DNA from: Teichococcus aerophilus
GTDB lineage: Bacteria; Pseudomonadota; Alphaproteobacteria; Acetobacterales; Acetobacteraceae
Assembly (NCBI RefSeq): GCF_014490485.1
Contig: NZ_JACTVA010000004.1
Span: forward strand, 62,001 to 126,000
Direction of reading: 5' to 3'
DNA: 64,000 bases
Shown piece by piece: positions 1 through 64,000 of the stretch. Within the stretch, counting starts at the first letter, position 1; every line of letters starts with the position of its first letter. The notes under the pieces are model-generated. The model saw nothing but the letters and a program-made list of their open reading frames with translations. It ran no database searches and was not told where the DNA came from. Position numbers and translations under genes: made by a program.

Positions 1-93
1 GACCTTCAGCCCCGCCAGCGCCCCGGGGGAACGCGCCAGGCCCTTGCCTTCGGGGGCGTCCACGGTGCCGGATGGAAGCGGGCTGTCATTCAT
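1..93 (-). CDS. N-terminal fragment of a probable CaiB/BaiF CoA-transferase (runs off the window)
   Basis: Only the first 31 codons are inside the window. The ATG at 93 follows an AGGAGG at 104-109, a good ribosome binding site with a 10-nt spacer. The peptide ends in ALAGLKV, which resembles the opening of CaiB/BaiF-type class III CoA-transferases, where PLAGLKVLDL-like sequence precedes the first Rossmann strand. A flexible N-terminal tail of about 24 residues would come first. Function rests on this short motif alone, so the family call is tentative. It is divergent from the GNAT gene that starts at 181. Confidence 0.4.
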   Translation of the reverse strand, partial: MNDSPLPSGTVDAPEGKGLARSPGALAGLKV

Positions 94-180
94 GGGTCAT
101 TGTCCTCCTGCCGCCCAGCATAGCCCGATCCGCCACGGGCGCGAGAGGGGGGGCTGGCCCCTGGCGGCCGGCGCGGTAAC

Positions 181-762
181 ATGCGCCGCATGTCGCACGA
201 GCCCCTGACCCTGCAAGGCCCCCGCATCCGCCTGCGCCCGTGGCGGGAGGAAGACCGCGCCGCCTTCGCCGCCATGAACGCGGATGCCGAGGTGATGCGC
301 TACTTCGCCAGCCCGCTGGACCGTGCCGGATCGGACGGCTTCATGGACCGCATCAACGCGCACCAGGCCGAGCACGGCTTCAGCTTCTGGGCCATCGAGC
401 GGCATGCGGAACCCGGCGCCATCGGCCTGTGCGGCCTGGCGCGCGTGCCGTGGGAGGAGCGCTTCACCCCCGCGGTCGAGATCGGCTGGCGCTTGGCTAC
501 GGCGCATCAGCGCCAGGGCTATGCGGAGGAAGCGGCCCGCATCACCCTGGCACACGGCTTCGGCCCGCTGGAACTGCCGGAGATCGTCGCCTTCACCGTG
601 GCGGACAATCTACGCTCCTGGGGGCTGATGGAGCGGCTGGGCATGAAGCGCGATGGCGGCTTCGAACACCCCCGGCTGCCGGAGGGCCACCCGAAGCGGC
701 CCCACATGCTCTACCGCCTGACACGCCGGGACTGGATCGACGCCCGCCTCGGCGGCGGCTGA
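181..762 (+). CDS. GNAT-family N-acetyltransferase, RimJ/RimL type
   Basis: This 193-residue protein is the usual length for single-domain GNAT acetyltransferases that move acetyl from acetyl-CoA to an amine. The RLRPWREEDRAAF start and a central EIGWRL...HQRQGYAEEA segment (acetyl-CoA pyrophosphate loop, Q/R-x-x-G-x-A type, about residues 100-120) match the RimJ/RimL-like branch. The late VADNLRSWGLMERLGMK segment is the typical C-terminal strand and helix. A second ATG three codons in, at 190, is an equally likely start, and neither has a clear Shine-Dalgarno. The substrate cannot be told. The gene is followed by repeat element F and converges on the dienelactone hydrolase gene. Confidence 0.8.
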   Translation: MRRMSHEPLTLQGPRIRLRPWREEDRAAFAAMNADAEVMRYFASPLDRAGSDGFMDRINAHQAEHGFSFWAIERHAEPGAIGLCGLARVPWEERFTPAVEIGWRLATAHQRQGYAEEAARITLAHGFGPLELPEIVAFTVADNLRSWGLMERLGMKRDGGFEHPRLPEGHPKRPHMLYRLTRRDWIDARLGGG

Positions 763-858
763 GGCGCCGGGAAGGGACATCTTCCCTCTGGCGAATTGGG
801 GAGCTCCGGTCCCCCCCTGGCGCTTGGGGCCGATCGACATTCGGCTGAGGGCGGGAGG

Positions 859-1106
859 GAAGGTCAGGGGAAAGAATCCCGCTGCTTAAACGTATACGTT
901 TACACCACCTTTTTCTGTCAGTTGGCGTAGGTCTTGATGACCGGTAGCTGCGCCCGTGAGACAGATCACAGGCCACCTCAGCTCAACCATCAGCCTCCGG
1001 TGTGACTCTGTTCTTGGCCTGGAAAGGCCAACGCCGCATCGCCCACACCCGAAATACTTACAGAAGAAAGAAGGGGTCCGGGGAATTCCTTCCCCGGCCT
1101 TTCCTG
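859..1106. repeat. Paired palindromic element F (degenerate copy)
   Basis: The interval between two converging genes (763-1213) holds no gene. It holds a left unit (859-882, GGTCAGGGGAAAGAATCCC) whose right half is eroded, and an intact right unit (about 1061-1106) in reverse orientation with an AAGAAAGAAGGGG run and the palindrome GGGGAATTCCTTCCCC. Total length is 248 bp, the same as elements A, B and C. The inside carries CAACCATCAG and CTCCGG, which weakly echo the conserved core of A-C. The right unit lies about 110 bases beyond the stop of the leftward hydrolase gene and could act as its terminator. Confidence 0.6.
888..903. promoter_or_regulatory. 16-bp perfect palindrome, function unknown
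   Basis: TAAACGTATACGTTTA is a perfect palindrome, locally AT-rich within a GC-rich genome, and looks like a repressor operator. It lies inside repeat element F where the right half of the left hairpin would be, between two converging genes, so it has no obvious promoter to control. Confidence 0.35.
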
Positions 1107-1213
1107 TCCAAGCCCGAATGCCGATCCTTATCACCGGGAAGCTTGAATCGAGCGATCGAACGGCGAGGCAGAGCATGGTGCGTGGACGACTGTGCACGCA
1201 CCATGCGCCAGGT

Positions 1214-1912
1214 TCAGCCCAGCACGCGCGCCAGCAATTCAGCCGTGCGGCCATTGGCGATGGTCGCCGCCCTTCCGTCCCAGGAATGGCCGCCCATGCG
1301 GGCAAAGGCGTGGTCCACGCCCGGGTAGACATGCACAGCCACGTCCGGCTTGCCCGCCAGCCCGGCGACGATCTTCTCCCGCGCCTCGGCCGGCACGAAG
1401 CGGTCGCGCTCGGCGATATGCACCAGCAGCGGTGCCTTGATGGCGCCGGCCCCGTCCAGCAGCCCGTCCAGCCCGACGCCGTAGTAGGAGATGTTAACGT
1501 CGGCGTCCGATTGCGTGGCCATCATGAAGGCCAGGCGGCCGCCCAGGCAGAAGCCCATCGTGCCCACCTTGCCGTTGCTGCCGGGCAGGGTACGCGCCAC
1601 CTCGACCGTGGCCTTCAGGTCCTCGATGCCCTTGGCCTGGTCGAAGGCATTCATCAGCGCGAAGGCCTGGTCCCATTCCTCCTTGCTGCCGTCGGTCAGC
1701 TGCACGCCCGGCTCCAGGCGCCAGAACAGGTCGGGCGAGATGGCGATGAAGCCCATATCCGCCACCCAGTCGGACAGCGCGCGCATGGCGTGGTTCACGC
1801 CGAAAATCTCCTGGATCATCACCACCACGCCCGCGGGCACGCCCTTGGGGGTGGCGACGTAGGCGCTGAAGCTGCCGCTGCCATCGCTGGCGGAAATCGT
1901 GATCTCGGGCAT
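1214..1912 (-). CDS. Dienelactone hydrolase family protein
   Basis: An alpha/beta hydrolase of 232 residues, the normal size for dienelactone hydrolase, which opens the lactone ring of dienelactones to maleylacetate in aromatic (chloro)catechol breakdown. The triad is visible and spaced as in the family: Cys122 in GFCLGGR, Asp170 in ERDRF and His201 in GVDHAF, with Glu35 in the IQEIFG loop. The start at 1912 is chosen because AGGAGGA (1919-1925) lies 6 nt upstream and MPEITIS is the typical N-terminus; the frame stays open further upstream but without a ribosome site. The true ester substrate is unknown. The gene is divergent from the flavin reductase. Confidence 0.9.
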   Translation of the reverse strand: MPEITISASDGSGSFSAYVATPKGVPAGVVVMIQEIFGVNHAMRALSDWVADMGFIAISPDLFWRLEPGVQLTDGSKEEWDQAFALMNAFDQAKGIEDLKATVEVARTLPGSNGKVGTMGFCLGGRLAFMMATQSDADVNISYYGVGLDGLLDGAGAIKAPLLVHIAERDRFVPAEAREKIVAGLAGKPDVAVHVYPGVDHAFARMGGHSWDGRAATIANGRTAELLARVLG

Positions 1913-2041
1913 GCCGGGTCCTCCTGACAGGGTGTCAGGGGAAGATAAGGCCCCGGGCGCCGTGTGCCAGCCGGGTTGGACGGTTTGCAACGGCCCGGGC
2001 ACCGACTATGTGATGAGACCGGATTTCCGTGAGGCCGACCC

Positions 2042-2536
2042 ATGCCCGTCACCCAGCAGCAATTCCGCGACGCGATGGCCCGCTTGGGCGCCGCCGTGAA
2101 CGTGATCACCAGCGACGGCCCCGCCGGCCGCGCCGGGCTGACGGCCAGCGCCGTGTGCAGCGTATCGGACGATCCGCCGACCCTGCTGGTCTGCATCAAC
2201 CGCAGCAGCGAGCAGAACGCCGTTATCAAGACCAATGGCGTGCTGTGCGTGAACGTGCTGTCGGCCGGGCAGCAGGGCCTGTCCAACATCTTCGCCGGCG
2301 CCACCAAGTGCACGGTGGCCGAGCGCTTCATGACCGGCCAGTGGGACCTGCTGGATACCGGCGCCCCGGTGCTGGCCGATGCCGCCGTGTCCTTCGACTG
2401 CGTGGTGGACGAGGTGGTGGAGAAGGGGACGCACAGCGTGTTCTTCGCCCACATCCAGGCCGTGCGCGTCGGCAGCAACGGCCCGGCGCTGATGTGGTGG
2501 AGCCGCCAGTACCATCCGCTCGGCACGGTGGCCTGA
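2042..2536 (+). CDS. Flavin reductase-like protein (HpaC/RutF family)
   Basis: A 164-residue single-domain flavin reductase of the split-barrel FMN-binding fold. Such proteins use NAD(P)H to reduce free FMN or FAD for a partner monooxygenase. The FRDAMARLGAAVNVIT start, the GLTASAVCSVSDDPPTLLVCINR segment (flavin-binding loop) and the late HSVFFAHIQAVR strand are the family pattern. A GAGG sits 8 nt before the ATG. No monooxygenase partner is encoded next to it, so whether it serves an aromatic hydroxylase or another enzyme cannot be decided. The gene is divergent from the dienelactone hydrolase, with a 129-bp shared upstream region. Confidence 0.85.
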   Translation: MPVTQQQFRDAMARLGAAVNVITSDGPAGRAGLTASAVCSVSDDPPTLLVCINRSSEQNAVIKTNGVLCVNVLSAGQQGLSNIFAGATKCTVAERFMTGQWDLLDTGAPVLADAAVSFDCVVDEVVEKGTHSVFFAHIQAVRVGSNGPALMWWSRQYHPLGTVA

Positions 2537-2678
2537 GGGCGGCCACTGTCAGGTCGGGGGCGCTGCGCACGTCATCGGCGCGGATAAAGGGCCGCGGGAC
2601 ACGGCGTAGCCGGCGGCCAGGGCCGGGCCAGTAAGCGCTGAACTGGCTGGCCTGCGGCGGCAGGCGGATTTTGCGCTA

Positions 2679-2790
2679 GAGGCTGTTATGGACCTGCATA
2701 CAAGCGCTTGATTGCACTGCATTTCGATGTGGCGCGGCCAAAAAAATTTTGAACGAAATCAGCTGTTTATGAGTGGTCCATAACAGCCTC
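2679..2790. mobile_element. MITE of 112 bp with 16-bp perfect terminal inverted repeats and TA duplication
   Basis: The ends GAGGCTGTTATGGACC (2679-2694) and its exact complement (2775-2790) face each other and are flanked by TA on both sides (2677-2678 and 2791-2792). The inside is about 80 bp, AT-rich (contains CCAAAAAAATTTTGAACG), and has no reading frame, so it must be moved by a transposase in trans. The GAGGCTGT-type end and TA duplication fit IS5-family (IS427/IS1031-like) elements; that assignment is inference. The right-hand TA is part of the TAG stop codon of the adjacent leftward gene. Confidence 0.8.
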
Positions 2791-3932
2791 TAGACGTCCG
2801 GCCGGTACTGGCGCGCCGAGATATCCGTATCGACCTGATTGTAGCCCCAGAAGCTCTTCAGGGCGATGCGGGTGCGGTTGGGCTTGACCGGCAGGCTGGC
2901 GGGCTTGACCGGGGCACCCCGCAAGCCAGGGAAGTCGAGCCCTTCGAGCAGATCCGCCCAGAACGCCCGGCCGAAATAGGCATCCTTGACCGAGTAATAC
3001 GAGTCGAATCCGGGCCTGAACGTGTCGCCCGCATAGAAGATATCGAAGGGCGACTTGAACAGGAACTCTGCGTCCTTCAGGAAATACTTGGCTTCCGTGC
3101 TGGTGCTGGAGCTGAGCGAAATGACGCGGTTCAGGTTCTCGCAGCACAGCAGTTCGTAGAAATTCGCCGTGGTCAGGCCGCAGGTGCGGACGGAGGCCAT
3201 GATGATCCGCAGATGCGGATTATTCGGCTCGATCGGATGCGGCTTCAGCATCACCGGCCCGTCGAAGACCTGCTGCTCGAAGGCCTGGACCAGGAAATCG
3301 GAAAAGCCGACGAAGCGGCCATCGCGGATCTGCGTCTTGTCATGCTGCGTCTGCATCAACACCAGGTTGGTGCCCGGCCGCATGCCGATATTGGAAAGCC
3401 GCCCGGCCGTGGCCCGCACGATGCCGGCGGCCAGGTAGATCTCCTCCTCATCGACGGCATGGTGCGCCAGCACCTGGTTCAGGCGCGGCTCCGAGCTCTG
3501 CACGCCGAAGAAGATATCGTCGTGGAAGCGCACGGGGTGGATGATGAAGTCGATGAACGGATTGCCGTTGGCCAGCAGGAAATGCTTGAGGTAGGGCGGG
3601 ATCTCGAAGCCGATCACCAGCGCGTCACGGAACCGGTCGGCCAGCATCGCCTGAATGTCGCGCGGCAGGTAGGGCAGGTCGTACAGCGCGGCCCAGCCAT
3701 CCATCGATTTCGGCAGGCCGCAGGCTTCGTACAGCTTCGCGATATCCTCGCCCTGCAACTGGCCCCGCGTGACGCCGGCGTGGTTCCACGCCACATACCC
3801 GATCTCGGCCGAGACGATGCGGGAGAGGGTGCCGATGAACAGGTCGTGCAACCAGCGGATATTGTAGTGCTGCGTCGGGCGCCACGTCGCGGCGCTGGGG
3901 CGGGCGAAATCCCCGCTGAAGATGATGTTCAT
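2790..3932 (-). CDS. Putative GT-B glycosyltransferase with HP and SS motifs (capsule/sialyltransferase-like)
   Basis: A 380-residue protein, last gene of a three-gene glycan operon. Two short motifs stand out: MLKPHPIEPNNP (HP motif, His232) and SLSSSTSTEA (SS motif, about residues 272-281). This pair is typical of GT-B transferases that bind CMP-sugars, such as bacterial sialyltransferases and Kdo transferases of capsule assembly. FHDDIFFGVQSSEP (137-149) adds a likely acceptor-side loop. The start at 3932 is set by an ATGA overlap with the upstream gene, which implies translational coupling; the frame is open further upstream but lies inside that gene. Donor and acceptor are unknown. The stop codon TAG was the target of a MITE insertion. 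Confidence 0.6.
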   Translation of the reverse strand: MNIIFSGDFARPSAATWRPTQHYNIRWLHDLFIGTLSRIVSAEIGYVAWNHAGVTRGQLQGEDIAKLYEACGLPKSMDGWAALYDLPYLPRDIQAMLADRFRDALVIGFEIPPYLKHFLLANGNPFIDFIIHPVRFHDDIFFGVQSSEPRLNQVLAHHAVDEEEIYLAAGIVRATAGRLSNIGMRPGTNLVLMQTQHDKTQIRDGRFVGFSDFLVQAFEQQVFDGPVMLKPHPIEPNNPHLRIIMASVRTCGLTTANFYELLCCENLNRVISLSSSTSTEAKYFLKDAEFLFKSPFDIFYAGDTFRPGFDSYYSVKDAYFGRAFWADLLEGLDFPGLRGAPVKPASLPVKPNRTRIALKSFWGYNQVDTDISARQYRPDV

Positions 3933-5110
3933 GCCGGCAGCACGCTCCGCGACCTGATCCATCCCGACGCACCCTTCGCCAATTGCCGCAGGGTGGAGAA
4001 GAAGGGAAGGCACTCGGCATCCGCCTGATAGGCTTCCAGGATCTCCCGCCGCTGCAGGATCAGCGTCTCGGCGGAGTACGTTTTCTGGCTGACCTCGCAG
4101 ACATGGTCGAAGAACTCCTGGCGGGAACGGGCGATATACAGGCCGGGCCCGGCGAACTGCTCCACGCCCCGCGCCCCTTCCGCGCTGGCGATCAGCGGCA
4201 GGCCGGCCCACAAGGCTTCCAGGCTCTTGATCTTGAGGCCACCACCGAAATACACCGGATTGATGGCGACGCCGAAATCCTTGTAGATATCAGCCACGTT
4301 CTCGACGATCCCATGCACATGCAACCGCTCGCTGGCCTGGACCGAACGGCCAACATCGCCGTAGACGGACAGCGTGATGTCCTGCGGCAGGTAGGGAAAC
4401 ACGCTCCTGACGAACCATTGCAGCGCCGTGGCATTTGCCGGCGAATTCGCCCCGGCGAACACCAGCCGCTTGGTCGAGCTGCCGACCGGGGAGGGCAGGT
4501 CGCCCACCAGCGGCATGAAGGGCAGGAACACCGCCGAGCCCGGGCGCACGAAGCGCCGCAGCCACTCATAGTCGGGTTGGGAGATGGCCAGGACGAAGGT
4601 GTAGCTCTCCATCAGCGCCACCTCCTCATCCAGGGAGATATGCGCGCCCGAATTCTCCCCGAAGGCGTAGAAGGAGATGCCGCGCAGGGAGACGATGTCG
4701 TGGCTGTCCAGGATCGTGATGATATCGGGGCTGATCTCGCGGACCAGGTACTGCATCCGCAGATATTCCGTCACGACGACGGCGGGGCCTGCTTCCTCGA
4801 TGAAGTGGTGGAACGCCTCGTGCCACGAATGCGCATACCACTTGCGCAGCGAGGCATGGATGTTCTCTGCCTTGGTGTGCAGCTTGCCCCGGAACTTCTT
4901 CTCGTACGGCTTGTAGGACACGATCTCGAAACCGTAGTTCCGCTCGTCGATGATCGCCTGGATCTTCCTGGTGATCGTCTTGAACACGAACACCTTGACG
5001 GTGAAGAACTTCGAGAAGGCCTGGCAGATCTGCTCGATCCGGCGATGGCTGCCATAGCCGGGATTCCAGAACGCGATATCCGTGGCGATGACCGCGACCG
5101 GCTTAGTCAT
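3929..5110 (-). CDS. Group 1 glycosyltransferase (GT4-like)
   Basis: A 393-residue GT-B enzyme. The C-terminal half has the classic donor-site run: a strand ending FAGANSPAN, then HVHGIVENVADIYKDFGVAINPV, then GGGLKIKSLEALWAGLPLIAS, where the Glu of SLEAL takes the place of the second E of the EX7E motif that contacts the nucleotide-sugar. The N-terminal VAVIATDIAFWNPGYGSHRRIEQI segment is the usual acceptor-domain entry. The ATG at 5110 overlaps the end of the upstream gene by 8 nt and the gene ends in an ATGA overlap with the next, so all three are coupled. It probably adds a sugar to a surface polysaccharide. Confidence 0.8.
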   Translation of the reverse strand: MTKPVAVIATDIAFWNPGYGSHRRIEQICQAFSKFFTVKVFVFKTITRKIQAIIDERNYGFEIVSYKPYEKKFRGKLHTKAENIHASLRKWYAHSWHEAFHHFIEEAGPAVVVTEYLRMQYLVREISPDIITILDSHDIVSLRGISFYAFGENSGAHISLDEEVALMESYTFVLAISQPDYEWLRRFVRPGSAVFLPFMPLVGDLPSPVGSSTKRLVFAGANSPANATALQWFVRSVFPYLPQDITLSVYGDVGRSVQASERLHVHGIVENVADIYKDFGVAINPVYFGGGLKIKSLEALWAGLPLIASAEGARGVEQFAGPGLYIARSRQEFFDHVCEVSQKTYSAETLILQRREILEAYQADAECLPFFSTLRQLAKGASGWIRSRSVLPA

Positions 5111-5864
5111 CCTGACCGCCGAGGATTTCCAGGTAGCCGATCCCATAGCCCAGCGTGCGCGTCTCCGCCGAGGACGGCTTGGTATGCGTCCGGATATCGA
5201 ATTGCAGCACCCACCAGGGGAAGGTGTTCATCTGCGTATCAGTCGCGAGGTCGGCGGGGATTTCCAGGCGGATATCGAGGTTGCCCGCCAGCTTCCTGTC
5301 GGAGAGGATCTTCAGCGACGTCCCGTTCAGCTTGATATCCAGCTCGGAATCCTGCGCCGAGACGCTGGAACGGCCGATCAGCCGGATCATCCGCATGTCG
5401 CGCAGCACCGGCAGCATGATGCCGGATTGCGGCCCCGGCCCCATCCAGCGCCAGGCGTCGCATCCATAGGCTGCCTCGGCCCCATGCCAGTTGTAGCCGA
5501 GGAAGTTCTCCCGCAGGTCGATCTGCACCGGCGGCTGGATGGTGTTCAACGACCGCTGCCGCTGCAGCAGCTGCAGAACCGGCGAGACGTTCTTCTCGTA
5601 GAAGGAGAGCGGGTCCGTGCGGCGGATATCCGCGGGGCCGGTCAGCAGGTCCAGCCGCCGGTACAGGTCCATCACCAGCCCATGCAGCGCGACTTCGGAC
5701 GGGGACGCATCCGGCGAGAGGCCGATCTGGGCGAGGTGCCGGCGCACGAGACCGTGGGGGAACTGGGAAAGCGCCAGCCTCTGCCGCTCGATCACCGCTT
5801 CTGCGTCAAAATCGTCAGGCGGCAGCTCAAGCCGGTCCTCGGTCAAATTCCGCTCTCCATCCAA
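5103..5864 (-). CDS. Hypothetical protein of a glycan operon
   Basis: I do not recognise this 253-residue protein. The first half (about residues 15-105) is helical and charged. The second half (about 115-250) reads as a beta-rich domain and contains NWHGAEAAYG followed by AWRWMGPGPQSGIMLPV. That G/NWHxxE...WRWxG pattern is one I associate with beta-sandwich domains next to glycosyltransferases, but this is a weak impression. There is no signal peptide or membrane segment. It is the first gene of the operon, overlapping the GT4 gene by 8 nt, so a role in the same polysaccharide pathway is likely. Confidence 0.55.
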   Translation of the reverse strand: MDGERNLTEDRLELPPDDFDAEAVIERQRLALSQFPHGLVRRHLAQIGLSPDASPSEVALHGLVMDLYRRLDLLTGPADIRRTDPLSFYEKNVSPVLQLLQRQRSLNTIQPPVQIDLRENFLGYNWHGAEAAYGCDAWRWMGPGPQSGIMLPVLRDMRMIRLIGRSSVSAQDSELDIKLNGTSLKILSDRKLAGNLDIRLEIPADLATDTQMNTFPWWVLQFDIRTHTKPSSAETRTLGYGIGYLEILGGQDD

Positions 5865-6149
5865 CTTCGGCGCAGGGGCGCATCTTAAGCGTCGGTGTCC
5901 TGCAAGAGAAGGCGTCTCGAGCGCGGCTGTCTGGCCGCGCGCCCGTCATCCTGGGATAGCGCCGATACTTTACGAAAAACGTCAATAAAATGCGTTTGGC
6001 GAGGACCATGCGCCCGTCGCAACACCGAGGCCCGGTGCAGCATTGGCAAGGATCCGACCCACAGGCGCGCAGCGGGCAGCGCCAGAACGCGACCGGGCCC
6101 GTTGTGAAGCTGGGCCCGGCTGTCGGCAATGCTGTCGGGGGGGGGCGCC
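5865..6149. other. Intergenic region upstream of the glycan operon
   Basis: No gene is seen. The stretch 5960-6000 is clearly AT-richer than the rest and, on the minus strand, contains TTGACG followed by a T/A-rich spacer, so the promoter of the leftward glycan operon probably lies there. A strong hairpin near 6100, listed separately, belongs to the end of the phaZ transcript. Confidence 0.4.
6093..6119 (-). terminator. GC-rich stem-loop after phaZ
   Basis: CCGGGCCC (6093-6100) and GGGCCCGG (6112-6119) form an 8-bp perfect stem with an 11-nt loop, starting about 30 bases past the phaZ stop. There is no U-tract after it, so it may stabilise the 3' end rather than terminate on its own. Confidence 0.4.
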
Positions 6150-7376
6150 TCAGGCCGGCGCGCGGCCCGGCTGGATGATGTCGCGCACCAGGGGGTAGAT
6201 CTCGCTGGCCCAGCGGCGGCCGTTGAAGACGCCGTAATGGCCCACATCGGCCTGGAGGTGATACACCTTCATCTCCTCCGGCAAGCCGGAGCAGAGCGCC
6301 GCCGCCGCCTGGGTCTGCCCGACCGAGCAGATGTCGTCCTTGCCGGCTTCCACCACCAGCAGGCGGGTGTCGGTGATCATCTCGGGCTTCACCGCCCGGC
6401 CACGCCAGGTTGCCTTGCCCAGTGCCAGGTCGTGGTCCTGGAAGACGCTCTTCACCGTCTCCAGGTAGAATTCCGCCGGCAGGTCCATCACCGCCAGGTA
6501 CTCGTCGTAGAACTTGCGGTGCGCATCGGCGCGGACGGAATCGCCGCCCATCACGTTGCGGTACTGGTCCGCATGCGCCTTCACATGCCGGTCCAGGTTC
6601 ATGGAGATGAAGGCGCCGATCTGTGTGATGCCCGGATAGACCTTCCGCCCGCCGCCCTGGAAGCGCCAGGGCACGGTGTCGATCAGGTTCTGCTCGAACC
6701 ACTTCACGTCATGCTCCAGCGCTAGGGCATTGACCTGGGTGGGGCGGATGCGGGTGTCGATCGGCCCGGCCATCAGCGTCATGCTGGCGGGGGTGGCGGG
6801 GTCCTTGTCCTCGGCCATCAGCGCCACGGCGGCGAGCACCGGCACGGCCGGCTGGCACACCGCCAGCACGTGGCTGTCCGGCCCCAGCACGCGCTGGAAG
6901 CGCATCACGTGGTCGGTAAACTCATCCATGCCGAAGCGGCCGGCGGAGGCCGGGATATCCCGCGCATTGGCCCAGTCGGTGATGTAGACGTCGTTATCCG
7001 GCAGCAGCACCTGCACGGTGCCGCGCAGCAGAGTCGCGAAGTGGCCGGACATCGGCGCCACCACCAACACCTTGGGCTGCGGGACCTCCGTGTCCTTCCG
7101 GAAGTGCAGCAGGTTGCCAAAGGGGGTGGAGTCCGCCACCACCTCCTCGACCTTCACTTCCTGGTTGCCCACCATCACCGTGGTGAAGCCGAAAGGGGGG
7201 CGCATATGGGTCAGGCCGCCACCGGCCATCAGCTCCAGCGTCGCAGCCGCCTGGCGCACGCCGAAGGTCTCCGGCCCGCCATTGTCGAACTGCCGCAGCA
7301 CCCCACCGAAGCCCCGCGCGGCGGCCCGGAAGGGCGCCATCAGGTCGGCCTGGTTCTGGTAGAGCTGGTAATACAT
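6150..7376 (-). CDS. phaZ: Intracellular polyhydroxybutyrate depolymerase
   Basis: A 408-residue protein, the size of intracellular PHB depolymerases, which hydrolyse native polyhydroxybutyrate granules in the cytoplasm to release carbon. The nucleophile is Cys174 in AVCQPAVP, where most lipases have Ser; this Cys is characteristic of the PhaZ1 type. Asp347 in EAGKDD and His380 in DVGHYGVF complete the triad, with the same 33-residue spacing as in the Ralstonia enzyme. There is no signal peptide, as expected. The start at 7376 has AGGAG about 9 nt upstream. No phaC or phasin lies nearby. Confidence 0.93.
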   Translation of the reverse strand: MYYQLYQNQADLMAPFRAAARGFGGVLRQFDNGGPETFGVRQAAATLELMAGGGLTHMRPPFGFTTVMVGNQEVKVEEVVADSTPFGNLLHFRKDTEVPQPKVLVVAPMSGHFATLLRGTVQVLLPDNDVYITDWANARDIPASAGRFGMDEFTDHVMRFQRVLGPDSHVLAVCQPAVPVLAAVALMAEDKDPATPASMTLMAGPIDTRIRPTQVNALALEHDVKWFEQNLIDTVPWRFQGGGRKVYPGITQIGAFISMNLDRHVKAHADQYRNVMGGDSVRADAHRKFYDEYLAVMDLPAEFYLETVKSVFQDHDLALGKATWRGRAVKPEMITDTRLLVVEAGKDDICSVGQTQAAAALCSGLPEEMKVYHLQADVGHYGVFNGRRWASEIYPLVRDIIQPGRAPA

Positions 7377-7690
7377 GCGTCAGAGACTCCTGGATTGCCG
7401 CCGATGGCATGCCCAGGGGCACGCCCTTCAGCCTGGCCGCGTCCTGCCGCCCATTCGTAAGGTACTCCCGCAGCACCTTAACCGCGAGCGAATGTTGGGC
7501 GGCGAGCCGTGACCAAATGGTAAACTGGTGTGACCCACCCGGGGTTGCCAGCGCGGGCCTGGCCCTGGCCCAACGCGGGGCCGGGCGCTCCCTGGCGGCC
7601 CGCCACGGATGAACGCGGCGAACATGCGCTAACGATTTGTTCGCGCGTCTCTTTCATCCGGCGGTTGGCCGGCCGCGCGGCGATCGAGCC
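7377..7690. other. Intergenic region, no gene seen
   Basis: This 314-bp stretch lies upstream of phaZ and downstream of the leftward flavoprotein gene. Apart from the phaZ ribosome site I see no recognisable motif or repeat. Confidence 0.4.
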
Positions 7691-8869
7691 CTAGGCGGCC
7701 TCGCCGGCGCACCAGCCGCTGGCCCAGGCCCACTGGAAGTTGTAGCCGCCCAGCCAGCCGGTCACGTCCACCGCCTCGCCGATCACGAACAGCCCGGGCA
7801 CGTCATTGGCCTGCATGTCGCGGGAGGACAGGGCAGCGGTATCTACCCCGCCCAGCATCACCTCGGCCTTCGCGTAGCCTTCCGTCCCGGCGGGGGAGAG
7901 CGGCATGGCCCGCAGCCGGTCCGCCAGGGCGCGCAGGCCCTTATCCGGCTGGTTGGCCATCTCCATGGGCGGCAGGTAGGCCTCGGCCAGGGCCTGGGCC
8001 AGGCGCTGCGGCAGGAACTCGCCCAGCACAGTGCGCGCTTCCGCTTTCGGCCGCGCCTGCTTGCGGGCCAGCAGCAGCGCCGTCGGGTCCTGCCCCGGCA
8101 GCAGATTCAACGAGATCGGCTGCCCCGGCCGCCAGTAGGAGGAGATCTGCAGGATCGCCGGGCCAGAGAGGCCGCGATGAGTGAACAGCACCGCCTCCGG
8201 AAAGCGTGGCCCCTCCGCCGCCCGGGCGATGGCCGGCAGCGCCACGCCGGAGAGCGGGCGCATCATCTCCAGCGCCTCGCCCTCGAAGGTCATCGGCACC
8301 AGCCCCGGCCGGGTCTCGACCAGTTTCAGCCCGAAGCGGCGGGCCAGGTCCAGCGAGAAGCCGGTCGCACCCATCTTGGGGATGGAAAGCCCGCCGGTGG
8401 CCAGCACCAGGGACTCGGATTCGATGGTCCCGCGTTCCGTCACTGTCTGGAAGCGGCCGGGCTTGGTCACCTCCGTCACCCGCGCGCCGGTACGGACCAC
8501 TACGCCGGCGGCGGCACATTCCGCCAGCAGCATGGCCACGATATCCCGGGCCGAGCGGTCGCAGAACAACTGCCCCAGCGTTTTCTCGTGCCACGGGATG
8601 CGGTGCTTCTCCACCAGTTCCAAAAAGTCCTTGGGCCGGTAGCGGGAGAGGGCGGAGCGGGCGAATCGCGGGTTGGCCGAGACAAAGCGGTCCGGTGCCG
8701 TGCCTGTGTTGGTGAAGTTGCACCGGCCGCCGCCGGAGATGAGGATCTTGGAACCGACCTGCGGCGCATGGTCCAGCACCAGCACCCGGCGGCCCCGGCG
8801 CCCGGCACTGATGGCGCACATGAGCCCGGCCGCGCCGGCACCCAGAATGACGGCGTCGAAGGTTTCCAT
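7691..8869 (-). CDS. NAD(P)/FAD-dependent oxidoreductase, BaiN/HI0933-like
   Basis: A 392-residue flavoprotein. The N-terminal VILGAGAAGLMCAI (residues 7-20) is the dinucleotide-binding fold for FAD, followed by GSKILISGGGRCNFTN (about 40-55), the signature of the BaiN/YhiN/HI0933 family. The C-terminal VIGEAVDVTGWLGGYNFQWAWASG closes the FAD site. BaiN itself reduces bile-acid enoyl groups, but most relatives have no known substrate. The start at 8869 gives METFDAVILG; the frame is open for 80 codons upstream, but those codons cross the nrd control region and are not typical of the family. Confidence 0.88.
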   Translation of the reverse strand: METFDAVILGAGAAGLMCAISAGRRGRRVLVLDHAPQVGSKILISGGGRCNFTNTGTAPDRFVSANPRFARSALSRYRPKDFLELVEKHRIPWHEKTLGQLFCDRSARDIVAMLLAECAAAGVVVRTGARVTEVTKPGRFQTVTERGTIESESLVLATGGLSIPKMGATGFSLDLARRFGLKLVETRPGLVPMTFEGEALEMMRPLSGVALPAIARAAEGPRFPEAVLFTHRGLSGPAILQISSYWRPGQPISLNLLPGQDPTALLLARKQARPKAEARTVLGEFLPQRLAQALAEAYLPPMEMANQPDKGLRALADRLRAMPLSPAGTEGYAKAEVMLGGVDTAALSSRDMQANDVPGLFVIGEAVDVTGWLGGYNFQWAWASGWCAGEAA

Positions 8870-8972
8870 GGGGGCGGGGTGTACCCACCCGGCCACGCCC
8901 CGGCAACGGCTGATCCGGGTGAATTCGGCCATTCCCAACGAGTCGGAGGGCAGGCAAGCGGAATCTCTCAAA

Positions 8973-9019
8973 AAGCGATATCTAGTTGTTGTGGATAAGC
9001 GGGACACTAGATGTTGACA
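8973..9019 (+). promoter_or_regulatory. Two NrdR boxes 31 bp apart
   Basis: Box 1 (8973-8988, AAGCGATATCTAGTTG) and box 2 (9004-9019, ACACTAGATGTTGACA) each match the NrdR consensus acaCwAtATaTwGwgt at most core positions. Their 31-bp separation is three helical turns, the arrangement usual for NrdR pairs ahead of ribonucleotide reductase genes. Box 2 overlaps the likely -35 element, so NrdR binding should block transcription of nrdAB. The nrdR gene itself is not in this window. Confidence 0.8.
8989..8998 (-). promoter_or_regulatory. DnaA box between the NrdR boxes
   Basis: TTGTGGATAA is, on the minus strand, TTATCCACAA, a perfect match to the DnaA box TTATCCACA. It sits between the two NrdR boxes. 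DnaA is known to control nrdAB in E. coli, so a direct link of dNTP supply to replication initiation is plausible here. Confidence 0.65.
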
Positions 9020-9044
9020 GGGGAGGGGGTGCGAACGGCATAGT
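9014..9044 (+). promoter_or_regulatory. Probable nrdAB promoter
   Basis: TTGACA (9014-9019) is a perfect -35 element. CATAGT (9039-9044) is the best -10 candidate, 19 bp away. The -35 lies in NrdR box 2. Confidence 0.5.
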
Positions 9045-9056
9045 CGGGCCAACGAA

Positions 9057-9084
9057 TTGAGAATGCGTGCGTTAACATTCTCAA
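9057..9084 (+). promoter_or_regulatory. Stem-loop/dyad in the nrdAB leader
   Basis: TTGAGAATG (9057-9065) and CATTCTCAA (9076-9084) are a perfect 9-bp inverted repeat around a 10-nt AT-rich centre, just downstream of the predicted transcription start. It could be a third operator or an RNA hairpin in the 5' leader. Confidence 0.5.
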
Positions 9085-9128
9085 CTACGGCCGCCCAGTC
9101 AGGCCGCATTCAGCACAGGTTTTGTCCC

Positions 9129-11987
9129 ATGTCCGCATCGCAGCTCTCCGAGCCTTCCCTCAGCCGCGCCGCCACGCCCCCGGCGTTGCAGGTCATCCGC
9201 CGCGACGGCAAGCCGGCCGGCTTCGACCCGGGCAAGATCACCCGCGCCATGACCAAGGCCTTCCTGGCCGTCGAGGGCGCTTCCGCCGCCGCCTCCCACC
9301 GGATCCATGAGGTGGTCGAGGATCTGACGGTGCAGGTGGTGGGCGGGCTGACCCGTCATGCCGGCGCCGGCCATATCCTGCATATCGAGGATATCCAGGA
9401 CCAGGTGGAGCTGGCGCTGATGCGCGGCGGCCACCACAAGGTCGCCCGCGCCTACGTGCTGTACCGCGAGGACCGGGCGCGGGAGCGTGCGGCCAATGCC
9501 GCCGCCCAGACCACCGCCCCCGTGGTGCCGACCCTGCAGGTGAAGGGCAGCGACGGCACGCTGCGCCCGCTGGACGGCGCCGTGCTGCAGCGCCTGGTGA
9601 CCGAGGCCTGCGACGGCCTGGCCGATGTCTCGCCCGAGCCGGTGCTGACCGAGGCCCGCCGCAACCTGTATGACGGCATCAGCAGCGACGAGCTCTCCCA
9701 GGCGCTGATCCTGGCCGCCCGCACGCTGATCGAGCACGAGCCGAACTACTCCTACGTCTCTGCCCGCCTGCTGCTGGCCGTGGCGCGGCGCGAGGCCACC
9801 AGCTTCGTCCAGGGCGTCGGCGTGCAGTCCCAGGCCGAGATGGCCACCGCCTATCCGGACTACTTCGCCGCTTATGTCGGCAAGGGCATCGAGGCCCAGC
9901 TGCTGAACCCGGAGCTGGCGCGCTTCGACATCGCCCGGCTGGGCGCGGCGCTGAAGCCGGAGCGGGACCTGCAGTTCCAGTATCTCGGCTTCCAGACGCT
10001 GTATGATCGCTACCTGCTGCAGACCAAGGGCGTGCGGTTCGAGATGCCGCAGGCCTTCTTCATGCGCGTCGCCATGGGCCTGGCGCTGAACGAGATCGAC
10101 CGCGAGGCGCGGGCCATCGAGTTCTACGACCTGATCTCCTCCTTCGACTTCATGTGCTCGACGCCGACGCTGTTCAACAGCGGCACGCGCCATTCGCAGC
10201 TCTCCTCCTGCTTCCTGACCAGCGTGCCGGATGACCTGGATGGCATCTTCGGGTCCATCAAGGACAACGCGCTGCTGGCCAAGTACTCGGGTGGCATCGG
10301 CAATTCCTGGTCCCGCGTGCGTGGCCTCGGCGCGCATATCCGCGGCACCAACGGCCAGTCCCAGGGCATCGTGCCCTTCCTGAAGGTGGCGAACGACACC
10401 GCCATTGCGGTGAACCAGGGCGGCAAGCGCAAGGGCGCCGTCTGCGCCTATCTGGAAAGCTGGCACATCGACGTCGAGGAATTCCTCGACCTGCGGAAGA
10501 ACACCGGCGACGACCGCCGCCGCACCCACGACATGAACACCGCCAACTGGGTGCCGGACCTGTTCATGCAGCGCGTCGAGCAGGACGGCGAATGGACGCT
10601 GTTCTCCCCGGACGAGGTGCCGGACCTGCACGACCTCTACGGCATCCCGTTCCGCGAGGCCTATGAGCGCTACGAGGCCAAGGCGCGCGCCGGCGAGCTG
10701 ACGGTCCACAAGACCATCCGCGCCGTCGATCTGTGGCGCCGCATGCTGACCATGTTGTTCGAGACCGGCCATCCCTGGATGACCTTCAAGGACCCCTGCA
10801 ACCTGCGCTCGCCGCAGCGCCATGCCGGCGTCGTCCACTCGTCCAATCTGTGCACCGAGATCACGCTCAACACCTCGGATTCCGAAGTCGCGGTGTGCAA
10901 CCTAGGTTCCATCAATCTCGGCCGCCACATCACGGAAAAGGGGCTGGACCGGGATCGCCTGGCCCGCACCGTCCGCACCGCCATGCGGATGCTGGACAAC
11001 GTCATCGACGTGAACTTCTACACCATCCCGCAGGCCCGCCGCTCCAACCTGCGCCACCGGCCGATCGGCATGGGCCTGATGGGCTTCCAGGACGCGCTGC
11101 ACGCCCTGCGCCTGCCGCTGGCCTCGGATGAGGCCGTACGCTTCGCCGATGAGAGCATGGAGCTGATCAGCTACCACGCCATCGAGGCCTCCGTGGACCT
11201 CGCCGCCGAGCGTGGCGCCTACGCCTCCTTCCCGGGCTCGCTGTGGAGCCAGGGCATCCTGCCGGTGGACAGCATCAGGTACGTGGCCGAAGCGCGCGGC
11301 GAGACGCTGGACCAGTCCACCACGCTGGACTGGGAACCCCTACGCGAGCGGGTGAAGACCATCGGCATGCGCAACAGCAACACCATGGCCATCGCGCCGA
11401 CGGCGACGATCTCCAACATCGTCGGCGCCACCCAGTCCATCGAGCCGACCTTCCGCAATCTGTACGTGAAGGCCAACATGTCCGGCGACTTCACGGTGGT
11501 GAACCCGGCCCTGGTGGCGGACCTCAAGGCCCGCGGCCTGTGGGACAGCGTGATGGTCAGCGACCTGAAGTATTACGATGGCAGCCTAGGCCCGATCGAC
11601 CGCATCCCGGACGACTTGAAGGACCTCTACGCCACCGCCTTCGAGGTCGACGCTTCCTGGCTGATCGAGGCCGCCGCCCGCCGGCAGAAATGGATCGACC
11701 AGGCGCAATCCCTCAACCTGTACCTGGCCAACCCGAATGGCCGGAAGCTGGACCAGCTGTACCGCCTGGCCTGGAAGCGCGGCCTGAAGACCACCTACTA
11801 CCTGCGCACCCAGTCCGCGACGCATGTGGAAAAGTCCACCACGAAGAAGAGCGACGGCAAGCTGAACGCGGTGAAGATCGCGCCCCAGCCCCAGCCCGCA
11901 CCGCAGCCTGCCTTCGAGGCCGACTCCACCTTCGAGGCGCCCAAGGTCTGCCTGCTGGACGACCCCACCTGCGAAGCCTGCCAGTGA
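9129..11987 (+). CDS. nrdA: Class I ribonucleotide reductase, alpha subunit
   Basis: A 952-residue protein that reduces ribonucleoside diphosphates to deoxyribonucleotides together with NrdB. An ATP-cone regulatory domain (about residues 20-115, LQVIRRDGKPAGFDPGKITRAM) precedes the catalytic barrel. The redox Cys is seen in HSQLSSCFL, the NxCxE active-site motif in SSNLCTEI, and the second redox Cys in VAVCNLGS. The C-terminal tail is a P/Q-rich linker ending in CEACQ, the mobile CxxC that is recharged by thioredoxin or glutaredoxin. The start at 9129 gives the expected short N-terminus; the frame is open up to 9057 but passes through the leader hairpin. nrdB follows after 26 nt. Confidence 0.97.
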   Translation: MSASQLSEPSLSRAATPPALQVIRRDGKPAGFDPGKITRAMTKAFLAVEGASAAASHRIHEVVEDLTVQVVGGLTRHAGAGHILHIEDIQDQVELALMRGGHHKVARAYVLYREDRARERAANAAAQTTAPVVPTLQVKGSDGTLRPLDGAVLQRLVTEACDGLADVSPEPVLTEARRNLYDGISSDELSQALILAARTLIEHEPNYSYVSARLLLAVARREATSFVQGVGVQSQAEMATAYPDYFAAYVGKGIEAQLLNPELARFDIARLGAALKPERDLQFQYLGFQTLYDRYLLQTKGVRFEMPQAFFMRVAMGLALNEIDREARAIEFYDLISSFDFMCSTPTLFNSGTRHSQLSSCFLTSVPDDLDGIFGSIKDNALLAKYSGGIGNSWSRVRGLGAHIRGTNGQSQGIVPFLKVANDTAIAVNQGGKRKGAVCAYLESWHIDVEEFLDLRKNTGDDRRRTHDMNTANWVPDLFMQRVEQDGEWTLFSPDEVPDLHDLYGIPFREAYERYEAKARAGELTVHKTIRAVDLWRRMLTMLFETGHPWMTFKDPCNLRSPQRHAGVVHSSNLCTEITLNTSDSEVAVCNLGSINLGRHITEKGLDRDRLARTVRTAMRMLDNVIDVNFYTIPQARRSNLRHRPIGMGLMGFQDALHALRLPLASDEAVRFADESMELISYHAIEASVDLAAERGAYASFPGSLWSQGILPVDSIRYVAEARGETLDQSTTLDWEPLRERVKTIGMRNSNTMAIAPTATISNIVGATQSIEPTFRNLYVKANMSGDFTVVNPALVADLKARGLWDSVMVSDLKYYDGSLGPIDRIPDDLKDLYATAFEVDASWLIEAAARRQKWIDQAQSLNLYLANPNGRKLDQLYRLAWKRGLKTTYYLRTQSATHVEKSTTKKSDGKLNAVKIAPQPQPAPQPAFEADSTFEAPKVCLLDDPTCEACQ

Positions 11988-12013
11988 AGCCTGCCAGTAA
12001 GGAATAGCCTGTC

Positions 12014-13135
12014 ATGGACAACAACGTTCTGAGCTGGGGCAACGACGAAGCCCGCAAGGATGCATCCCCGCTGCCGGTGGCCGACGCCACCGGCCTCGGC
12101 GAGATCGCCGAAGGCGCCGCGCGCGTTTCGGTTGACGACAAGGCGATGATCAATTGCCGCGCCGACGTGAACCAGCTGCTGCCGCTGAAGTATCACTGGG
12201 CGTGGGAGAAGTACCTCGCCGGCTGCAACAACCACTGGATGCCGACCGAGATCTCCATGCAGGCGGATATCGCCCTGTGGAAGTCCCGCGACGGGCTGAC
12301 GGAGGATGAGCGCCGCTCGATCAAGCGCAACCTCGGGTTCTTCGCCACCAGCGAATCCCTGGTCGCCAACAACATCGTCCTGGCCGTGTACCGCCACCTG
12401 ACCAACCCGGAATGCCGCCAGTACCTGCTGCGCCAGTCTTTCGAGGAAGCGGTGCACACGCACACCTTCCAGTACATCGTGGAAAGCCTCGGCCTGGATG
12501 AGGGCGAGCTGTTCAACATGTACCGGGAAGTGCCGTCCATCACCGGCAAGGCCGCCTGGGCGCTGAAATACACGCAGAGCCTTTCCGACCCCAATTTCCA
12601 GACCGGCACGCCGGATGCGGATCGCGCCTTCCTGCGCGACCTCATCGCCTTCTACGTCGTGTTCGAAGGCATGTGGTTCTACACCGGCTTCGCGCAGATC
12701 CTCTCGCTGGGCCGGCGTGGCCGCATGGTCGGCGTGGCCGAACAGTACCAGTACATCCTGCGCGACGAGAGCATCCACCTGAACTTCGGCATCGACGTCA
12801 TCAACCAGATCCGTGCGGAAAACCCGCATCTCTGGACGAAGGACTTCGCCGACGAAGTGCGCACCATGCTGCGCGAGGCCTGCGAGCTGGAAGTGGCCTA
12901 TGGCCGCGACACCATGCCGCGCGGCTTCCTCGGCCTGAATGCCCAGCTGTGCGAACAGTACATGCACTTCATCACCAACCGCCGCTGCGCCCAGCTCGGC
13001 TTGGCGCCATTGTTCCCGGAGACGGAGAACCCATTCCCGTGGATGTCCGAGGTGATGGACCTGAAGAAGGAAAAGAACTTCTTCGAGACGCGCGTCATCG
13101 AGTACCAGAATGGCGGTGCGCTGAGCTGGGATTGA
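12014..13135 (+). CDS. nrdB: Class I ribonucleotide reductase, beta subunit, with Phe at the radical-tyrosine position
   Basis: A 373-residue radical-generating subunit. Metal ligands are visible: Glu114 in TSESLVANN, Glu145 and His148 in EEAVHTHTF, Glu in VVFEGMWFY, and Glu and His in [10 protein letters not shown]. Counting four residues on from His148, where class Ia proteins carry the radical Tyr, gives Phe152. A Phe here and Glu114 for the first ligand are the marks of subclass Ic (Chlamydia-type), whose members use a Mn(IV)/Fe(III) centre instead of a tyrosyl radical. AAGGA precedes the ATG by about 10 nt. The gene ends a few bases before repeat element A. Confidence 0.96.
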
Positions 13136-13141
13136 CGAAGG

Positions 13142-13385
13142 AAGGCCGGGGAAGGAATTCCCCGGACCCCTTCTTTTCTTTCTTCGAGAAAGAAATGGGC
13201 CCTCAGCCGCCGAAGAGCGCCGCTGATTATATCATTTCAGCAGCGCAGGCTGAACCCTCAGTCGCCGGAGGTCCAGGACCTCCGGAGCGCCCCAGCCTTG
13301 GCCTGACAGCACACCCTCTCCAGCCGCCCACCCGCAAACTGAGAGAAAAGAAGAAGGGGGCTGGGGAATTCTTTCCCCAGCCTTC
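13142..13385. repeat. Paired palindromic element A (244 bp)
   Basis: The left unit (13142-13185) has the palindrome GGGGAAGGAATTCCCC inside a GGCC...GGACC frame followed by CCTTCTTTTCTTTC. The right unit (13341-13385) is its inverted counterpart with a purine run before the palindrome. Between them lies a core, GGCTGAACCCTCAGTCGC followed by GGAGGTC...GACCTCC, that recurs in elements B (inverted) and C. The left unit starts about 6 bases after the nrdB stop and is terminator-like. The right unit points away from trpL, so it does not end any leftward gene; this argues for a mobile pair rather than two independent terminators. Confidence 0.8.
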
Positions 13386-13439
13386 GGCGCCCGCCCCGCC
13401 GTCCCGTTCCGAATTATCAACGAATCTGCAACGACCCCC

Positions 13440-13467
13440 TTGCGGCGCCTTCCGGGTTGGGTATAGG
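13440..13467 (+). promoter_or_regulatory. trpL promoter
   Basis: TTGCGG (13440-13445) and TATAGG (13462-13467) are separated by 16 bp. Transcription would start around 13474-13476, at or next to the trpL AUG, predicting a leaderless message, as known for trpL of Sinorhizobium meliloti. Confidence 0.6.
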
Positions 13468-13475
13468 CTCCCCTC

Positions 13476-13523
13476 ATGATCACGCATGTCCAACCTGCAA
13501 TCTGGTGGTGGCCCCTTTCATAA
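13476..13523 (+). CDS. trpL: Tryptophan leader peptide
   Basis: A 15-codon frame, MITHVQPAIWWWPLS, with three consecutive TGG codons, then TAA. It lies just upstream of the fused anthranilate synthase gene and of a set of mutually exclusive hairpins, which is the arrangement of a transcription attenuator: a ribosome stalled at the Trp codons in low tryptophan allows the antiterminator to form. No Shine-Dalgarno is seen, and the predicted transcription start is at the AUG, so translation is probably leaderless. Confidence 0.9.
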   Translation: MITHVQPAIWWWPLS

Positions 13524-13588
13524 GGCGGCCAGCGTGATTTCTTACCTTCATGGCCGCCTCGGATCTCCGGGCGGCCATTTTCATGTTC
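13524..13588 (+). terminator. trp attenuator (antiterminator and terminator hairpins)
   Basis: GGCGGCCA occurs at 13524-13531 and again at 13570-13577, and its complement TGGCCGCC lies between them at 13551-13558. The middle strand can pair with the first copy (antiterminator, right after the trpL stop) or the second copy (terminator), which is followed by TTTTCATGTT. This is a textbook two-state switch controlled by translation of trpL. Confidence 0.88.
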
Positions 13589-13640
13589 TGACATCCCAGA
13601 ACCCCCCGGATATCCCAGGCAGCCCAGCCCGGAGCGTCCG

Positions 13641-15797
13641 ATGCAGAGCGGTTCTCACCAGTCCAGCTACCAGACCCAAGGCGGCCTGACCGTCCGGCGC
13701 GAGGTGCTGGACCTCCCTTATGGCCAGGGCACCGAAACCCTGGCGCGCCGGCTGGACCGGCAACGGGGCGTGCTCCTCTCGTCTTCCTTCGAGTTCCCCG
13801 GCCGCTATTCCCGCTGGGATCTGGGCTTCGTGAACCCGCCGCTGATGATCACCTCCCGCGGCCGGCGGATGGAGCTGCGGGCGCTGAACACGCGCGGCAA
13901 GCTGCTGCTGGGCTGCATCGCCCCCGCCCTGAAAGCGATGGAGGAGGTGGAGGCGCTGCACATCAAGCCCGGCCGCCTGGTTGCGCAGATCCGCGCCTCG
14001 ACGGAGCACTTCGCGGAGGAGGAACGTAGCCGCCAGCCCTCCGTGTTCTCGGTCCTACGCCAGTTGCGAGACCTGTTCGGCAGCCCGGAGGACCCGCATC
14101 TCGGCCTCTACGGCGCCTTCGGCTACGACCTGGTCTTTCAGTTCGAGCCAGTGACGCTGCGCCTGCCGCGCGCCGAGGACCAGCGCGACCTCGTGCTCTA
14201 CCTGCCGGATGAGGTGCTGGTGGTGGACCACATGGCCGGCAACGCCACGCTGCACCGCTATGACTTCGTGGTGGACGGCCATTCCACCGAAAGTCTGCCG
14301 CACGACACGCCCGCCGACCCGTTTCGGCCCGGATCGAACGCTCAACCGGCCGAAAGCGACTACGCCCCCGGCGAATACGCCGCGATGGTCGAACGCGCCC
14401 GCCAGGCCTTCGAGCGTGGCGACCTGTTCGAGGTCGTGCTCGGCCAGACTTTTGCGAGTACCTGCGCCGATGCCCCCAGCGCGGTGTTCGACCGGCTGCG
14501 GAAGGTGAACCCGGCTCCCTACGGCGCGCTGATGAACCTGGGGGATGGCGAATTCCTCGTGGCCGCATCGCCCGAGATGTTCGTGCGCGTCGAGGGCAAG
14601 CGCATCGAAACCTGCCCCATCAGCGGCACCATCCGCCGCGGCGCCGATGCGCTGGAGGATGCGGAGAACATCCGCACCCTGCTCAACTCCGCCAAGGAGG
14701 AGAGCGAGCTGACTATGTGCACCGACGTGGACCGCAACGACAAATCCCGCGTCTGCGTCCCCGGCACGGTCAAGATTATCGGCCGGCGGCAGATCGAGAT
14801 GTATTCCCGCCTGATCCATACGGTGGACCATGTGGAAGGTACGCTGCTGCCGGGCCGCGATGCGCTGGATGGCTTCCTCTCCCACGCCTGGGCCGTCACC
14901 GTCACCGGGGCGCCGAAAAGCTGGGCCATCCGCCATGTGGAGGCGGAGGAACGCTCCGCCCGCCGCTGGTATGGCGGCGCCATCGGCCGCATGGGCTTCG
15001 ATGGCAACATGAACACCGGCCTGACGCTGCGGACCATCCGCCTGAAGGACGGCATCGCCGAGGTGCGCGCCGGCGCCACCCTGTTGCATGACAGCGACCC
15101 GGCGGCGGAAGAAGCCGAGACCCGCCTGAAGGCCAGCGCCATGTTCGCCGCCATCAAGGGGGAGGCGCCCACCGCCCGCACCGCCCCCGCCACGCCGCGC
15201 GGCAGCGCCGCCCATGTCCTGCTGATCGATCACGAGGATAGCTTCGTCCATACCCTGGCCAGCTACCTGCGCGCTTCCGGCGCCAGCGTCCGCACCCTGC
15301 GGCCGGAGATGGCGCGGGCGGAATTGCGGGAAGGGGCGGCGGCGGACCTGGTGCTGCTCTCCCCCGGCCCGGGCCGCCCGGCAGATTTCGCCATGTCGGA
15401 AACGCTGGACCTGATCATCCGCCGCAACCTGCCGGGCTTCGGCGTCTGCCTCGGCCTGCAAGGCATGGTGGAGCATTTCGGCGGCGCGCTGGATGTGCTG
15501 GCGCAGCCGATGCATGGCAAGCCCTCCGTGGTGCGCAACCTCGGTGGCCGCCTGCTGGCCGGGTTGCCGGACCGCTTCACGGTCGGCCGCTACCACTCCC
15601 TGCACGCCCGCCGCGTCGCCCTGCCGGCGGAGCTGTTGGCGACGGCGGAGACCGAGGACGGCACCATCATGGCGATCGAACACCGCCATCTGCCGCTCTC
15701 CGCCGTGCAGTTCCACCCGGAATCGCTGATGACAGACCCCACCCGCATCGGCCTGCCGCTGCTGGCGGCGGCACTGCGGCAACCCGTGGCGGCTTGA
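13641..15797 (+). CDS. trpE(G): Anthranilate synthase, fused components I and II
   Basis: A 718-residue fusion making anthranilate from chorismate and glutamine, the first step of tryptophan synthesis. Residues 1-515 are TrpE: GLYGAFGYDLVFQFEP in the N-terminal part, then the chorismate-binding core with CPISGTIRRG, CTDVDRNDKSRVC and VTGAPKSWAI. Residues about 527-718 are the TrpG glutamine amidotransferase: Cys603 in GVCLGLQG and the His-Glu pair in VQFHPESLM. Fused TrpEG proteins are usual in Rhizobiales and Rhodospirillales. GGAG lies 6 nt before the ATG. Expression is controlled by the trpL attenuator just upstream. It is followed by a single palindromic unit. Confidence 0.96.
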   Translation: MQSGSHQSSYQTQGGLTVRREVLDLPYGQGTETLARRLDRQRGVLLSSSFEFPGRYSRWDLGFVNPPLMITSRGRRMELRALNTRGKLLLGCIAPALKAMEEVEALHIKPGRLVAQIRASTEHFAEEERSRQPSVFSVLRQLRDLFGSPEDPHLGLYGAFGYDLVFQFEPVTLRLPRAEDQRDLVLYLPDEVLVVDHMAGNATLHRYDFVVDGHSTESLPHDTPADPFRPGSNAQPAESDYAPGEYAAMVERARQAFERGDLFEVVLGQTFASTCADAPSAVFDRLRKVNPAPYGALMNLGDGEFLVAASPEMFVRVEGKRIETCPISGTIRRGADALEDAENIRTLLNSAKEESELTMCTDVDRNDKSRVCVPGTVKIIGRRQIEMYSRLIHTVDHVEGTLLPGRDALDGFLSHAWAVTVTGAPKSWAIRHVEAEERSARRWYGGAIGRMGFDGNMNTGLTLRTIRLKDGIAEVRAGATLLHDSDPAAEEAETRLKASAMFAAIKGEAPTARTAPATPRGSAAHVLLIDHEDSFVHTLASYLRASGASVRTLRPEMARAELREGAAADLVLLSPGPGRPADFAMSETLDLIIRRNLPGFGVCLGLQGMVEHFGGALDVLAQPMHGKPSVVRNLGGRLLAGLPDRFTVGRYHSLHARRVALPAELLATAETEDGTIMAIEHRHLPLSAVQFHPESLMTDPTRIGLPLLAAALRQPVAA

Positions 15798-15823
15798 GGG
15801 GGCGCCATACTCGGCTCAGGGGC

Positions 15824-15868
15824 AGGAAGGCCGGGGAATTCTTTCCCCTGACCTTCTTCCTCACTTCC
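15824..15868 (+). repeat. Single palindromic unit G downstream of trpE(G)
   Basis: GGAAGGCCGGGGAATTCTTTCCCC followed by a pyrimidine run is one unit of the dispersed family, 26 bases after the trpE(G) stop and pointing with its transcription. No partner is found before 16130, so this copy is solitary and probably acts as a terminator. The rest of the 15798-16130 gap holds nothing else I recognise. Confidence 0.65.
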
Positions 15869-16130
15869 TGAATGCCGGCTGGCCCCAGCGCAGCGCGATC
15901 GCTCCACCAGGGGTAGGCAATGCCCTTATCTTGGGCAAAACTCCCAGCAAGGAATCGTGAGTGTTGCCGCCTTATGCGGACTGCCTGTTTTCGGTCACCG
16001 GCTGAGGCCAGGCACGCTGCCCCGGCGGACTTCACGCAGCATGGCGGGCCACCACGGCACCGCCCAAGCCCCGACAAACGGGGCAGCGCCAGCTCCAGGG
16101 ACCGCAGCACCCTTGCCCGGATACTGAGAC

Positions 16131-17723
16131 ATGCTTCGACGCGACCTGCTGAAGACGAGCGCCCTGTTGCTGGGCGGCGGCAGCCTTGCCATGCCCGGCG
16201 TCGCCCGCGCCCAGGGCAACAAGGTGCTGAACTTCATCCCCTATGCCGACGTGGCGGTGGTCGACCCGACCTTTTCCACCGCCTACACCACCCGCACCCA
16301 CGCCCTGGCGGTGTACGACACGCTGTTCGGCACGGACGAGAACCTGCAACCGCAGCCGCAGATGGTCGCCGGCCATGTGCTGGAGGATGACGGCCTTACC
16401 TGGAAACTCACCCTGCGCGACGGCCTGCAATTCCACGACGGCAGCAAGGTGCTGGCGCGGGATTGCGTCGCCAGCCTGAAGCGCTGGGGCGCGCGCGATG
16501 CCTTCGGCCAAGTGGTGATGGACGTCACCAACGAGCTCTCCGCGCCGGACGACAAGACCATCGTCTTCCGCCTGAAGCGGCCATTCCCGCTGCTGCCGCT
16601 CGCCCTCGGCCGCGCCAGCAGCCTGGTGCCGGCCATCATGCCGGAGCGGCTGGCGAACACCGACCCGTTCAAGCAGGTCACGGAGGTCATCGGCAGCGGC
16701 CCGTTCCGCTTCGTAGCCGATGAACGCGTGCCGGGCGCCCGCGTCGTCTATGCCCGCCACACGGGCTACGTACCGCGCGCGGACGGCACCCCCAGCTACA
16801 CCGCCGGCCCGCGTACGCCGAACGTGGACCGCATCGTCTTCAACGTCATTACCGACCCGGCCACCGCCGCCGCCGCGCTGCAGACTGGCGATGCCGACTG
16901 GGTGGAACAGCCGCTGATCGACCTGCTGCCCATGCTCACCCGCAATCGCGACATCGCGGTGGAGATCAAGGACAAGACCGGCATGGTCGGTTGCTTCCGC
17001 TTCAACCACCTGCAACCGCCCTTCAACAACCCCGCCATCCGCCGCGTCGTGCTGCAGGCGGTGAACCAGGCCGATTGCATGACCGCCGTGGCCGGCGCCG
17101 CGCCCGACTACTGGCAGGGCGAGGTCGGCTACTTCCCGCCCGGCTCCCCCATGGCCACCAGGCCCGGCTTCGGCAAGACGGACGCCGCCAAACTCGCCCA
17201 GCTCCGCACCGCGTTGACGGAAGCCGGCTACAAGGGCGAACGCGTCGTCTTCCTCTCCGGCGCCGACGTGCCCCGCATCAGCGCGGTGTGCGAGGTGATG
17301 CGCGATGCCCTGGTGCAGATCGGCATGAATGTCGATTTCGTCGCCGCGGACTGGGGCACCGTCGTCAGTCGCATCAACAGCCGCAACCCGGTGAATGAAG
17401 GCGGGTGGAGCTGCTACTGCACCTACTGGTCCGGCATGGACCAATGGATGCCGCCCTCCCACACCTTCCTGCGCGCCAGCGGCACCCGTGGCGCCACCGG
17501 ATGGCCGGACAGCCCGGACCTGGAAGCCCTGCGCGCCCAGTGGCTGCTGGCGGATGGCGAGGCTGCACAAAAAGCGATCGCCGCCCAACTGCAGACGACG
17601 GCCGAACGCGACGTCCCCTACATCCCGCTCGGCCTCTTCAAGCAACCCATCGCCTACCGGAAGAACATCACCGGCATCCTGAATGGGGCGCCGGTCTTCA
17701 CCAATCTTCGCAAGGAAGGCTGA
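16131..17723 (+). CDS. ABC transporter substrate-binding protein, family 5 (peptide/opine/nickel type)
   Basis: A 530-residue exported binding protein. The N-terminus MLRRDLLKTSALLLGGG followed by PGVARAQ resembles a Tat-type signal (RRDLL) with an AxA-type cleavage site near residue 27. The mature part has the family-5 pattern: LRDGLQFHDGSKV near residue 100, GSGPFRF near 190, FNHLQPPFNN near 290. No permease or ATPase gene is next to it. Two close paralogues lie at 37512 and 41364 and share FNHLxPPFNN, so this is one of three orphan receptors in the window. The ligand cannot be predicted. The gene ends just before element D. Confidence 0.88.
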   Translation: MLRRDLLKTSALLLGGGSLAMPGVARAQGNKVLNFIPYADVAVVDPTFSTAYTTRTHALAVYDTLFGTDENLQPQPQMVAGHVLEDDGLTWKLTLRDGLQFHDGSKVLARDCVASLKRWGARDAFGQVVMDVTNELSAPDDKTIVFRLKRPFPLLPLALGRASSLVPAIMPERLANTDPFKQVTEVIGSGPFRFVADERVPGARVVYARHTGYVPRADGTPSYTAGPRTPNVDRIVFNVITDPATAAAALQTGDADWVEQPLIDLLPMLTRNRDIAVEIKDKTGMVGCFRFNHLQPPFNNPAIRRVVLQAVNQADCMTAVAGAAPDYWQGEVGYFPPGSPMATRPGFGKTDAAKLAQLRTALTEAGYKGERVVFLSGADVPRISAVCEVMRDALVQIGMNVDFVAADWGTVVSRINSRNPVNEGGWSCYCTYWSGMDQWMPPSHTFLRASGTRGATGWPDSPDLEALRAQWLLADGEAAQKAIAAQLQTTAERDVPYIPLGLFKQPIAYRKNITGILNGAPVFTNLRKEG

Positions 17724-17730
17724 GGCGGGG

Positions 17731-18086
17731 AAAGGCCAGGGGAAGGAATTCCCCTGGCCCCCTTCTTTCTTCTGCGAGTTCTGGCTTCGGGCGGAAGGCA
17801 GGCGTTGACGCTGTTGGATTCAGCCTTGGCGCCGCAGGCATGAATTCCATCAAGCAGGAAATGCCGGGACTGCGTCCGTCAAGATGCAGGGCCAATAGGC
17901 CCTCGGTCCATGTCAAACCAACGACATGCGCCCAACGGCTGACATCTGATCAGAGTAATCCAACACCAGGCCTGACCCCTGGCAGGCGACAACGCCTACA
18001 CTGACAGACAGGTGCCGCAAAAAGCGCACCCCAAACACCGCAGAAAGAAAAGAAGGGGGGTCTGGGGGGAATTCATTCCCCCCAGT
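17731..18086. repeat. Paired palindromic element D (356 bp)
   Basis: The left unit (17731-17774) has CCAGGGGAAGGAATTCCCCTGG plus CCCCCTTCTTTCTTC; the right unit (18041-18086) is inverted with GGGGGGAATTCATTCCCCCC. It fills the space between two converging genes, each unit lying right at a gene end, so it can terminate both. Its interior is longer than in A-C and does not share their core. Confidence 0.7.
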
Positions 18087-18095
18087 TCCAGCCTC

Positions 18096-19079
18096 TCAAT
18101 CCACCGTCGCGCCCGACTGCCGCACAACCTCCGCCCAGCGCCCCATATCCGCCTCGTGCACACGGCGGAACGCCGCGGGCGAGGGGTCTTCGGCCGGCGT
18201 GATGCCCTGGCTCGTTACCAGCCACTGGCGGAATTCCGGCTGGCTGATGATGCGGATGACCTCCTGGCTGACCCGCGCCTGGATCGGCGCCGGCAGGTTC
18301 GGCGGTGCCAGCAGCCCGTACCAGGTGCTGCTGGAGAAGCCGGGCAGCCCGCAGGCCTCGGCCACGGTCGGCACGTCCGGCAGGGCGGGCAGGCGGGCGG
18401 GGGTGCTCACGGCCAGGGCGCGCACCTGGCCCTGCTGCACGGCGCCGATGCTGGGGCCGCTCTGGTTGAAGAAGAACGCCACCTCGCCGGCCAGCAGCGC
18501 CGCCATGGCCGGGCCCTGGCCGCGATACGGCACATGCACCACGTCCAGCCCCGCCGCGCTGGCCAACTGCACGCCGGCCAGGTGGGTGGAGGCGCCATTG
18601 CCGGTGGAGCTGTAGTTCAGCCGACCCGGCTGCGCCTTTGCCATGGCGATCAGGTCCTGGCAGGTGGCCAGGCCCGGATACTTCACCGGGTTCACCAGCA
18701 GCACGTTGGGCACGTCACCCAGCAGAGCGATATGCGTCACGTCCCGGAACGGGTCGAAGGTCAGGCTGCGATACAGCGCGGCATTGATGGCGTGGGTGCC
18801 GGCGGTGGCCAGCAGGAAGCTGTAGCCATCCGGCCGCGCCTTCGCCACCAGCTCGGACGCGATGTTGCCGCCGGCGCCGGTGCGCGGCTCGACGACGACG
18901 GGCACGCCCAGCGCCTGGCTCAGCGGCTCGGCGATCTTACGGGCATAGATGTCGGTGCCGGCGCCACTGGGGAAGCCGCCATAGATGGTGATGGCGCGGC
19001 TCGGCCAGTTATCCTGGGCCTGGGCGGTGGAGATGGCCGGCACCAGCAGGGCCAGCAGCGGAAGGGCGAAGCGAAGCAT
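18096..19079 (-). CDS. Bug-family tripartite tricarboxylate transporter receptor
   Basis: A 327-residue periplasmic binding protein of the Bug (TctC) family. It has a Sec signal (MLRFALPLLALLVPAISTAQA), then the standard start WPSRAITIYGGFPSGAGTD and the loop GAGGNIASELVAKARPDGY. Bug receptors bind carboxylates such as organic acids, amino acids or nicotinate for TctAB-type carriers, but most, like this one, have no carrier genes beside them. It is the last gene of the leftward catabolic cluster, 106 bp after the racemase, and may bring in the substrate of that cluster. Confidence 0.88.
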   Translation of the reverse strand: MLRFALPLLALLVPAISTAQAQDNWPSRAITIYGGFPSGAGTDIYARKIAEPLSQALGVPVVVEPRTGAGGNIASELVAKARPDGYSFLLATAGTHAINAALYRSLTFDPFRDVTHIALLGDVPNVLLVNPVKYPGLATCQDLIAMAKAQPGRLNYSSTGNGASTHLAGVQLASAAGLDVVHVPYRGQGPAMAALLAGEVAFFFNQSGPSIGAVQQGQVRALAVSTPARLPALPDVPTVAEACGLPGFSSSTWYGLLAPPNLPAPIQARVSQEVIRIISQPEFRQWLVTSQGITPAEDPSPAAFRRVHEADMGRWAEVVRQSGATVD

Positions 19080-19185
19080 CCAGACTGTTCCTTCTCAAAA
19101 GGCAGCAGTGCCGACGCGAACAGGCAAGTCCCGGTCTTTTCTTGTCATGCGGCGCGGGGGTCGTTGCCCCCGGCCGTAGGCACGC

Positions 19186-19944
19186 TCAGGGGTTCGGAAA
19201 GCTGCGCGGGCGGATGCCCGCGTGGAAGTAGCTGACCATCGAGTAGATGTCGTACACCGGCAGCCCCAGCTCCCGCTGCAGCGCGGCGGCGTAGGGCGGC
19301 ATGTTGGTGCATTCCAGCACGATCGCGCCGACCTCCGGGTGCTTCGCCACCAGCGCGCGCCCGGCTTCCAGGATGTCCTGCTCGGCCAGGTCGACATCCA
19401 TGTCGTCCTTCTCGGCCTTGATCAGAACACGGAAGAATTCACGCCCGTTCTCCGTCCCCACCACCGGGGTGTCCAGCGGCACGCCGGCGGCTTCCAGGTG
19501 CCGTGGCGTCAGCGTGGCGCCGCTGACGGTGACGAGGCCGACGCGCTTGCCCGGCGGCAGCATCGCCTGCACCCAGGGCACCTGCATCAGGCTGCTGGTG
19601 GCGACCGGCACGCCCACATGCGCCGCGATTTCCTTCTGGAACAGGGAGAGGAAGCCGCAATTGGTGGTGATGGCCTCCGCCCCCTGGCGGACCAGGTCCT
19701 CCGCCGCGTCCAGGAAGTCCTGCAACAGCCCGTTGGCGCCGTTCAGCACCACCTTCTCCGGACTGGCGCCGCGCACCACCTTGTAGAGCACCGGGAAGGG
19801 CCAGGTGGTGCCGTTGCCCATGTCGCCCGGAATGCGCGGGAAGCGCGCCTCCAGCATCAGGATGCCCAGCGGCGCGCCGTAGACGGCCTTGCCGCCCTTG
19901 GCGACGCCACGGCGGGGGGAGGGGTTGGTAGGGCTCACGGTCAT
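19186..19944 (-). CDS. Aspartate/glutamate racemase-superfamily protein
   Basis: A 252-residue protein of the Asp/Glu/hydantoin racemase fold. The two catalytic-type Cys are visible in TTNCGFLS and LECTNMPPY, each at the end of a strand in its half of the pseudo-symmetric fold. Such enzymes interconvert L- and D-amino acids or hydantoins without a cofactor; some relatives are maleate isomerases. The start at 19944 lies 7 nt after the binding-protein stop, with GAGG overlapping that stop. Its place beside a D-amino acid dehydrogenase-like gene suggests it feeds the D-isomer to that enzyme. Confidence 0.75.
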   Translation of the reverse strand: MTVSPTNPSPRRGVAKGGKAVYGAPLGILMLEARFPRIPGDMGNGTTWPFPVLYKVVRGASPEKVVLNGANGLLQDFLDAAEDLVRQGAEAITTNCGFLSLFQKEIAAHVGVPVATSSLMQVPWVQAMLPPGKRVGLVTVSGATLTPRHLEAAGVPLDTPVVGTENGREFFRVLIKAEKDDMDVDLAEQDILEAGRALVAKHPEVGAIVLECTNMPPYAAALQRELGLPVYDIYSMVSYFHAGIRPRSFPNP

Positions 19945-19951
19945 GGCAGCC

Positions 19952-20992
19952 TCAGCGGACCGGCGGCGCGTATTGCAGGCCACCCTGGGTGTAGAGCTGG
20001 TTGCGGCCGCGCGGCAGGCCCATCGGCGCCACGTTGCGGTCCCAGATCTCGGCGTAATTGCCGACCTGGCGCAGGATGTTCGCGGCCCACTGGGCGGAGA
20101 CGCCCATGTCCTTGCCGAAATCGCCGCCCGCCACGCCCAGCAGGCGCTGCACGTCCGGGCGCGGGTCGCTCATCATCTGCTCGATATTGGCGCGGGTGAT
20201 GCCGAACTCCTCGCCCAGATGCATGGCATTCTGCGTCCAGCGCACCAGGTCGAAGAAGCGGTCGTCGCCCTTGCGCACCACCGGCCCCAGCGGCTCCTTG
20301 CTGATCAGCTCCGGCAACACCACGAAGTCATCGCCGCGCGCACCCAACCCTGCCCGGAACGCGGCGAGAGTGGACGTGCCGACGGTGAAGGCATCGCACC
20401 GCCCGCCGATCATCGCGTTGCGGATTTCCTCGACGCTCTCGATGATCACCGGGTTCAGCCGCATATTGTTGGCGCGGAAGAAGTCGGCCAGGTTCTTTTC
20501 GGTCGTGGTGCCCGGCTGCACGCAGACGCTGGCACCATCCAGCTCCTTGATGGACTGCACGCCGAGCTTCTTGTTCACCATGAAGCCCTGGCCGTCGTAG
20601 AACAGGACGCCGGTGAACATCAGCCCCAGCGCCGCCTCCCGCGGCTGCGTCCAGGTGGTGTTGGAGGAGAGGATGTCGATCTCCCCCGTCTGCAACGCCG
20701 TCAGCCGGTTGGCATAGGTGGTGGTGACGAAGCGCACCTTGGTGGCATCCCCCAGCACCGCCGCCGCGATGGCGCGGCAGAAATCGGTATAGAGGCCGGT
20801 GTATTCGCCGCGTTCGTTCAGTACCGCGAAGCCCGGCAGGTCGGCGGAAGTGCCGCAGACCAGCGCCCCCCGCGCCCGGATGGCATCGATGGTGGCGGAG
20901 CCACTGGGCGCCTGCGCCTGGGCCGGCCCGGCGAAGGCCGCGAGGGCGAGGCCGGCACAGCCGGCAAGAAGGGAGAGAAGGCGACGCGTCAT
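19952..20992 (-). CDS. Amino-acid ABC transporter substrate-binding protein (AapJ-like)
   Basis: A 346-residue family-3 binding protein. It has a signal peptide (MTRRLLSLLAGCAGLALAAFAGPAQAQA) and the family run TIDAIRARGALVCGTSADLPGF, then ANRLTALQTGEIDILSSNTTWT. Length and pattern fit the general L-amino-acid receptor AapJ/BztA. The permease and ATPase genes (aapQMP) are missing here. It lies between the D-amino acid dehydrogenase-like gene (173-bp gap) and the racemase (7 nt), which supports an amino acid as the substrate of the cluster. Confidence 0.87.
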   Translation of the reverse strand: MTRRLLSLLAGCAGLALAAFAGPAQAQAPSGSATIDAIRARGALVCGTSADLPGFAVLNERGEYTGLYTDFCRAIAAAVLGDATKVRFVTTTYANRLTALQTGEIDILSSNTTWTQPREAALGLMFTGVLFYDGQGFMVNKKLGVQSIKELDGASVCVQPGTTTEKNLADFFRANNMRLNPVIIESVEEIRNAMIGGRCDAFTVGTSTLAAFRAGLGARGDDFVVLPELISKEPLGPVVRKGDDRFFDLVRWTQNAMHLGEEFGITRANIEQMMSDPRPDVQRLLGVAGGDFGKDMGVSAQWAANILRQVGNYAEIWDRNVAPMGLPRGRNQLYTQGGLQYAPPVR

Positions 20993-21165
20993 CGAAGTTC
21001 CTGACCAGATCCTGGGAATCGTCTCGGAAGCCGTGTGCAGCCCGCCGCGTGGTCGCGGCTTGGTCTTGTCGTCTCCCGGGGCCACGGTCCCGGGCTCTTT
21101 CGCCGCGCCCGACGCCCGGAGCGCGGCGGCCTAAGGCGGCATCGCCGAAAAGCCCGCACCGCGCC

Positions 21166-22431
21166 CTAGTGGAAGCGGGACGGCCTGAACGGCTCGATCG
21201 GGATCTCCGGCGTCTGGCCGGAGATCAGCTGGGCGACGATGCGTCCGGTGCGCGGCCCCGCCACCAGCCCGACATGGCCATGGCCGAAGGCGTGGATGAT
21301 GTCGGCAGAGGCACTGGAACGGCCGAGGCAGGGCATGCCGTCCGGCATGCTCGGCCGGTGGCCCATCCAGGTCGTGACCTTGTCCGCCGGATACGGATTC
21401 GGCAGGCCAGGGAAGCAACGCTGCAAATGGTCGCGCAGGATGTCGGCCCGCTTCCAGTTCGGCGCGGCGTCCAGTCCGGCGATCTCCACCTGGCCGGCGG
21501 CGCGCAGCCCGTCCGCCATGTGGTTCACCACCATCTTGGCGCCGGCCAGCGCGGCGGAATGCCTTGGCCCCTGCTCGGCGCCATGGAACATCACGTGATA
21601 GCCGCGCTCGGTCTCCAACGGCACATGGTCGCCGGCCCGGGCAGCCAGGGGGCGGGACCGCGCGCCGCAGCACAGCACGGCGGCATCGCATTCCAGCAGG
21701 CCGCCATCGGCCAGCGTCACGCCCTTCAGCACCTGCACATCCACCTTGAAGCCGGTGGCCGCCGCCTTGCGCAGCGTGGCGCCCCGCCGCACCGCATGTG
21801 CCACCAGCGCCGCGACGTAGCGGCCCGGCGCGAGGCAGCGCCCCGCCTCATGCACCATCACCGCGAAGGTGAAGGACGGCGCCAGATCCGGCTCCATCGC
21901 CCGCAACGCCTCGCCCTCGACCTCGGACCAGGTGACGCCCACCGCCTGGCGGATGCGCCAGCCCATGGCCTCCGCCTCGAAGCTGGCGCGGTTGGGGTGA
22001 ACGTCCAGCAGGCCCTTGTGCTCGATCAACTCCGGCACCCCGGCCTCGCGGGCCAGCGCGCCGTGCAGCACGGGCGAGTCCTTCAGCAGCGGCCGCAGCG
22101 CCTGTGCGGTCCGCAGCACCTTCGCCTCCGTCCAGCCCGCCAGCAGGTAGCGCGTCAGCCAGGGCAGCACCTTGGGGAAATACTGCCAGCGGATGGCCAG
22201 CGGCCCCAGCGGGTCCCGCAGGAAGCCCGGCACCTTCTTCCACAGCCCGGGCCCGCTGGGCGGCACCACGGACATGGAGGACAGCCAGCCGGCATTGCCG
22301 AAGCTGGCCGCCTGGTCGCCGCCCGGCTCGCCGGGCTCCAGGATGGTCACCCGGTGCCCGGCGCGCAGCAGCTCGATGGCGCTGCACGCGCCCTCGATGC
22401 CCGCGCCGATGACGACGACATGCTTGCTCAC
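21166..22431 (-). CDS. FAD-dependent oxidoreductase, D-amino acid dehydrogenase (DadA) type
   Basis: A 421-residue flavoenzyme. The GTG start at 22431 overlaps the preceding stop as GTGA, and the protein opens with KHVVVIGAGIEGACSAIELLRAGHRVTILEP, the FAD-binding Rossmann fold. The long middle with GNAGWLS and the closing GHGHVGLVAGPRTGRIVAQLISG match DadA-like members of the DAO family, which oxidise D-amino acids to 2-oxo acids and pass electrons to the respiratory chain. Substrate preference cannot be read. It is coupled to the upstream TPP enzyme. Confidence 0.82.
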   Translation of the reverse strand: MSKHVVVIGAGIEGACSAIELLRAGHRVTILEPGEPGGDQAASFGNAGWLSSMSVVPPSGPGLWKKVPGFLRDPLGPLAIRWQYFPKVLPWLTRYLLAGWTEAKVLRTAQALRPLLKDSPVLHGALAREAGVPELIEHKGLLDVHPNRASFEAEAMGWRIRQAVGVTWSEVEGEALRAMEPDLAPSFTFAVMVHEAGRCLAPGRYVAALVAHAVRRGATLRKAAATGFKVDVQVLKGVTLADGGLLECDAAVLCCGARSRPLAARAGDHVPLETERGYHVMFHGAEQGPRHSAALAGAKMVVNHMADGLRAAGQVEIAGLDAAPNWKRADILRDHLQRCFPGLPNPYPADKVTTWMGHRPSMPDGMPCLGRSSASADIIHAFGHGHVGLVAGPRTGRIVAQLISGQTPEIPIEPFRPSRFH

Positions 22432-24083
22432 AAGGGCGCGCCTTCCGGCATGTCCTTGCCCACGGAGAGCGCGCGCGGGTCGAGGAAGCAATGCAGGATC
22501 GCCGGCTTGCCGGAGGCCACGGCGCGCTGGAAGGCGGGCGCGAACTCCTCTGTCCGCCGCACCGTCTCGCCATGGCCGCCGAAGGCGGTGGCATAGGCGG
22601 CGAAGTCCGGGTTCCGCAGCTTGGTGGCGGAGACGCGGCCGGGATAGTCGCGCTCCTGGTGCATGCGGATGGTGCCGTACATGCCGTTGTCGATCACCAG
22701 GATCACCAGCGGGATGTCATGCTGCACGGCGGTCGCGAATTCCTGGCCGTTCATCAGGAAGTCGCCGTCGCCGGCAATCACCACCACCGTGCTCTCCGGC
22801 TTCTGGCGCTTCGCCATCACGCCGGCCGGCACGCCATAGCCCATGGAGCCCGAGGTCGGCGCCAGCTGGGTACCAAGCTGCGAGAAGCGCCAGTGCCGGT
22901 GCATCCAGCCGGCGAAATTGCCGGCGCCATTGCACAGCACCGTGTCGCCCGGCAGGTTCTCGTTCAGCCAGCGCACCACTTCACCGTACTGGAACTCGCC
23001 CGGCAGCGTGCGCGGCTTGCCGGAGACGTCCAGATACGCGGCATGGGCCGGCGCCACGCTCTCCGCCCAGGCCGGCGTGCCCTTCGGCGCCAGGCCGGAC
23101 AGCGCGGCCACGAAGCTGCGCGGCGAGACCTGGATGGCCAGCGTCGGCGCATAGACGCGGCCGAGTTCCTCGGCACCCGGATGCACATGCACCAGCGTCT
23201 GCTTCGGCACCGGGATGTTCAGCATGGTGTAGGAGCTGGAGGGCATCTCCGACATGCGGCCACCCACCAGCAACAGCAGGTCGGCCTCCTTCACCAGGCC
23301 CGACAGCTTGGCGGAGGGGCCGATGCCGAGGTCGCCGACATAGCAGGGATGGTCCCAGCGGAACCGGTCCGCGCGGCGGAAGGAGGTGCAGACCGGCAGC
23401 GACCAGCGCGTGGCGAACTCGCCCATCGCGTCCACCGCCGCCTGGTCCCAGCCCGAGCCGCCAAGGATCACCACCGGCTGCTTCGCCTGCGCCAGCAGCC
23501 CTTCCAGGGAGGCGAGGTCGGCGGCGGAGGGCGCGGGCTGCGCCGGCTCCACCCGCGGCACATCCTGCACCTCGGCCATCGCCACCAGCATCTCTTCCGG
23601 CAGCGCGATCACCACCGGGCCGGGGCGGCCCTGCATGGCGACGCGGAAGGCGCGGCCGACGAGCTCCGGAATCCGGTCCGGCGTGTCGATCTCGGTGGTC
23701 CACTTGGTCATGGAGCCGAAGACGGCGCGGTAATCCAGTTCCTGGAACGCCTCGCGCTCCCGCATGCCGACCTCGATCTGGCCGACGAACAGGATCATCG
23801 GCGTCGAATCCTGCATGGCGATGTGCACGCCATGGCTGGCATTGGTGGCGCCGGGGCCGCGCGTGACGAAGCACACGCCGGGCCGCCCGGTCAGCTTGCC
23901 ATAGGCCTCCGCCATGATGGCCGCGCCGCCTTCCTGGCGGCAGGTCAGCACGTCGATCTTGGCATCGTGCAGCGCGTCCAGCACGGCGAGGTAGCTCTCG
24001 CCCGGCACGCAGGTCACGCGCTCCACGCCCTGCGCGAGCAGCTGGTCGACCAGGATCTGGCCTCCGGTGCGGGCGGCGCTCAC
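22428..24083 (-). CDS. Thiamine-diphosphate enzyme, acetolactate synthase-like
   Basis: A 551-residue enzyme with the three domains of the acetolactate synthase/decarboxylase family. Glu51 in TCRQEGGAA activates the cofactor; the central domain (about 190-330) is the transhydrogenase-like fold; the C-terminal AGDGDFLMNGQEFATA is the GDG...N thiamine-diphosphate/Mg motif. It probably acts on a 2-oxo acid, by decarboxylation or carboligation. The product of the adjacent flavoenzyme or aminotransferase would be such a compound. A regulatory subunit gene is absent, which speaks against branched-chain biosynthesis. The GTG start overlaps the aminotransferase stop (GTGA). Confidence 0.85.
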   Translation of the reverse strand: MSAARTGGQILVDQLLAQGVERVTCVPGESYLAVLDALHDAKIDVLTCRQEGGAAIMAEAYGKLTGRPGVCFVTRGPGATNASHGVHIAMQDSTPMILFVGQIEVGMREREAFQELDYRAVFGSMTKWTTEIDTPDRIPELVGRAFRVAMQGRPGPVVIALPEEMLVAMAEVQDVPRVEPAQPAPSAADLASLEGLLAQAKQPVVILGGSGWDQAAVDAMGEFATRWSLPVCTSFRRADRFRWDHPCYVGDLGIGPSAKLSGLVKEADLLLLVGGRMSEMPSSSYTMLNIPVPKQTLVHVHPGAEELGRVYAPTLAIQVSPRSFVAALSGLAPKGTPAWAESVAPAHAAYLDVSGKPRTLPGEFQYGEVVRWLNENLPGDTVLCNGAGNFAGWMHRHWRFSQLGTQLAPTSGSMGYGVPAGVMAKRQKPESTVVVIAGDGDFLMNGQEFATAVQHDIPLVILVIDNGMYGTIRMHQERDYPGRVSATKLRNPDFAAYATAFGGHGETVRRTEEFAPAFQRAVASGKPAILHCFLDPRALSVGKDMPEGAPL

Positions 24084-25300
24084 GACAGCGCCTCCACCGC
24101 GCCGGCGATGCGCGTCATCGCGGTGCGGAGTTCCGCCTCCGCCGTGGCGTAGGAAATACGGAAATACGGCGCGAGGCCAAAGATCGAACCCGGGACGACA
24201 GCCACGTCATGTTCCTCCAGCAAATATCGGCAGAAATCGGCATCGCTCTCCAGCACCTGGCCGGATGGGGTCTTGCGCCCCATCACTCCGGCACAGCTGG
24301 CAAAGGTATAGAAGGCGCCTTCCGGCTTGCGGCAGGTGATGCCGGGAATGGCGTTCAGCGCCTTCACCACCAGGTCCCGCCGCCGCTCGAAGGACGCGCG
24401 GCGCTCCTTCAGGATCTCCTGCGGCCCGTTCAGCGCCTCTACGGCAGCGGCCTGGGAGATGGAGGCGGGGTTGGTCGTGCTCTGGCTCTGCACCACCGCC
24501 ATGGCAGCGATCAGCGGCCGCGGCCCGGCACCGTAGCCGATGCGCCAGCCCGTCATGGCATAGCTCTTGGATACGCCGTTAACGATCAGCGACCGTTCCT
24601 TCAGCGCCGGCTCCACCGCCACCGGGCTGGTGCAGATGAAGTTGCCGTAGGCCAGATGCTCGTAGATCTCGTCCGACATCAGCCACACCTGCGGGTGGCG
24701 CAGCAGCACGTCGCAGATCGGCCGCAGATCGGCGGGGCTGTAGGCCGCGCCGGTCGGGTTGCTGGGGGAGTTCAGCATCAGCCAGCGGGTGCGCGGCGTG
24801 ATGGCGGCCTCCAGGTCGGCGGCATCCAGGCGGAAGCCGTTCTCCTCCCGCCCCACCACCGGCACGGGCACGCCGCCGGCGATGATCACCATGTCGGCGT
24901 AGGAGGTCCAGAACGGCGCGGCGATCACCACCTCGTCGCCCTCGTCCAGCGAGGCCATCAGCGCGTTGTGGATGACCTGCTTGGCCCCGGCGCCGACCGT
25001 GATCTCGTTGGCGGCGTAGTCCAGCTGGTTCTCCCGCCGCAGCTTGGCCACGATGGCGTCCTTCAACTCCGCCGTGCCGTCCAGCGTCGTGTACTTGGTC
25101 GCCCCCGCCTTGATGGCGGCGATGGCGGCGTCCTTGATGTTGTCCGGCGTATCGAAATCCGGCTCGCCGGCGCCGAGTACGATGACGGGCCGCCCCTCCC
25201 GCTTCAACTGCGCCGCGCGGGCGCCGATCTTCAGGATCTCCGACACGCCGATATGGGCGATGCGCCGGGCCGGGCGGAAGGCGAGGGGGGCGGTGTCCAT
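24080..25300 (-). CDS. PLP-dependent aminotransferase, class I/II (AspC fold)
   Basis: A 406-residue fold-type I enzyme. The PLP lysine is Lys245 in NGVSKSYAMTGWR; Asp210 in LMSDEIYEHL binds the pyridine nitrogen; NSPSNPTGA (177-185) and YTTLDGT (70-76) are the standard substrate-domain motifs of aspartate/aromatic aminotransferases. It would exchange the amino group of an amino acid with a 2-oxo acid. Its amino acid specificity cannot be set from motifs. It is followed by the TPP enzyme in a GTGA overlap and preceded by ridA, which deals with the enamine leaks of PLP enzymes. Confidence 0.9.
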   Translation of the reverse strand: MDTAPLAFRPARRIAHIGVSEILKIGARAAQLKREGRPVIVLGAGEPDFDTPDNIKDAAIAAIKAGATKYTTLDGTAELKDAIVAKLRRENQLDYAANEITVGAGAKQVIHNALMASLDEGDEVVIAAPFWTSYADMVIIAGGVPVPVVGREENGFRLDAADLEAAITPRTRWLMLNSPSNPTGAAYSPADLRPICDVLLRHPQVWLMSDEIYEHLAYGNFICTSPVAVEPALKERSLIVNGVSKSYAMTGWRIGYGAGPRPLIAAMAVVQSQSTTNPASISQAAAVEALNGPQEILKERRASFERRRDLVVKALNAIPGITCRKPEGAFYTFASCAGVMGRKTPSGQVLESDADFCRYLLEEHDVAVVPGSIFGLAPYFRISYATAEAELRTAMTRIAGAVEALS

Positions 25301-25310
25301 CGTCGTGACC

Positions 25311-25661
25311 TCAGCGCGCCGCGACGGCCATGATTTCGACGCGGATCTCCGGCAGTGCCAGCTTCACCTCGCCACAGCACCGCGCGGGCGTGTGGCCCTG
25401 CACCACCCACGCATCGTACACCTCGTTCATGGCCGCGAAGTCCTTCATGTCGGCCAGCCAGATGGTGATGTTCAGCAGCTTGGATTTGTCGCTGCCGGCG
25501 GCGGCCAGCATCTCGTCGATCTTGGCCAGCACCTGGCGCGTCTGCCCGGCGGCGTCCGCCGCGCGGTCATCGGCCGTGTGGCCGGCCAGGTAGATGGTAT
25601 CCCCATGCACCACGGCGCGGGAGCGGCGGGCGTTCTGGTCCAGGCGGGTGATCTCGGTCAT
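25311..25661 (-). CDS. RidA-family (YjgF/YER057c) enamine/imine deaminase
   Basis: A 116-residue protein of the RidA superfamily, trimeric enzymes that hydrolyse reactive enamines and imines formed by PLP or flavin enzymes. The C-terminal ARCCGEVKLALPEIRVEIMAVA is the family signature, where a conserved Arg in the P-x-R segment binds the carboxylate. Here that segment reads TPARCCGEV, so the Arg is present. It sits 10 nt before the aminotransferase gene in the catabolic cluster, a setting usual for the Rid subgroups devoted to one pathway. Confidence 0.85.
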   Translation of the reverse strand: MTEITRLDQNARRSRAVVHGDTIYLAGHTADDRAADAAGQTRQVLAKIDEMLAAAGSDKSKLLNITIWLADMKDFAAMNEVYDAWVVQGHTPARCCGEVKLALPEIRVEIMAVAAR

Positions 25662-25672
25662 CTCAGGCTCTT

Positions 25673-26584
25673 TCAGGCGGCGGCGATGCGGCGGCAGTGG
25701 TTCAGCGCCGCCTCGATCAGGTTGTCGCTGGCTTCCGGCGTGCGGAAGGCGGAATGCGCCGCCAGCGTGGCGTTCTCGACCTTGGCGAAGAAGTGGCCGG
25801 CCGGCAGCGGCTCCTCGGCATAGACGTCGAGGCCGATATGCCGCAGCGCGCCGCTCTCCGCCGCCTTGGCCAGCGCCGCCTCATCCGTGATGGCGCCACG
25901 CGCGGTGTTCAGGAAGATCGCGCCCTTGCGCATCTTGCCGATCTTCTCGGCGGAGATGAAGCCGCGCGTCTCGTCACTCAGCAGCATGTGCAGGGAGATG
26001 ACGTGGCTCTCCGCCAGCAGGGTATCGAGGTCGACGAAGGTGACGCCGGCAGCCTCGCGCTTCGTGCGGTTCCAGGCCAGCACCTTCATGCCGGCACCGG
26101 CGCAGAGCCGCGCCATCTCCGCCCCGATGCCGCCGAAGCCGATCAGGCCGACGGTCTTGCCGGTCAGCTCCACGCCATCGGTCCGGTTCCACTGCCCGGC
26201 ACGGATGCCGCGGTCCATGAAGGCCAGCCCCTTGGCCGAGGCCCACATCAGCGCGAAGGCCATCTCGGCCACGGCGGTGTCGCCATAGCCCTTGATGATG
26301 TGCACCTCGATGCCGGCCGCCGCCAGCTCGTCCGGGTTCATGTAGCTGCGCGCGCCGGTGCCGAGGAACACGACGTGCTTCAGCCCCTTGCACTGCTTGG
26401 CGATGTCGGTCGGCAGGTGGGTGTGGTCGATGATGACGATCTCGGCATCGCCCAGCAACGCCGGCAGCTCGGCGGACTTCACGTCCGGGTTGCGGTTGAC
26501 CTGGACCGGGATGTCGGTCGCCTGGTGCAGCCGCTCGGCCACCTCGGCCAGGGTCGGGTTGGCGTCAACGAAGATGGCGCGCAT
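25673..26584 (-). CDS. D-isomer-specific 2-hydroxyacid dehydrogenase
   Basis: A 303-residue NAD(P)-dependent dehydrogenase that interconverts 2-oxo and D-2-hydroxy acids. The nucleotide motif is TVGLIGFGGIGAEMARL (about 144-160). The three catalytic positions are an Arg in LNTARGAI, a Glu in DVYAEEPLP and a His in TLAAHSAFRT. Length is slightly below the usual 310-330. In the cluster it could reduce or oxidise the 2-oxo/hydroxy acid that arises from the amino acid. It follows the GntR gene by 15 nt and precedes ridA by 11 nt. Confidence 0.88.
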   Translation of the reverse strand: MRAIFVDANPTLAEVAERLHQATDIPVQVNRNPDVKSAELPALLGDAEIVIIDHTHLPTDIAKQCKGLKHVVFLGTGARSYMNPDELAAAGIEVHIIKGYGDTAVAEMAFALMWASAKGLAFMDRGIRAGQWNRTDGVELTGKTVGLIGFGGIGAEMARLCAGAGMKVLAWNRTKREAAGVTFVDLDTLLAESHVISLHMLLSDETRGFISAEKIGKMRKGAIFLNTARGAITDEAALAKAAESGALRHIGLDVYAEEPLPAGHFFAKVENATLAAHSAFRTPEASDNLIEAALNHCRRIAAA

Positions 26585-26599
26585 CTCAGGGCCCTTTCT

Positions 26600-27319
26600 T
26601 TATGCCACTTCGCCCATGGCCTTCGCGGCCAGGGCATTGCCGGTATAGATCTCCGCGAAGCCGGCCCGGATCATGTCGGTGATCTGGTCCAGCCGGCGCG
26701 CGATATGCGTCTGCATCAGCGCCGCCGCCGCATCGGCATCCCGCGCCCGCAGGTGGCGCAGGATCATCAGATGCTCGTCCTGGGTGGAGGAACGGCGGCC
26801 CTTGCGCATGTCGATCCAGCGGATGAAGCGCACCCGCTCGTTCAACGAGCGCAGGGAACGCACCATCTCCTCGTTGTCGGACAGGCGCGCGAGGCTCTCG
26901 TGGAACTGCTCGTCCAGCGTCAGTAGCTCCAGCGCGTGCTCGTCGTCGTCCGGCTCGTCCCGGCTGCGGGCGGCGAAGGCGGCCAGCGCATCCAGAGCCT
27001 CGTCGGAAGCCCGCTCGCAGGCCAGGCGCAGCGCGCCCACTTCCAGCATGGCGCGGTACTCGTACAGCGTCAGCACCCGCTTCGGGTCCAGCGGCCGGAC
27101 CGAGTAGCCGCGGTTGACCGTGGCGATCAGGAAGCCCTCGGCCGCCAGCCGGTTCAGCGCCTCCCGCAGCGGCGTACGGCTCACGCCGAGGCTGCGGGCC
27201 AGTTCCACCTCGTTCACACGTTCGCCAGGACGCAGCCGATAGGTGACGGCCATGGCCTTCACTTGGTCATAAACCCGGTCCGCTGAGCGGGAAGGGGGGG
27301 TCTGCGGCTCGTCATTCAT
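26600..27319 (-). CDS. GntR-family transcriptional regulator (FadR/FCD subfamily)
   Basis: A 239-residue regulator, first gene of the catabolic cluster. The N-terminal winged helix (residues about 15-78) has the GntR pattern RPGERVNEVELARSLGVSRTPLREALNRLAAEGF. The C-terminal helical FCD domain (about 85-225) carries the metal-binding residues as D-x-x-x-H in LDEQFHESLA, with later His in EHLMILRHL and MQTHIARR. FCD regulators usually bind a carboxylate that is a substrate or intermediate of the genes they head. A palindromic site lies just upstream of its start, so it probably controls its own operon. Confidence 0.9.
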   Translation of the reverse strand: MNDEPQTPPSRSADRVYDQVKAMAVTYRLRPGERVNEVELARSLGVSRTPLREALNRLAAEGFLIATVNRGYSVRPLDPKRVLTLYEYRAMLEVGALRLACERASDEALDALAAFAARSRDEPDDDEHALELLTLDEQFHESLARLSDNEEMVRSLRSLNERVRFIRWIDMRKGRRSSTQDEHLMILRHLRARDADAAAALMQTHIARRLDQITDMIRAGFAEIYTGNALAAKAMGEVA

Positions 27320-27327
27320 CTGGACGC

Positions 27328-27345
27328 AGATGTGAATACACTTCT
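27328..27345. promoter_or_regulatory. Candidate GntR operator
   Basis: AGATGTGAATACACTTCT is symmetric at 14 of 18 positions with GTG-N4-CAC at the centre, a shape usual for FCD-type GntR sites. It lies 9 bases upstream of the regulator ATG. The rest of the 27320-27603 gap is AT-rich and should hold the promoters of the leftward cluster and of the rightward GGDEF-EAL gene. Confidence 0.5.
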
Positions 27346-27603
27346 AGCAAGGCGTCAAGACGGCTCCGGTCCAGCCTTCACCAAGAATTTTTATCAAATA
27401 CCGATGAGAATAACCCCAAACGGAACGCAACTTCGCTTCCCGAGGGAAGTGAACAGGTCAATACAACCAGAGAGGGTAATGTAGAGAATATGCACACGTA
27501 GTAATGTCGTCCGGTAAAACTTTTCGTGCACAGGGCTTTGCAGAACTTCCTTTAAGTCCTTTTGTTATTGCTCTGCACAAAAAACCTGACTCGGGCGGAT
27601 GGG

Positions 27604-29958
27604 ATGGATTTGATCTGGAATTGCTTGCAGGGGCCGCATGACGGGCGCGTTCTGGCTGGCGCGGCTGCCATTTGTGTCGTTGCGTGCTTGACCAGCATGG
27701 TCCTGGCAGGGCTGGGCCGCTCCATCGGCCTGCCGCGCCTGGCGTTCGGGCTGGCCGTCATGGTGGCCGGCCTGGGCGCGTGGTCGGCGCATTTCATGGC
27801 GCTGCTGGCCTATAATTTCCCCTATCCGCTGGGGTTCGACCTGCCGGTGACGATGTTCTCGGCCTCTATCGGCCTCGTCTTCGCCGCCATCGCCTTCACG
27901 CTGCGCACGCGCTCGCCCCGCCTGCTGTGGCAGGCCGCCAGCGGCGGCGTGCTCGGCCTCGGCATCGTCCTCATGCACTATGTCGGTACCTCGGCCCTGC
28001 AACTGCCGGGCGAGTTGTTCTACGACCCGGCGCTGATCGCCGCCTCCGCCCTGCTGGGCTCGGGCCTCGGTGCGCTGTCCTTCATCGCGCTCGGGCGTTC
28101 GGGGCGGATGCCGCGCATCCTCGCCGCCGCCTCCATCCTGTCCCTCGGCATCATCGGCCTGCATATCACCGGCATCGCCTCGGCCTTCATGCTGCCCAAC
28201 GGCAATCCGGTGCGGACGGATGGCGCCACGTCCCGCCTCTGGCTGGCGGCGCTGATGGCGTCGGTGATGGCGGCATTGCTGGTCTCCGCCCTCACCACGC
28301 TGCTGGTCGGGCTGCGCCTGAAGAAGCAGGTGATGGCCGAGACCACCCGCCTGCGCAGCCTGTCCGATGCCGCGTTCGAGGCCATCGCCATCTGCGACTC
28401 ACGCGGCCGCATCGTCGACGTCAACACCATGCTCAGCCAGTTGCTCGCCACGGCGCCGGAAGCCCTGGTCGGCACGCCGGTGAAGCTGCTGTTCCGCGAT
28501 ACCTCGCAGGACCTGATGGTGAAGGGCGGCCGCATCGTCACCGCCCTGGCCGCCGGCACGCCGGTGGAATTGCTGACCCGCCCGGTCCACACCGCCGTCG
28601 GCCCGCGCCTCGTCGTCGCCGTGCGGGACCTGCGCGGGCGGCTGGAGGTGGAGCGCCGCATGCTGCACCTGGCGCGGCACGACCCGCTAACCGGCCTGCC
28701 CAACCGCGCCTTTCTGAATGAGCGCCTGACGCTGGAACTGGCGCAGGCCCGCGCCGGCGGCCCCGGCTTCGCCCTGATGTGCCTGGACCTGGACCGCTTC
28801 AAGGCGGTGAACGACACGCATGGCCACGCGGCCGGCGACATCGTGCTGCGGGAAGCCGCCCGCCGCCTGCGCGCCGCCACCCGGCAGGACGATTTCGTCG
28901 CCCGGCTGGGCGGCGACGAATTCGTCGTCATCCGCATCAACGACGGCAGCGCCGATTCCTCCGCCCTGATGGCTGCCCGTATCTGCGAGTACCTGTCCGA
29001 GCCCTACGATCTCGGCAACGGTGCGCGGGGCGACATTTCCGCCTCCATCGGCATCGCCCGCTGCCCGCAGGACACGGACGAGGCGGAGGAACTGCAGCGC
29101 TGCGCCGACGTGGCGCTGTACAGCGTGAAGCGGGACGGCCGGAACGGCACCGCCTTCTACAGCCGCAGCATGGACGAGGTCGCCCGCCAGCGCTCGGCGC
29201 TGGAGAACGACCTGCGCCTGGCCACGCCGCGCGGCGAACTGGAACTGTATTGGCAGCCGCAGCGCCTCGTGGCCGACGATACGCTGATCGGCTTCGAGGC
29301 CCTGCTGCGCTGGCACCGCCCCGGCCGGGGCGACATGCCACCGGAGGATTTCGTCCCCACTGCTGAGAGCAGCGGCGCCATCCTGCCCATCGGCGCCTGG
29401 GTGCTGCGCACGGCGTGTACGGAGGCCGCGAAGTGGCCGCGCCCGCTGCGCGTCTCGGTCAACATCTCCGTCGTACAACTGCAGCAGAAGGATTTCGTCG
29501 AGCAGATTCAGGCCGTGCTGAAGGATGCCGGCCTGCCGGCCGCCCGGCTGGAACTGGAAATCCGCGAGGGCGTGCTGCTGTCTGAGCAGGAAGACGCCAT
29601 CCTGGCCCTGAAGACGGTGCAGGGGCTGGGCGTGCGGGTGGCGCTGGATGATTTCGGCAGCGGCCATGCCGCCCTCGGCATGCTGCGCTCCTTCTCCTTC
29701 GACCGGCTGCATATCGGCCGCTCGGTGGTGAAGGACATGTCGCGCGACGCCGGCTCCCTGGCCATGATGCGCGCCATCATGGGGCTGGGGCGCGGGCTGA
29801 AGATGCCGGTGCTGGCGGAAGGCGTCGAGAGCCCGGACCAGTTGAAGGCGCTGCGGCTGGAGGGCTGCGAATTGTACCAGGGCTACCTGGGTGGCCGCCC
29901 GGAACCGGTGGCCGCCTACCGCCGCCTGCTGCAACCGGCGCACAGCCCCGCCTGCTAG
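27604..29958 (+). CDS. Membrane MHYT sensor with PAS-like, GGDEF and EAL domains
   Basis: A 784-residue cyclic-di-GMP signalling protein. Residues about 15-235 form a seven-helix MHYT domain with His repeats SAHFMALL, VLMHYVGTSAL and GLHITGIASA, thought to bind copper and sense gases. A PAS-like segment (about 245-345) follows. The GGDEF domain (about 358-520) has RLGGDEFVV and an upstream RQDD that fits the inhibitory RxxD site. The EAL domain (about 535-780) keeps FEALLRW, VNIS, LDDFGSG, AEGVE and YQG. The segment usually DxLKID reads DRLHIG, so the catalytic Lys is His. Diguanylate cyclase activity is likely; phosphodiesterase activity is doubtful. The start at 27604 gives MDLIWNCLQG. Confidence 0.92.
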   Translation: MDLIWNCLQGPHDGRVLAGAAAICVVACLTSMVLAGLGRSIGLPRLAFGLAVMVAGLGAWSAHFMALLAYNFPYPLGFDLPVTMFSASIGLVFAAIAFTLRTRSPRLLWQAASGGVLGLGIVLMHYVGTSALQLPGELFYDPALIAASALLGSGLGALSFIALGRSGRMPRILAAASILSLGIIGLHITGIASAFMLPNGNPVRTDGATSRLWLAALMASVMAALLVSALTTLLVGLRLKKQVMAETTRLRSLSDAAFEAIAICDSRGRIVDVNTMLSQLLATAPEALVGTPVKLLFRDTSQDLMVKGGRIVTALAAGTPVELLTRPVHTAVGPRLVVAVRDLRGRLEVERRMLHLARHDPLTGLPNRAFLNERLTLELAQARAGGPGFALMCLDLDRFKAVNDTHGHAAGDIVLREAARRLRAATRQDDFVARLGGDEFVVIRINDGSADSSALMAARICEYLSEPYDLGNGARGDISASIGIARCPQDTDEAEELQRCADVALYSVKRDGRNGTAFYSRSMDEVARQRSALENDLRLATPRGELELYWQPQRLVADDTLIGFEALLRWHRPGRGDMPPEDFVPTAESSGAILPIGAWVLRTACTEAAKWPRPLRVSVNISVVQLQQKDFVEQIQAVLKDAGLPAARLELEIREGVLLSEQEDAILALKTVQGLGVRVALDDFGSGHAALGMLRSFSFDRLHIGRSVVKDMSRDAGSLAMMRAIMGLGRGLKMPVLAEGVESPDQLKALRLEGCELYQGYLGGRPEPVAAYRRLLQPAHSPAC

Positions 29959-30060
29959 GGGTGATGGCTTGCGCGGCTGAAGGTCCGTATCGGATCACGC
30001 TTCCGGCTGATCCAGCCTGGCTGAGGACGGGCCGATCGGCATCTGGCGGGGGGCGGAGGG

Positions 30061-30439
30061 ACGGTCAGGGGAAGGAATTCCCCTGAAACCCCATCTTCTT
30101 TTTGCCAGTTGGCTTTTGGACCGGCTGGCGGGGCGATTGCGAAATTAAGGACGGCTTCTGAAGTCTGCGGGCTGCGGGCTGCGGGCGGGGTAGGGATTAT
30201 TTGCGTAGCGCAGAGGCGCCCTGGCCAAATGCAGGGACACTGCACAAGCCGCCGACAAAGCTGGGACACAGAGAGGCTGAGACGCCCGACCCGGCAGGCT
30301 CCACGAGCTGCCGAGGCTGCACCGTCCGTCACCAGCCGCCGGCACGGCCCCGGCGTGAAGAACCAGAGTTTCCACAGGCACAACCAGGAAACGCGCAGCA
30401 GAAAAGAAGGGGTCCGGGGAACTCTTTCCCCGGTCTTCC
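30061..30439. repeat. Paired palindromic element E (379 bp)
   Basis: The left unit (30061-30112) has TCAGGGGAAGGAATTCCCCTGA then CCCCATCTTCTTTTT; the right unit (30400-30439) is inverted with AAAAGAAGGGGTCCGGGGAA. It lies between the converging GGDEF-EAL and galE genes and can terminate both. The interior contains CTGCGGG three times in tandem near 30165 and does not share the A-C core. Nothing else is seen in the gap 29959-30489. Confidence 0.7.
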
Positions 30440-30489
30440 CGCCACACGTCGAATGTCGGCCAGCCCGCGCCCGCCCGCCTCGGCCGCCG

Positions 30490-31485
30490 TCAGCCGGCCC
30501 GCCCAAACCCCTGCGGGTTGGCGGCACGCCACGCCCAGGCGGTGCGGACAATCTCTTCCAGCGAATCATGCTGCGGGCTCCACCCCGTCTCCCGCCGCAG
30601 CAAGGCGTTGGAGGCGATGAGCACCGCCGGGTCACCCGCCCGCCTCGGCCCCTCGCTATACGGCACCGCGCGGCCGCTGACCGCGCTGACCGTGTCGATC
30701 ACCTGCCGCACCGAATAGCCGGTGCCGTTGCCGACATTGTAGCGGACGCTCGGCCCGCTCCCCAGCCGGTCCAGCACCCGCAGATGCGCGTCCGCCAGGT
30801 CGGTCACGTGCACATAGTCGCGGATGCAGGTGCCGTCCGGCGTGTCGTAGTCGGTGCCATACACCGTCAGGGCGGGGCCGCTGCCCAGGGCGGCGTTGAT
30901 GGCCAGCGGGATCAGGTGGGTCTCCGGGTCGTGGTCCTCGCCCAGCCGCCCCTGCGGATCGGCGCCGGCGGCATTGAAGTAGCGCAGGCTGGCGGAGCGC
31001 ATGCCATGCACCCGGTCCGCCCATTCCAGCCCGCGTTCCGCCATCAGCTTGGACTCGCCATAGGCCGAGACCGGCGCGAACCCCGCCGTCTCGTCGATCG
31101 GGATGCTCTCCGGCAGCCCGAACAGCGCGGCGGTGGAGGACAGCACGAAGCGCCGGCAATCCGCCTTCACCGCCGCCTCCGCCAGCCACAGCGTGTTGGA
31201 GAGGTTCTCGGCGATGTAGCGCAGCGGCTCCCGCATGGATTCGCCGACCAGGGAGAGCGCGGCGAAATGCAGCACGCCATCGAAGCGCCAGCGGCCGAAC
31301 ACCTCGGCCACCTTGGCACGGTCGGCCAGGTCGGCCACCACCAGCTCGGCGCCCGGGGCCACGGCCTGACTGTGCCCCTGGCGCAGGTCGTCGATCACCA
31401 CGACCTCGTCGCCGCGTTCCCGCAACGCCAGGACGACATGGCTGCCGACATAACCAGCGCCGCCCGTCACCAGAAATCGTGCCAT
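30490..31485 (-). CDS. galE: UDP-glucose 4-epimerase
   Basis: A 331-residue short-chain dehydrogenase-type epimerase that interconverts UDP-glucose and UDP-galactose. VTGGAGYVGSH (residues 6-16) is the NAD-binding motif; Ser117, Tyr142 and Lys146 (YGESK) are the catalytic residues with the right spacing. LRYFNAAGAD and RDYVHVTDLADAH are typical GalE stretches. The start at 31485 gives the standard MARFLVTGG; the frame is open for 26 codons upstream without support. It could supply UDP-galactose for surface glycans such as that of the operon at 2.8-5.9 kb. Confidence 0.93.
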   Translation of the reverse strand: MARFLVTGGAGYVGSHVVLALRERGDEVVVIDDLRQGHSQAVAPGAELVVADLADRAKVAEVFGRWRFDGVLHFAALSLVGESMREPLRYIAENLSNTLWLAEAAVKADCRRFVLSSTAALFGLPESIPIDETAGFAPVSAYGESKLMAERGLEWADRVHGMRSASLRYFNAAGADPQGRLGEDHDPETHLIPLAINAALGSGPALTVYGTDYDTPDGTCIRDYVHVTDLADAHLRVLDRLGSGPSVRYNVGNGTGYSVRQVIDTVSAVSGRAVPYSEGPRRAGDPAVLIASNALLRRETGWSPQHDSLEEIVRTAWAWRAANPQGFGRAG

Positions 31486-31841
31486 CGTACCGACCTCGCC
31501 TGGACCCGGTGGCTGGAGCGCCAGCCGGGTCACCATCCCCATTGCACCCACAACTGCGGCCATACCGCGGCGGGGGCGGGCCCCTGTTAGCCGTGAAGCC
31601 CCCGCCCGGCAAACGCCTGGACCCGCGGGAAGGCCCCATCACGCGCCATCCTGCTGCGGCGCACCGTGGCGGGCATGGGCCGGTTGCCACGGTGAACACC
31701 GCGTGGCCCAGGCCGCCTTCGCAGCCAGCCGGGACCCGTCAGTGCCCGACCGTGGCCCTAGCCTGCCTCCACACCGCGCCGCTGCATGCCCGGGCCCCGC
31801 CAGCCAGCAAAGAGCCAAGGCGCCCCCGCTACGCCCATACG
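31486..31841. other. Intergenic region, no gene seen
   Basis: The 356-bp gap between galE and the leftward exporter has no credible gene. It contains a 9-bp GC-only inverted repeat (GGCGGGGGC and GCCCCCGCC, about 31567-31607) that could be an RNA hairpin, but it is not close to any stop codon. Confidence 0.35.
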
Positions 31842-33065
31842 CTAGTGAGACGGCGCCCCTTTCCCCGCACCCTCCCGCATCGGCGGCAGGAACCACGCCA
31901 GCAGGCCGATGGCCGGCAGGAAGGCGCAGATCCGGTACACCGCCTCGATACCCACGCGGTCGGCGAACTCACCCAGGATGGCCGCCGCCACCCCGCCCAG
32001 GCCGAAGGACAGCCCGTAGAACAACCCGCCGATCAGCCCGATCCGCCCCGGCAGCAACTCCATCGCGTAGATCAGGATGGCGGCGAAGGCGCTGGACATG
32101 ATCAGGTTGATCACCACCGTCAGCACCCCGGTCCAGAACAGGTTGGCGAAGGGCAGCATCAGCGTGAAGGGCAGGGCGCCCAGGATGGAAAACCAGATGA
32201 TCTTGTTGCGGCCGATCCGGTCGCCCAGGATGCCGCCACCCAGCGCCCCCGCCGCCGAAGCGCCCAGGAACAGGAACAGCATGACCTGCGAGGCCTGCAC
32301 GGACACGCCGAATTTCTCGATCAGGTAGAAGGTGTAGAACGAGCTGAAGCTGGACGTGTACGCGTTCTTGGAAAACAGCAGCACCACCAGGATCGAGATC
32401 GAGACGACGATGGTCCCGGTCGGGTAGGCCGAGCGCGTGACGGGCGTGAACCCCGCCGCGCGCGGCTTGGCCGCCTGCTGCCGCTGGAAGCGGGCATAGC
32501 GCCCGGCGGTCCACACCATCAGTATCATCGCCAGCAGCGCGGCCAGCGAGAACCACGCCAGGCTGCCCTGGCCGCGCGGCACGATGATGAAAGCGGCCAG
32601 CAATGGCCCCATCGCCCCGCCGGTCTGCCCGCCCACCTGGAAGATGCCCTGCGCCAGCCCGTGTTGCCCGCCGGAGGCATTGCGCGCCATCCGCGTCGCC
32701 TCCGGGTGGAAGATCGAGGACCCCAGCCCGACGCAGCCCGCCGCCGCCAGCAGCAGCGCATAGCTGCCCGCGTAAGCCAGTCCGATCAGCCCGGCCAGGG
32801 TGAAGCCCATGCCGACCACCATGGAGTACGGCATCGGCCGCTTGTCCGTGTAGTACCCCACCGCCGGCTGCAGCAGGGACGCGGTGATCTGGAAGGTCAG
32901 CGTGATCAGCCCGATCTGCCGGAAATCCAGCGCATAGGCATCCTTGATGATCGGGTAGATCGCCGGGATCAGCGACTGAATCATGTCGTTCAGCAGATGC
33001 GTCGTACTGAGCGCGATCAGGACCGGCATCACGGCACGCTGGGCGGCAGGGCTGTTCAGGTTCAT
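31842..33065 (-). CDS. MFS exporter, fosmidomycin-resistance (Fsr) type
   Basis: A 407-residue membrane carrier with about twelve hydrophobic segments. The opening THLLNDMIQSLIPAIYPIIKD and the segment VGLGSSIFHPEATRMA (about residue 120) are hallmarks of the Fsr branch of the major facilitator superfamily, proton-driven exporters first known for fosmidomycin resistance. Natural substrates are not known. The start at 33065 (MNLNSPAAQ) is chosen over an in-frame ATG ten codons earlier because the family starts close to the first helix. It is divergent from the ureidoglycine aminohydrolase. Confidence 0.87.
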   Translation of the reverse strand: MNLNSPAAQRAVMPVLIALSTTHLLNDMIQSLIPAIYPIIKDAYALDFRQIGLITLTFQITASLLQPAVGYYTDKRPMPYSMVVGMGFTLAGLIGLAYAGSYALLLAAAGCVGLGSSIFHPEATRMARNASGGQHGLAQGIFQVGGQTGGAMGPLLAAFIIVPRGQGSLAWFSLAALLAMILMVWTAGRYARFQRQQAAKPRAAGFTPVTRSAYPTGTIVVSISILVVLLFSKNAYTSSFSSFYTFYLIEKFGVSVQASQVMLFLFLGASAAGALGGGILGDRIGRNKIIWFSILGALPFTLMLPFANLFWTGVLTVVINLIMSSAFAAILIYAMELLPGRIGLIGGLFYGLSFGLGGVAAAILGEFADRVGIEAVYRICAFLPAIGLLAWFLPPMREGAGKGAPSH

Positions 33066-33321
33066 GGACGTGCTCTCATCCCGCCCCCTGTGCACGGCAC
33101 GGCGGCGGCCACTGGCTTGTTACGCTTGCCGCCACAAGCGGCCAGTCCGGCCGATTCCGCAAGCCCCCACGCCGCATGGCCGCCCCACGCCCTGCAAGGG
33201 CATAGCCGCCTGTGGCCAACGCCGCCGCGTCGTGCTGCGATGCCGGCCTCACCCCGGCGCATGACGCGTTCGCATCGTTCACGCACCATGCTCGCCGTCT
33301 TTGTTCGATCGCGTGGCCCAG

Positions 33322-33366
33322 GCTTCGAGCTGACACGCTTCGAGCCAGCACGCTTCAAGGGACTCG
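33322..33366 (+). repeat. Three tandem 15-bp repeats upstream of the ureidoglycine aminohydrolase gene
   Basis: GCTTCGAGCTGACAC, GCTTCGAGCCAGCAC and GCTTCAAGGGACTCG follow each other without gaps and end 4 bases before the ATG at 33371. The last copy contains the AAGGGA that may serve as ribosome site. They could be regulator binding sites or a local slippage product. The rest of the 305-bp divergent gap (33066-33370) shows nothing else. Confidence 0.45.
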
Positions 33367-33370
33367 GCCC

Positions 33371-34168
33371 ATGCATCCTCACGCGCTCAACCTGCCCCAG
33401 GGCCGCATGCTGCCAGGAGCCGTCGGCCACAACCGCGGCGTCGTGCGGCCCAACTACGCCTTCCTGCCACCGGAAGGCGTGCTGAAAAGCCGCCTGCCGC
33501 ACTACGAGGCCACCGCCGCCCGCTTCCTGGCGGCCCCGGCGCTCGGCGCCCGCTTCGCCCAGTTCGTGCTGGAGATCGAACCCGGCGGCGGCACTCGCGC
33601 CCCCACGGCCGAGCCCGGCATCCAGCAATTCCACTACGTCCTTTCCGGCAGCGTGGTCGCGCAGGTGGGCGACTCCGCCGCGGCCGAACTGACCGCCGGC
33701 GGCTTCCTCTACGCCCCGCCCGGCGTGCCGGTCTCGCTCCGCAACCAGGGCAGCAGGCAGGCGCGGGTGCTGGGCCTGCGCAAGCGCTACGAGTCCATCG
33801 GCCTGCCGCCGCCCCAGCCCATCCTCTCCCACCAGGACCAGGTGCCCCGCACCAACCACACCGGGCTGGAAGGGCGCGGCTTCCAACACCTGCTTCCCTT
33901 CGGCGACCTCGCCTTCGATTTTGAGATGAACCTGATGTGGTTCGCCCCCGGTACCTTCTTCCCCGCCATCGAAACCCACATCATGGAACACGGGCTCTAC
34001 ATGCTGCACGGCCAGGGCCTGTACCTGCTCGGCACCGAATGGCACGAGATCTGGGCGGAAGACTTCATCTGGATGGGCGCCTACTGCCCGCAGCAATTCT
34101 ACCCGACCGGGCCGGATGAAGCGGCCTACCTGCTGTACAAGGACGTCAACCGCGACGTGGCGCTCTGA
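33371..34168 (+). CDS. allE: (S)-ureidoglycine aminohydrolase
   Basis: A 265-residue bicupin. It matches the YlbA/AllE family, manganese enzymes that release ammonia from (S)-ureidoglycine in purine (allantoin) breakdown. Diagnostic stretches are the start GAVGHNRGVVRPNYAFLPPEG, the first cupin with QQFHYVLSGSV, and the second cupin with ETHIMEHGLYMLHGQGLY and FIWMGAYCPQQFY followed by YLLYKDVNRD. The start at 33371 gives MHPHALNLP; the upstream extension would cross the tandem repeats. No other allantoin genes are in the window. Followed by element B. Confidence 0.92.
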   Translation: MHPHALNLPQGRMLPGAVGHNRGVVRPNYAFLPPEGVLKSRLPHYEATAARFLAAPALGARFAQFVLEIEPGGGTRAPTAEPGIQQFHYVLSGSVVAQVGDSAAAELTAGGFLYAPPGVPVSLRNQGSRQARVLGLRKRYESIGLPPPQPILSHQDQVPRTNHTGLEGRGFQHLLPFGDLAFDFEMNLMWFAPGTFFPAIETHIMEHGLYMLHGQGLYLLGTEWHEIWAEDFIWMGAYCPQQFYPTGPDEAAYLLYKDVNRDVAL

Positions 34169-34200
34169 CGGAGCTCGCTGACCGTTGCACGCAGTTCAGG

Positions 34201-34448
34201 GAAGGCCGGGGAAAGAATTCCCCGGACCCCTTCTTTTTCTTTTTCGAGTTCTTCTGGGTGTGGCTGCCGAGGGCGTGGTCCTGAGAGACGGCTGGCTGCG
34301 CCGGAAGTCCTAGACCTCCGGCGACTGAAGGTTCAGCCCGCGCGGCCTGTATTTAAAATCATCACGGGGCATCCGCTCTCAGCCTTGAAGCGCCACGCCA
34401 AACTCGAAGAAAAAAGAAGGGGTCTGGGGAATTCATTCCCCAGCCTTC
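34201..34448. repeat. Paired palindromic element B (248 bp)
   Basis: The left unit (34201-34246) has GGGGAAAGAATTCCCC with the frame GGCC...GGACCCC and TTCTTTTTC; the right unit (34404-34448) is inverted. The interior holds the family core in inverse orientation relative to A and C: GACCTCCGGCGACTGAAGG followed by TTCAGCC and an ATTTAAAAT stretch. It fills the space between two converging genes, with each unit next to a gene end. Confidence 0.8.
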
Positions 34449-34468
34449 CCGCTTCGCCACACCCGCCA

Positions 34469-35572
34469 TCACCCCGGAATGAACGCCTCGTGGGTCGAGG
34501 TCTGGATGCCGCCGCCCACCACTGGTCCGCCGCCGGCCACGTAGATGCGTTCGCCGATGGCCACGGCGCCCAGCCCGTGCCGTGGCGTCGGCATCGGGGC
34601 GTGGCTTTGCCAACGGTCGGTGGCCGGGTCGTAGCTTTCCAGCTGGCCGTGCACGGTGCCGGTCAGGGTGTTGTTCTCGAAGCGCCCGGTCTCGCCGCCC
34701 ATGGCCCAGAAGCGGCCGGCCAGCAGCACCATGCCGTGGCCGGAGCGTGTGGTCGGCATCGGCGCGCGTTCCAGCCAGATGTCGCGCCCGGGCACGTAGA
34801 AATGGTGCAGGGGCGTGTTGTACTCGAAGGTGTTGAAGCGGCCACCGACGATGTGGATGCCGCCGCCATAGGCCAGCACCCCGGCATGGTCCCGCGCGCC
34901 GGGCAGCGGCTTGCGGCGTTCCCAGCGGTCGGTGCGCGGGTCGTACACCTCGTGCCAGCCGACGCTGGCGCGCTCGCCGGACGGGTCCGTCGCGCCGCCG
35001 ATCAGGTAGACCAGGCCATCCAGCACCGCCACCGCGGCGGCGCCACGGGCGCGGGGCAGCGGCGCGATCTCCTGCCAGCGGTCGGTCGCCACGTCATAGA
35101 CATAGGCGCCGTCATGCGCCGCGCGGTTCTGCTCGGTGAAGCCGCCCAGCGCGTAGATGCGCCCGGCATCGGCCACCACGGCCACATGATTGGCGCCGCG
35201 CGGCAGCGGTGCCGCCGTGCTCCAGCGGTCGGCGGCGGCGTCGTAGACATGGTGGTAGGGCCGGTCCACCCGTTGCTCGGCATAGCCGCCCAGCACATGC
35301 ATCTTGCCATTCCAGGCGGTAGCCCAGGCCATCTCGCTACGCGGTAGCGGCAGCGGCGCGCGGGGTTCCCAGCGGCCGGGCGCACCGGCCGGGGCGGGGC
35401 TGTCGACGGATCGTTGCGCCAGTTGCTCCGGCGTCAGCGTCACCGGCCCGGCCCCGCGCAGGGGTGACATCTGCTCGGACGGCACGGGCATGCCGTGATG
35501 CGGCATCTGGGCAAGGGCCGGCGCCGCCAACAACGCGGCGGCCGAGCCGGACAGAACAGAGCGGCGGCGCAT
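34469..35572 (-). CDS. Exported Kelch-repeat beta-propeller protein
   Basis: A 367-residue protein with an N-terminal signal (MRRRSVLSGSAAALLAAPALAQ; RRR start suggests Tat export). Residues about 65-360 contain about six Kelch repeats, each with the pattern HVLGGY...VYDAAADRWSTAAPLP, that is a GG pair followed by YD...DRW. They would close a beta-propeller. Propellers of this kind bind ligands or proteins; a few are galactose-oxidase or neuraminate epimerase relatives, but no copper-site residues stand out. It lies 157 bp downstream of the GMC oxidoreductase, on the same strand, and may or may not share its message. Confidence 0.85.
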   Translation of the reverse strand: MRRRSVLSGSAAALLAAPALAQMPHHGMPVPSEQMSPLRGAGPVTLTPEQLAQRSVDSPAPAGAPGRWEPRAPLPLPRSEMAWATAWNGKMHVLGGYAEQRVDRPYHHVYDAAADRWSTAAPLPRGANHVAVVADAGRIYALGGFTEQNRAAHDGAYVYDVATDRWQEIAPLPRARGAAAVAVLDGLVYLIGGATDPSGERASVGWHEVYDPRTDRWERRKPLPGARDHAGVLAYGGGIHIVGGRFNTFEYNTPLHHFYVPGRDIWLERAPMPTTRSGHGMVLLAGRFWAMGGETGRFENNTLTGTVHGQLESYDPATDRWQSHAPMPTPRHGLGAVAIGERIYVAGGGPVVGGGIQTSTHEAFIPG

Positions 35573-35729
35573 GGGCTGGATTCCTCCCAGGGATTGACCC
35601 GATCTTGCCCGTCATCGCCACGCCCGGCCAAGCGCAAGTTGCAGGCGCCGCCGGTGGCTTCGGGCACGCGCACCGGCTCATGGCGCGGGTCGCATGCCGT
35701 CGGTCCATGCCCGCGTGACTGCCGCCGCC
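35573..35729. other. Short intergenic gap
   Basis: 157 bp between the GMC oxidoreductase and the Kelch gene. I see no terminator, so read-through is possible, and no gene. Confidence 0.3.
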
Positions 35730-37508
35730 TCAGGCGGCCGTGGCGCCCGCCACTGGCCCGCCTGCCGCCGCCCGCCCGGCGGCACGCACCCCATCCGCCA
35801 TCTTCTCGGCGATCATGATGACCGGCACGTTCAGGTTGGCGCAGGGAATGGTCGGCATGACGGAGGCATCGCACACCATCAGCCCCTCCACCCCGATCAC
35901 GCGGCCATCGGGGTCGCACACCGCCATCGGGTCATCCGCCGCGCCCAGGCGGCAGGTACCGCAGGGGTGCCAGACACCGCCGACATGCCGCCGCAGGTGC
36001 AGCCGCAGCGCCTCCTCGTCCTGGCACAGCACGTCCAGCGGCGCGTTGCCCTCCTGCGCCATGGCCAGGATGCGGGAACGCACCATCGGCACCCGGTCCA
36101 TCACCGGTCCGGCCAGCGCCGTCAGCACGCCGTTCTGCCAGGATGGCTGCAGCAGCTTCTTCACCTGGGCGGAGTAGGTGGAGGGAAACGCCTCCAGCAC
36201 CACACCCGCCATGGCGGGGGCGCGCAGCACGCCCGCCGCCAGCCGGAAGGCCTGGGCCAGCCGCACCAGGTCCCGCTCATCCGACAGCATGCGGAAATCC
36301 ACCGCCGGCCGCACGCCCGGGTCGGGCGAGGCGAGGGTGACGCTGCCCTGCGAGTAGGATTTGTTCACCCAGTTGAACAGCGTGGCGATGCGGTGCCCCA
36401 CCGCGTGCCAGCCGGAGCGTGTGTTGACCGCCAGGTGCATGTCCCCCGGCGGCGTTCCCTCCAGCCCCGAGGACCAGCGCAGGATGGATTGGATATGGTA
36501 GTGCTCGCCGCCCGGCAGCCGCGTATCCGGCCGGATGAAGGCGGAAACGCCGATGGAGGGATGCTCCAGCAGGTTCCGCCCCACGCCCTCCCGCGCCGCC
36601 ACCACGGGAATCCCCAGCTGCTGCAACGCCCGCCCGGGCCCGACGCCGCTGCGCAACAGCAACGCCGGCGAATGCAGCGCCCCGTTGCTGACGATCACCA
36701 GCCCCGCCGCCACGTCGATGACGCGGCCATCCCGCCGCAGCCGCGCGCCCACGGCGCGCCGGCCCTGGAACAGCACCCGCTCGGCTTCCGTGCCGGTCCA
36801 CAGTGTCAGGTTCGGCCGCGCCCGCACCGAAGTGGTCAGGTACACGGTGGCGGTGGAGGTGCGCCGGCCTTCCCGGTCCAGGTTGACGGTGATGGGGAAG
36901 ACGCCGTCCTCCCACCGCCCGTTCTGGTCCTCGCGCGAGGCATGGCCCTGCCGGCCCAGCTCCGCCTCCACCTGGCGGGCGAAGGGCGTGTGCCGGGCGC
37001 GCGGCACGCGCTGGATCGGCAGCGGGCCGTCCTGCCCGTGCAGGTCGGTCTCCGCGCCCAGCTCCAGATCGTGTTCCAGCTTGCGGAAGTAAGGCAGCAC
37101 ATCCGCCCAGCCCCAGCCTGTCGCCCCCTCCGCCGCCCACTCCGCGTAATCATGCGGGGAGCCTCGGTTGGCGCCGATGCCGTTGATGGAGGAACCGCCG
37201 CCCAGGATGCGCGCCTGCTCATACGGCCGGATGGTGGCGTCGCCGGTATTGGAAGGGTCCTTGCCCATGCCGACGCGCAGCCCCGGCCAGGTCCAGTCCG
37301 TGTTGAAATACGCCCGGCCGGGATAGGGGGAAGCGATGTCCGCCGGCATCTCCCCCGGGCGCAGGTCCTGCCCGGCCTCCACCAGCAGCACGCTGCGGGA
37401 TGCTTCCTCGCTCAGCCGCGCCGCCAGCACGCACCCGGCCGAGCCGCCGCCCAGGATCACCACGTCGAAACGGGCGGCATCGGCGGCGAGGGATGGTTGC
37501 TCCGTCAT
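35730..37508 (-). CDS. GMC-family FAD oxidoreductase (choline dehydrogenase-like)
   Basis: A 592-residue flavoenzyme oxidising an alcohol group. FAD motif VILGGGSAGCVLAARLSE (about 17-34); GMC signature 1 around RILGGGSSINGIGANRG (about 100-116); signature 2 around VSNGALHSPALLLRSGVG (about 273-290). The catalytic His is in VWHPCGTCRLG (about residue 514), with a second polar position in IPCANLNVPVIMIAEKMAD. The family includes choline, alcohol and polyethylene-glycol dehydrogenases. It ends the leftward amide/amine operon, starting 3 nt after the preceding stop. Its role there would be oxidation of an alcohol released from the unknown substrate. Confidence 0.9.
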   Translation of the reverse strand: MTEQPSLAADAARFDVVILGGGSAGCVLAARLSEEASRSVLLVEAGQDLRPGEMPADIASPYPGRAYFNTDWTWPGLRVGMGKDPSNTGDATIRPYEQARILGGGSSINGIGANRGSPHDYAEWAAEGATGWGWADVLPYFRKLEHDLELGAETDLHGQDGPLPIQRVPRARHTPFARQVEAELGRQGHASREDQNGRWEDGVFPITVNLDREGRRTSTATVYLTTSVRARPNLTLWTGTEAERVLFQGRRAVGARLRRDGRVIDVAAGLVIVSNGALHSPALLLRSGVGPGRALQQLGIPVVAAREGVGRNLLEHPSIGVSAFIRPDTRLPGGEHYHIQSILRWSSGLEGTPPGDMHLAVNTRSGWHAVGHRIATLFNWVNKSYSQGSVTLASPDPGVRPAVDFRMLSDERDLVRLAQAFRLAAGVLRAPAMAGVVLEAFPSTYSAQVKKLLQPSWQNGVLTALAGPVMDRVPMVRSRILAMAQEGNAPLDVLCQDEEALRLHLRRHVGGVWHPCGTCRLGAADDPMAVCDPDGRVIGVEGLMVCDASVMPTIPCANLNVPVIMIAEKMADGVRAAGRAAAGGPVAGATAA

Positions 37509-37511
37509 CTC

Positions 37512-39113
37512 TCAGCCCTTCCGCACATTCCAGAAGAACGCGGCGGAACCTGGCAGCACGCCCGTCACATTGTCCCGGAACGCGGTGCGGGAGAAATACT
37601 GGCCCAGCGGCAGGCTCGGCACGTCGTCGAACGCCACGCGCTGGATCTGGTCCATCAGGCGCCGGTTATCCTCGGGCGTCGCCGCGTCCAGCCATTGCAG
37701 GGTCAGGCGCTCCATCTCCGCGCTCTCATACCACCCGGTCCAGCCGGTGCTGCCCTGGCCGCGGATGGTGGCGTTCATCGCCGGGTTGGCGATGGACACG
37801 CTCGGCCAGTTGGTGTGGTAGACGCTCCAGCCACCCTTCTCCACCGGCTCGCGGGAGAGGCGCCGCTGCAGCACCGTGCCCCAGTCCATCTCCTGCAGGT
37901 CCACCTTGAGGCCGAGCTGCCGCAGCAGCTCCGCCGTCAGCAGCCCGTGCGGGGAGATGGAGGGATAATCGGCCGGGTTCAGCACCACCGCCAACTCGCC
38001 GTTGTAGCCGGAGGCCTTCACCGCCGCGCGGGCGGCATCCAGGTTGGTCGGCTGCGGCATGTCCGCCACCCCGGCCTCGGTCACGTCCGGCAGGCCGCAG
38101 GGGAACATCGCTCGGCACAGCTTCCAGGAATCGGCATCGCCGCCGACGATCGACTGCATGTAATCCTCCTGCCGCAGGGCGGAGAGGACGGCGCGGCGCA
38201 GCTTCACGTTGTTGAAGGGCGGCTGCAGATGGTTGAAGCGCGCGTGGGAGATGAAGCCATACGGGTCCTGCCGCTGCACCGTGATGCCGCGCCGCCGCGT
38301 CAGCGTCGGCACCAGGTCCGGCAGCGCCTGTTCCCACCAATCGATCTCGCCAGCCTGCAACGCCCCGGCGGCCGTCGCCGGGTCCGGCATCACGATCCAT
38401 TCCAGCCGGTCCAGATGCGCCTGCTTGCCGCCGGCCGTCCATTCCGGCGCGCCCTCTCGCGGCTGGTAGCCATCGAAGCGCGCATAGACGGCGCGGCTGC
38501 CGGAGACGAACTCATCCGCCACGAAGCGGAAGGGGCCGGAGCCGACCATCTCTGTCACCGGCTTGTTCGGGTCCGTCATCGCCAGCCGCTCCGGCATGAT
38601 GAAGGCGGGCGAGGAATGCGGCTTGCCGATCGCCTCCAGCAGGCGCGGGAAGGGGCGCTTCAGGCGGATGCGGATGGTGCGGTCATCCGCCGCCTCGAAC
38701 GCCTCCACCGCCGCGCCGAGCGTCTGGCCGAACGTGTCACGCTTGCTCCAGCGCAGCAGGCTGGCGGCGCAATCCTGCGCCCGCACCGGCGCGCCGTCAT
38801 GGAAGCGCAGGCCGTCCCGCAGCGTGATCAGCCAGGTCAGCCGGTCGTCGGAAACGCTGGCACCCGCGGCCATCTGCGGCTGCGGCCGCATCTGCCCATC
38901 GACACCGTAGAGCGTGTCGAACACGCAGTAGCCATGGGTGATGGTCACCGCCGCCGTGGTCCACACCGGATCCAGCGAGGAGAGATTGGCCTGCGGCACG
39001 AAGCGCAGGGTGGATGCGCTGGCGGCGCGTGCCAGCCGGGGCGCCGCCAGCGGCAGCAGCGCCGCCCCGGAAGCCTGCAACAGCCTGCGGCGTTCAATAC
39101 CGGTCGATGTCAT
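37512..39113 (-). CDS. ABC transporter substrate-binding protein, family 5 (second paralogue)
   Basis: A 533-residue exported receptor. The N-terminus IERRRLLQASGAALLPLAAPRLARAA is Tat-like (RRRLL) with a cleavage site near residue 30. LRDGLRFHDGAPV, GSGPFRFVADEF and FNHLQPPFNN match the paralogues at 16131 and 41364. Start chosen at 39113 because the signal follows at once; the frame is open 45 codons further up into the neighbouring gene. It is located between the dimethylformamidase-like gene and the GMC gene, so it probably delivers the substrate of this operon. No permease genes are nearby. Confidence 0.88.
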   Translation of the reverse strand: MTSTGIERRRLLQASGAALLPLAAPRLARAASASTLRFVPQANLSSLDPVWTTAAVTITHGYCVFDTLYGVDGQMRPQPQMAAGASVSDDRLTWLITLRDGLRFHDGAPVRAQDCAASLLRWSKRDTFGQTLGAAVEAFEAADDRTIRIRLKRPFPRLLEAIGKPHSSPAFIMPERLAMTDPNKPVTEMVGSGPFRFVADEFVSGSRAVYARFDGYQPREGAPEWTAGGKQAHLDRLEWIVMPDPATAAGALQAGEIDWWEQALPDLVPTLTRRRGITVQRQDPYGFISHARFNHLQPPFNNVKLRRAVLSALRQEDYMQSIVGGDADSWKLCRAMFPCGLPDVTEAGVADMPQPTNLDAARAAVKASGYNGELAVVLNPADYPSISPHGLLTAELLRQLGLKVDLQEMDWGTVLQRRLSREPVEKGGWSVYHTNWPSVSIANPAMNATIRGQGSTGWTGWYESAEMERLTLQWLDAATPEDNRRLMDQIQRVAFDDVPSLPLGQYFSRTAFRDNVTGVLPGSAAFFWNVRKG

Positions 39114-39189
39114 CGCGGCGGTGCCCCTCTCTGATGGGTGGAAGGCGGTTGGCCCGGCCCCTTCTGATCGTCGGGGCCAGGAAGGCACG

Positions 39190-41367
39190 CTACGGCGCGG
39201 CCGCGAAACGGCGCACCACATTCTCCAGCATGCGGGAGGCCGGGCCATCGAAGGCGGCCCCGTTCCACAGGCTGCCGCAGAAGGTGATGGAGCCGACGGC
39301 GAAGACCGCGCCGCCGCCCGGTACGTCGAAATAGATGATCTCCGCCCGCTTCAGCGCCTCCGGGCTCTCCCCGGTGACGGTGGCGATGTGGGAGAGCAAT
39401 TCCTCCGGCACCGTCACGAAGGAAGCCGGCGGCACCGCTGAACGCGCCAGGATCACGGTGCCCGGCGGCGTGCCCAGGCGCGGGTCGGCGCGATCCAGCT
39501 CGAACCCCGCCGCGCCACCGCCGGAGAGGCCGTAATCGCCGATCACCTCCGGCACGCCGTCAAAGATCCAGGCGTGGCGCGGATCTTCGGAGGCCGGCAG
39601 GCGGCGGTAATAGGTGCCCTCGAACAGCCCCTGCGCGCTGAAGCCCAGCCCGACCAGCGCCTGCGGCGGCCGCCGGTTGCGCCGCCACAGCCCGCCCAGC
39701 GCACCATCCAACTGGTGGTAGTACTCGCCCGCCTCGGCCGCCCAGGCGCGGATGCCACCCTCCGCCCGGCGGATCTCGATCAGATGCGGCCGCGCCGGGT
39801 CCCGCGCGATGCGCCAGTAGAAGCCGTTGCCGCCGAGGTAGCAGAGCCGCCCGCCATGGTCCCGGTACGCCATCAGCGCATCCAGCATCCGCTCGGTATG
39901 ATACTCGGGGTGCGAACCGGTCAGCACGACGCGGTAGGGTGAAAGGACCACCTCGCCTTCGTCGTCCAGATCCTCGTCGGTGATGATGTCGAAGGCGATG
40001 CCGCGCGCTTCCAGCCACGCCAGCAGGTGCGAATCCGCCGGGTAGTGCCGCAGGCCGGAACCCTTGGCGTCGTTGAAGGTCAGGAAGCCCGGCCGCATCG
40101 TCAGGATCGGCCGCAGGCGGGAGGAGAGCGAGATGCCGCTGCCATCCGGGTGGCGGTTATAGGTGGAGTGGCTGAAGCCCGGCACGTCATCCGGGTTGTG
40201 CGGATAGGCACCCCAGGCCACCACGCGTTCCTTGTACGCCGCATCCGCGTTGCCGCGCGCATGGTTGGCGTAGGCCTGATACGTGAAGGTGGAAGCCAGT
40301 ACCGCCACCGCCGCATGCGGCCCATTCCGCGCGGGCAGCACGTAGAAGGGCAGCCAGTCCTCGCCCTCCGCGCAGGTCAGGTGGAAGGCATAGGCGCCGC
40401 TGCGCAGCTCCGCCGGCACCTCGAAGGTGAAGGAGGGTGCCCAGCCGCAATCGTCCAGGTCGTCCGCGTGGAAATGGATCGCGCCGTACTCGGCGGGCGC
40501 GTGCCGCCAGCAGGTTTCCCGCCCGCTCCATGCCGCGCCGACCACGCCGCGCGTCGGGGCGTTCAGCACGCGGCCATGCAGCCCGCCCGGACCCCGGTCG
40601 GCGATGCCGTCGCCCATGATGTCGTCGGAAAAATCCCACCGCGCCGCCAGCGTCTGCGCCGGCAAGGGCAGGATCAGCGGGTCCGGCCAGGACTCCACAA
40701 AGCCCGCCGCCACCAGCGGGTCCTCCAGCTTGCCGGTGAAGTGGTCCCTGGGCGCCGCCGCATCCCGCGCGGCGAAGGTGATGGCGCTGACGGGCGCCAC
40801 ACGCGCCACCGGCGTCGTCGCACTGGCAGTGGCGCCATCCGCGAGGCCCAGCGCCTGCTGGCCCAGCACGGCGCGGCCGGTGGCAGGGTCATGCGCCAGC
40901 CACAGCCGGTACCACACCATCGGGCGCAGCGGCCTCTCCGTCCGCAGCCGCGTCACGGTCCCGCCGAGGCTGATCTCCGCCTCCACCCCCGCCGCGCCGG
41001 CGCGGAGCACGATGCCATCCGCGCCGCCCTCCGCCGCCAGCACCGTGGCGGCCGGCAACTCGGCCAGCACCTGCACCAGCACCGCCCAGCTACGCGCCTG
41101 CGATGCCGCCAGGGCGGGCGTGCCGCGCACGACGCCGCTGGAGCCCAGCCGCACCGGCTGGTGCACGCCCTCGAACCCATAGTCGAACGGCACCGGGCGC
41201 AGATCCAGCCCCGGCCCGGCCGGGTTAGGGTCGGCCGAGACCACCCGCACCAGCCGCGCGCGGCAGGCGCCCGGGTTGCGCAGGCTGACATAAGCGGTGA
41301 TCCGCTCGCCCGGGCGGCGGGAGAGGCGATCGAGGTAACCGGTGACCGGCGGCAACATCCCCGTCAT
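39190..41367 (-). CDS. N,N-dimethylformamidase large-subunit-like hydrolase
   Basis: A 725-residue protein resembling the large subunit of dimethylformamidase, which hydrolyses N-substituted amides using a single iron atom. The N-terminal half (1-320) includes a lectin-like beta domain (about 80-220). The C-terminal half carries the probable iron ligands, two Tyr (FTYQAYAN near 362 and STYNRHPDG near 403) and Glu in GSHPEYHTE near 484. Their spacing is close to the Tyr-Tyr-Glu site known for the Paracoccus enzyme. The gene for the small subunit is not seen, so the natural substrate may differ. ATGA overlap with the upstream binding-protein gene. Confidence 0.8.
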   Translation of the reverse strand: MTGMLPPVTGYLDRLSRRPGERITAYVSLRNPGACRARLVRVVSADPNPAGPGLDLRPVPFDYGFEGVHQPVRLGSSGVVRGTPALAASQARSWAVLVQVLAELPAATVLAAEGGADGIVLRAGAAGVEAEISLGGTVTRLRTERPLRPMVWYRLWLAHDPATGRAVLGQQALGLADGATASATTPVARVAPVSAITFAARDAAAPRDHFTGKLEDPLVAAGFVESWPDPLILPLPAQTLAARWDFSDDIMGDGIADRGPGGLHGRVLNAPTRGVVGAAWSGRETCWRHAPAEYGAIHFHADDLDDCGWAPSFTFEVPAELRSGAYAFHLTCAEGEDWLPFYVLPARNGPHAAVAVLASTFTYQAYANHARGNADAAYKERVVAWGAYPHNPDDVPGFSHSTYNRHPDGSGISLSSRLRPILTMRPGFLTFNDAKGSGLRHYPADSHLLAWLEARGIAFDIITDEDLDDEGEVVLSPYRVVLTGSHPEYHTERMLDALMAYRDHGGRLCYLGGNGFYWRIARDPARPHLIEIRRAEGGIRAWAAEAGEYYHQLDGALGGLWRRNRRPPQALVGLGFSAQGLFEGTYYRRLPASEDPRHAWIFDGVPEVIGDYGLSGGGAAGFELDRADPRLGTPPGTVILARSAVPPASFVTVPEELLSHIATVTGESPEALKRAEIIYFDVPGGGAVFAVGSITFCGSLWNGAAFDGPASRMLENVVRRFAAAP

Positions 41368-42956
41368 ACCCGGCGCAGGTTCCAGGGCACCGGGCGTGGC
41401 CCTTCCAGCATGCCGGTCAGTGACTTGCGGTAGGCGGTGCGGATGAAGAACTGCCCCAGCGGCACCGTCGGCACATCGCGGAAGGCCAGGTCCTGCATCT
41501 GCGCGCCAAGGCGCATCCGTTCCGCCTCATCGGCGGCGGACAGCCAGCGGTCGTTCATCGCTTCCATCTCCTTGCTCTCGTACCAGCCGGTCCAGCCGCC
41601 ATCGCCCTGGCCACGGATCAGCGCGTTCTGGCTGGGGGTGACGATGCCCATGCCGCTCCACCACACCGGAAAGAGGTTCCAGCCGCCCTCAGCCGGTGGC
41701 TTGCGACTGACGATGCGGCTGAGCACGCTGCCCCAATCCGTGGCGATGAGGTCGACATTGAAGCCGATGCGCGTCAGCAGGTCGTGCGCGATCAGCCCGA
41801 AGGGCGCGATGGAAGCGAAGTCGGACGGGTTCAGCAGCACGATGCGCTCCCCCGCATAGCCGCTTTCCTTCAGCAGGGCGCGGGCGCGGTCCAGGTTCGC
41901 CTCCGCCATCGGGTCCGGGCTGGGCGCGCGGCCATACGGCGTCGTACAGGGGAAGAAGGCGTGGCAGACATTGTAGGCGGTGTCATCGCTGTTGGTGACG
42001 GCGCCCATGAAGTCCGGCTGGCTCACCGCCGCCAGCACCGCCTGCCGCGCCTTGGGGTTGTTGAAGGGCGGATGCAGGTGGTTGAAGCGCAGCACGCCCA
42101 TGTAGCCGGCCGGGTCGCCATTCGCGATGGTGATGTCCCGGTTGCGGCGCAGCAGCGGGATCAGATCCGCGCCCACCTGTTCCCACCAATCCACCTCGCC
42201 CGCCTGCAGCGCGGCGGCGGCGGTGGCCTGGTCCGGCATCATCATCCACTCGACGCGGTCGAAGTTGACCACCTTGCCGCCGGAGGTCCATTCCGGCGCC
42301 TCCTGCCGCGGCACGTAGCGCTCGAACTTGCGATACGCGGCGCGGCTGCCCGGCACGAACTCATCCGCCGCGAAGCGATAGGGGCCGGAGCCGATGACCT
42401 CGGAGAGCGGCTTCGTCGCCTCCGTATTCCCGATCCGCTCCGGCATGATGAAGGCAGGGCTGGTGCCGGGCTTCGCCATCGCCTCCAGCAACAGCGGGAA
42501 GGGGCGGGTGAGCTGGATGACCAGCGTGCGATCATCCGGCGCCTTCCATTCGGCGACGGCGGCGCCCAGCGTGCGGCCGAACGTATCCCGGCTGCACCAG
42601 CGGCGCAGGCTGGCGGCGCAGTCGCGGGACCGCACCGGCTCCCCATCATGGAAGAACAGGCCTTCGCGCAGGCGGATCGTCCAGGTCAGCCCGTCGGCGG
42701 AGGTCGTGTGCCCCTCCGCCATTTGCGGCTTCACGCGCATCTGCGCGTCCAGCCCATACAGCGTGTCATACACATAGAAGCCGTGATTGACCGCGACGCC
42801 GGCCAGCGATGCGATCGGATCGGTGATCGACAGCGCCGCCTGCGGCACGAAGCGCAACACGCGCGGGTCGGCCCGCTGCGCGCGGGAGAGGGATGGCGCC
42901 GCGAGCGTCGCGCCGCCGAGCAGGAGTGCGCCTCGGCGCGTGATCTTCTGACGCAT
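41364..42956 (-). CDS. ABC transporter substrate-binding protein, family 5 (third paralogue)
   Basis: A 530-residue receptor. MRQKITRRGALLLGGATLAAPSLSRAQ is a Tat-type signal (TRRGALL) cleaved near residue 27. LREGLFFHDGEPV, GSGPYRFAADEF and FNHLHPPFNN place it with the two other family-5 receptors; it is clearly closest to the one at 37512. The two flank the dimethylformamidase-like gene. This suggests duplication and possibly uptake of two related substrates. The stop overlaps the hydrolase start (ATGA), so receptor and enzyme are translated together. Confidence 0.88.
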   Translation of the reverse strand: MRQKITRRGALLLGGATLAAPSLSRAQRADPRVLRFVPQAALSITDPIASLAGVAVNHGFYVYDTLYGLDAQMRVKPQMAEGHTTSADGLTWTIRLREGLFFHDGEPVRSRDCAASLRRWCSRDTFGRTLGAAVAEWKAPDDRTLVIQLTRPFPLLLEAMAKPGTSPAFIMPERIGNTEATKPLSEVIGSGPYRFAADEFVPGSRAAYRKFERYVPRQEAPEWTSGGKVVNFDRVEWMMMPDQATAAAALQAGEVDWWEQVGADLIPLLRRNRDITIANGDPAGYMGVLRFNHLHPPFNNPKARQAVLAAVSQPDFMGAVTNSDDTAYNVCHAFFPCTTPYGRAPSPDPMAEANLDRARALLKESGYAGERIVLLNPSDFASIAPFGLIAHDLLTRIGFNVDLIATDWGSVLSRIVSRKPPAEGGWNLFPVWWSGMGIVTPSQNALIRGQGDGGWTGWYESKEMEAMNDRWLSAADEAERMRLGAQMQDLAFRDVPTVPLGQFFIRTAYRKSLTGMLEGPRPVPWNLRRV

Positions 42957-43044
42957 AGCCTGTTCCCCTATGTGCGAGAGATGCTGTTGGAGCCCGCATG
43001 TCCGGCCACGCCTGGCCCGTGGCCTCCGCCAGCATCGACGATGT

Positions 43045-44427
43045 TCAGTGCAGGATGCCGTCCGCCCGCAGCTCGGCGGCGTAGTCGTCCAGAACGGCGC
43101 CGAGCCGCTCTGCAAGAATGCCGATCTCCTCGGCGGTGACGGTGAGGGGTGGGGAGAGCATCAGCCAGTCCCCATACGCGCCGCGCGAGGTACGCCGGCA
43201 ATACAGTGCCAGTCCGTGCCGCAGCGCCAATTGCTGCACCCGCGCCGGCGCTACCTTCTCCAGCGGGATCATCGCCTTGCTGTGCTTGTCCGCCACCAGC
43301 TCCACTGCCAGCAACAGGCCCTTGCCGCGAATGTCGCCGACCAGCGGGCTGTGCGCCGCCAGCGCCTGCAGCTTGCCGAGCAGCAGCTCGCCCATGCGGG
43401 CGGCATTGCCCACCAGGTCGGCGTCCTCCACCTCCCGCAACACGGCGGCGCCCACGGCGCAGCTCATGACATGGGCGTTGTAGGTAAAGCCGTGCATGAA
43501 GCCGCCGGCCTCCGCCACCACACGCACCATCTCGGCCGAGACCAGTGCGGCGCCGAGCGGCGCGTAGCCGGCGGAAAGTCCCTTGGCCAGCACGGCAATG
43601 TCCGGCCGCGCATCCGGCCAGTGGTCGGCGGCCAGGAAGCGGCCGGTGCGCCCGGCGCCGCTCATCACCTCGTCATAGATCAGCTTCACGCCGTGGCGGG
43701 TGCAGATCTGCCGCACCGTGGCGTAGTAGGAATCGGGCGCCACCAACGCGCCGGTCGCCAGGCCGCCCACCGGCTCCATGATGAAGGCCAGCACCGTCTC
43801 CGGCCCCTCGCGGAGGATGGCGTCCTCCAGCGCCTGGGCACAGGCGCGTGCATGGCTTTCCACCGTGTGGTTGGGCGGCAGCCGGTAGCTCAGCGGCGCC
43901 GGCACGCGCGGCACGGCGCGCAGCAGTGGCCCGAACACCTCATGCGCATGCTCATCGCCCGAGACGGCGAGCGCGCCGAGCGTGTTGCCATGATAGCCCG
44001 GCTGCCGCCCGATCACCTTCCAGCGCGAGGCCTCGCCCGTGGCGACGGCGTGCTGCCGCGCGAACTTGATGGCGCTCTCCACCGCTTCCGAGCCGCCGGA
44101 GACGATGAAGGACCGGTCCAGCCCCGGCCCGGCCAGCCGGCCCAGGCGCTCTGCGAATTCCAGGTTGGCGGCGCTCTCGAACTGGCTGGGATAGGCGAAC
44201 ACGGCCTGCCGCGCCTGCGCCTCCATCGCCGCCAGGATGCGCGGATGCCCATGGCCCAGATTGCTGGCCACCGGGCCGGAGGACGCGTCGAAATAACGTT
44301 TGCCCTCGGTATCGATCAGCCACACGCCCTCGCCACGCGCGATGCGGGGCAGGGGCGGCGCGCCGGGCGGGCGCGTGAAGGCCTGCTGGCCAAAGCCGAT
44401 CTCGGGGGAAGTCCGTGCGCCGTCCAT
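43045..44427 (-). CDS. Class III aminotransferase (omega-amino acid/amine type)
   Basis: A 460-residue PLP enzyme of the ornithine/omega-transaminase class. PLP lysine Lys282 in VLAKGLSAGYAPL; Asp252 in IYDEVMSGAGRTG; Ser-Gly-Gly-Ser in VSGGSEAVESAIKFAR (110-125) binds the phosphate. Such enzymes take the amino group from a terminal or distal amine. It is the first gene of the leftward operon and is divergent from a TetR-type regulator. An amine set free by the amidase two genes further on would be a reasonable substrate. Gap to the next gene is 88 bp. Confidence 0.9.
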   Translation of the reverse strand: MDGARTSPEIGFGQQAFTRPPGAPPLPRIARGEGVWLIDTEGKRYFDASSGPVASNLGHGHPRILAAMEAQARQAVFAYPSQFESAANLEFAERLGRLAGPGLDRSFIVSGGSEAVESAIKFARQHAVATGEASRWKVIGRQPGYHGNTLGALAVSGDEHAHEVFGPLLRAVPRVPAPLSYRLPPNHTVESHARACAQALEDAILREGPETVLAFIMEPVGGLATGALVAPDSYYATVRQICTRHGVKLIYDEVMSGAGRTGRFLAADHWPDARPDIAVLAKGLSAGYAPLGAALVSAEMVRVVAEAGGFMHGFTYNAHVMSCAVGAAVLREVEDADLVGNAARMGELLLGKLQALAAHSPLVGDIRGKGLLLAVELVADKHSKAMIPLEKVAPARVQQLALRHGLALYCRRTSRGAYGDWLMLSPPLTVTAEEIGILAERLGAVLDDYAAELRADGILH

Positions 44428-44446
44428 GAGAGCCTCGCATCCGAAC

Positions 44447-44499
44447 CTGTTGTCACCGGCGCGGATCGTTTCGCTTCGGTTGCCACGAGTTGATAACAG
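44447..44499. promoter_or_regulatory. Spaced inverted repeat in the aminotransferase/TetR divergent region
   Basis: CTGTTGTCA (44447-44455) and TGATAACAG (44491-44499) are inverted copies with one mismatch, four helical turns apart centre to centre. A TTGATA half-copy recurs at 44541. They may be binding sites of the divergent TetR-type regulator. Confidence 0.35.
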
Positions 44500-44589
44500 T
44501 CTTGAGCGCTGCGCAAGAGGCTTCCTCCAGCCCCGCGCAGTTGATATGAGGACGCTGCGCGAGGGGATGCGGGGAAGGTCAGGAACAGC

Positions 44590-45363
44590 GTGGCAAGAAA
44601 GCCCCCGTCACCCCGGGCGTCCCCGAAGACGTCGCCCACCAGGGCCAGCGCCACACGCCGCTCCCGCGCCGCGCCGGTCGCCGTCGGGCTGAGCCGGGAC
44701 GCGATCCTGGACGCCGCGCTGGCCGAGATCGACGGCAAGGGCCTGGCCGCCTTCAGCCTGCGCGGGCTGGCCCGCAGCCTCGGCGTCAATGCCAGCGTCA
44801 TCGTCTGGCATATCGGCAACCGCGACGCGGTGGTGGCCGAGGTCATCAGCCTGGTGTTGCGGGACGTGGTGCCGCCGCGCCTGCCGGGGCAGCGCTGGCA
44901 GGCCTGGCTGCGCAGCCTGTTCGCCCGCTTCCGCGACGCCGTGCGGCGCCACCCCAACACCGCGCCGCTGATCGGCGCCGACACCGTCTCCAACCTCCGC
45001 CCGGATCTCGCGCTGGTCGAGGCCATCCTGTCCGTGCTGGTGGAAGCCGGCGTGCCGGATGCGCGGCTGTGCGAGAGCTACAACGCCGTGCAGGCCGCGC
45101 TGGTCGGCTTCGTCACGCAGGAACTGGCGCAGATGCCGACGGAGGACCTGCCCTCCTGGCAATCCGGCATCCAGGCCAACCTCGCCGCGGCCGACGCCGC
45201 GCGCTACCCGCAGATCGCCCGCCTGCTGCCCGGCCTGGCCAACCGCGCCTTCATCCTGCGCTGGCAGAACGGCGCCACGGCCCCGATGGATGGCAGCTTC
45301 GAACTGTTCGTGGACTTCATCGTGGCGGGGCTGGAAGCGTCGCTGCCGGGGGCTTCGGCCTGA
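44590..45363 (+). CDS. TetR-family transcriptional regulator
   Basis: A 257-residue regulator with a GTG start preceded by AGGA. After a basic, Ser/Pro-rich tail (1-32), residues about 34-80 form the TetR helix-turn-helix: LSRDAILDAALAEIDGKGLAAFSLRGLARSLGVNASVIVWHIGNRDAVV. The remainder is the helical ligand domain, with a long TetR-C-like stretch. It is divergent from the operon beginning with the class III aminotransferase and most likely represses it until the substrate is present. The long N-terminal tail is unusual, and a later start cannot be excluded. Followed by element C. Confidence 0.88.
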   Translation: MARKPPSPRASPKTSPTRASATRRSRAAPVAVGLSRDAILDAALAEIDGKGLAAFSLRGLARSLGVNASVIVWHIGNRDAVVAEVISLVLRDVVPPRLPGQRWQAWLRSLFARFRDAVRRHPNTAPLIGADTVSNLRPDLALVEAILSVLVEAGVPDARLCESYNAVQAALVGFVTQELAQMPTEDLPSWQSGIQANLAAADAARYPQIARLLPGLANRAFILRWQNGATAPMDGSFELFVDFIVAGLEASLPGASA

Positions 45364-45383
45364 CCTGAGTCGTTGGTGGGGGA

Positions 45384-45629
45384 GAAGGCCGGGGAAGGAA
45401 TTCCCCGGACCCCTTCTTTCTTTTCTGCAAGTTTGGCGTGACGCTTCAGGACTGAGAACGGACGCTGCTAGATTTTAGTAATGGGCCATGCTGGCTGAAC
45501 CGTCAGTCGCCAGAGGTCTATGACCCCTGGTGCACCCAGCCGTCCCCCAAGACCGCCTTTCCAACAGCCACACCGCCAAAACTCGAAAAAGGAAAAGAAG
45601 GGGCCCGGGGAATTCTTTCCCCGGCCTTC
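45384..45629. repeat. Paired palindromic element C (246 bp)
   Basis: The left unit (45384-45430) has GGCCGGGGAAGGAATTCCCCGG plus ACCCCTTCTTTCTTTTC; the right unit (45585-45629) is inverted. The interior carries the family core in the same orientation as A: GGCTGAACCGTCAGTCGCC, then AGAGGTC...GACCCCTGG, preceded by GATTTTAGTAA. It lies 20 bases after the TetR stop; the next gene is also rightward, so the right unit does not end any gene. The rest of the gap up to 45839 shows nothing. Confidence 0.8.
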
Positions 45630-45839
45630 CTGCCCCATCGCCTTCGATGCCGGTGCACAGACGTCCCAGCGGTGCCCCGGCCAATCAGAAGCCCATGTCA
45701 TTCCGATGTAAGAGGCATCGAGCCTGGCTGGGGGACAGCGCTCCGCAGGGCTGGACGCTACCGGCCGGCGGAAGTGCGTATCCCGGACTGCGTGGGTGAC
45801 GCCGATGGCGCCCCGCCCGGCGCGGTGCGATGAAGGGGC

Positions 45840-46442
45840 ATGACCGATGACGCCCGCCGCAGCGCCCCCGCCGCCGCCCGCAACCGTGACCCGATCCTGC
45901 AAGCGCTGAAGCCGCATCTGCCGCCCAGCGGCCTAGTGCTGGAGGTGGCCAGTGGCACCGGGGAGCACATCCTGCACTTGGCGCAGGCGCTACCCGGCCT
46001 GCGGTGGCAGCCGACAGAGCCGCAGCCGGAGGGCCGCGCCAGCATCGACGCCTGGGCTGCCGGCCTGCCGAACGTGCTGCCCGCCCTGCCGCTGGATGCC
46101 GCCGGTGACGACTGGCCGGTGCTGCGGGCCGACGTGGTGCTGTGCATCAACATGATCCACATCGCGCCCTGGGCGGCGGCGGAGGGCCTGTTTGCCGGCG
46201 CGGCGCGGCTGCTGGGCCCCGGCGGGCTGCTGGCGCTGTACGGGCCTTACCACCGCAAGGGCCAGAAGCTGGAACCCGGCAATGCCGCCTTCGATGCCGA
46301 GCTGCGGCAGCGCGACCCGGCCTGGGGCCTGCGGGAGGTGGGGGAGGTCGCGGCGCTTGCCGGGCGCTGCGGCTTCGGGGCGCCGGAGGTGGTGGAGATG
46401 CCGGCCAACAACCTGATGCTGCTGTTCCGGCGCGAGGGCTGA
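45840..46442 (+). CDS. DUF938 SAM-dependent methyltransferase-like protein
   Basis: A 200-residue protein. VLEVASGTGEHILHLAQALP (about 33-52) is the SAM-binding motif I and is nearly diagnostic for the DUF938 family; INMIHIAPWAAAEGLFAGAARLLGPGGLLALYGPY (about 103-138) forms motifs II-III. It is present in many proteobacteria and resembles one-domain Rossmann methyltransferases. The acceptor is unknown. AAGGGG lies just before the ATG at 45840. Confidence 0.88.
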   Translation: MTDDARRSAPAAARNRDPILQALKPHLPPSGLVLEVASGTGEHILHLAQALPGLRWQPTEPQPEGRASIDAWAAGLPNVLPALPLDAAGDDWPVLRADVVLCINMIHIAPWAAAEGLFAGAARLLGPGGLLALYGPYHRKGQKLEPGNAAFDAELRQRDPAWGLREVGEVAALAGRCGFGAPEVVEMPANNLMLLFRREG

Positions 46443-46507
46443 GGGCGCGCAACGCAAAACGGCAGGCCAATGGCCTGCCGTTAAACCCTTCGGATCGAAG
46501 GAAAAGA

Positions 46508-46583
46508 TGGTGCCCAGAAGTGGAATCGAACCACCGACACTGCGATTTTCAGTCGCATGCTCTACCAACTGAGCTATCTGGGC
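46508..46583 (-). tRNA. tRNA-Phe (GAA)
   Basis: A 76-nt cloverleaf read leftward, with CCA encoded. Acceptor GCCCAGA pairs with TCTGGGC; D-arm AGCTCAGTTGGTAGAGC; anticodon loop CTGAAAA with anticodon GAA; T-arm GGTGGTTCGATTCCACT. Its place next to yacG and infA is typical for alphaproteobacteria. Confidence 0.97.
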
Positions 46584-46692
46584 CCAGACAGTTCATGACC
46601 GTTCCGGCCAATCCCTGCGAACGAGGCGGAAATATCCGAAGCCATGGGGCCTGTCCAGTGCTCCATGCCGGTTATTTCCGTCGCGCGACGTT

Positions 46693-46866
46693 TCAGCTCT
46701 TCTCCTCGTCTTCCTCGGCCAGCGGCGGGCCGGGGATGACATAGTCGCCCTTCAGCCAGCGGCCGAGATCGACTTGGCGGCAGCGGGCGGAGCAGAATGG
46801 GCGGTGCTCGGCCACGGTCGGCTTGCCGCAGATGGGGCAGGTGGCGAGTTTGGGCTTAGCCGGCAT
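46693..46866 (-). CDS. yacG: YacG, DNA gyrase inhibitor/zinc-ribbon protein
   Basis: A 57-residue protein. Four Cys form the zinc site: Cys10 and Cys13 (TCPICGKP), Cys25 and Cys29 (FCSARCRQ), followed by [14 protein letters not shown], the family signature. YacG binds GyrB and blocks gyrase in E. coli. The acidic tail EEDEEKS is usual. The start at 46866 overlaps the end of the RNase gene by 11 nt, so it is the last gene of the infA-maf-RNase-yacG operon, with tRNA-Phe next. Confidence 0.95.
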
Positions 46867-47950
46867 GGATATCCTCCCTTCCGGATGGGCAAAGCGGGTC
46901 GGCCTGGAATGTCAGCGGCCCGGCGGCCTGGGTGAAGGCGTCCAGCGCACCGGGGCAATCGCGCAGCGCCTGCCACACGGCCGGGTGCGCCGTCAGCACA
47001 AGCGGCGCCCCGGGGCGCGCCTGGGCCTGCCGCACGCCCCGCCGCAGCGCCGCCAGCCCGCGCGTCAATGCGCTGGGCGGCTGGCCCAGCACCTCGTGCA
47101 ACGGGGTATGGACACGGCGGCGTTGCAACTCGATCAACCCAAGCCCGGTGATGCCAACGACGCGAAGATGCGGGTCGGCCGCCGCCGCCTGCTGCATGGC
47201 GGGCAGCAGCGCCTTGCGGCGGGCCATCGGCATGCCGGCCAGGTCCAGCAGGATGGCGCCGGCCAAGTGGCGCAGCCGGATCTGCCGCGCCGCCTCGGCC
47301 AGCGTGGCCTGGTTCAGGCTGAGATGCGCGGCGGCATCCCGCCCGCCGGCCACGCCGCCGGCATCGACATCGATGGCCACCAGGGCGGGGGTCGGGTGGA
47401 TGGTCAGGCGGCCGCCGCCTTGCAGGGCGACCTCGTGCCCTGCCAACTCCTCGAACACGGCTTCCAGCGCGTCGTCGAACACCGGGCGGGGGGAGAAGCT
47501 GACACGTTCGCCCAGCATGGGGCGCAGGCGGGCGGCGGCGGCGGCGCTGTCGGTCTGCACCAGGGCGTCCGGATGCTGCGCGGCGAGGCGCAGAGCGGCG
47601 TCCGGGCCGCGGGAGAGCAGGCGGGGCGGGCCAGTGATGGCTTCGGGCGCCGGGCGGTGGGCGAGACGGGGGCCTTTGCCGCCTTGCGCGGCGCGGGTGA
47701 TGGCCACGCGCAGCCACTCGCCCTCGGTCCGGCCCTTGGCGCCGTCGGAATCGGGCAGGAAGCCGGTCTCGCCGCCGGCCAGCGCCACGAAGGCGCCGGC
47801 CATGGCGGGCGCGCGGGCGGCGAGGCGGCCGACATGCAGGTCCCCCACGCCTTCGGGGTGGGACGGGCGCTCGACGAAGGCGGCTTCCAGCACCCCGTCG
47901 GCCAGGAGCGCGGTGCGCTGCTCGCCGGGGGAGACGCTGAGCAGGATCAG
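46856..47950 (-). CDS. Ribonuclease E/G-like protein (short form)
   Basis: About 364 residues, similar to the catalytic half of RNase E/G but lacking a visible S1 domain insert and the zinc-link Cys pair. The early [29 protein letters not shown], then [35 protein letters not shown], corresponds to the RNase E/G opening. VAIDVDAGG (about 240-250) and LLDLAGMPM (about 285-293) stand where the two catalytic Asp of RNase E lie. No ATG, GTG or TTG fits the start; a CTG at 47950 would overlap the maf stop as CTGA, like the neighbours' ATGA/GTGA overlaps. I place the start there with reserve. Confidence 0.75.
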
Positions 47951-48573
47951 GGACGCAGCCAGCCGATGCCTCGCAGCAATTGCGCCGTCTCGTGCAGCGG
48001 CAGGCCGACCACGTTGGAATGGCTGCCGGAGAGGAAGCGGACGAAGACTTCCGCCGATTGGTGCAGGGCGTAGCCACCGGCCTTGCCGTGCCACTCGCCG
48101 CTGGCGATGTAGGCGTCCATCTGCTGCTGGGTCAGCCGCTGGAAGGTGACCACGCTCTCCACCAGCCGGGTCAGCACCCGGCCATCCGGCACGGCCAGCG
48201 CCACGCCGGTATAGACCCGGTGGCGGCGGCCGGAGAGCAGGTCGAGGCAGGAGCGTGCCTCGGCTTCCGTCTCGGCCTTGGGCAGGATGCGGCGGCCGAC
48301 GCCGACCACCGTATCGGCGGCCAGGACCAGGCTGCCTTCGGCCAGCGGCACCACGGCCATGGCCTTGGCGCGGGAGAGGCGGGCGGCCAGCTGCCGGGGC
48401 AGCTCGTCCTTCCGCGGCGTCTCGTCGATGTCCGAGGGCAGGATGCGATCCGGCACGATGCCGATGCGGGCCAGCAGGTCGACCCGTCGCGGGCTGCCAC
48501 TGGCCAGGACCAGCGGCGGGCGGGCGGGTGCGGTCAGCGGAGCGGGCCGATCCTGGGAAACGGCTGAACTCAC
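47947..48573 (-). CDS. maf: Maf-like nucleotide pyrophosphatase
   Basis: A 208-residue Maf/YhdE protein that hydrolyses non-canonical or pyrimidine nucleoside triphosphates and is linked to cell-division control. [19 protein letters not shown] (about 21-39) is the family signature; SDIDET (47-52), LAADTVV (about 84-90) and the H-G-K-A-GGYA stretch (about 161-170) complete the active site. The GTG start at 48573 overlaps the infA stop as GTGA. An N-terminal tail of about 18 residues precedes the domain. Confidence 0.94.
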
Positions 48574-48788
48574 TTGAAGCGGAAGGTGATGCGGCCCTTG
48601 GTCAGGTCATACGGCGTCATCTCGACATTGACGCGGTCACCAGCCAGCACGCGGATGCGGTTCTTGCGCATCTTACCGCTGGTGTGGGCCAGGACCATGT
48701 GCTCGTTGTCGAGCTTCACGCGGAACATCGCGTTGGGCAGCAGTTCAACGACCTGGCCGCTGAACTCAATCATATCTTCTTTAGACAT
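48570..48788 (-). CDS. infA: Translation initiation factor IF-1
   Basis: A 72-residue S1/OB-fold protein that sits in the ribosomal A site during initiation. The sequence is the near-universal IF-1: [19 protein letters not shown], then [19 protein letters not shown] and [12 protein letters not shown]. First gene of the infA-maf-RNase-yacG operon; the promoter should lie in 48789-48946. Confidence 0.98.
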
Positions 48789-48946
48789 CAGACCTCTTTG
48801 TTGCCGTCAGTGGCATGGTGAGCAGGAGGAAGGGCGATCCGACATGGACACGCCGCGACGGCCGCCCATCAGGACGGACCGGTGAATTCGTGGGCAGAAC
48901 ATGATCGCGGCGCCGCCCCTGGTCAAGGAGAGGCTGTCCTGCCAGG

Positions 48947-49273
48947 TCAATCGGAGCTGCCCCCGCCGCCATCGCCGCCGCCGCCGCCGCTGTCACCACC
49001 GCCGTCGCCGGAACCGCTGTCGTCGCTGGAACAATGGGAGTCATAGCCACCGTCACCGCCGCTGCCATCCGCGGTGGTGCTGTTGCCGCGCCTGACCTGC
49101 CGGCCTTGCCCGGCGCGCAGCACGGCCAGGACGAAGCCGGCAGTGACGAACACCAGGAACAGGGGCGGCAGCAGGTACCAGAGGCCCATGATCGCCAGGA
49201 TGGGGAAGCAGCCGGCCAGGGCCAGTAGCAGGCCTTGCAGCCAGCGGTGGCGGGACCTGGTCACGGCGGCCAT
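48947..49273 (-). CDS. Small membrane protein with a Gly/Ser/Asp-rich tail
   Basis: A 108-residue frame I do not recognise. Residues about 12-52 give two hydrophobic helices (LLLALAGCFPILAIMGLWYL and PPLFLVFVTAGFVLAVL). The last 40 residues are almost only Gly, Ser and Asp (DGGGDSGGGGGDGGGGSSD), like the tails of some TPM/YgcG membrane proteins, but no TPM domain is present. It lies 71 bp after hisD on the same strand. Coding is plausible from the helix pattern, not certain because the tail is low complexity. Confidence 0.5.
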   Translation of the reverse strand: MAAVTRSRHRWLQGLLLALAGCFPILAIMGLWYLLPPLFLVFVTAGFVLAVLRAGQGRQVRRGNSTTADGSGGDGGYDSHCSSDDSGSGDGGGDSGGGGGDGGGGSSD

Positions 49274-49344
49274 GCGGGCGGCTCAGCCTTGGCCGCCCGG
49301 CATGGCGGCGGGGGGCACCCGCGGCGGGGCAGGCGGGGTGTGCC

Positions 49345-50637
49345 TCAGGGGTCCAGCCTCATGGCGATGCTGCGGGCGTGGGCGCCGAGGCCCTCGGCCT
49401 CCGCCAGCAGCACCGCATCCGGGCCGATGGCTTGCAGGCCGCGCTGATCCGCCTCGATCCAGGTGGTGCGCTTCAGGAAGTCGAAGATCGACAGGCCGGA
49501 GGCGAAGCGGGCGGTGCGGCCGGTGGGCAGCACGTGGTTGGGGCCGGCGATGTAGTCGCCCAGCGCTTCCGGGCAGAAACCGCCGAGGAAGGCGGCGCCG
49601 GCATGGCGGATGCGGGCGAACAGGGCGCGCGGGTCCTCCACCAGCAGCTCCAGGTGCTCGGGCGCCAGGCGGTCCGTCAGGGCGGCGGCTTCTTCCAGGC
49701 TGCGGGTGAGGATGATGGCGCCGTTGCGGGCCCAGCTCTCGCCGGCGATGGCGGCGCGGGGCAGGGTGGCCAGCGCGTCCTGCACCGCCCGCTCGACCGC
49801 TCCGGCCAGGGTGGCGCTGTCGGTGATCAGGATGGACTGGGCGCTTTCGTCGTGCTCGGCCTGGGCCAGCAGGTCCATGGCGACGCGCGCCGGGTCCTGC
49901 GCCCAGTCGGCGATGACGACGACCTCGGACGGGCCGGCGATCGAGTCGATGCCGACGCGGCCGAAGACCTGCCGCTTGGCTTCCGCCACATAGGCATTGC
50001 CGGGGCCGGCGACGCGGTCCACCGGCGCGATGCTGCCGGTGCCCCAGGCGAGGGCGGCGATGGCCTGGGCGCCGCCGATGCGCCAGATCTCCGTCACGCC
50101 CGCCCGGCGGGCGGCCGCGAGGACCAGCGGGTTCAGCACGCCATCCGGCGTCGGCACGCACATGGCGACGCGACCGACGCCGGCGACGCGGGCCGGGATG
50201 GCGTTCATCAGCACGGAGGACGGGTAGGCCGCCTTACCGCCGGGGACGTAGATGCCCACGGCGTCGATGGCGCCCCAGCGCATGCCGAGGGTCAGCCCGG
50301 CCGGGTCGTCCAGCCGGATATCGGCGGGAAGCTGGGCGCGGTGGAAGGCTTCGATGCGAGTGGCGGCGTGGTCGACGGCCGCGATGAGCGCGGGGTCGCA
50401 CTGGGTGACGGCTGCGTCGATCTCGGCTTCCGTCACGCGCAGCGCGGCGGCATCGGCGGGCTGCCAGCGGTCGAACCGGGCGGTCAGGTCCAGCAGCGCG
50501 GCGTCGCCATCACGGCGGATGGCGGCGATGATGTCGGCTACGACGCCGTCGACGCGGGTGGTCGTCTCGCGTGCCTGGTTCAGGAGGTGAGCGAAACCGG
50601 CGTCGAAATCGTCGTCGCGCGTGTCGAGGCGGATCAT
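49345..50637 (-). CDS. hisD: Histidinol dehydrogenase
   Basis: A 430-residue zinc enzyme that carries out the last two oxidations of histidine synthesis. VGIYVPGGKAAYPSSVLMNAIPA (about 127-149) and the run DRVAGPGNAYVAEAKRQVFGRVGID followed by IAGPSEVVVIAD are signatures; AQAEHDESAQSILIT contains the zinc-binding Gln-x-x-His, and APEHLELL the catalytic Glu-His pair. The ATG overlaps the hisG stop as ATGA. With hisG, murA and dcd it forms one leftward group. Confidence 0.97.
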   Translation of the reverse strand: MIRLDTRDDDFDAGFAHLLNQARETTTRVDGVVADIIAAIRRDGDAALLDLTARFDRWQPADAAALRVTEAEIDAAVTQCDPALIAAVDHAATRIEAFHRAQLPADIRLDDPAGLTLGMRWGAIDAVGIYVPGGKAAYPSSVLMNAIPARVAGVGRVAMCVPTPDGVLNPLVLAAARRAGVTEIWRIGGAQAIAALAWGTGSIAPVDRVAGPGNAYVAEAKRQVFGRVGIDSIAGPSEVVVIADWAQDPARVAMDLLAQAEHDESAQSILITDSATLAGAVERAVQDALATLPRAAIAGESWARNGAIILTRSLEEAAALTDRLAPEHLELLVEDPRALFARIRHAGAAFLGGFCPEALGDYIAGPNHVLPTGRTARFASGLSIFDFLKRTTWIEADQRGLQAIGPDAVLLAEAEGLGAHARSIAMRLDP

Positions 50638-51356
50638 GCGGCCTCCAGCGCCGCGCGGAAGCGGGCCAGCCAGGCGCCGATGGCCTCGGGCTGGGTCTTG
50701 AGCGCGGTGCGGTTGACGATGAGGCGGGAGGTGACGTGGGCGATCACCTCCGTCTCCGCCAGGCCGTTGGCCTTCAGGGTGGAGCCGGTCTGCACCAGGT
50801 CCACGATCAGGTTGGAGAGGCCGAGGGCGGGGGCCAGCTCCATGGCGCCGTTCAGGTGCACCACCTCCGCCTGGATGCCGCGGGCGGCGAAGTGGCGGCG
50901 GGCGATGTTGGGGTACTTGGAGGCGACGGCGACGCGGGAGAGCCGGGCGCGCTCGGCGGCGGCCTGGGCGGCGTTCTCCACCGGCTCGGCCACGCTGACG
51001 CGGCAGCGGCCGATGCCGAGGTCGAGCGGCGCGTAGATCTCGGGGTAGTCGAATTCCATCAGCACGTCGGCGCCGCAGATGCCGATCTGCGCAGCGCCGA
51101 AGGCCACGAAGGTCGCCACGTCGAACGACCGGACCCGCACCACGTCCAGGGTGGGGTTGTTGGTCTCGAACCGCAGGCGGCGGCTGCCTTCGTCATGGAA
51201 ATCGGCGGCGGGGACGATGCCGGTGCGTGCCAGCAGGGGCCCCAGCTCCTTCAGGATCCGGCCCTTGGGCAGGGCGAGGACGAGGGGAGCATCGGGGGAG
51301 ATGGCCTGTTCCAGGCCGGTGGTGTTGGTGGGCTGGTCCATGACGGGTTCTAGCAT
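50634..51356 (-). CDS. hisG: ATP phosphoribosyltransferase, short form
   Basis: The first enzyme of histidine synthesis, about 240 residues, lacking the C-terminal regulatory domain, so it should need HisZ, whose gene is not in the window. LVLALPKGRILKELGPLL (about 25-42), GICGADVLMEF and the PRPP loop LIVDLVQTGSTLKANGL are clear. Two starts are possible, 51356 and 51341; neither has a well-spaced ribosome site. The stop overlaps hisD (ATGA). Confidence 0.95.
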   Translation of the reverse strand: MLEPVMDQPTNTTGLEQAISPDAPLVLALPKGRILKELGPLLARTGIVPAADFHDEGSRRLRFETNNPTLDVVRVRSFDVATFVAFGAAQIGICGADVLMEFDYPEIYAPLDLGIGRCRVSVAEPVENAAQAAAERARLSRVAVASKYPNIARRHFAARGIQAEVVHLNGAMELAPALGLSNLIVDLVQTGSTLKANGLAETEVIAHVTSRLIVNRTALKTQPEAIGAWLARFRAALEAA

Positions 51357-51377
51357 CGCTCCGGTTGCGGAGTCATG

Positions 51378-52637
<1,260 letters not shown>

Positions 52638-52672
52638 CGCCTTACTCCCTTACTATCTTACTGGAGGGCTGC

Positions 52673-53227
52673 TTACAGGCGGGGCAGCGCGACGCCGCGC
52701 TGGCCCATGTACTTGCCCTTGCGGTCTGCATAGGAGACGTCGGGCGCCGACTCGCCGCGCAGGAAGAGGAACTGGCAGATCCCCTCATTCGCGTAGATGC
52801 GGGCGGGGAGCGGGGTGGTGTTGCTGATCTCGATGGTCACCTGGCCTTCCCACTCGGGCTCCAGCGGGGTGACGTTCACGATCAGGCCGCAGCGGGCGTA
52901 GGTGGATTTGCCGAGGCAGATGACCAGCACGTCGCGCGGCACGCGGAAGTATTCGACCGTGTGGGCCAGCACGAAGGAATTGGGCGGGATGATGCAGGTC
53001 GGGCCCTTGCGGGAGACGAAGCTGGTGTCATCGAACTGCTTGGGGTCCACCAGCGCGTTGTCGACATTGGTGAAGATCTTGAACTCGTCCGCCACGCGCG
53101 CGTCGTAGCCATAGGAGGAGACGCCGTAGGAGATGACGCCCTCCCGCCGCTGGCTCTCCACGAAGGGCTCGATCATGCCGTGCTCGGTGGCCATCCGACG
53201 GATCCAGTGGTCGGGCATGATCGACAT
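52673..53227 (-). CDS. dcd: dCTP deaminase
   Basis: A 184-residue trimeric enzyme turning dCTP into dUTP for thymidylate synthesis. [16 protein letters not shown] and [35 protein letters not shown] hold the active site, with the catalytic Glu in the latter. [12 protein letters not shown] is the usual end. Head of the dcd-murA-hisG-hisD group. Confidence 0.97.
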
Positions 53228-53360
53228 GGGCAGGGGCTTCCGTGGCGGCTGTGGGCGCGGGTGCGGCCGCCGACCGGAGGCGGCACCCGCGCGCGCGAAG
53301 ATAAGAGGCGCCGGGGTCTACAGCACAGGCCCCGCAGCCGCAACCGACGGGCGTGGGAGG

Positions 53361-53531
53361 TCAGGCCTGCTCGGGTTCCGGCTTGGCGGCCTGCTCGGCT
53401 TCCCGGCCGCGGGTCTGCGCCTTGCGGCGGCGCAGGTTCTCGCGCAGCGCGGCGGCGAGGCGGGCCTCGGCCCTGGCGGCGCGGATTTCGGCGGCGGTGC
53501 GGGGCGGGGCGGTGTCGGGTGGCTTGGCCAT
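53361..53531 (-). CDS. Small conserved-looking basic protein
   Basis: A 56-residue frame upstream of dcd. The core RAARAEARLAAALRENLRRRKAQTRG is an amphipathic, Arg-rich helix of a kind I have seen in many short alphaproteobacterial proteins near cell-envelope and replication genes; the ends are Pro/Ala-rich. No function is known to me. The dcd start is 133 bp away. Confidence 0.6.
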   Translation of the reverse strand: MAKPPDTAPPRTAAEIRAARAEARLAAALRENLRRRKAQTRGREAEQAAKPEPEQA

Positions 53532-53815
53532 GATGCGTCCGGGGCAGCGGGCTGGCGGGGCAGTGGCTGGTTATTGGCGCGCGGCGGCGTGACGGCAAGC
53601 GCGGATTGCGGCGCCGGCGGCGTCAGGACGGCCGACAGGCGAGGGTTGGACGGCGGAAGGGATGGCGCCGGGGTGGTGGCCGGCGGCTTAATGCCATGCT
53701 CACGGTAAAGAGTACCGATCACGCGAGGGTGAGCACTGTCGGCAGACTTTACGGCGTGAGGATGCGGCTTGGGAAAGCGGGAGGAAAAATCACTGAAAAC
53801 ATGGCGTTAACGGAG

Positions 53816-53831
53816 TGGCCCGGGTCTTGCT
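53816..53831 (+). promoter_or_regulatory. Sigma-54 (-24/-12) promoter of the PEP-CTERM gene
   Basis: TGGCCCGGGTCTTGCT matches TGGCACG-N4-TTGCW with exact spacing: GG at 53817-53818 and GC at 53829-53830. Transcription would start near 53841, giving a 37-nt leader before the ATG at 53878. PEP-CTERM genes are often under RpoN and the PrsK/PrsR pair. The remaining gap 53532-53815 shows no gene; GTAAAG/CTTTAC inverted pieces around 53705-53750 could be activator sites. Confidence 0.65.
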
Positions 53832-53877
53832 TCTGTCAGTCCGGGCACGAAGCGCGCCCCTGCAAGGAGATTACGCC

Positions 53878-54447
53878 ATGAAGAACTTCCTCTTGGGTAC
53901 CACGATGGCCGTCGCTATCGCGGCCGCCGCACCTGCCGCCTTCGCCGCGCCGATTGCCGCTGGCAGCAACTTCTCGATCCAGGGCGTGGACAGCGTCAAC
54001 GCCACCACGATCTCGTTCCCGTCCCCGGCCAACCTGGCGGTCTCCGCCGGCAGCTTTGCCGGCCTGGGCACCTGCACCGCCTGCGTGTCGCTGGAGAGCA
54101 TCACCTACTCCCCGGCCGTGTCGTCCGGCCTGTTGCTGACGATCGTCAACAACCTGCTGACGGCGACGTTCACGATCGATCCGGGCGCCACGGCGTTCGT
54201 CTCGAACGGCACCCCGGGCACCGTCAACATCGACGGCACGGGCGTCGCCACGCTGACCGGCTACGACCCGACCCCGGGCCGGTTCTCCTTCACCACGCAG
54301 AACGGCGTGCTGAACAACGTGACCTTCTCCTCCACGATCGTGGCGGTGCCGGAGCCGGCTTCTCTGGGCCTGTTCGGTATCGGCATGCTGGGCCTTGGCC
54401 TGATGCGCCGCGCCCGCCGCAAGTCCTCGGCCGCCGTGGCCGCCTGA
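53878..54447 (+). CDS. PEP-CTERM sorted surface protein
   Basis: A 189-residue exported protein. A signal peptide (MKNFLLGTTMAVAIAAAAPAAFA) is followed by a beta-rich, Ser/Thr/Gly-rich body of about 140 residues and the PEP-CTERM sorting tail: VPEPASLGLFGIGMLGLG, a membrane helix, then RRARRK. Exosortase cuts such proteins at the PEP motif during export with exopolysaccharide. No exosortase gene lies in the window. The body holds one CTAC pair that could form a disulphide. AAGGAG precedes the ATG. It has a typical sigma-54 promoter, and is thus probably part of a regulon with other PEP-CTERM genes elsewhere. Confidence 0.92.
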   Translation: MKNFLLGTTMAVAIAAAAPAAFAAPIAAGSNFSIQGVDSVNATTISFPSPANLAVSAGSFAGLGTCTACVSLESITYSPAVSSGLLLTIVNNLLTATFTIDPGATAFVSNGTPGTVNIDGTGVATLTGYDPTPGRFSFTTQNGVLNNVTFSSTIVAVPEPASLGLFGIGMLGLGLMRRARRKSSAAVAA

Positions 54448-54459
54448 AGCCTGACACTC

Positions 54460-54493
54460 TCGGCCCTGGGCGGCTCACGCCACCCAAGGCCGA
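54460..54493 (+). terminator. Stem-loop after the PEP-CTERM gene
   Basis: TCGGCC...TGGG...GG and CC...CCCA...GGCCGA form a long interrupted stem 13 bases past the stop. No U-tract follows, so intrinsic termination is possible but not sure. Confidence 0.45.
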
Positions 54494-54793
54494 AGGTTGC
54501 TGAGATCTGACGCCTGGCTGACTGAACCGTCCCGCACCCGTTGGCTCCGTGCCGCCGGGTGTGCTTCCCCCTCCGGGGCGGGTCACCCCCCCACAGTCCG
54601 GTGCCGGTCTGGCGATGCCTGCGATGGAGCGCCAGCGCGCCGCCCTTGCCGACAACGGCGGGGGCGGCGCGATCTTTTTGTGGGAGCGCCGATGCGGTGC
54701 GCAACGCCGCACGGTGTGGGCGAAACCGGTCCTGATAACAGGGAAGTCTGGGACTGGCCTTCGCGTGAAGCCGCGCTGGAAGCGGGCTTCGGA

Positions 54794-54868
<75 letters not shown>

Positions 54869-55124
54869 GTACCGGCTGAAAGCGAGGCGGTTCCTAGGGT
54901 CTGGCGCGGTGGAGCGCAATACCCTTTTTGTGGCACGCGGCATGAACCGGCATGGAACGGTACCCGCGATTGGCACGCTGCCGATACGCGGTTCGCCGGG
55001 TGTTCCGGCTTGGCGCGGTGTGGGGCGACCGGGGCTGGTTGGGCGGTGCTGGTGGAGTGGTGGCTGGGCCGAGACGGTGGGGTCCGCTTCGCACGGTCCA
55101 GCGCGTTCATAAAAGATGTGGAAA

Positions 55125-55142
55125 ACTCACGAAATCGTGAGT
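55125..55142. promoter_or_regulatory. 18-bp perfect palindrome upstream of radC
   Basis: ACTCACGAAATCGTGAGT is a perfect inverted repeat of 8-bp arms around AA, in a locally AT-rich patch (CATAAAAGATGTGGAAAA just before). It lies 94 bp ahead of the predicted radC start and looks like a repressor site. It does not match the alphaproteobacterial LexA box GTTC-N7-GTTC. The region between tRNA-Thr and radC holds no other feature. Confidence 0.5.
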
Positions 55143-55235
55143 GTTTGGTTGCCTGGGTGCGGGGAGACGGGGAGAATGGCGCCGCAAGGCCGCCCCCGCG
55201 GCCCTATGGCAATCGCAAGAGGCGTGCGTCCGGAT

Positions 55236-56165
55236 ATGTGGCTGAAACGCATCATCGAGCCCGCGCTGCAGGGCTGGCCCTGGCGGACGAAACCGCGCGC
55301 GCGGCCCAGGCCGGTGTACCGCCCGGTGCCGCAGGGGGCGCTGCCGCCGGGCTTCGCCGAGGATGCCAGTGCCATCCGGCTGAATGCCAGCCTGATGGAA
55401 TCCGGCACCGGGCGCGGCAAGGCGGAGTGGATGGGCGCCGGTGGCAGCGGCCGGAAGCGGGGCGGGGAGGCGGCGGAGATGCCGTTCCCCGAGGGTGACG
55501 GGCCACATGGCCACCGCGGCCGCATGCGGGAGAAGCTGCTGGAGCGCGGGCCGGGGGCGCTGGCCGATTACGAGCTGCTGGAGATGCTGTTGTTCTTCGC
55601 CTTCAAGAAGGGCGACACCAAGCCGTTGGCGAAGCGGCTGATCAACCGGTACGGCTCCTTCGCCGGGGTGCTGACGGCGCCGCAGCAGGAATTGCTGGCG
55701 ACGCCGGGACTGGGGGAGCACAGCGTCTCCGCCCTCAAGCTGGTGCAGGACGCGGCGTTGCGGCTGGCCAAGGCGGAGGTGATGGACCAGCCGGTGCTGA
55801 AGAGCTGGGACCTGTTGATGGACTACCTGAACGCGGCGATCGCGCGGGAGAAGATCGAGCAGTTCCGCATCCTCTTCCTGGATTCCAAGAACCGGCTGAT
55901 CGCCGACGAGGCGCAGGCGCGCGGCACAGTGAACCATACGCCGGTCTACCCGCGCGAGGTGATCAAGCGGGCGCTGGAGCTGCATGCGACGGCGTTGATC
56001 CTGGTGCACAACCACCCGAGCGGCGACCCGACGCCGAGCCGGGCGGATGTGGAGATGACGGCGGAGATCAAGGCGGCGGGGGCGGTGCTTTCCGTCGTGG
56101 TGCATGACCACATCATCATCGGCAATGGGCGGCACCTGTCCTTCCGGCGCGAAGGGTTGCTCTGA
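55236..56165 (+). CDS. radC: RadC-family JAMM/MPN+ protein
   Basis: A 309-residue protein if started at 55236. The conserved part begins at GPHGHRGRMREKLLERGPGALADYELLEMLLF (helix-hairpin-helix-like N-domain) and ends with the JAMM metal-binding motif in LVHNHPSGDPTPSRAD. RadC was once linked to DNA repair; its role is unclear. Start choice: the codons from 55236 on already have the GC-rich third positions of real genes, while those before do not. The best ribosome site (GGGGAGG), however, precedes the ATG at 55479, which would give 228 residues, the usual family length. The first 80 residues are Pro/Arg-rich and unlike RadC. Confidence 0.85.
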   Translation: MWLKRIIEPALQGWPWRTKPRARPRPVYRPVPQGALPPGFAEDASAIRLNASLMESGTGRGKAEWMGAGGSGRKRGGEAAEMPFPEGDGPHGHRGRMREKLLERGPGALADYELLEMLLFFAFKKGDTKPLAKRLINRYGSFAGVLTAPQQELLATPGLGEHSVSALKLVQDAALRLAKAEVMDQPVLKSWDLLMDYLNAAIAREKIEQFRILFLDSKNRLIADEAQARGTVNHTPVYPREVIKRALELHATALILVHNHPSGDPTPSRADVEMTAEIKAAGAVLSVVVHDHIIIGNGRHLSFRREGLL

Positions 56166-56313
56166 GGCGTCCTGGCCGTGCGGGGCGGGATGCCTGTGGC
56201 CAGGGGGCGGCTGGTCTGCCGGCGGTGGTGGTTGCCGCCCGGGCCTGGCTTGTTACTGTGCTGCGGTGCGCTGGCAGGATGACCCGGCGCCGGGCAGGGA
56301 CGGAACACGCCGG

Positions 56314-57534
56314 ATGACGGTCGAGAGCGGTGCGGATAGCGCCATGATGAAGCGCGGCGCCGACGGCGCCATGATGAAGCGCAATGTCTACCTGATGTTC
56401 CTGTGCCAGGCGCTGATGCAGGCGGCGACGGTGGGGCAGACGGCGATGTCGGCGCTGATCGGCTACAGCCTGGCGGGGGACAAGGCGCTGGCCACCCTGC
56501 CGCTGGCGTTGCAGATGGCCTCCACCATGGCGGCGTCGATCCCGGCGGGCATCATCTTCGCGCGGCTGGGGCGCAAGCCGGGCTTCGTCCTGGGCGCCAT
56601 CTGCGCCGGGCTGGGCAGCCTGACCTTCGCGGCCGGCATTTGGCAGGGCAGCTTCCTGCTGTATTGCCTGGGTGCGCTGCCGGCGGGCATCGGCTTCGGC
56701 ATCTCCCAGCATTATCGCTTCGCGGCAGCGGAAGTGGCGACGCCGGCCTACCGGCCGCGAGCGATCTCCCTGGTGATGGCGGGGGGCGTGCTTTCGGCCA
56801 TCTTCGGGCCGGAGCTGGTGAAGCATTCGAAGGACATGTTCGGGCCGCTGCTGTTTCTCGGCACCTATCTGATCCTGGCGGTGCTGCCGGTGATCTGCAT
56901 TACGCTGCTCTCCTTCACCCGGTTGCCGCCGGCGCCGCCGCGGCCGAAGGTGGCGACGCCGCTGCGGGCCATCCTGACCCGGCCCTCCTTCCTCACCGCC
57001 GTCATCGCCGGTGCGCTGGCCTATGGCACGATGAACCTGATGATGACGGCGACGCCGCTGGAGATGATGCTCTGCGGCTTCGGCGTGACGGACAGTGCCA
57101 CGGTGATTCAGATGCATGCGGTGGCGATGTTCGCGCCGGGCTTCTTCAGCGGCCGGCTGATCGGGCGCTTCGGCGCGCGGCGGGTGATCGTGGCGGGGGC
57201 GGGGCTGAACCTGGCCTGCGTGGCGATCGCGGCCAGCGGCGCCAGCTTCGTGCAGTTCGGCGTCTCGCTGATGCTGCTGGGGCTGGGGTGGAACTTCATG
57301 TTCGTCGGCGCCACCAACCTGCTGGCCGAATCCTACCGGCCGGAGGAGCGGGTGCGGGCGCAGGCGGCGAACGACTTCATCGTGTTCGGCACGGTGGCCT
57401 GCACGGCCTTCGCTTCCGGCGCCATCCATGCGACGGCGGGGTGGGATACGCTGATCCTGCTGCTGGTGCCGGCGATGGTGCTGGCGGTGGGGGCGCTGGC
57501 CTTCTCCCGCCGCCGCGCGGTGGCGGCGGGGTAG
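56314..57534 (+). CDS. MFS transporter
   Basis: A membrane carrier of up to 406 residues with about twelve hydrophobic helices. IIFARLGRKPGF (after helix 2) is the MFS loop motif; GRLIGRFGARRVIVAG repeats it in the second half. The early LMFLCQALMQAATVGQTAMSALIGY and GFGISQHYRFAAAEVA resemble uncharacterised YfcJ/permease-like bacterial carriers. The substrate is unknown. The N-terminus contains a 27-bp tandem duplication that repeats GADxAMMKR, so three ATG groups (56314, 56344, 56371) could start translation. Confidence 0.85.
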   Translation: MTVESGADSAMMKRGADGAMMKRNVYLMFLCQALMQAATVGQTAMSALIGYSLAGDKALATLPLALQMASTMAASIPAGIIFARLGRKPGFVLGAICAGLGSLTFAAGIWQGSFLLYCLGALPAGIGFGISQHYRFAAAEVATPAYRPRAISLVMAGGVLSAIFGPELVKHSKDMFGPLLFLGTYLILAVLPVICITLLSFTRLPPAPPRPKVATPLRAILTRPSFLTAVIAGALAYGTMNLMMTATPLEMMLCGFGVTDSATVIQMHAVAMFAPGFFSGRLIGRFGARRVIVAGAGLNLACVAIAASGASFVQFGVSLMLLGLGWNFMFVGATNLLAESYRPEERVRAQAANDFIVFGTVACTAFASGAIHATAGWDTLILLLVPAMVLAVGALAFSRRRAVAAG

Positions 57535-57562
57535 GCTGGGCGCCTTCGCGCCCGGCGCGGGC

Positions 57563-58000
57563 TCAGCCCTCGCGCATCATCGCCGCCATGCGGGCGGCGC
57601 GGGCGGGGGTCTGGCGGGCCCAGAGGGAAGCGAGCATGCCCTCCGCCGCCGCCGCGTAGTCGCCACGCTGGATGGCGGCCAGGGTGGCGCGGAACTTCAG
57701 CAGGCCGGCGAGGCCGAGCTGGAAGGCCATGGCCTGCAGCACCACCTGCCGCGTTTCCGACAAGGCGCCGGCCCAGGGCAGGGCGCGGGCGAGATCGGCC
57801 CGGATCTCGGCGATGTCGTTTTCCAGCAGCAGGGTGGCCTCGGCGGCGGTGAGGCCCTTGCGGTCCAGGCAGCGGCCGATGCCGATGGTGGGATGGCCGA
57901 CTACCGTCATGCCGGGCAGCAGCGGCTTGCCGGTGGCGTCGTCATAGACGGCGAGGCGCAGGCCTTCTTCCCGCCGCAGCAAATCGGCGACGCGGCTCAT
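57563..58000 (-). CDS. Phage-type lysozyme (GH24 endolysin)
   Basis: A 145-residue muramidase. The T4-lysozyme-like triad is Glu12 (REEG), Asp21 (YDDATG) and Thr38 (HPTIGIG), within ADLLRREEGLRLAVYDDATG. There is no signal peptide, so export should rely on the holin-like protein encoded just upstream, whose stop overlaps this start as ATGA. It is the last gene of the leftward phage module. Confidence 0.9.
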   Translation of the reverse strand: MSRVADLLRREEGLRLAVYDDATGKPLLPGMTVVGHPTIGIGRCLDRKGLTAAEATLLLENDIAEIRADLARALPWAGALSETRQVVLQAMAFQLGLAGLLKFRATLAAIQRGDYAAAAEGMLASLWARQTPARAARMAAMMREG

Positions 58001-58215
58001 GCGGCGGCTTCCTTGCGTGGCGCGCGGCGGCGTGGGGGCTTCGGTGCCTTCTGTTCCGGCATCAGGGCCGAGACGGCGCCAAGGCCGAGGATGCCGACAT
58101 TGACGAGGTTCTGCAGCATCGCCTCGTCCGGCACGATGCCCTTGAGGGCGAAGACGATGACGGCGAGCGAACGCAGCGTGCCCGGCTCCGCGAGCCGGTC
58201 CAGCAGGTAGCGCAT
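57997..58215 (-). CDS. Holin-like small membrane protein
   Basis: A 72-residue protein with two hydrophobic stretches (LRSLAVIVFALKGIV and LVNVGILGLGAVSALM) and a basic, Pro/Arg-rich tail (PKPPRRRAPRKE). Small size, helices, basic C-terminus and its place directly before the endolysin gene (4-nt overlap) are holin features. Sequence family not recognised with certainty. The start at 58215 gives MRYLLDRLAEPG. The gap 58216-58415 holds nothing. Confidence 0.7.
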   Translation of the reverse strand: MRYLLDRLAEPGTLRSLAVIVFALKGIVPDEAMLQNLVNVGILGLGAVSALMPEQKAPKPPRRRAPRKEAAA

Positions 58216-58415
58216 GGTGGGGGGTTCCTGTGTCTGGAGCGTGATCGCCTGAGGCGGGATCACTGGAGGTGTGACTCACGCGAGCGGGCCTGGGCGTGGT
58301 CGCCGAAAGGCGTGCACCGCGCGGCGGGCAGTGGGCTGGAGCGTGCGCCGTGCCCGGATGTGCGTGGGCCTGCTGCTGGGGGTGGCCCCGCCTGGGGTGG
58401 GCGGGGCCGGGGTGG

Positions 58416-58790
58416 TCATTCGGCGTTGAGGGTAAGCGTCTCGGCGCCGATGGTGACGGTGCCGGGGCCGGAGACCGGGGCGTTCTGCGCCAGCGGGCCG
58501 AAGGCGAGCGGGTTGCCACCGGAGGCCGCGTGGTAGAGGCCGACATGCGTCAGCGTGCCGGCGGTGGCGGTGAAGACGAAGCGCAGCGCCTCGGCATTCC
58601 GCTGCTGGCCGGTGCCGGTGAAGGTGATCTTCTGGCGGGCATAGCCGTTGCCCGCCGGCTCGCCGGACAGGCCGGCGGCGACGGTGCCGCCGGTGCCGAG
58701 CGCGGCATAGACCGCGGTGGGCAGGGAAGGGCCGCGGGCGCAGAGGGCGCGAGCCACCAGGTTGCGGGCATAGTCGGTCAGGATCGGCAT
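58416..58790 (-). CDS. Phage tail-fibre-associated protein
   Basis: A 124-residue protein. MPILTDYARNLVARALCARG, then TAVYAALGTGGT, GYARQKITF and a late VGLYHAASGGNPLAFGPL follow a pattern found in short phage proteins encoded among tail-fibre genes (a small beta domain at the fibre or baseplate). The name is by pattern and context. It lies between the holin-like gene and the fibre-like gene, same strand. Confidence 0.6.
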   Translation of the reverse strand: MPILTDYARNLVARALCARGPSLPTAVYAALGTGGTVAAGLSGEPAGNGYARQKITFTGTGQQRNAEALRFVFTATAGTLTHVGLYHAASGGNPLAFGPLAQNAPVSGPGTVTIGAETLTLNAE

Positions 58791-58830
58791 GGTGGTGATT
58801 CCTCTGGAAGGGGTGGAAAGCAGGGCGCGC

Positions 58831-60078
58831 CTATGCGGCGGCGGCCATCGCCTGCAGGAAGGCGTTGGGCAGGCGGGTGGGCGCGTAGTCGACCAGCTCG
58901 ACCTCGCCGAAGGCGGCGCGGTTGAGTTGGGTGGAGGCGTGGCCGAGCAGCATGCGCGCCAGCCCGGGGGGCAGGGCGGCGCCGGTGGCCTGCACCGCGC
59001 CGCCGCCGAGGCAGAGCGCCTGGTCGCCCGGCGCCCAGGCGAAGGCGGCGCGGAAGGGCGTGCCGGGCGTCATGTTGCCGGGGGAGAGCGTGGCGACGGT
59101 GACGCCGTTGATGTCCACCACGCCGGTGATGGCGGAGCCGGCGGAGGTGTTGCGCAGTTGCAGCCGGTTCTGGTCGGTGCCGTCGTCGATCTGCCACAGG
59201 CCCTGGGAGGCGCCGAAGACGGCGAGCTGCGGCAGCATCGCCTTGATGACCACGGTGCCTTGCGGGCCGAAGCCGCCCGGGGGTGCCCAGACGGGGGTAT
59301 CCGCCGCGCGCTCCGCCGCCGCCAGCGTACCGGCGGGCGGCAGCATGGGGGAGGAGGCGAAGGGCGCCATCTCCAGCGTCGGGAAGGCGATGCGGATGAC
59401 TTCGTTGTAGGTGACGCCGCTGATGTAGGTGATGCGCCAGTTCAGCCGGACGAAGGCGGCGCCGGTGGCGGTGAGCTGGCCGGTAACGGTGCTGCGCGCC
59501 CAACCGGCGTTGGCAATGGTGTCGCCGCCTTGGAAGCCGTTCAGCACGGTGTTGCCGGCATCGGAGGGACGGACCTCCACCCGGCTGCTGACCCGCCCGG
59601 CCGTACCGCTGAGCTGGCGGATATGCAGCCCGGCCGTCCAGGTCTGGCCGGTGGCGGCCGGGATGCCGGCCATATTCTCGAAGGTCGGGATCAGCACGCC
59701 GGTGCTGGTTGCGGTGCCGGAGAGCAGCAGGTCGAGGCACGGCATGCCGGCCTCGGCCGTGGTGCCGAGGATGGTCAAGGAGAGGCCGTTGCCGGTGGCG
59801 GTGAGGTTGGCGTAGCTCGGGCTCGTACTGGGTGCGGCGGCGCCTTCGAAGCGCGGGTTGCGGATCATGTTGGTGCGCGCGCCTTCCACCAGGAGGCGGC
59901 GCGCGCTGCCGGAGAAGCGGGGCGTATCCGCCGCGGCGGCGATGAAGCCCGAGCTGTCGGTCGGGTTCATCGCCGTGCTGGCGCGGCTGAAGGCGATACG
60001 GCCTGGATTGTCCGGCCCCAGCACGCGCAAGGCGGAACCACCGCCCAGCGCGCCGATGAGGGGGAAAGACAGGTTCAT
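58831..60078 (-). CDS. Phage tail-fibre or structural protein
   Basis: A 415-residue beta-rich protein. It begins MNLSFPLIGALGG with IAFSRASTAMNP and LVEGARTNMIRNPRFEG, a start pattern common to phage structural proteins that carry two jelly-roll/concanavalin-like domains (about 60-240 and 260-400). Such proteins bind sugars on the host surface or cap the tail. Starts 2 nt after the tailspike stop, so it is coupled to it. Confidence 0.65.
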   Translation of the reverse strand: MNLSFPLIGALGGGSALRVLGPDNPGRIAFSRASTAMNPTDSSGFIAAAADTPRFSGSARRLLVEGARTNMIRNPRFEGAAAPSTSPSYANLTATGNGLSLTILGTTAEAGMPCLDLLLSGTATSTGVLIPTFENMAGIPAATGQTWTAGLHIRQLSGTAGRVSSRVEVRPSDAGNTVLNGFQGGDTIANAGWARSTVTGQLTATGAAFVRLNWRITYISGVTYNEVIRIAFPTLEMAPFASSPMLPPAGTLAAAERAADTPVWAPPGGFGPQGTVVIKAMLPQLAVFGASQGLWQIDDGTDQNRLQLRNTSAGSAITGVVDINGVTVATLSPGNMTPGTPFRAAFAWAPGDQALCLGGGAVQATGAALPPGLARMLLGHASTQLNRAAFGEVELVDYAPTRLPNAFLQAMAAAA

Positions 60079-60080
60079 GG

Positions 60081-62531
60081 TCAGGGGGCTCCGGCACCCG
60101 TCAGGTGGCAGATCCGGGTGGTGCCGCCATCGGGCGAGTAGATGAGCAGGGAGGCCACGCCGCCGGCGCGGATGCGGGTGAAGCCATCGGTGTTGGTGGG
60201 CGCGGTGTTGACGGTGAAGCCGGAGAGCGTCAGCGCCAGGTCGGTGGCCATGCGGTTGACGACGACGCAGGAGAAGCCGTCCCCCGTATTGGCCCAGCTC
60301 AGTGAAAGGGTGGTGCCGTTGTTGGCGATCAGCATCCGTGCGTTGTGGCTGGCGTAGGTCAGCGCGGTGGCGGAGGAGAGCAGCAGGGTTGCCATCCGCC
60401 GTTCGGTGAACTGGCCGTCCACATAGCGCTTGGTGGCGGCGTGCTGGTTGATGGTGGGGTCCGCCGGCAGCACCAGCGGGCCGGCGAGGGTAGCGGTGCC
60501 GGAGGAGGCGATGCGGAAGCGCTCGGCCACCGTGCCGCCGGAGCGGGTCTCGAACACCAGCGCGCCGGCCTCGCTGCCGTTGCCGACCGTCTCGGCGATG
60601 GCGGCGACGCGGGCGAAGGTCTGCTCGGTGCCGGCCGCGTTGTTGCCGGTGGCTTCCAGCACCGCCAGCCGGTCGTTGGCGGCGGGGCTGGCGGAGAGGC
60701 GGCGCAGCTTCAGCGTCTGCGGCTGCGTCATGCCGGTGCCGCCGAGGCTGAGGGCCGCGTTCGGGTTATTGGTGCTGTCGCCGGCGAAGTTCACCTCGGT
60801 GCCGGAGAGGGTGAAGCTGGCGGCCGGCACGTCCGCGGTGTTGTGCAGGCGGAGCTGGGCGCCGCTGCCGGTGCCGCGCCGGTGCAGGTTGATGGCGCCA
60901 TCGGTATCGGCGGAGAGGCGGGTCTCGATCGCCGCGTTGGCGGAGACGGAGGCGATTTCCACCCGGCCGGCGGCGACGCGGTTGACCGTGCCGCTGGCGG
61001 TGCGGTTGGCCGCCAGCAGCAGCCGTTGCATCGCTGCCGCGCTATCGGCCGTGTAGGTGATCTGCGAGGTGTCGCAGCCGCTGACGATGACGTTGCCGGC
61101 GCTTTCCCCGATATGGATGGAGGAGAGGGTGGCGTTGCCGGTGCCGGCGACGAAGGTGAAGTCGCAGCCGATGAAGGAGACCTGGCCGTCGATGATCTCC
61201 GCCACGCGGCGGGCGCCGCCGGTGACGTCGACACCGATGAACTCCTGCTGCTCGGTGTCCGTGCTGGACATCTGCACCGAGACGCCCTTGGAGGACAGGA
61301 AACCGCCGACGAACTTGTTGCGCTGCGCCGTGCCGCTGATGCGGACGCCGATGGTCGTCGGGTCCGCGGCATCCACCCAGCCATCGGCGCCGCAGTTGAA
61401 GAAGCCGCAGGCGTGCACGGCGTCCTGGATGTCGAAGCCGATCTCATGGCCGTATTCGAAGCAGTTCTGCAGCACCGTCATGTCCGCGCTGGCGATGACG
61501 AAGGCGCTGCCGAGGCGCCGGTTGGGCTGGATGTACACCGCGCCGCCGGAGTTCCAGCCGGCGGCGTAGGTGGAGTCGTTCAGGTCTACCGTGGTGGTAT
61601 TCACCACCGTGACGGTCCAGCGGCCGTAGAGGCTGGGGGCGCCGCTGCTGCGGACCTCGGCGATGTTGATGAGGTCGCCGGTCTGCAGGCTGTGGGCGCT
61701 GGCCATGCTGATGCGGAAGCGGCCGGCACCGTTGTCGGTGACGTTGCCGATGATGATGCGGGTGTTGGACCAGATGCGGGAGGTGGTGACCAGCGGGTGC
61801 CAGTTGACCTCGCTGATGCGGCAGACATCGAAGGCGCGGCCGAGATAGAGGCCGTTGCGGCAATCCCCGGTGACGTCCTTGACCCGCAGGCGCGCGTTGC
61901 CTTCGCTGTAGATGCCCCAGTGGAAGCCGAGGATCAGCAGGCCGCACAGCGTGGCGTCGGCGCCGTTGCCGGCGGTGTTGCCGCCGCCGCCATCGCCCAC
62001 CGTGATGGCGGTGCCTGCGAAGGCGGCGGCCGCGTCCAGCCCCTGGCGGAGGTTGCCCGGCGTGGTCAGGCCCCGGCGCAGGATGGCCAGGCCGTCCACG
62101 CCGGCATTGCGTTGCACGCGGATGGTGCGGGCGGGGTCCAGCAGGATGGCGTAGTTGACCGTGGTGAAGTTGCCGTCCACGCGCCAGCCGCCGGCGCTGG
62201 CGCGGCCGCGCAGGAACACGCCGTTCTTCACCGTCAGATCCGCCGCCGCCACCAGGTAGCGGCGCGGGCCCAGCAGCACGGTGCCGCCGCCGAGGGCGGC
62301 CGCGGCATCGATGGCGGCCTGGATGGCGGCGGTATCGTCCGTCGTGCCATTGCCGATGGCGCCGTAGTCCCGCACATGCACGGAGCGGTCGGTCAGCATG
62401 GCGGCGCGCATCTGGCCCAGCGTGGTGCGGCGCGTGGTGGCCAGCGCGTTGGCGCCCTGCACCAGCGGCGCGAAATCGGCATCGGCCAGGGTGGTGGCGG
62501 CGGGAAGTTCAGAGATCTTGACGTCAGGCAT
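60081..62531 (-). CDS. Phage tailspike-like protein with pectate-lyase beta-helix
   Basis: An 816-residue protein. The first 45 residues (MPDVKISELPAATTLADADFAPLVQG) are the usual virion-attachment start of tail fibres. VRDYGAIGNGTTDDTAAIQAAIDAA (about 53-77) opens a right-handed beta-helix of the pectate-lyase 3 type, continuing to about 500, which in tailspikes binds or cuts surface polysaccharide. The tail (about 500-816) is beta-rich with repeated short Gly/Ala/Thr segments and includes INQHAATKRYVDGQ, a trimerisation-type stretch seen in fibres. It is the largest protein of the module. A host-encoded glycan would be its target. Confidence 0.8.
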   Translation of the reverse strand: MPDVKISELPAATTLADADFAPLVQGANALATTRRTTLGQMRAAMLTDRSVHVRDYGAIGNGTTDDTAAIQAAIDAAAALGGGTVLLGPRRYLVAAADLTVKNGVFLRGRASAGGWRVDGNFTTVNYAILLDPARTIRVQRNAGVDGLAILRRGLTTPGNLRQGLDAAAAFAGTAITVGDGGGGNTAGNGADATLCGLLILGFHWGIYSEGNARLRVKDVTGDCRNGLYLGRAFDVCRISEVNWHPLVTTSRIWSNTRIIIGNVTDNGAGRFRISMASAHSLQTGDLINIAEVRSSGAPSLYGRWTVTVVNTTTVDLNDSTYAAGWNSGGAVYIQPNRRLGSAFVIASADMTVLQNCFEYGHEIGFDIQDAVHACGFFNCGADGWVDAADPTTIGVRISGTAQRNKFVGGFLSSKGVSVQMSSTDTEQQEFIGVDVTGGARRVAEIIDGQVSFIGCDFTFVAGTGNATLSSIHIGESAGNVIVSGCDTSQITYTADSAAAMQRLLLAANRTASGTVNRVAAGRVEIASVSANAAIETRLSADTDGAINLHRRGTGSGAQLRLHNTADVPAASFTLSGTEVNFAGDSTNNPNAALSLGGTGMTQPQTLKLRRLSASPAANDRLAVLEATGNNAAGTEQTFARVAAIAETVGNGSEAGALVFETRSGGTVAERFRIASSGTATLAGPLVLPADPTINQHAATKRYVDGQFTERRMATLLLSSATALTYASHNARMLIANNGTTLSLSWANTGDGFSCVVVNRMATDLALTLSGFTVNTAPTNTDGFTRIRAGGVASLLIYSPDGGTTRICHLTGAGAP

Positions 62532-62582
62532 CGCGACAAGGGTCCTTCGGAAGCGGAGGGGGCGCGCGGCGGGCGGGAGGGG

Positions 62583-63233
62583 TCAGAGAAGCAGTCCGCC
62601 GCCGTCCTGCATCAGCAGCGTGTCGCCGTTCTCGGTGAGCAGGACGAAGGGCTCGGTGACCACGAAGGTGGCGGAGAGCTGCATCACCAGCGGTTCTTCC
62701 GCATCCTGTACCTTGATGCGGTAGCCGGAGCCGGCGGCCGGCGCGTTGAAGGTGGCCGAGGCGGAACCGGCGGCGACGCTGACCGGGACGGGCCCGCTGA
62801 CGACGGCGCCGGATGCATCGAGGATGCTGAACTGCAGCGTATTGACCGGCCCGGTGACGCGCGCGGCCACCGTGAAGCTGCGGCCGATGTAGAGGCCGGC
62901 CGGAATGGGATCGAGCGCCACGGTGCGCGTCTGCACCGCGACGCCCAGGCTGAACAGCATGGAGAGCGCGGCGCCGACGGTGATGCGCACTGGCGGGGCC
63001 GAGGCATCCAGCACCAGCCCGTTGCCGACCGCGCCGCCGCTGCGGACCGGGATCAGGCTGAGCGAATCCGCCGATTGCAGCAGGATGAGATGGCCGGGCA
63101 GCAGCTTGTCCGCCACGCTGGCGAAGTAGCCGGGGGCCAGCACCGCGGCGCGGGTGTCGGTGGTGGTGTAGAGCCACATCGTGAAGCCGCCGGCTGATTC
63201 CAGCGGCGACAGATTGCGGGCGTCGAAGGCCAT
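62583..63233 (-). CDS. Phage structural protein, first gene of the module
   Basis: A 216-residue protein of unknown family. The first half (1-95) has SPLESAGGFTMWLYTTTDTRAAVLAPGYFASVADKLLPGHLILL, a stretch that recurs in small phage structural proteins encoded before tail fibres. The second half (about 110-195) is a beta sandwich-like domain, ending in LLTENGDTLLMQDGGGLLL. Not identified with confidence. A promoter candidate lies about 130 bp upstream. Confidence 0.6.
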   Translation of the reverse strand: MAFDARNLSPLESAGGFTMWLYTTTDTRAAVLAPGYFASVADKLLPGHLILLQSADSLSLIPVRSGGAVGNGLVLDASAPPVRITVGAALSMLFSLGVAVQTRTVALDPIPAGLYIGRSFTVAARVTGPVNTLQFSILDASGAVVSGPVPVSVAAGSASATFNAPAAGSGYRIKVQDAEEPLVMQLSATFVVTEPFVLLTENGDTLLMQDGGGLLL

Positions 63234-63370
63234 GCGCGTCTCCTCGGACGTGTCCAGGGGGATGGGCGCGCGCCGGCGCCCGGCCTGCCGAGGGGGCGGG
63301 CAGGCCAGGTGCCGGGCGCGAATGGAATGGGGGGAGGGCCAGGGCGCAATACGCCCGTTGACGGGGGTGG

Positions 63371-63399
63371 AAGTAGCAGGAACATTAGCCGGAAGTCAA
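63371..63399 (-). promoter_or_regulatory. Candidate promoter of the phage-like module
   Basis: On the minus strand, TTGACT (63394-63399) and CTACTT (63371-63376) are 17 bp apart, next to a strongly AT-rich patch (63395-63435) that stands out from the GC-rich surroundings. The gap 63234-63526 holds no gene. Confidence 0.35.
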
Positions 63400-63526
63400 G
63401 AAAAAAATCCTATATTCGGCTTTGTATTCACATGACATGGACCGGGCCACGGCTTCACCGTTAGGCTGGCCGGCTGTTGTCCAGCCTTATGTCCAGCCGC
63501 GCGTCCGGGCTGGGGGGAACCGCGCC

Positions 63527-64000
63527 ATGCTCCGTCGAATGCTCGCCGCCACGTTCTGCGCCGCCCTGGCCGTCACCACGTTGCCCCCTGCCGCATCCGC
63601 GCAGGTTCAGGCCCAAGCTCCGGCACCGAATGCGGCGCAGCCGGGGGCGGGGACGACGCTGAACGTCTACAACTGGTCCGACTACATCGACCCCTACGCC
63701 GTCTCCCGCTTCCAGCAGGAAACCGGCATCCGCATCCGCTACGACGTGTATGACAGCCTGGAGACGCTGGAGGGCAAGCTCTCCGCCGGGCGGTCCGGCT
63801 ACGACATCATCGTGCCGACCAGCGAGCCCACCTTCGCGCGGCTGGTGCGGGCGGGCGCGCTGCTGCCGCTGGACCGCGCGCGGATTCCGAATTGGACCAA
63901 CCAGGACCCGGCGCTGCTGCAGCGCGTGGCTTCCAGCGACCCGGGCAACCGCTTCGGGGCCATCTACCTGTACGGCACTGTCGGCCTCGGCATCCGGGTG
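63527..64000 (+). CDS. Polyamine-type ABC transporter substrate-binding protein, N-terminal part
   Basis: The first 158 codons are inside the window and the frame stays open to the edge. A signal peptide (MLRRMLAATFCAALAVTTLPPAASA) leads into LNVYNWSDYIDPYAVSRFQQETGI and YDSLETLEGKLSAGRSGYDIIVPT, the signature of PotD/PotF putrescine/spermidine receptors. RLVRAGALLPLDRARIPNW fits as well. GGGGGGAA lies about 8 nt before the ATG at 63527. A permease operon may follow beyond the window. Confidence 0.9.
   Translation, partial: MLRRMLAATFCAALAVTTLPPAASAQVQAQAPAPNAAQPGAGTTLNVYNWSDYIDPYAVSRFQQETGIRIRYDVYDSLETLEGKLSAGRSGYDIIVPTSEPTFARLVRAGALLPLDRARIPNWTNQDPALLQRVASSDPGNRFGAIYLYGTVGLGIRV

Follow-up and report, generated by a model that had tools for sequence, protein, structure and literature searches.

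A dispersed small repeat behind genes of Teichococcus aerophilus with inward-facing, terminator-like ends

Behind nrdB of Teichococcus aerophilus lies an interval of about 250 bp that is framed by two inverted palindromic units. Does it consist of ordinary terminators, or is it one copy of a discrete element, and what could such an element do behind genes? The interval belongs to a stretch of 64,000 nucleotides (NZ_JACTVA010000004.1, positions 62,001 to 126,000), hereafter the window, from which we followed it into the whole 5.66 Mb genome (G000) and into related genomes. A first-pass annotation of the window had grouped three such intervals (copies A, B and C) as an element with shared ends and a shared core in both orientations. 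The sequences of A, B and C were found at the places it had named, each with a match to a profile built from 40 aligned copies (Table 1), and the full-length consensus of these 40 copies bears out the common ends and core. A, B and C are members of a single family with a length of about 246-250 bp. The interval 859-1106, read earlier as a decayed copy (F), was recovered as such with slightly shifted borders. Two paired-end elements in the window are additional to those annotated before; an interior-only profile detected no A/B/C-related interior in either, and the one starting near 30046 has a core trace with 3 mismatches at 30315-30333. It had also been remarked that the right units of A and C face no gene end. 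This is correct, as both copies lie in gaps between tandem genes, so that the right unit faces the start of the next gene.

Table 1. Positions of element copies and their parts in the window
Feature	Position	Strand	Basis or remark
Copy A, intact element	13140..13386	+	profile match, 178.7 bits
Copy A, surroundings	nrdB ends 13135; anthranilate/aminodeoxychorismate-synthase-like gene starts 13641		Pfam
Copy A, left end unit	13141..13181	+	bulged hairpin (GAAGG + 8-bp stem), then T-rich run inward
Copy A, conserved core	13248..13297	+	GGCTGAACC-N-TCAGTCGCC, then GGAGGTC-NNN-GACCTCC; alignment
Copy A, core match	13248-13266		0 mismatches
Copy A, right end unit, inverted, inward T-run	13345..13385	-	unit match 13351-13382 (-)
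Copy B, intact element	34200..34449	-	profile match, 256.7 bits
Copy B, surroundings	stops 34168 and 34469		convergent genes
Copy B, core motif	34320..34338	-	0 mismatches
Copy C, intact element	45383..45630	+	profile match, 246.2 bits
Copy C, surroundings	TetR-like gene ends 45363; DUF938 gene starts 45840		
Copy C, core motif	45493..45511	+	0 mismatches
Copy F, decayed element	858..1103	+	profile match, 61.5 bits; right unit 1069-1103 intact
Paired-end element, 368 bp	about 17730..18097	.	profile matches at both ends
Paired-end element, 394 bp	about 30046..30439	.	profile matches at both ends

The genome contained 257 exact occurrences of the end-unit pattern, 135 in forward and 122 in reverse orientation (backward control, 0), and 99 of the core hairpin pattern (control, 0). 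Within a 464 kb sample, 122 end units scored at least 18 bits, and none did so in the shuffled control. Statistics were taken from a sample of 1.227 Mb (21.7% of the genome), whose contigs were partly picked for carrying copies and whose densities are not scalable. There the profile gave 274 non-overlapping matches, 147 of them over the full span, and none in the reversed sequence. The full-span matches ranged from intact to decayed, with 93 at 150 bits or more and 54 below. With copy A as the query against its own genome, full-length relatives appeared at 73-76% identity among the 40 candidates scored, A included. The earlier view of a discrete, dispersed, non-autonomous element is upheld by 93 intact copies within the 1.23 Mb, by one pair of copies that are 97.2% identical and by the absence of 8 of 12 copies from a relative (the last two described below). 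The element exists, is scattered through the genome and copied, and its borders are sharp. Ordinary, unrelated terminators that are alike by chance would account for terminator-like ends and for nothing further; the full-length consensus with its shared core, the zero controls and the 97.2% identical pair rule this out for practical purposes.

The alignment of 40 copies gave the consensus end GGAAGGC[C/T]GGGGAA-NGAA-TTCCCC[G/A]GACCCCTTC-T-run, after which come about 70 nt, the core, about 40 nt and the inverted end. The consensus end folds as GGAAGG-CCGGGGAA-loop-TTCCCCGG-bulge ACC-CCTTCT and then the T-run, which corresponds to a stem of 14 pairs with a 3-nt bulge (-20.8 kcal/mol) and with TTTTTTTCTG directly after it. 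We scored the T-runs on 82 anchored copies, that is 164 ends, of which 150 were scorable; 11 of the 93 copies were dropped by anchoring rules or at contig edges. Reading inward, the 9 nt that follow the stem contained 5 or more T at all 150 scored ends and 6 or more at 146. The corresponding controls gave 6 of 164 for tails read outward and 1.95% for random intergenic 9-mers. The hallmark of a terminator, a GC-rich hairpin directly followed by a T-run, is present at these ends if the 3-nt bulge is allowed; in A, B and C, a generic bulge-free scan misses most ends (none found in B or C, and only the right end in A), so the terminator assignment depends on accepting this bulge. The first-pass annotation had set a discrete element against chance terminators. 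The element stands, but the opposition to terminators does not, since the end units look like terminators too. With an inward-facing, terminator-like hairpin at each end, the element appears to be a movable double stop signal.

A long end-to-end stem folds very stably, but we rejected it as the selected structure, as the variable pair tracks the local hairpins. The local pairs 9-26 and 237-255 are standard in 38 and 40 of the 40 copies, and C-G has turned into T-A in 5 and 7 copies, respectively; 33 of 40 copies have a standard pair at the long-range positions 9-255. Across the 164 ends, the variable end-stem pair was C-G in 101, T-A in 20 and mixed in 2, with the 41 that misfit the strict pattern left uncounted, and it changes independently at the two ends of one copy. 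Over a 41-pair structure, 96.4% of the cells pair versus 95.8% in shuffles, and 13 cells show a double-sided change versus 3.0, both values being reached by 0 of 500 shuffles. Pairs with a double-sided change numbered 3 versus 2.1, which 167 of 500 shuffles reached and which is thus not above shuffles, so that covariation within the element family rests on few positions. At the variable pair of the core, 54 of 60 scorable copies in G000 have G-C, the rest being A-C (3), G-T, A-G and T-C (1 each); no compensation was seen among these few changed copies of G000.

Inverted paired units (+ then -) stood at 230-265 bp in 81 of 106 pairs. Using an interior profile, we recognized an interior in 94 of the 102 end pairs up to 700 bp apart and none in 8. 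The relation extended to 80 of 81 standard-length pairs and to 14 of 21 pairs of unusual length; the latter figure contradicts the idea that pairs of 266-700 bp mostly enclose unrelated interiors. Ends outlast interiors, by selection or by exchange. These numbers give a faint hint that interiors may be exchanged as modules.

Some copies carried further sequences. A different small repeat, ended by AGAGCA...TGCTCT, lies inside the core hairpin of two copies in G000 (C61:19104-19446 and C72:49362-49693). Two paired-end elements of the same genome (C13:18046-18540 and C58:22293-22715) contain short tandem arrays of CTTGAG-like and CTGGCA-like units, and a near-perfect palindrome around AAACGTATACGTTTAC occurs in or beside the end unit of some older copies (window 880-900; C97 near 121100 and 124400).

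Next to the question of what the element is stands that of whether it moves. For 12 G000 copies, namely A, B and C plus five from contig 54 and four from contig 59, the matching places were sought in a relative, G107. The element was missing for 8 of the 12, with both flanks found for seven and the left flank only for one; one of these eight empty places also lacks about 870 bp of neighbouring sequence. At the place of C54:8847, a different short paired-hairpin element is found in G107 and G269, and 3 of the 12 copies, whose flanks lie apart, received no call. Five further genomes of the genus (L251-L255) likewise have no element behind nrdB. Relatives thus do not always carry the units at the same loci; had they done so, this would have spoken against mobility. 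The first-pass annotation had looked to clean empty sites in close relatives. Empty sites there are, but clean they are not: the gaps between genes have diverged, and the insertion junctions are therefore unreadable.

Two copies in G107, L333 and L338, are 97.2% identical and have unrelated flanks, indicating that about 250-260 bp was copied. In a tree, the 16 copies of G107 form one clade (support 0.91) that is broken only by copy A of G000, and the mean identity is 0.832 within G107, 0.786 within G000 and 0.757 between them. As the highest identity within G000 is 0.919, the expansion in G000 is older. Copying to new places is a reading that these sequence comparisons support. Some insertions are old or have recurred, since a few gene ends carry an element in more than one species. 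The sites of L338, L339 and L336 are occupied in both G107 and G000, the element at the L336 site in G000 being 423 bp long with an interior that is not detectably related; the C59:52091 site holds a short relative in G348 and is empty in G107.

Two observations concern the surroundings of the copies in G107. The genes that flank L338 are 27 kb apart in G000, each beside a copy of its own (C97:112879-113124 and C97:140445-140687), as if a rearrangement had occurred at the elements. Runs of N in or beside the end units at L331, L336, L337 and L343 are probably assembly gaps caused by the repeat.

What kind of enzyme could move such a repeat? A classical MITE, belonging to a cut-and-paste insertion sequence and having terminal inverted repeats of 40-50 bp, would fit the length, the long terminal inverted repeats seen in the consensus and the lack of visible coding capacity; the size falls within the MITE range of 70-300 bp given in the available text of PMC3733652. 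Duplication of the target site upon insertion is a MITE trait according to the available text of PMC3049150. Such duplications at the ends, which the first-pass annotation had suggested looking for, were sought and none emerged: repeats of at least 4 nt flanked 4 of 82 copies versus 4.9 in shuffles, and no fixed-offset excess of flanking repeats was found. Nor did any of the 106 inward-facing end pairs less than 4 kb apart in the 1.23 Mb sample (21.7% of the genome) enclose a coding element or a transposase with these ends; a partner may lie elsewhere in the genome. Taken together, these results make a classical MITE very unlikely. Among the end pairs more than 700 bp apart, two contained ordinary genes and one enclosed an insertion sequence.

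The sole transposase inside a copy is a separate, unrelated insertion with its own ends. It belongs to a small insertion sequence that splits an intact copy on C56 of G000 (sample coordinates 22958-23951, L289-L290) and has the direct repeat AATTTTAA, an 8-bp duplication, on both sides.

Membership in the RAYT-driven REPINs was likewise rejected. The RAYT family PF01797 had no match in any of 14 genomes including that of the element, while 5 of 14 control genomes were positive. A GTAG/CTAC motif lay near 2 of 164 ends and CGTC/GACG near 8 of 164, so no consistent REP tag was found.

To see how far the element reaches, we used 397 genomes of the family from 102 genera. The exact end-unit pattern occurred in 11 genomes of 2 genera and the core pattern in 14 genomes of 2 genera, with a maximum of 84 copies in g4, the second genus. 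The number of exact cores varied from 0 to 99 among species of a single genus. The core in g4 is flanked by other hairpins than in G000, again behind genes, and the right ends show a long stem around an AATTC-containing loop in 16 of 20, this stem being absent in 4. At the free position of the core stem, a Watson-Crick pair was tallied by hand in 104 among the 110 sites listed for the two genera, with at most 10 per genome: G-C in 45, T-A in 55, A-T in 2 and C-G in 2, with T-G in two and no pair in four. Single end units behind genes also occur in a third genus (g28) and in G239, and a Pseudoroseomonas cervicalis plasmid has a single end unit 2-3 nt behind a transporter gene. The viral contigs and phages searched contained no element.

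The placement relative to genes bears most directly on function. Gene calls in the sample came from a home-made codon-usage gene finder (1029 genes, 81% coding), and gaps of 50 bp or more were counted, giving 144 convergent, 375 tandem and 147 divergent ones. The 93 intact copies fell into 42 convergent, 45 tandem and 5 divergent gaps, with 1 at a contig edge and 0 inside predicted genes (convergent versus divergent, Fisher p = 6e-10). When any match was counted, remnants included, 92 of the 144 convergent, 109 of the 375 tandem and 11 of the 147 divergent gaps were occupied. The median distance from stop codon to element was 29 nt, with 72 of 129 distances at 30 nt or less, and in tandem gaps the copy was nearer the upstream stop in 42 of 45 cases. 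Relative to the neighbouring gene, the core pointed one way in 45 of 87 cases, as expected for random orientation. The placement behind genes recurred in two further sets: among 16 copies in G107, 10 were convergent, 5 tandem and 1 divergent; among 20 copies in g4, 9 were convergent and 10 tandem, with 1 left without assignment.

Harmful effects of insertions elsewhere could also produce a preference for gene 3' ends. A purely selfish repeat, REPIN-like or MITE-like and without host function, would owe its position behind genes only to the loss of insertions into genes and promoters, and its T-runs and hairpins would serve transposition. The random orientation of the core, the range from intact (93 full-length at 150 bits or more) to decayed (54 below) and the independent expansion in G107 all agree with this. 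However, the copies cluster within 30 nt of stop codons (72 of 129) and not anywhere in the gap, and each of the 150 scored ends retains its asymmetric, inward T-run. Neither feature is predicted if selection does no more than remove harmful insertions, and we regard a purely selfish repeat as rather unlikely.

The gaps between convergent genes are also where positive supercoils lie, and the element could be a BIME-like chromosome-organising site at which the core palindrome binds a protein (gyrase, IHF-like or other), with the terminators secondary. The occupancy of convergent over divergent gaps (92 of 144 versus 11 of 147, any match) would follow, and so would the retention of the core palindrome across two genera with matching changes (all four pair types, 104 among the 110 sites listed). 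Yet no protein is known to bind the core, and exact-core numbers that vary from 0 to 99 among congeneric species are at odds with a structural site that is essential. We judge this explanation improbable.

The immediate flanks of 82 copies were purine-rich on the left and pyrimidine-rich on the right over about 13 nt. We considered insertion into a pre-existing palindromic terminator and rejected it, as the flanks of one copy were no more complementary to each other than flanks of different copies (duplex energy -12.4 versus -12.7); the absence of the purine/pyrimidine bias at 527 gene ends without the element disfavours it too. The bias belongs at least in part to the element, as the unit copied in G107 includes some of the biased bases.

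We favour, with moderate confidence, a small non-autonomous mobile repeat, REPIN/BIME-like in function, that would act as a double inward terminator. A transcript leaving the neighbouring gene would enter the element, meet the first end hairpin and its T-run, and be released there. Because both ends face inward, transcripts from either side would be stopped, which suits convergent genes. The element would spread by copying to new places through an enzyme, and copies landing behind genes would be tolerated, or kept because they work as terminators. The core, being oriented at random to neighbouring genes, probably has its role in copying, as a recognition hairpin or as a protein site. A broader proposal is offered tentatively and with some doubt: a mobile double terminator family, rather than fixed native terminators, may set the 3' ends of many genes and be renewed between species at the same gene ends, and the core hairpin common to two genera with different ends may be the recognition site of the copying enzyme. 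The large share of genes in this proposal is based on the 92 of 144 convergent gaps of the sample that hold at least a remnant.

If this were true, a spreading repeat would have taken over a visible part of the transcript ends in this bacterium, and the turnover of terminators, the benefit of the element to its host and the source of new terminators would become directly testable by species comparison. The core hairpin, retained in both genera despite their different ends, would point to a way of copying that involves neither RAYT nor target duplication. Annotation of gene ends and prediction of operons should allow for the repeat in species that carry many copies.

Finally, we compared the element with known systems. 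Literature searches for repeats of Roseomonas or Acetobacteraceae and for terminator-carrying small repeats, with subscription journals mostly outside their coverage, gave no matching family, and an Rfam scan of the window gave two tRNAs as its only matches at gathering score and none for the element, in keeping with the first-pass annotation, which knew of no named family. RIME and the A/B/C motifs of rhizobia are palindromic intergenic mosaic elements of an alphaproteobacterium, like the element described here. We know of no paired inward terminator feature in them, a distinction drawn by description and not by sequence. RIME and rhizobial palindromes are mentioned in the available text of PMC2573895.

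In the available text of PMC3733652, REPs are tagged GTAG or CGTC and lie mostly behind genes, and CGTC repeats are missing in Acetobacteraceae. REPINs, in the portions available of PMC8049555 and PMC2817692, are doublets of two inverted REPs with a variable spacer that are moved by RAYT. As described there, they resemble our element in having two inverted palindromic ends, in being non-autonomous, in high copy number, in occurring as single ends too and in the lack of a visible target duplication. The element differs from them in lacking RAYT (0 of 14 genomes) and a consistent GTAG/CGTC tag, and in having a conserved core hairpin of about 50 nt and inward T-runs. BIMEs of enterobacteria, as far as the available text of PMC2817692 goes, are likewise mosaics of palindromes and motifs behind genes, and the segment between the REPs of BIME-1, an IHF site according to that text, is comparable to a functional core. 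Their sequences differ from those of the element, which forms no tandem arrays of alternating REPs. SPRITE of Streptococcus pneumoniae, in the available text of PMC3049150, is a repeat resembling Rho-independent terminators that lies behind genes and is suggested to have been co-opted as terminators. It shares with our element the dispersal, the terminator-like structure and the concentration behind genes, but it is a single terminator-like unit, whereas the element is an inward pair around a core and comes from another phylum. As the element fails the defining tests of REPIN/RAYT and of the classical MITE, we group it with REPINs, BIMEs and SPRITE as a separate, new variant.
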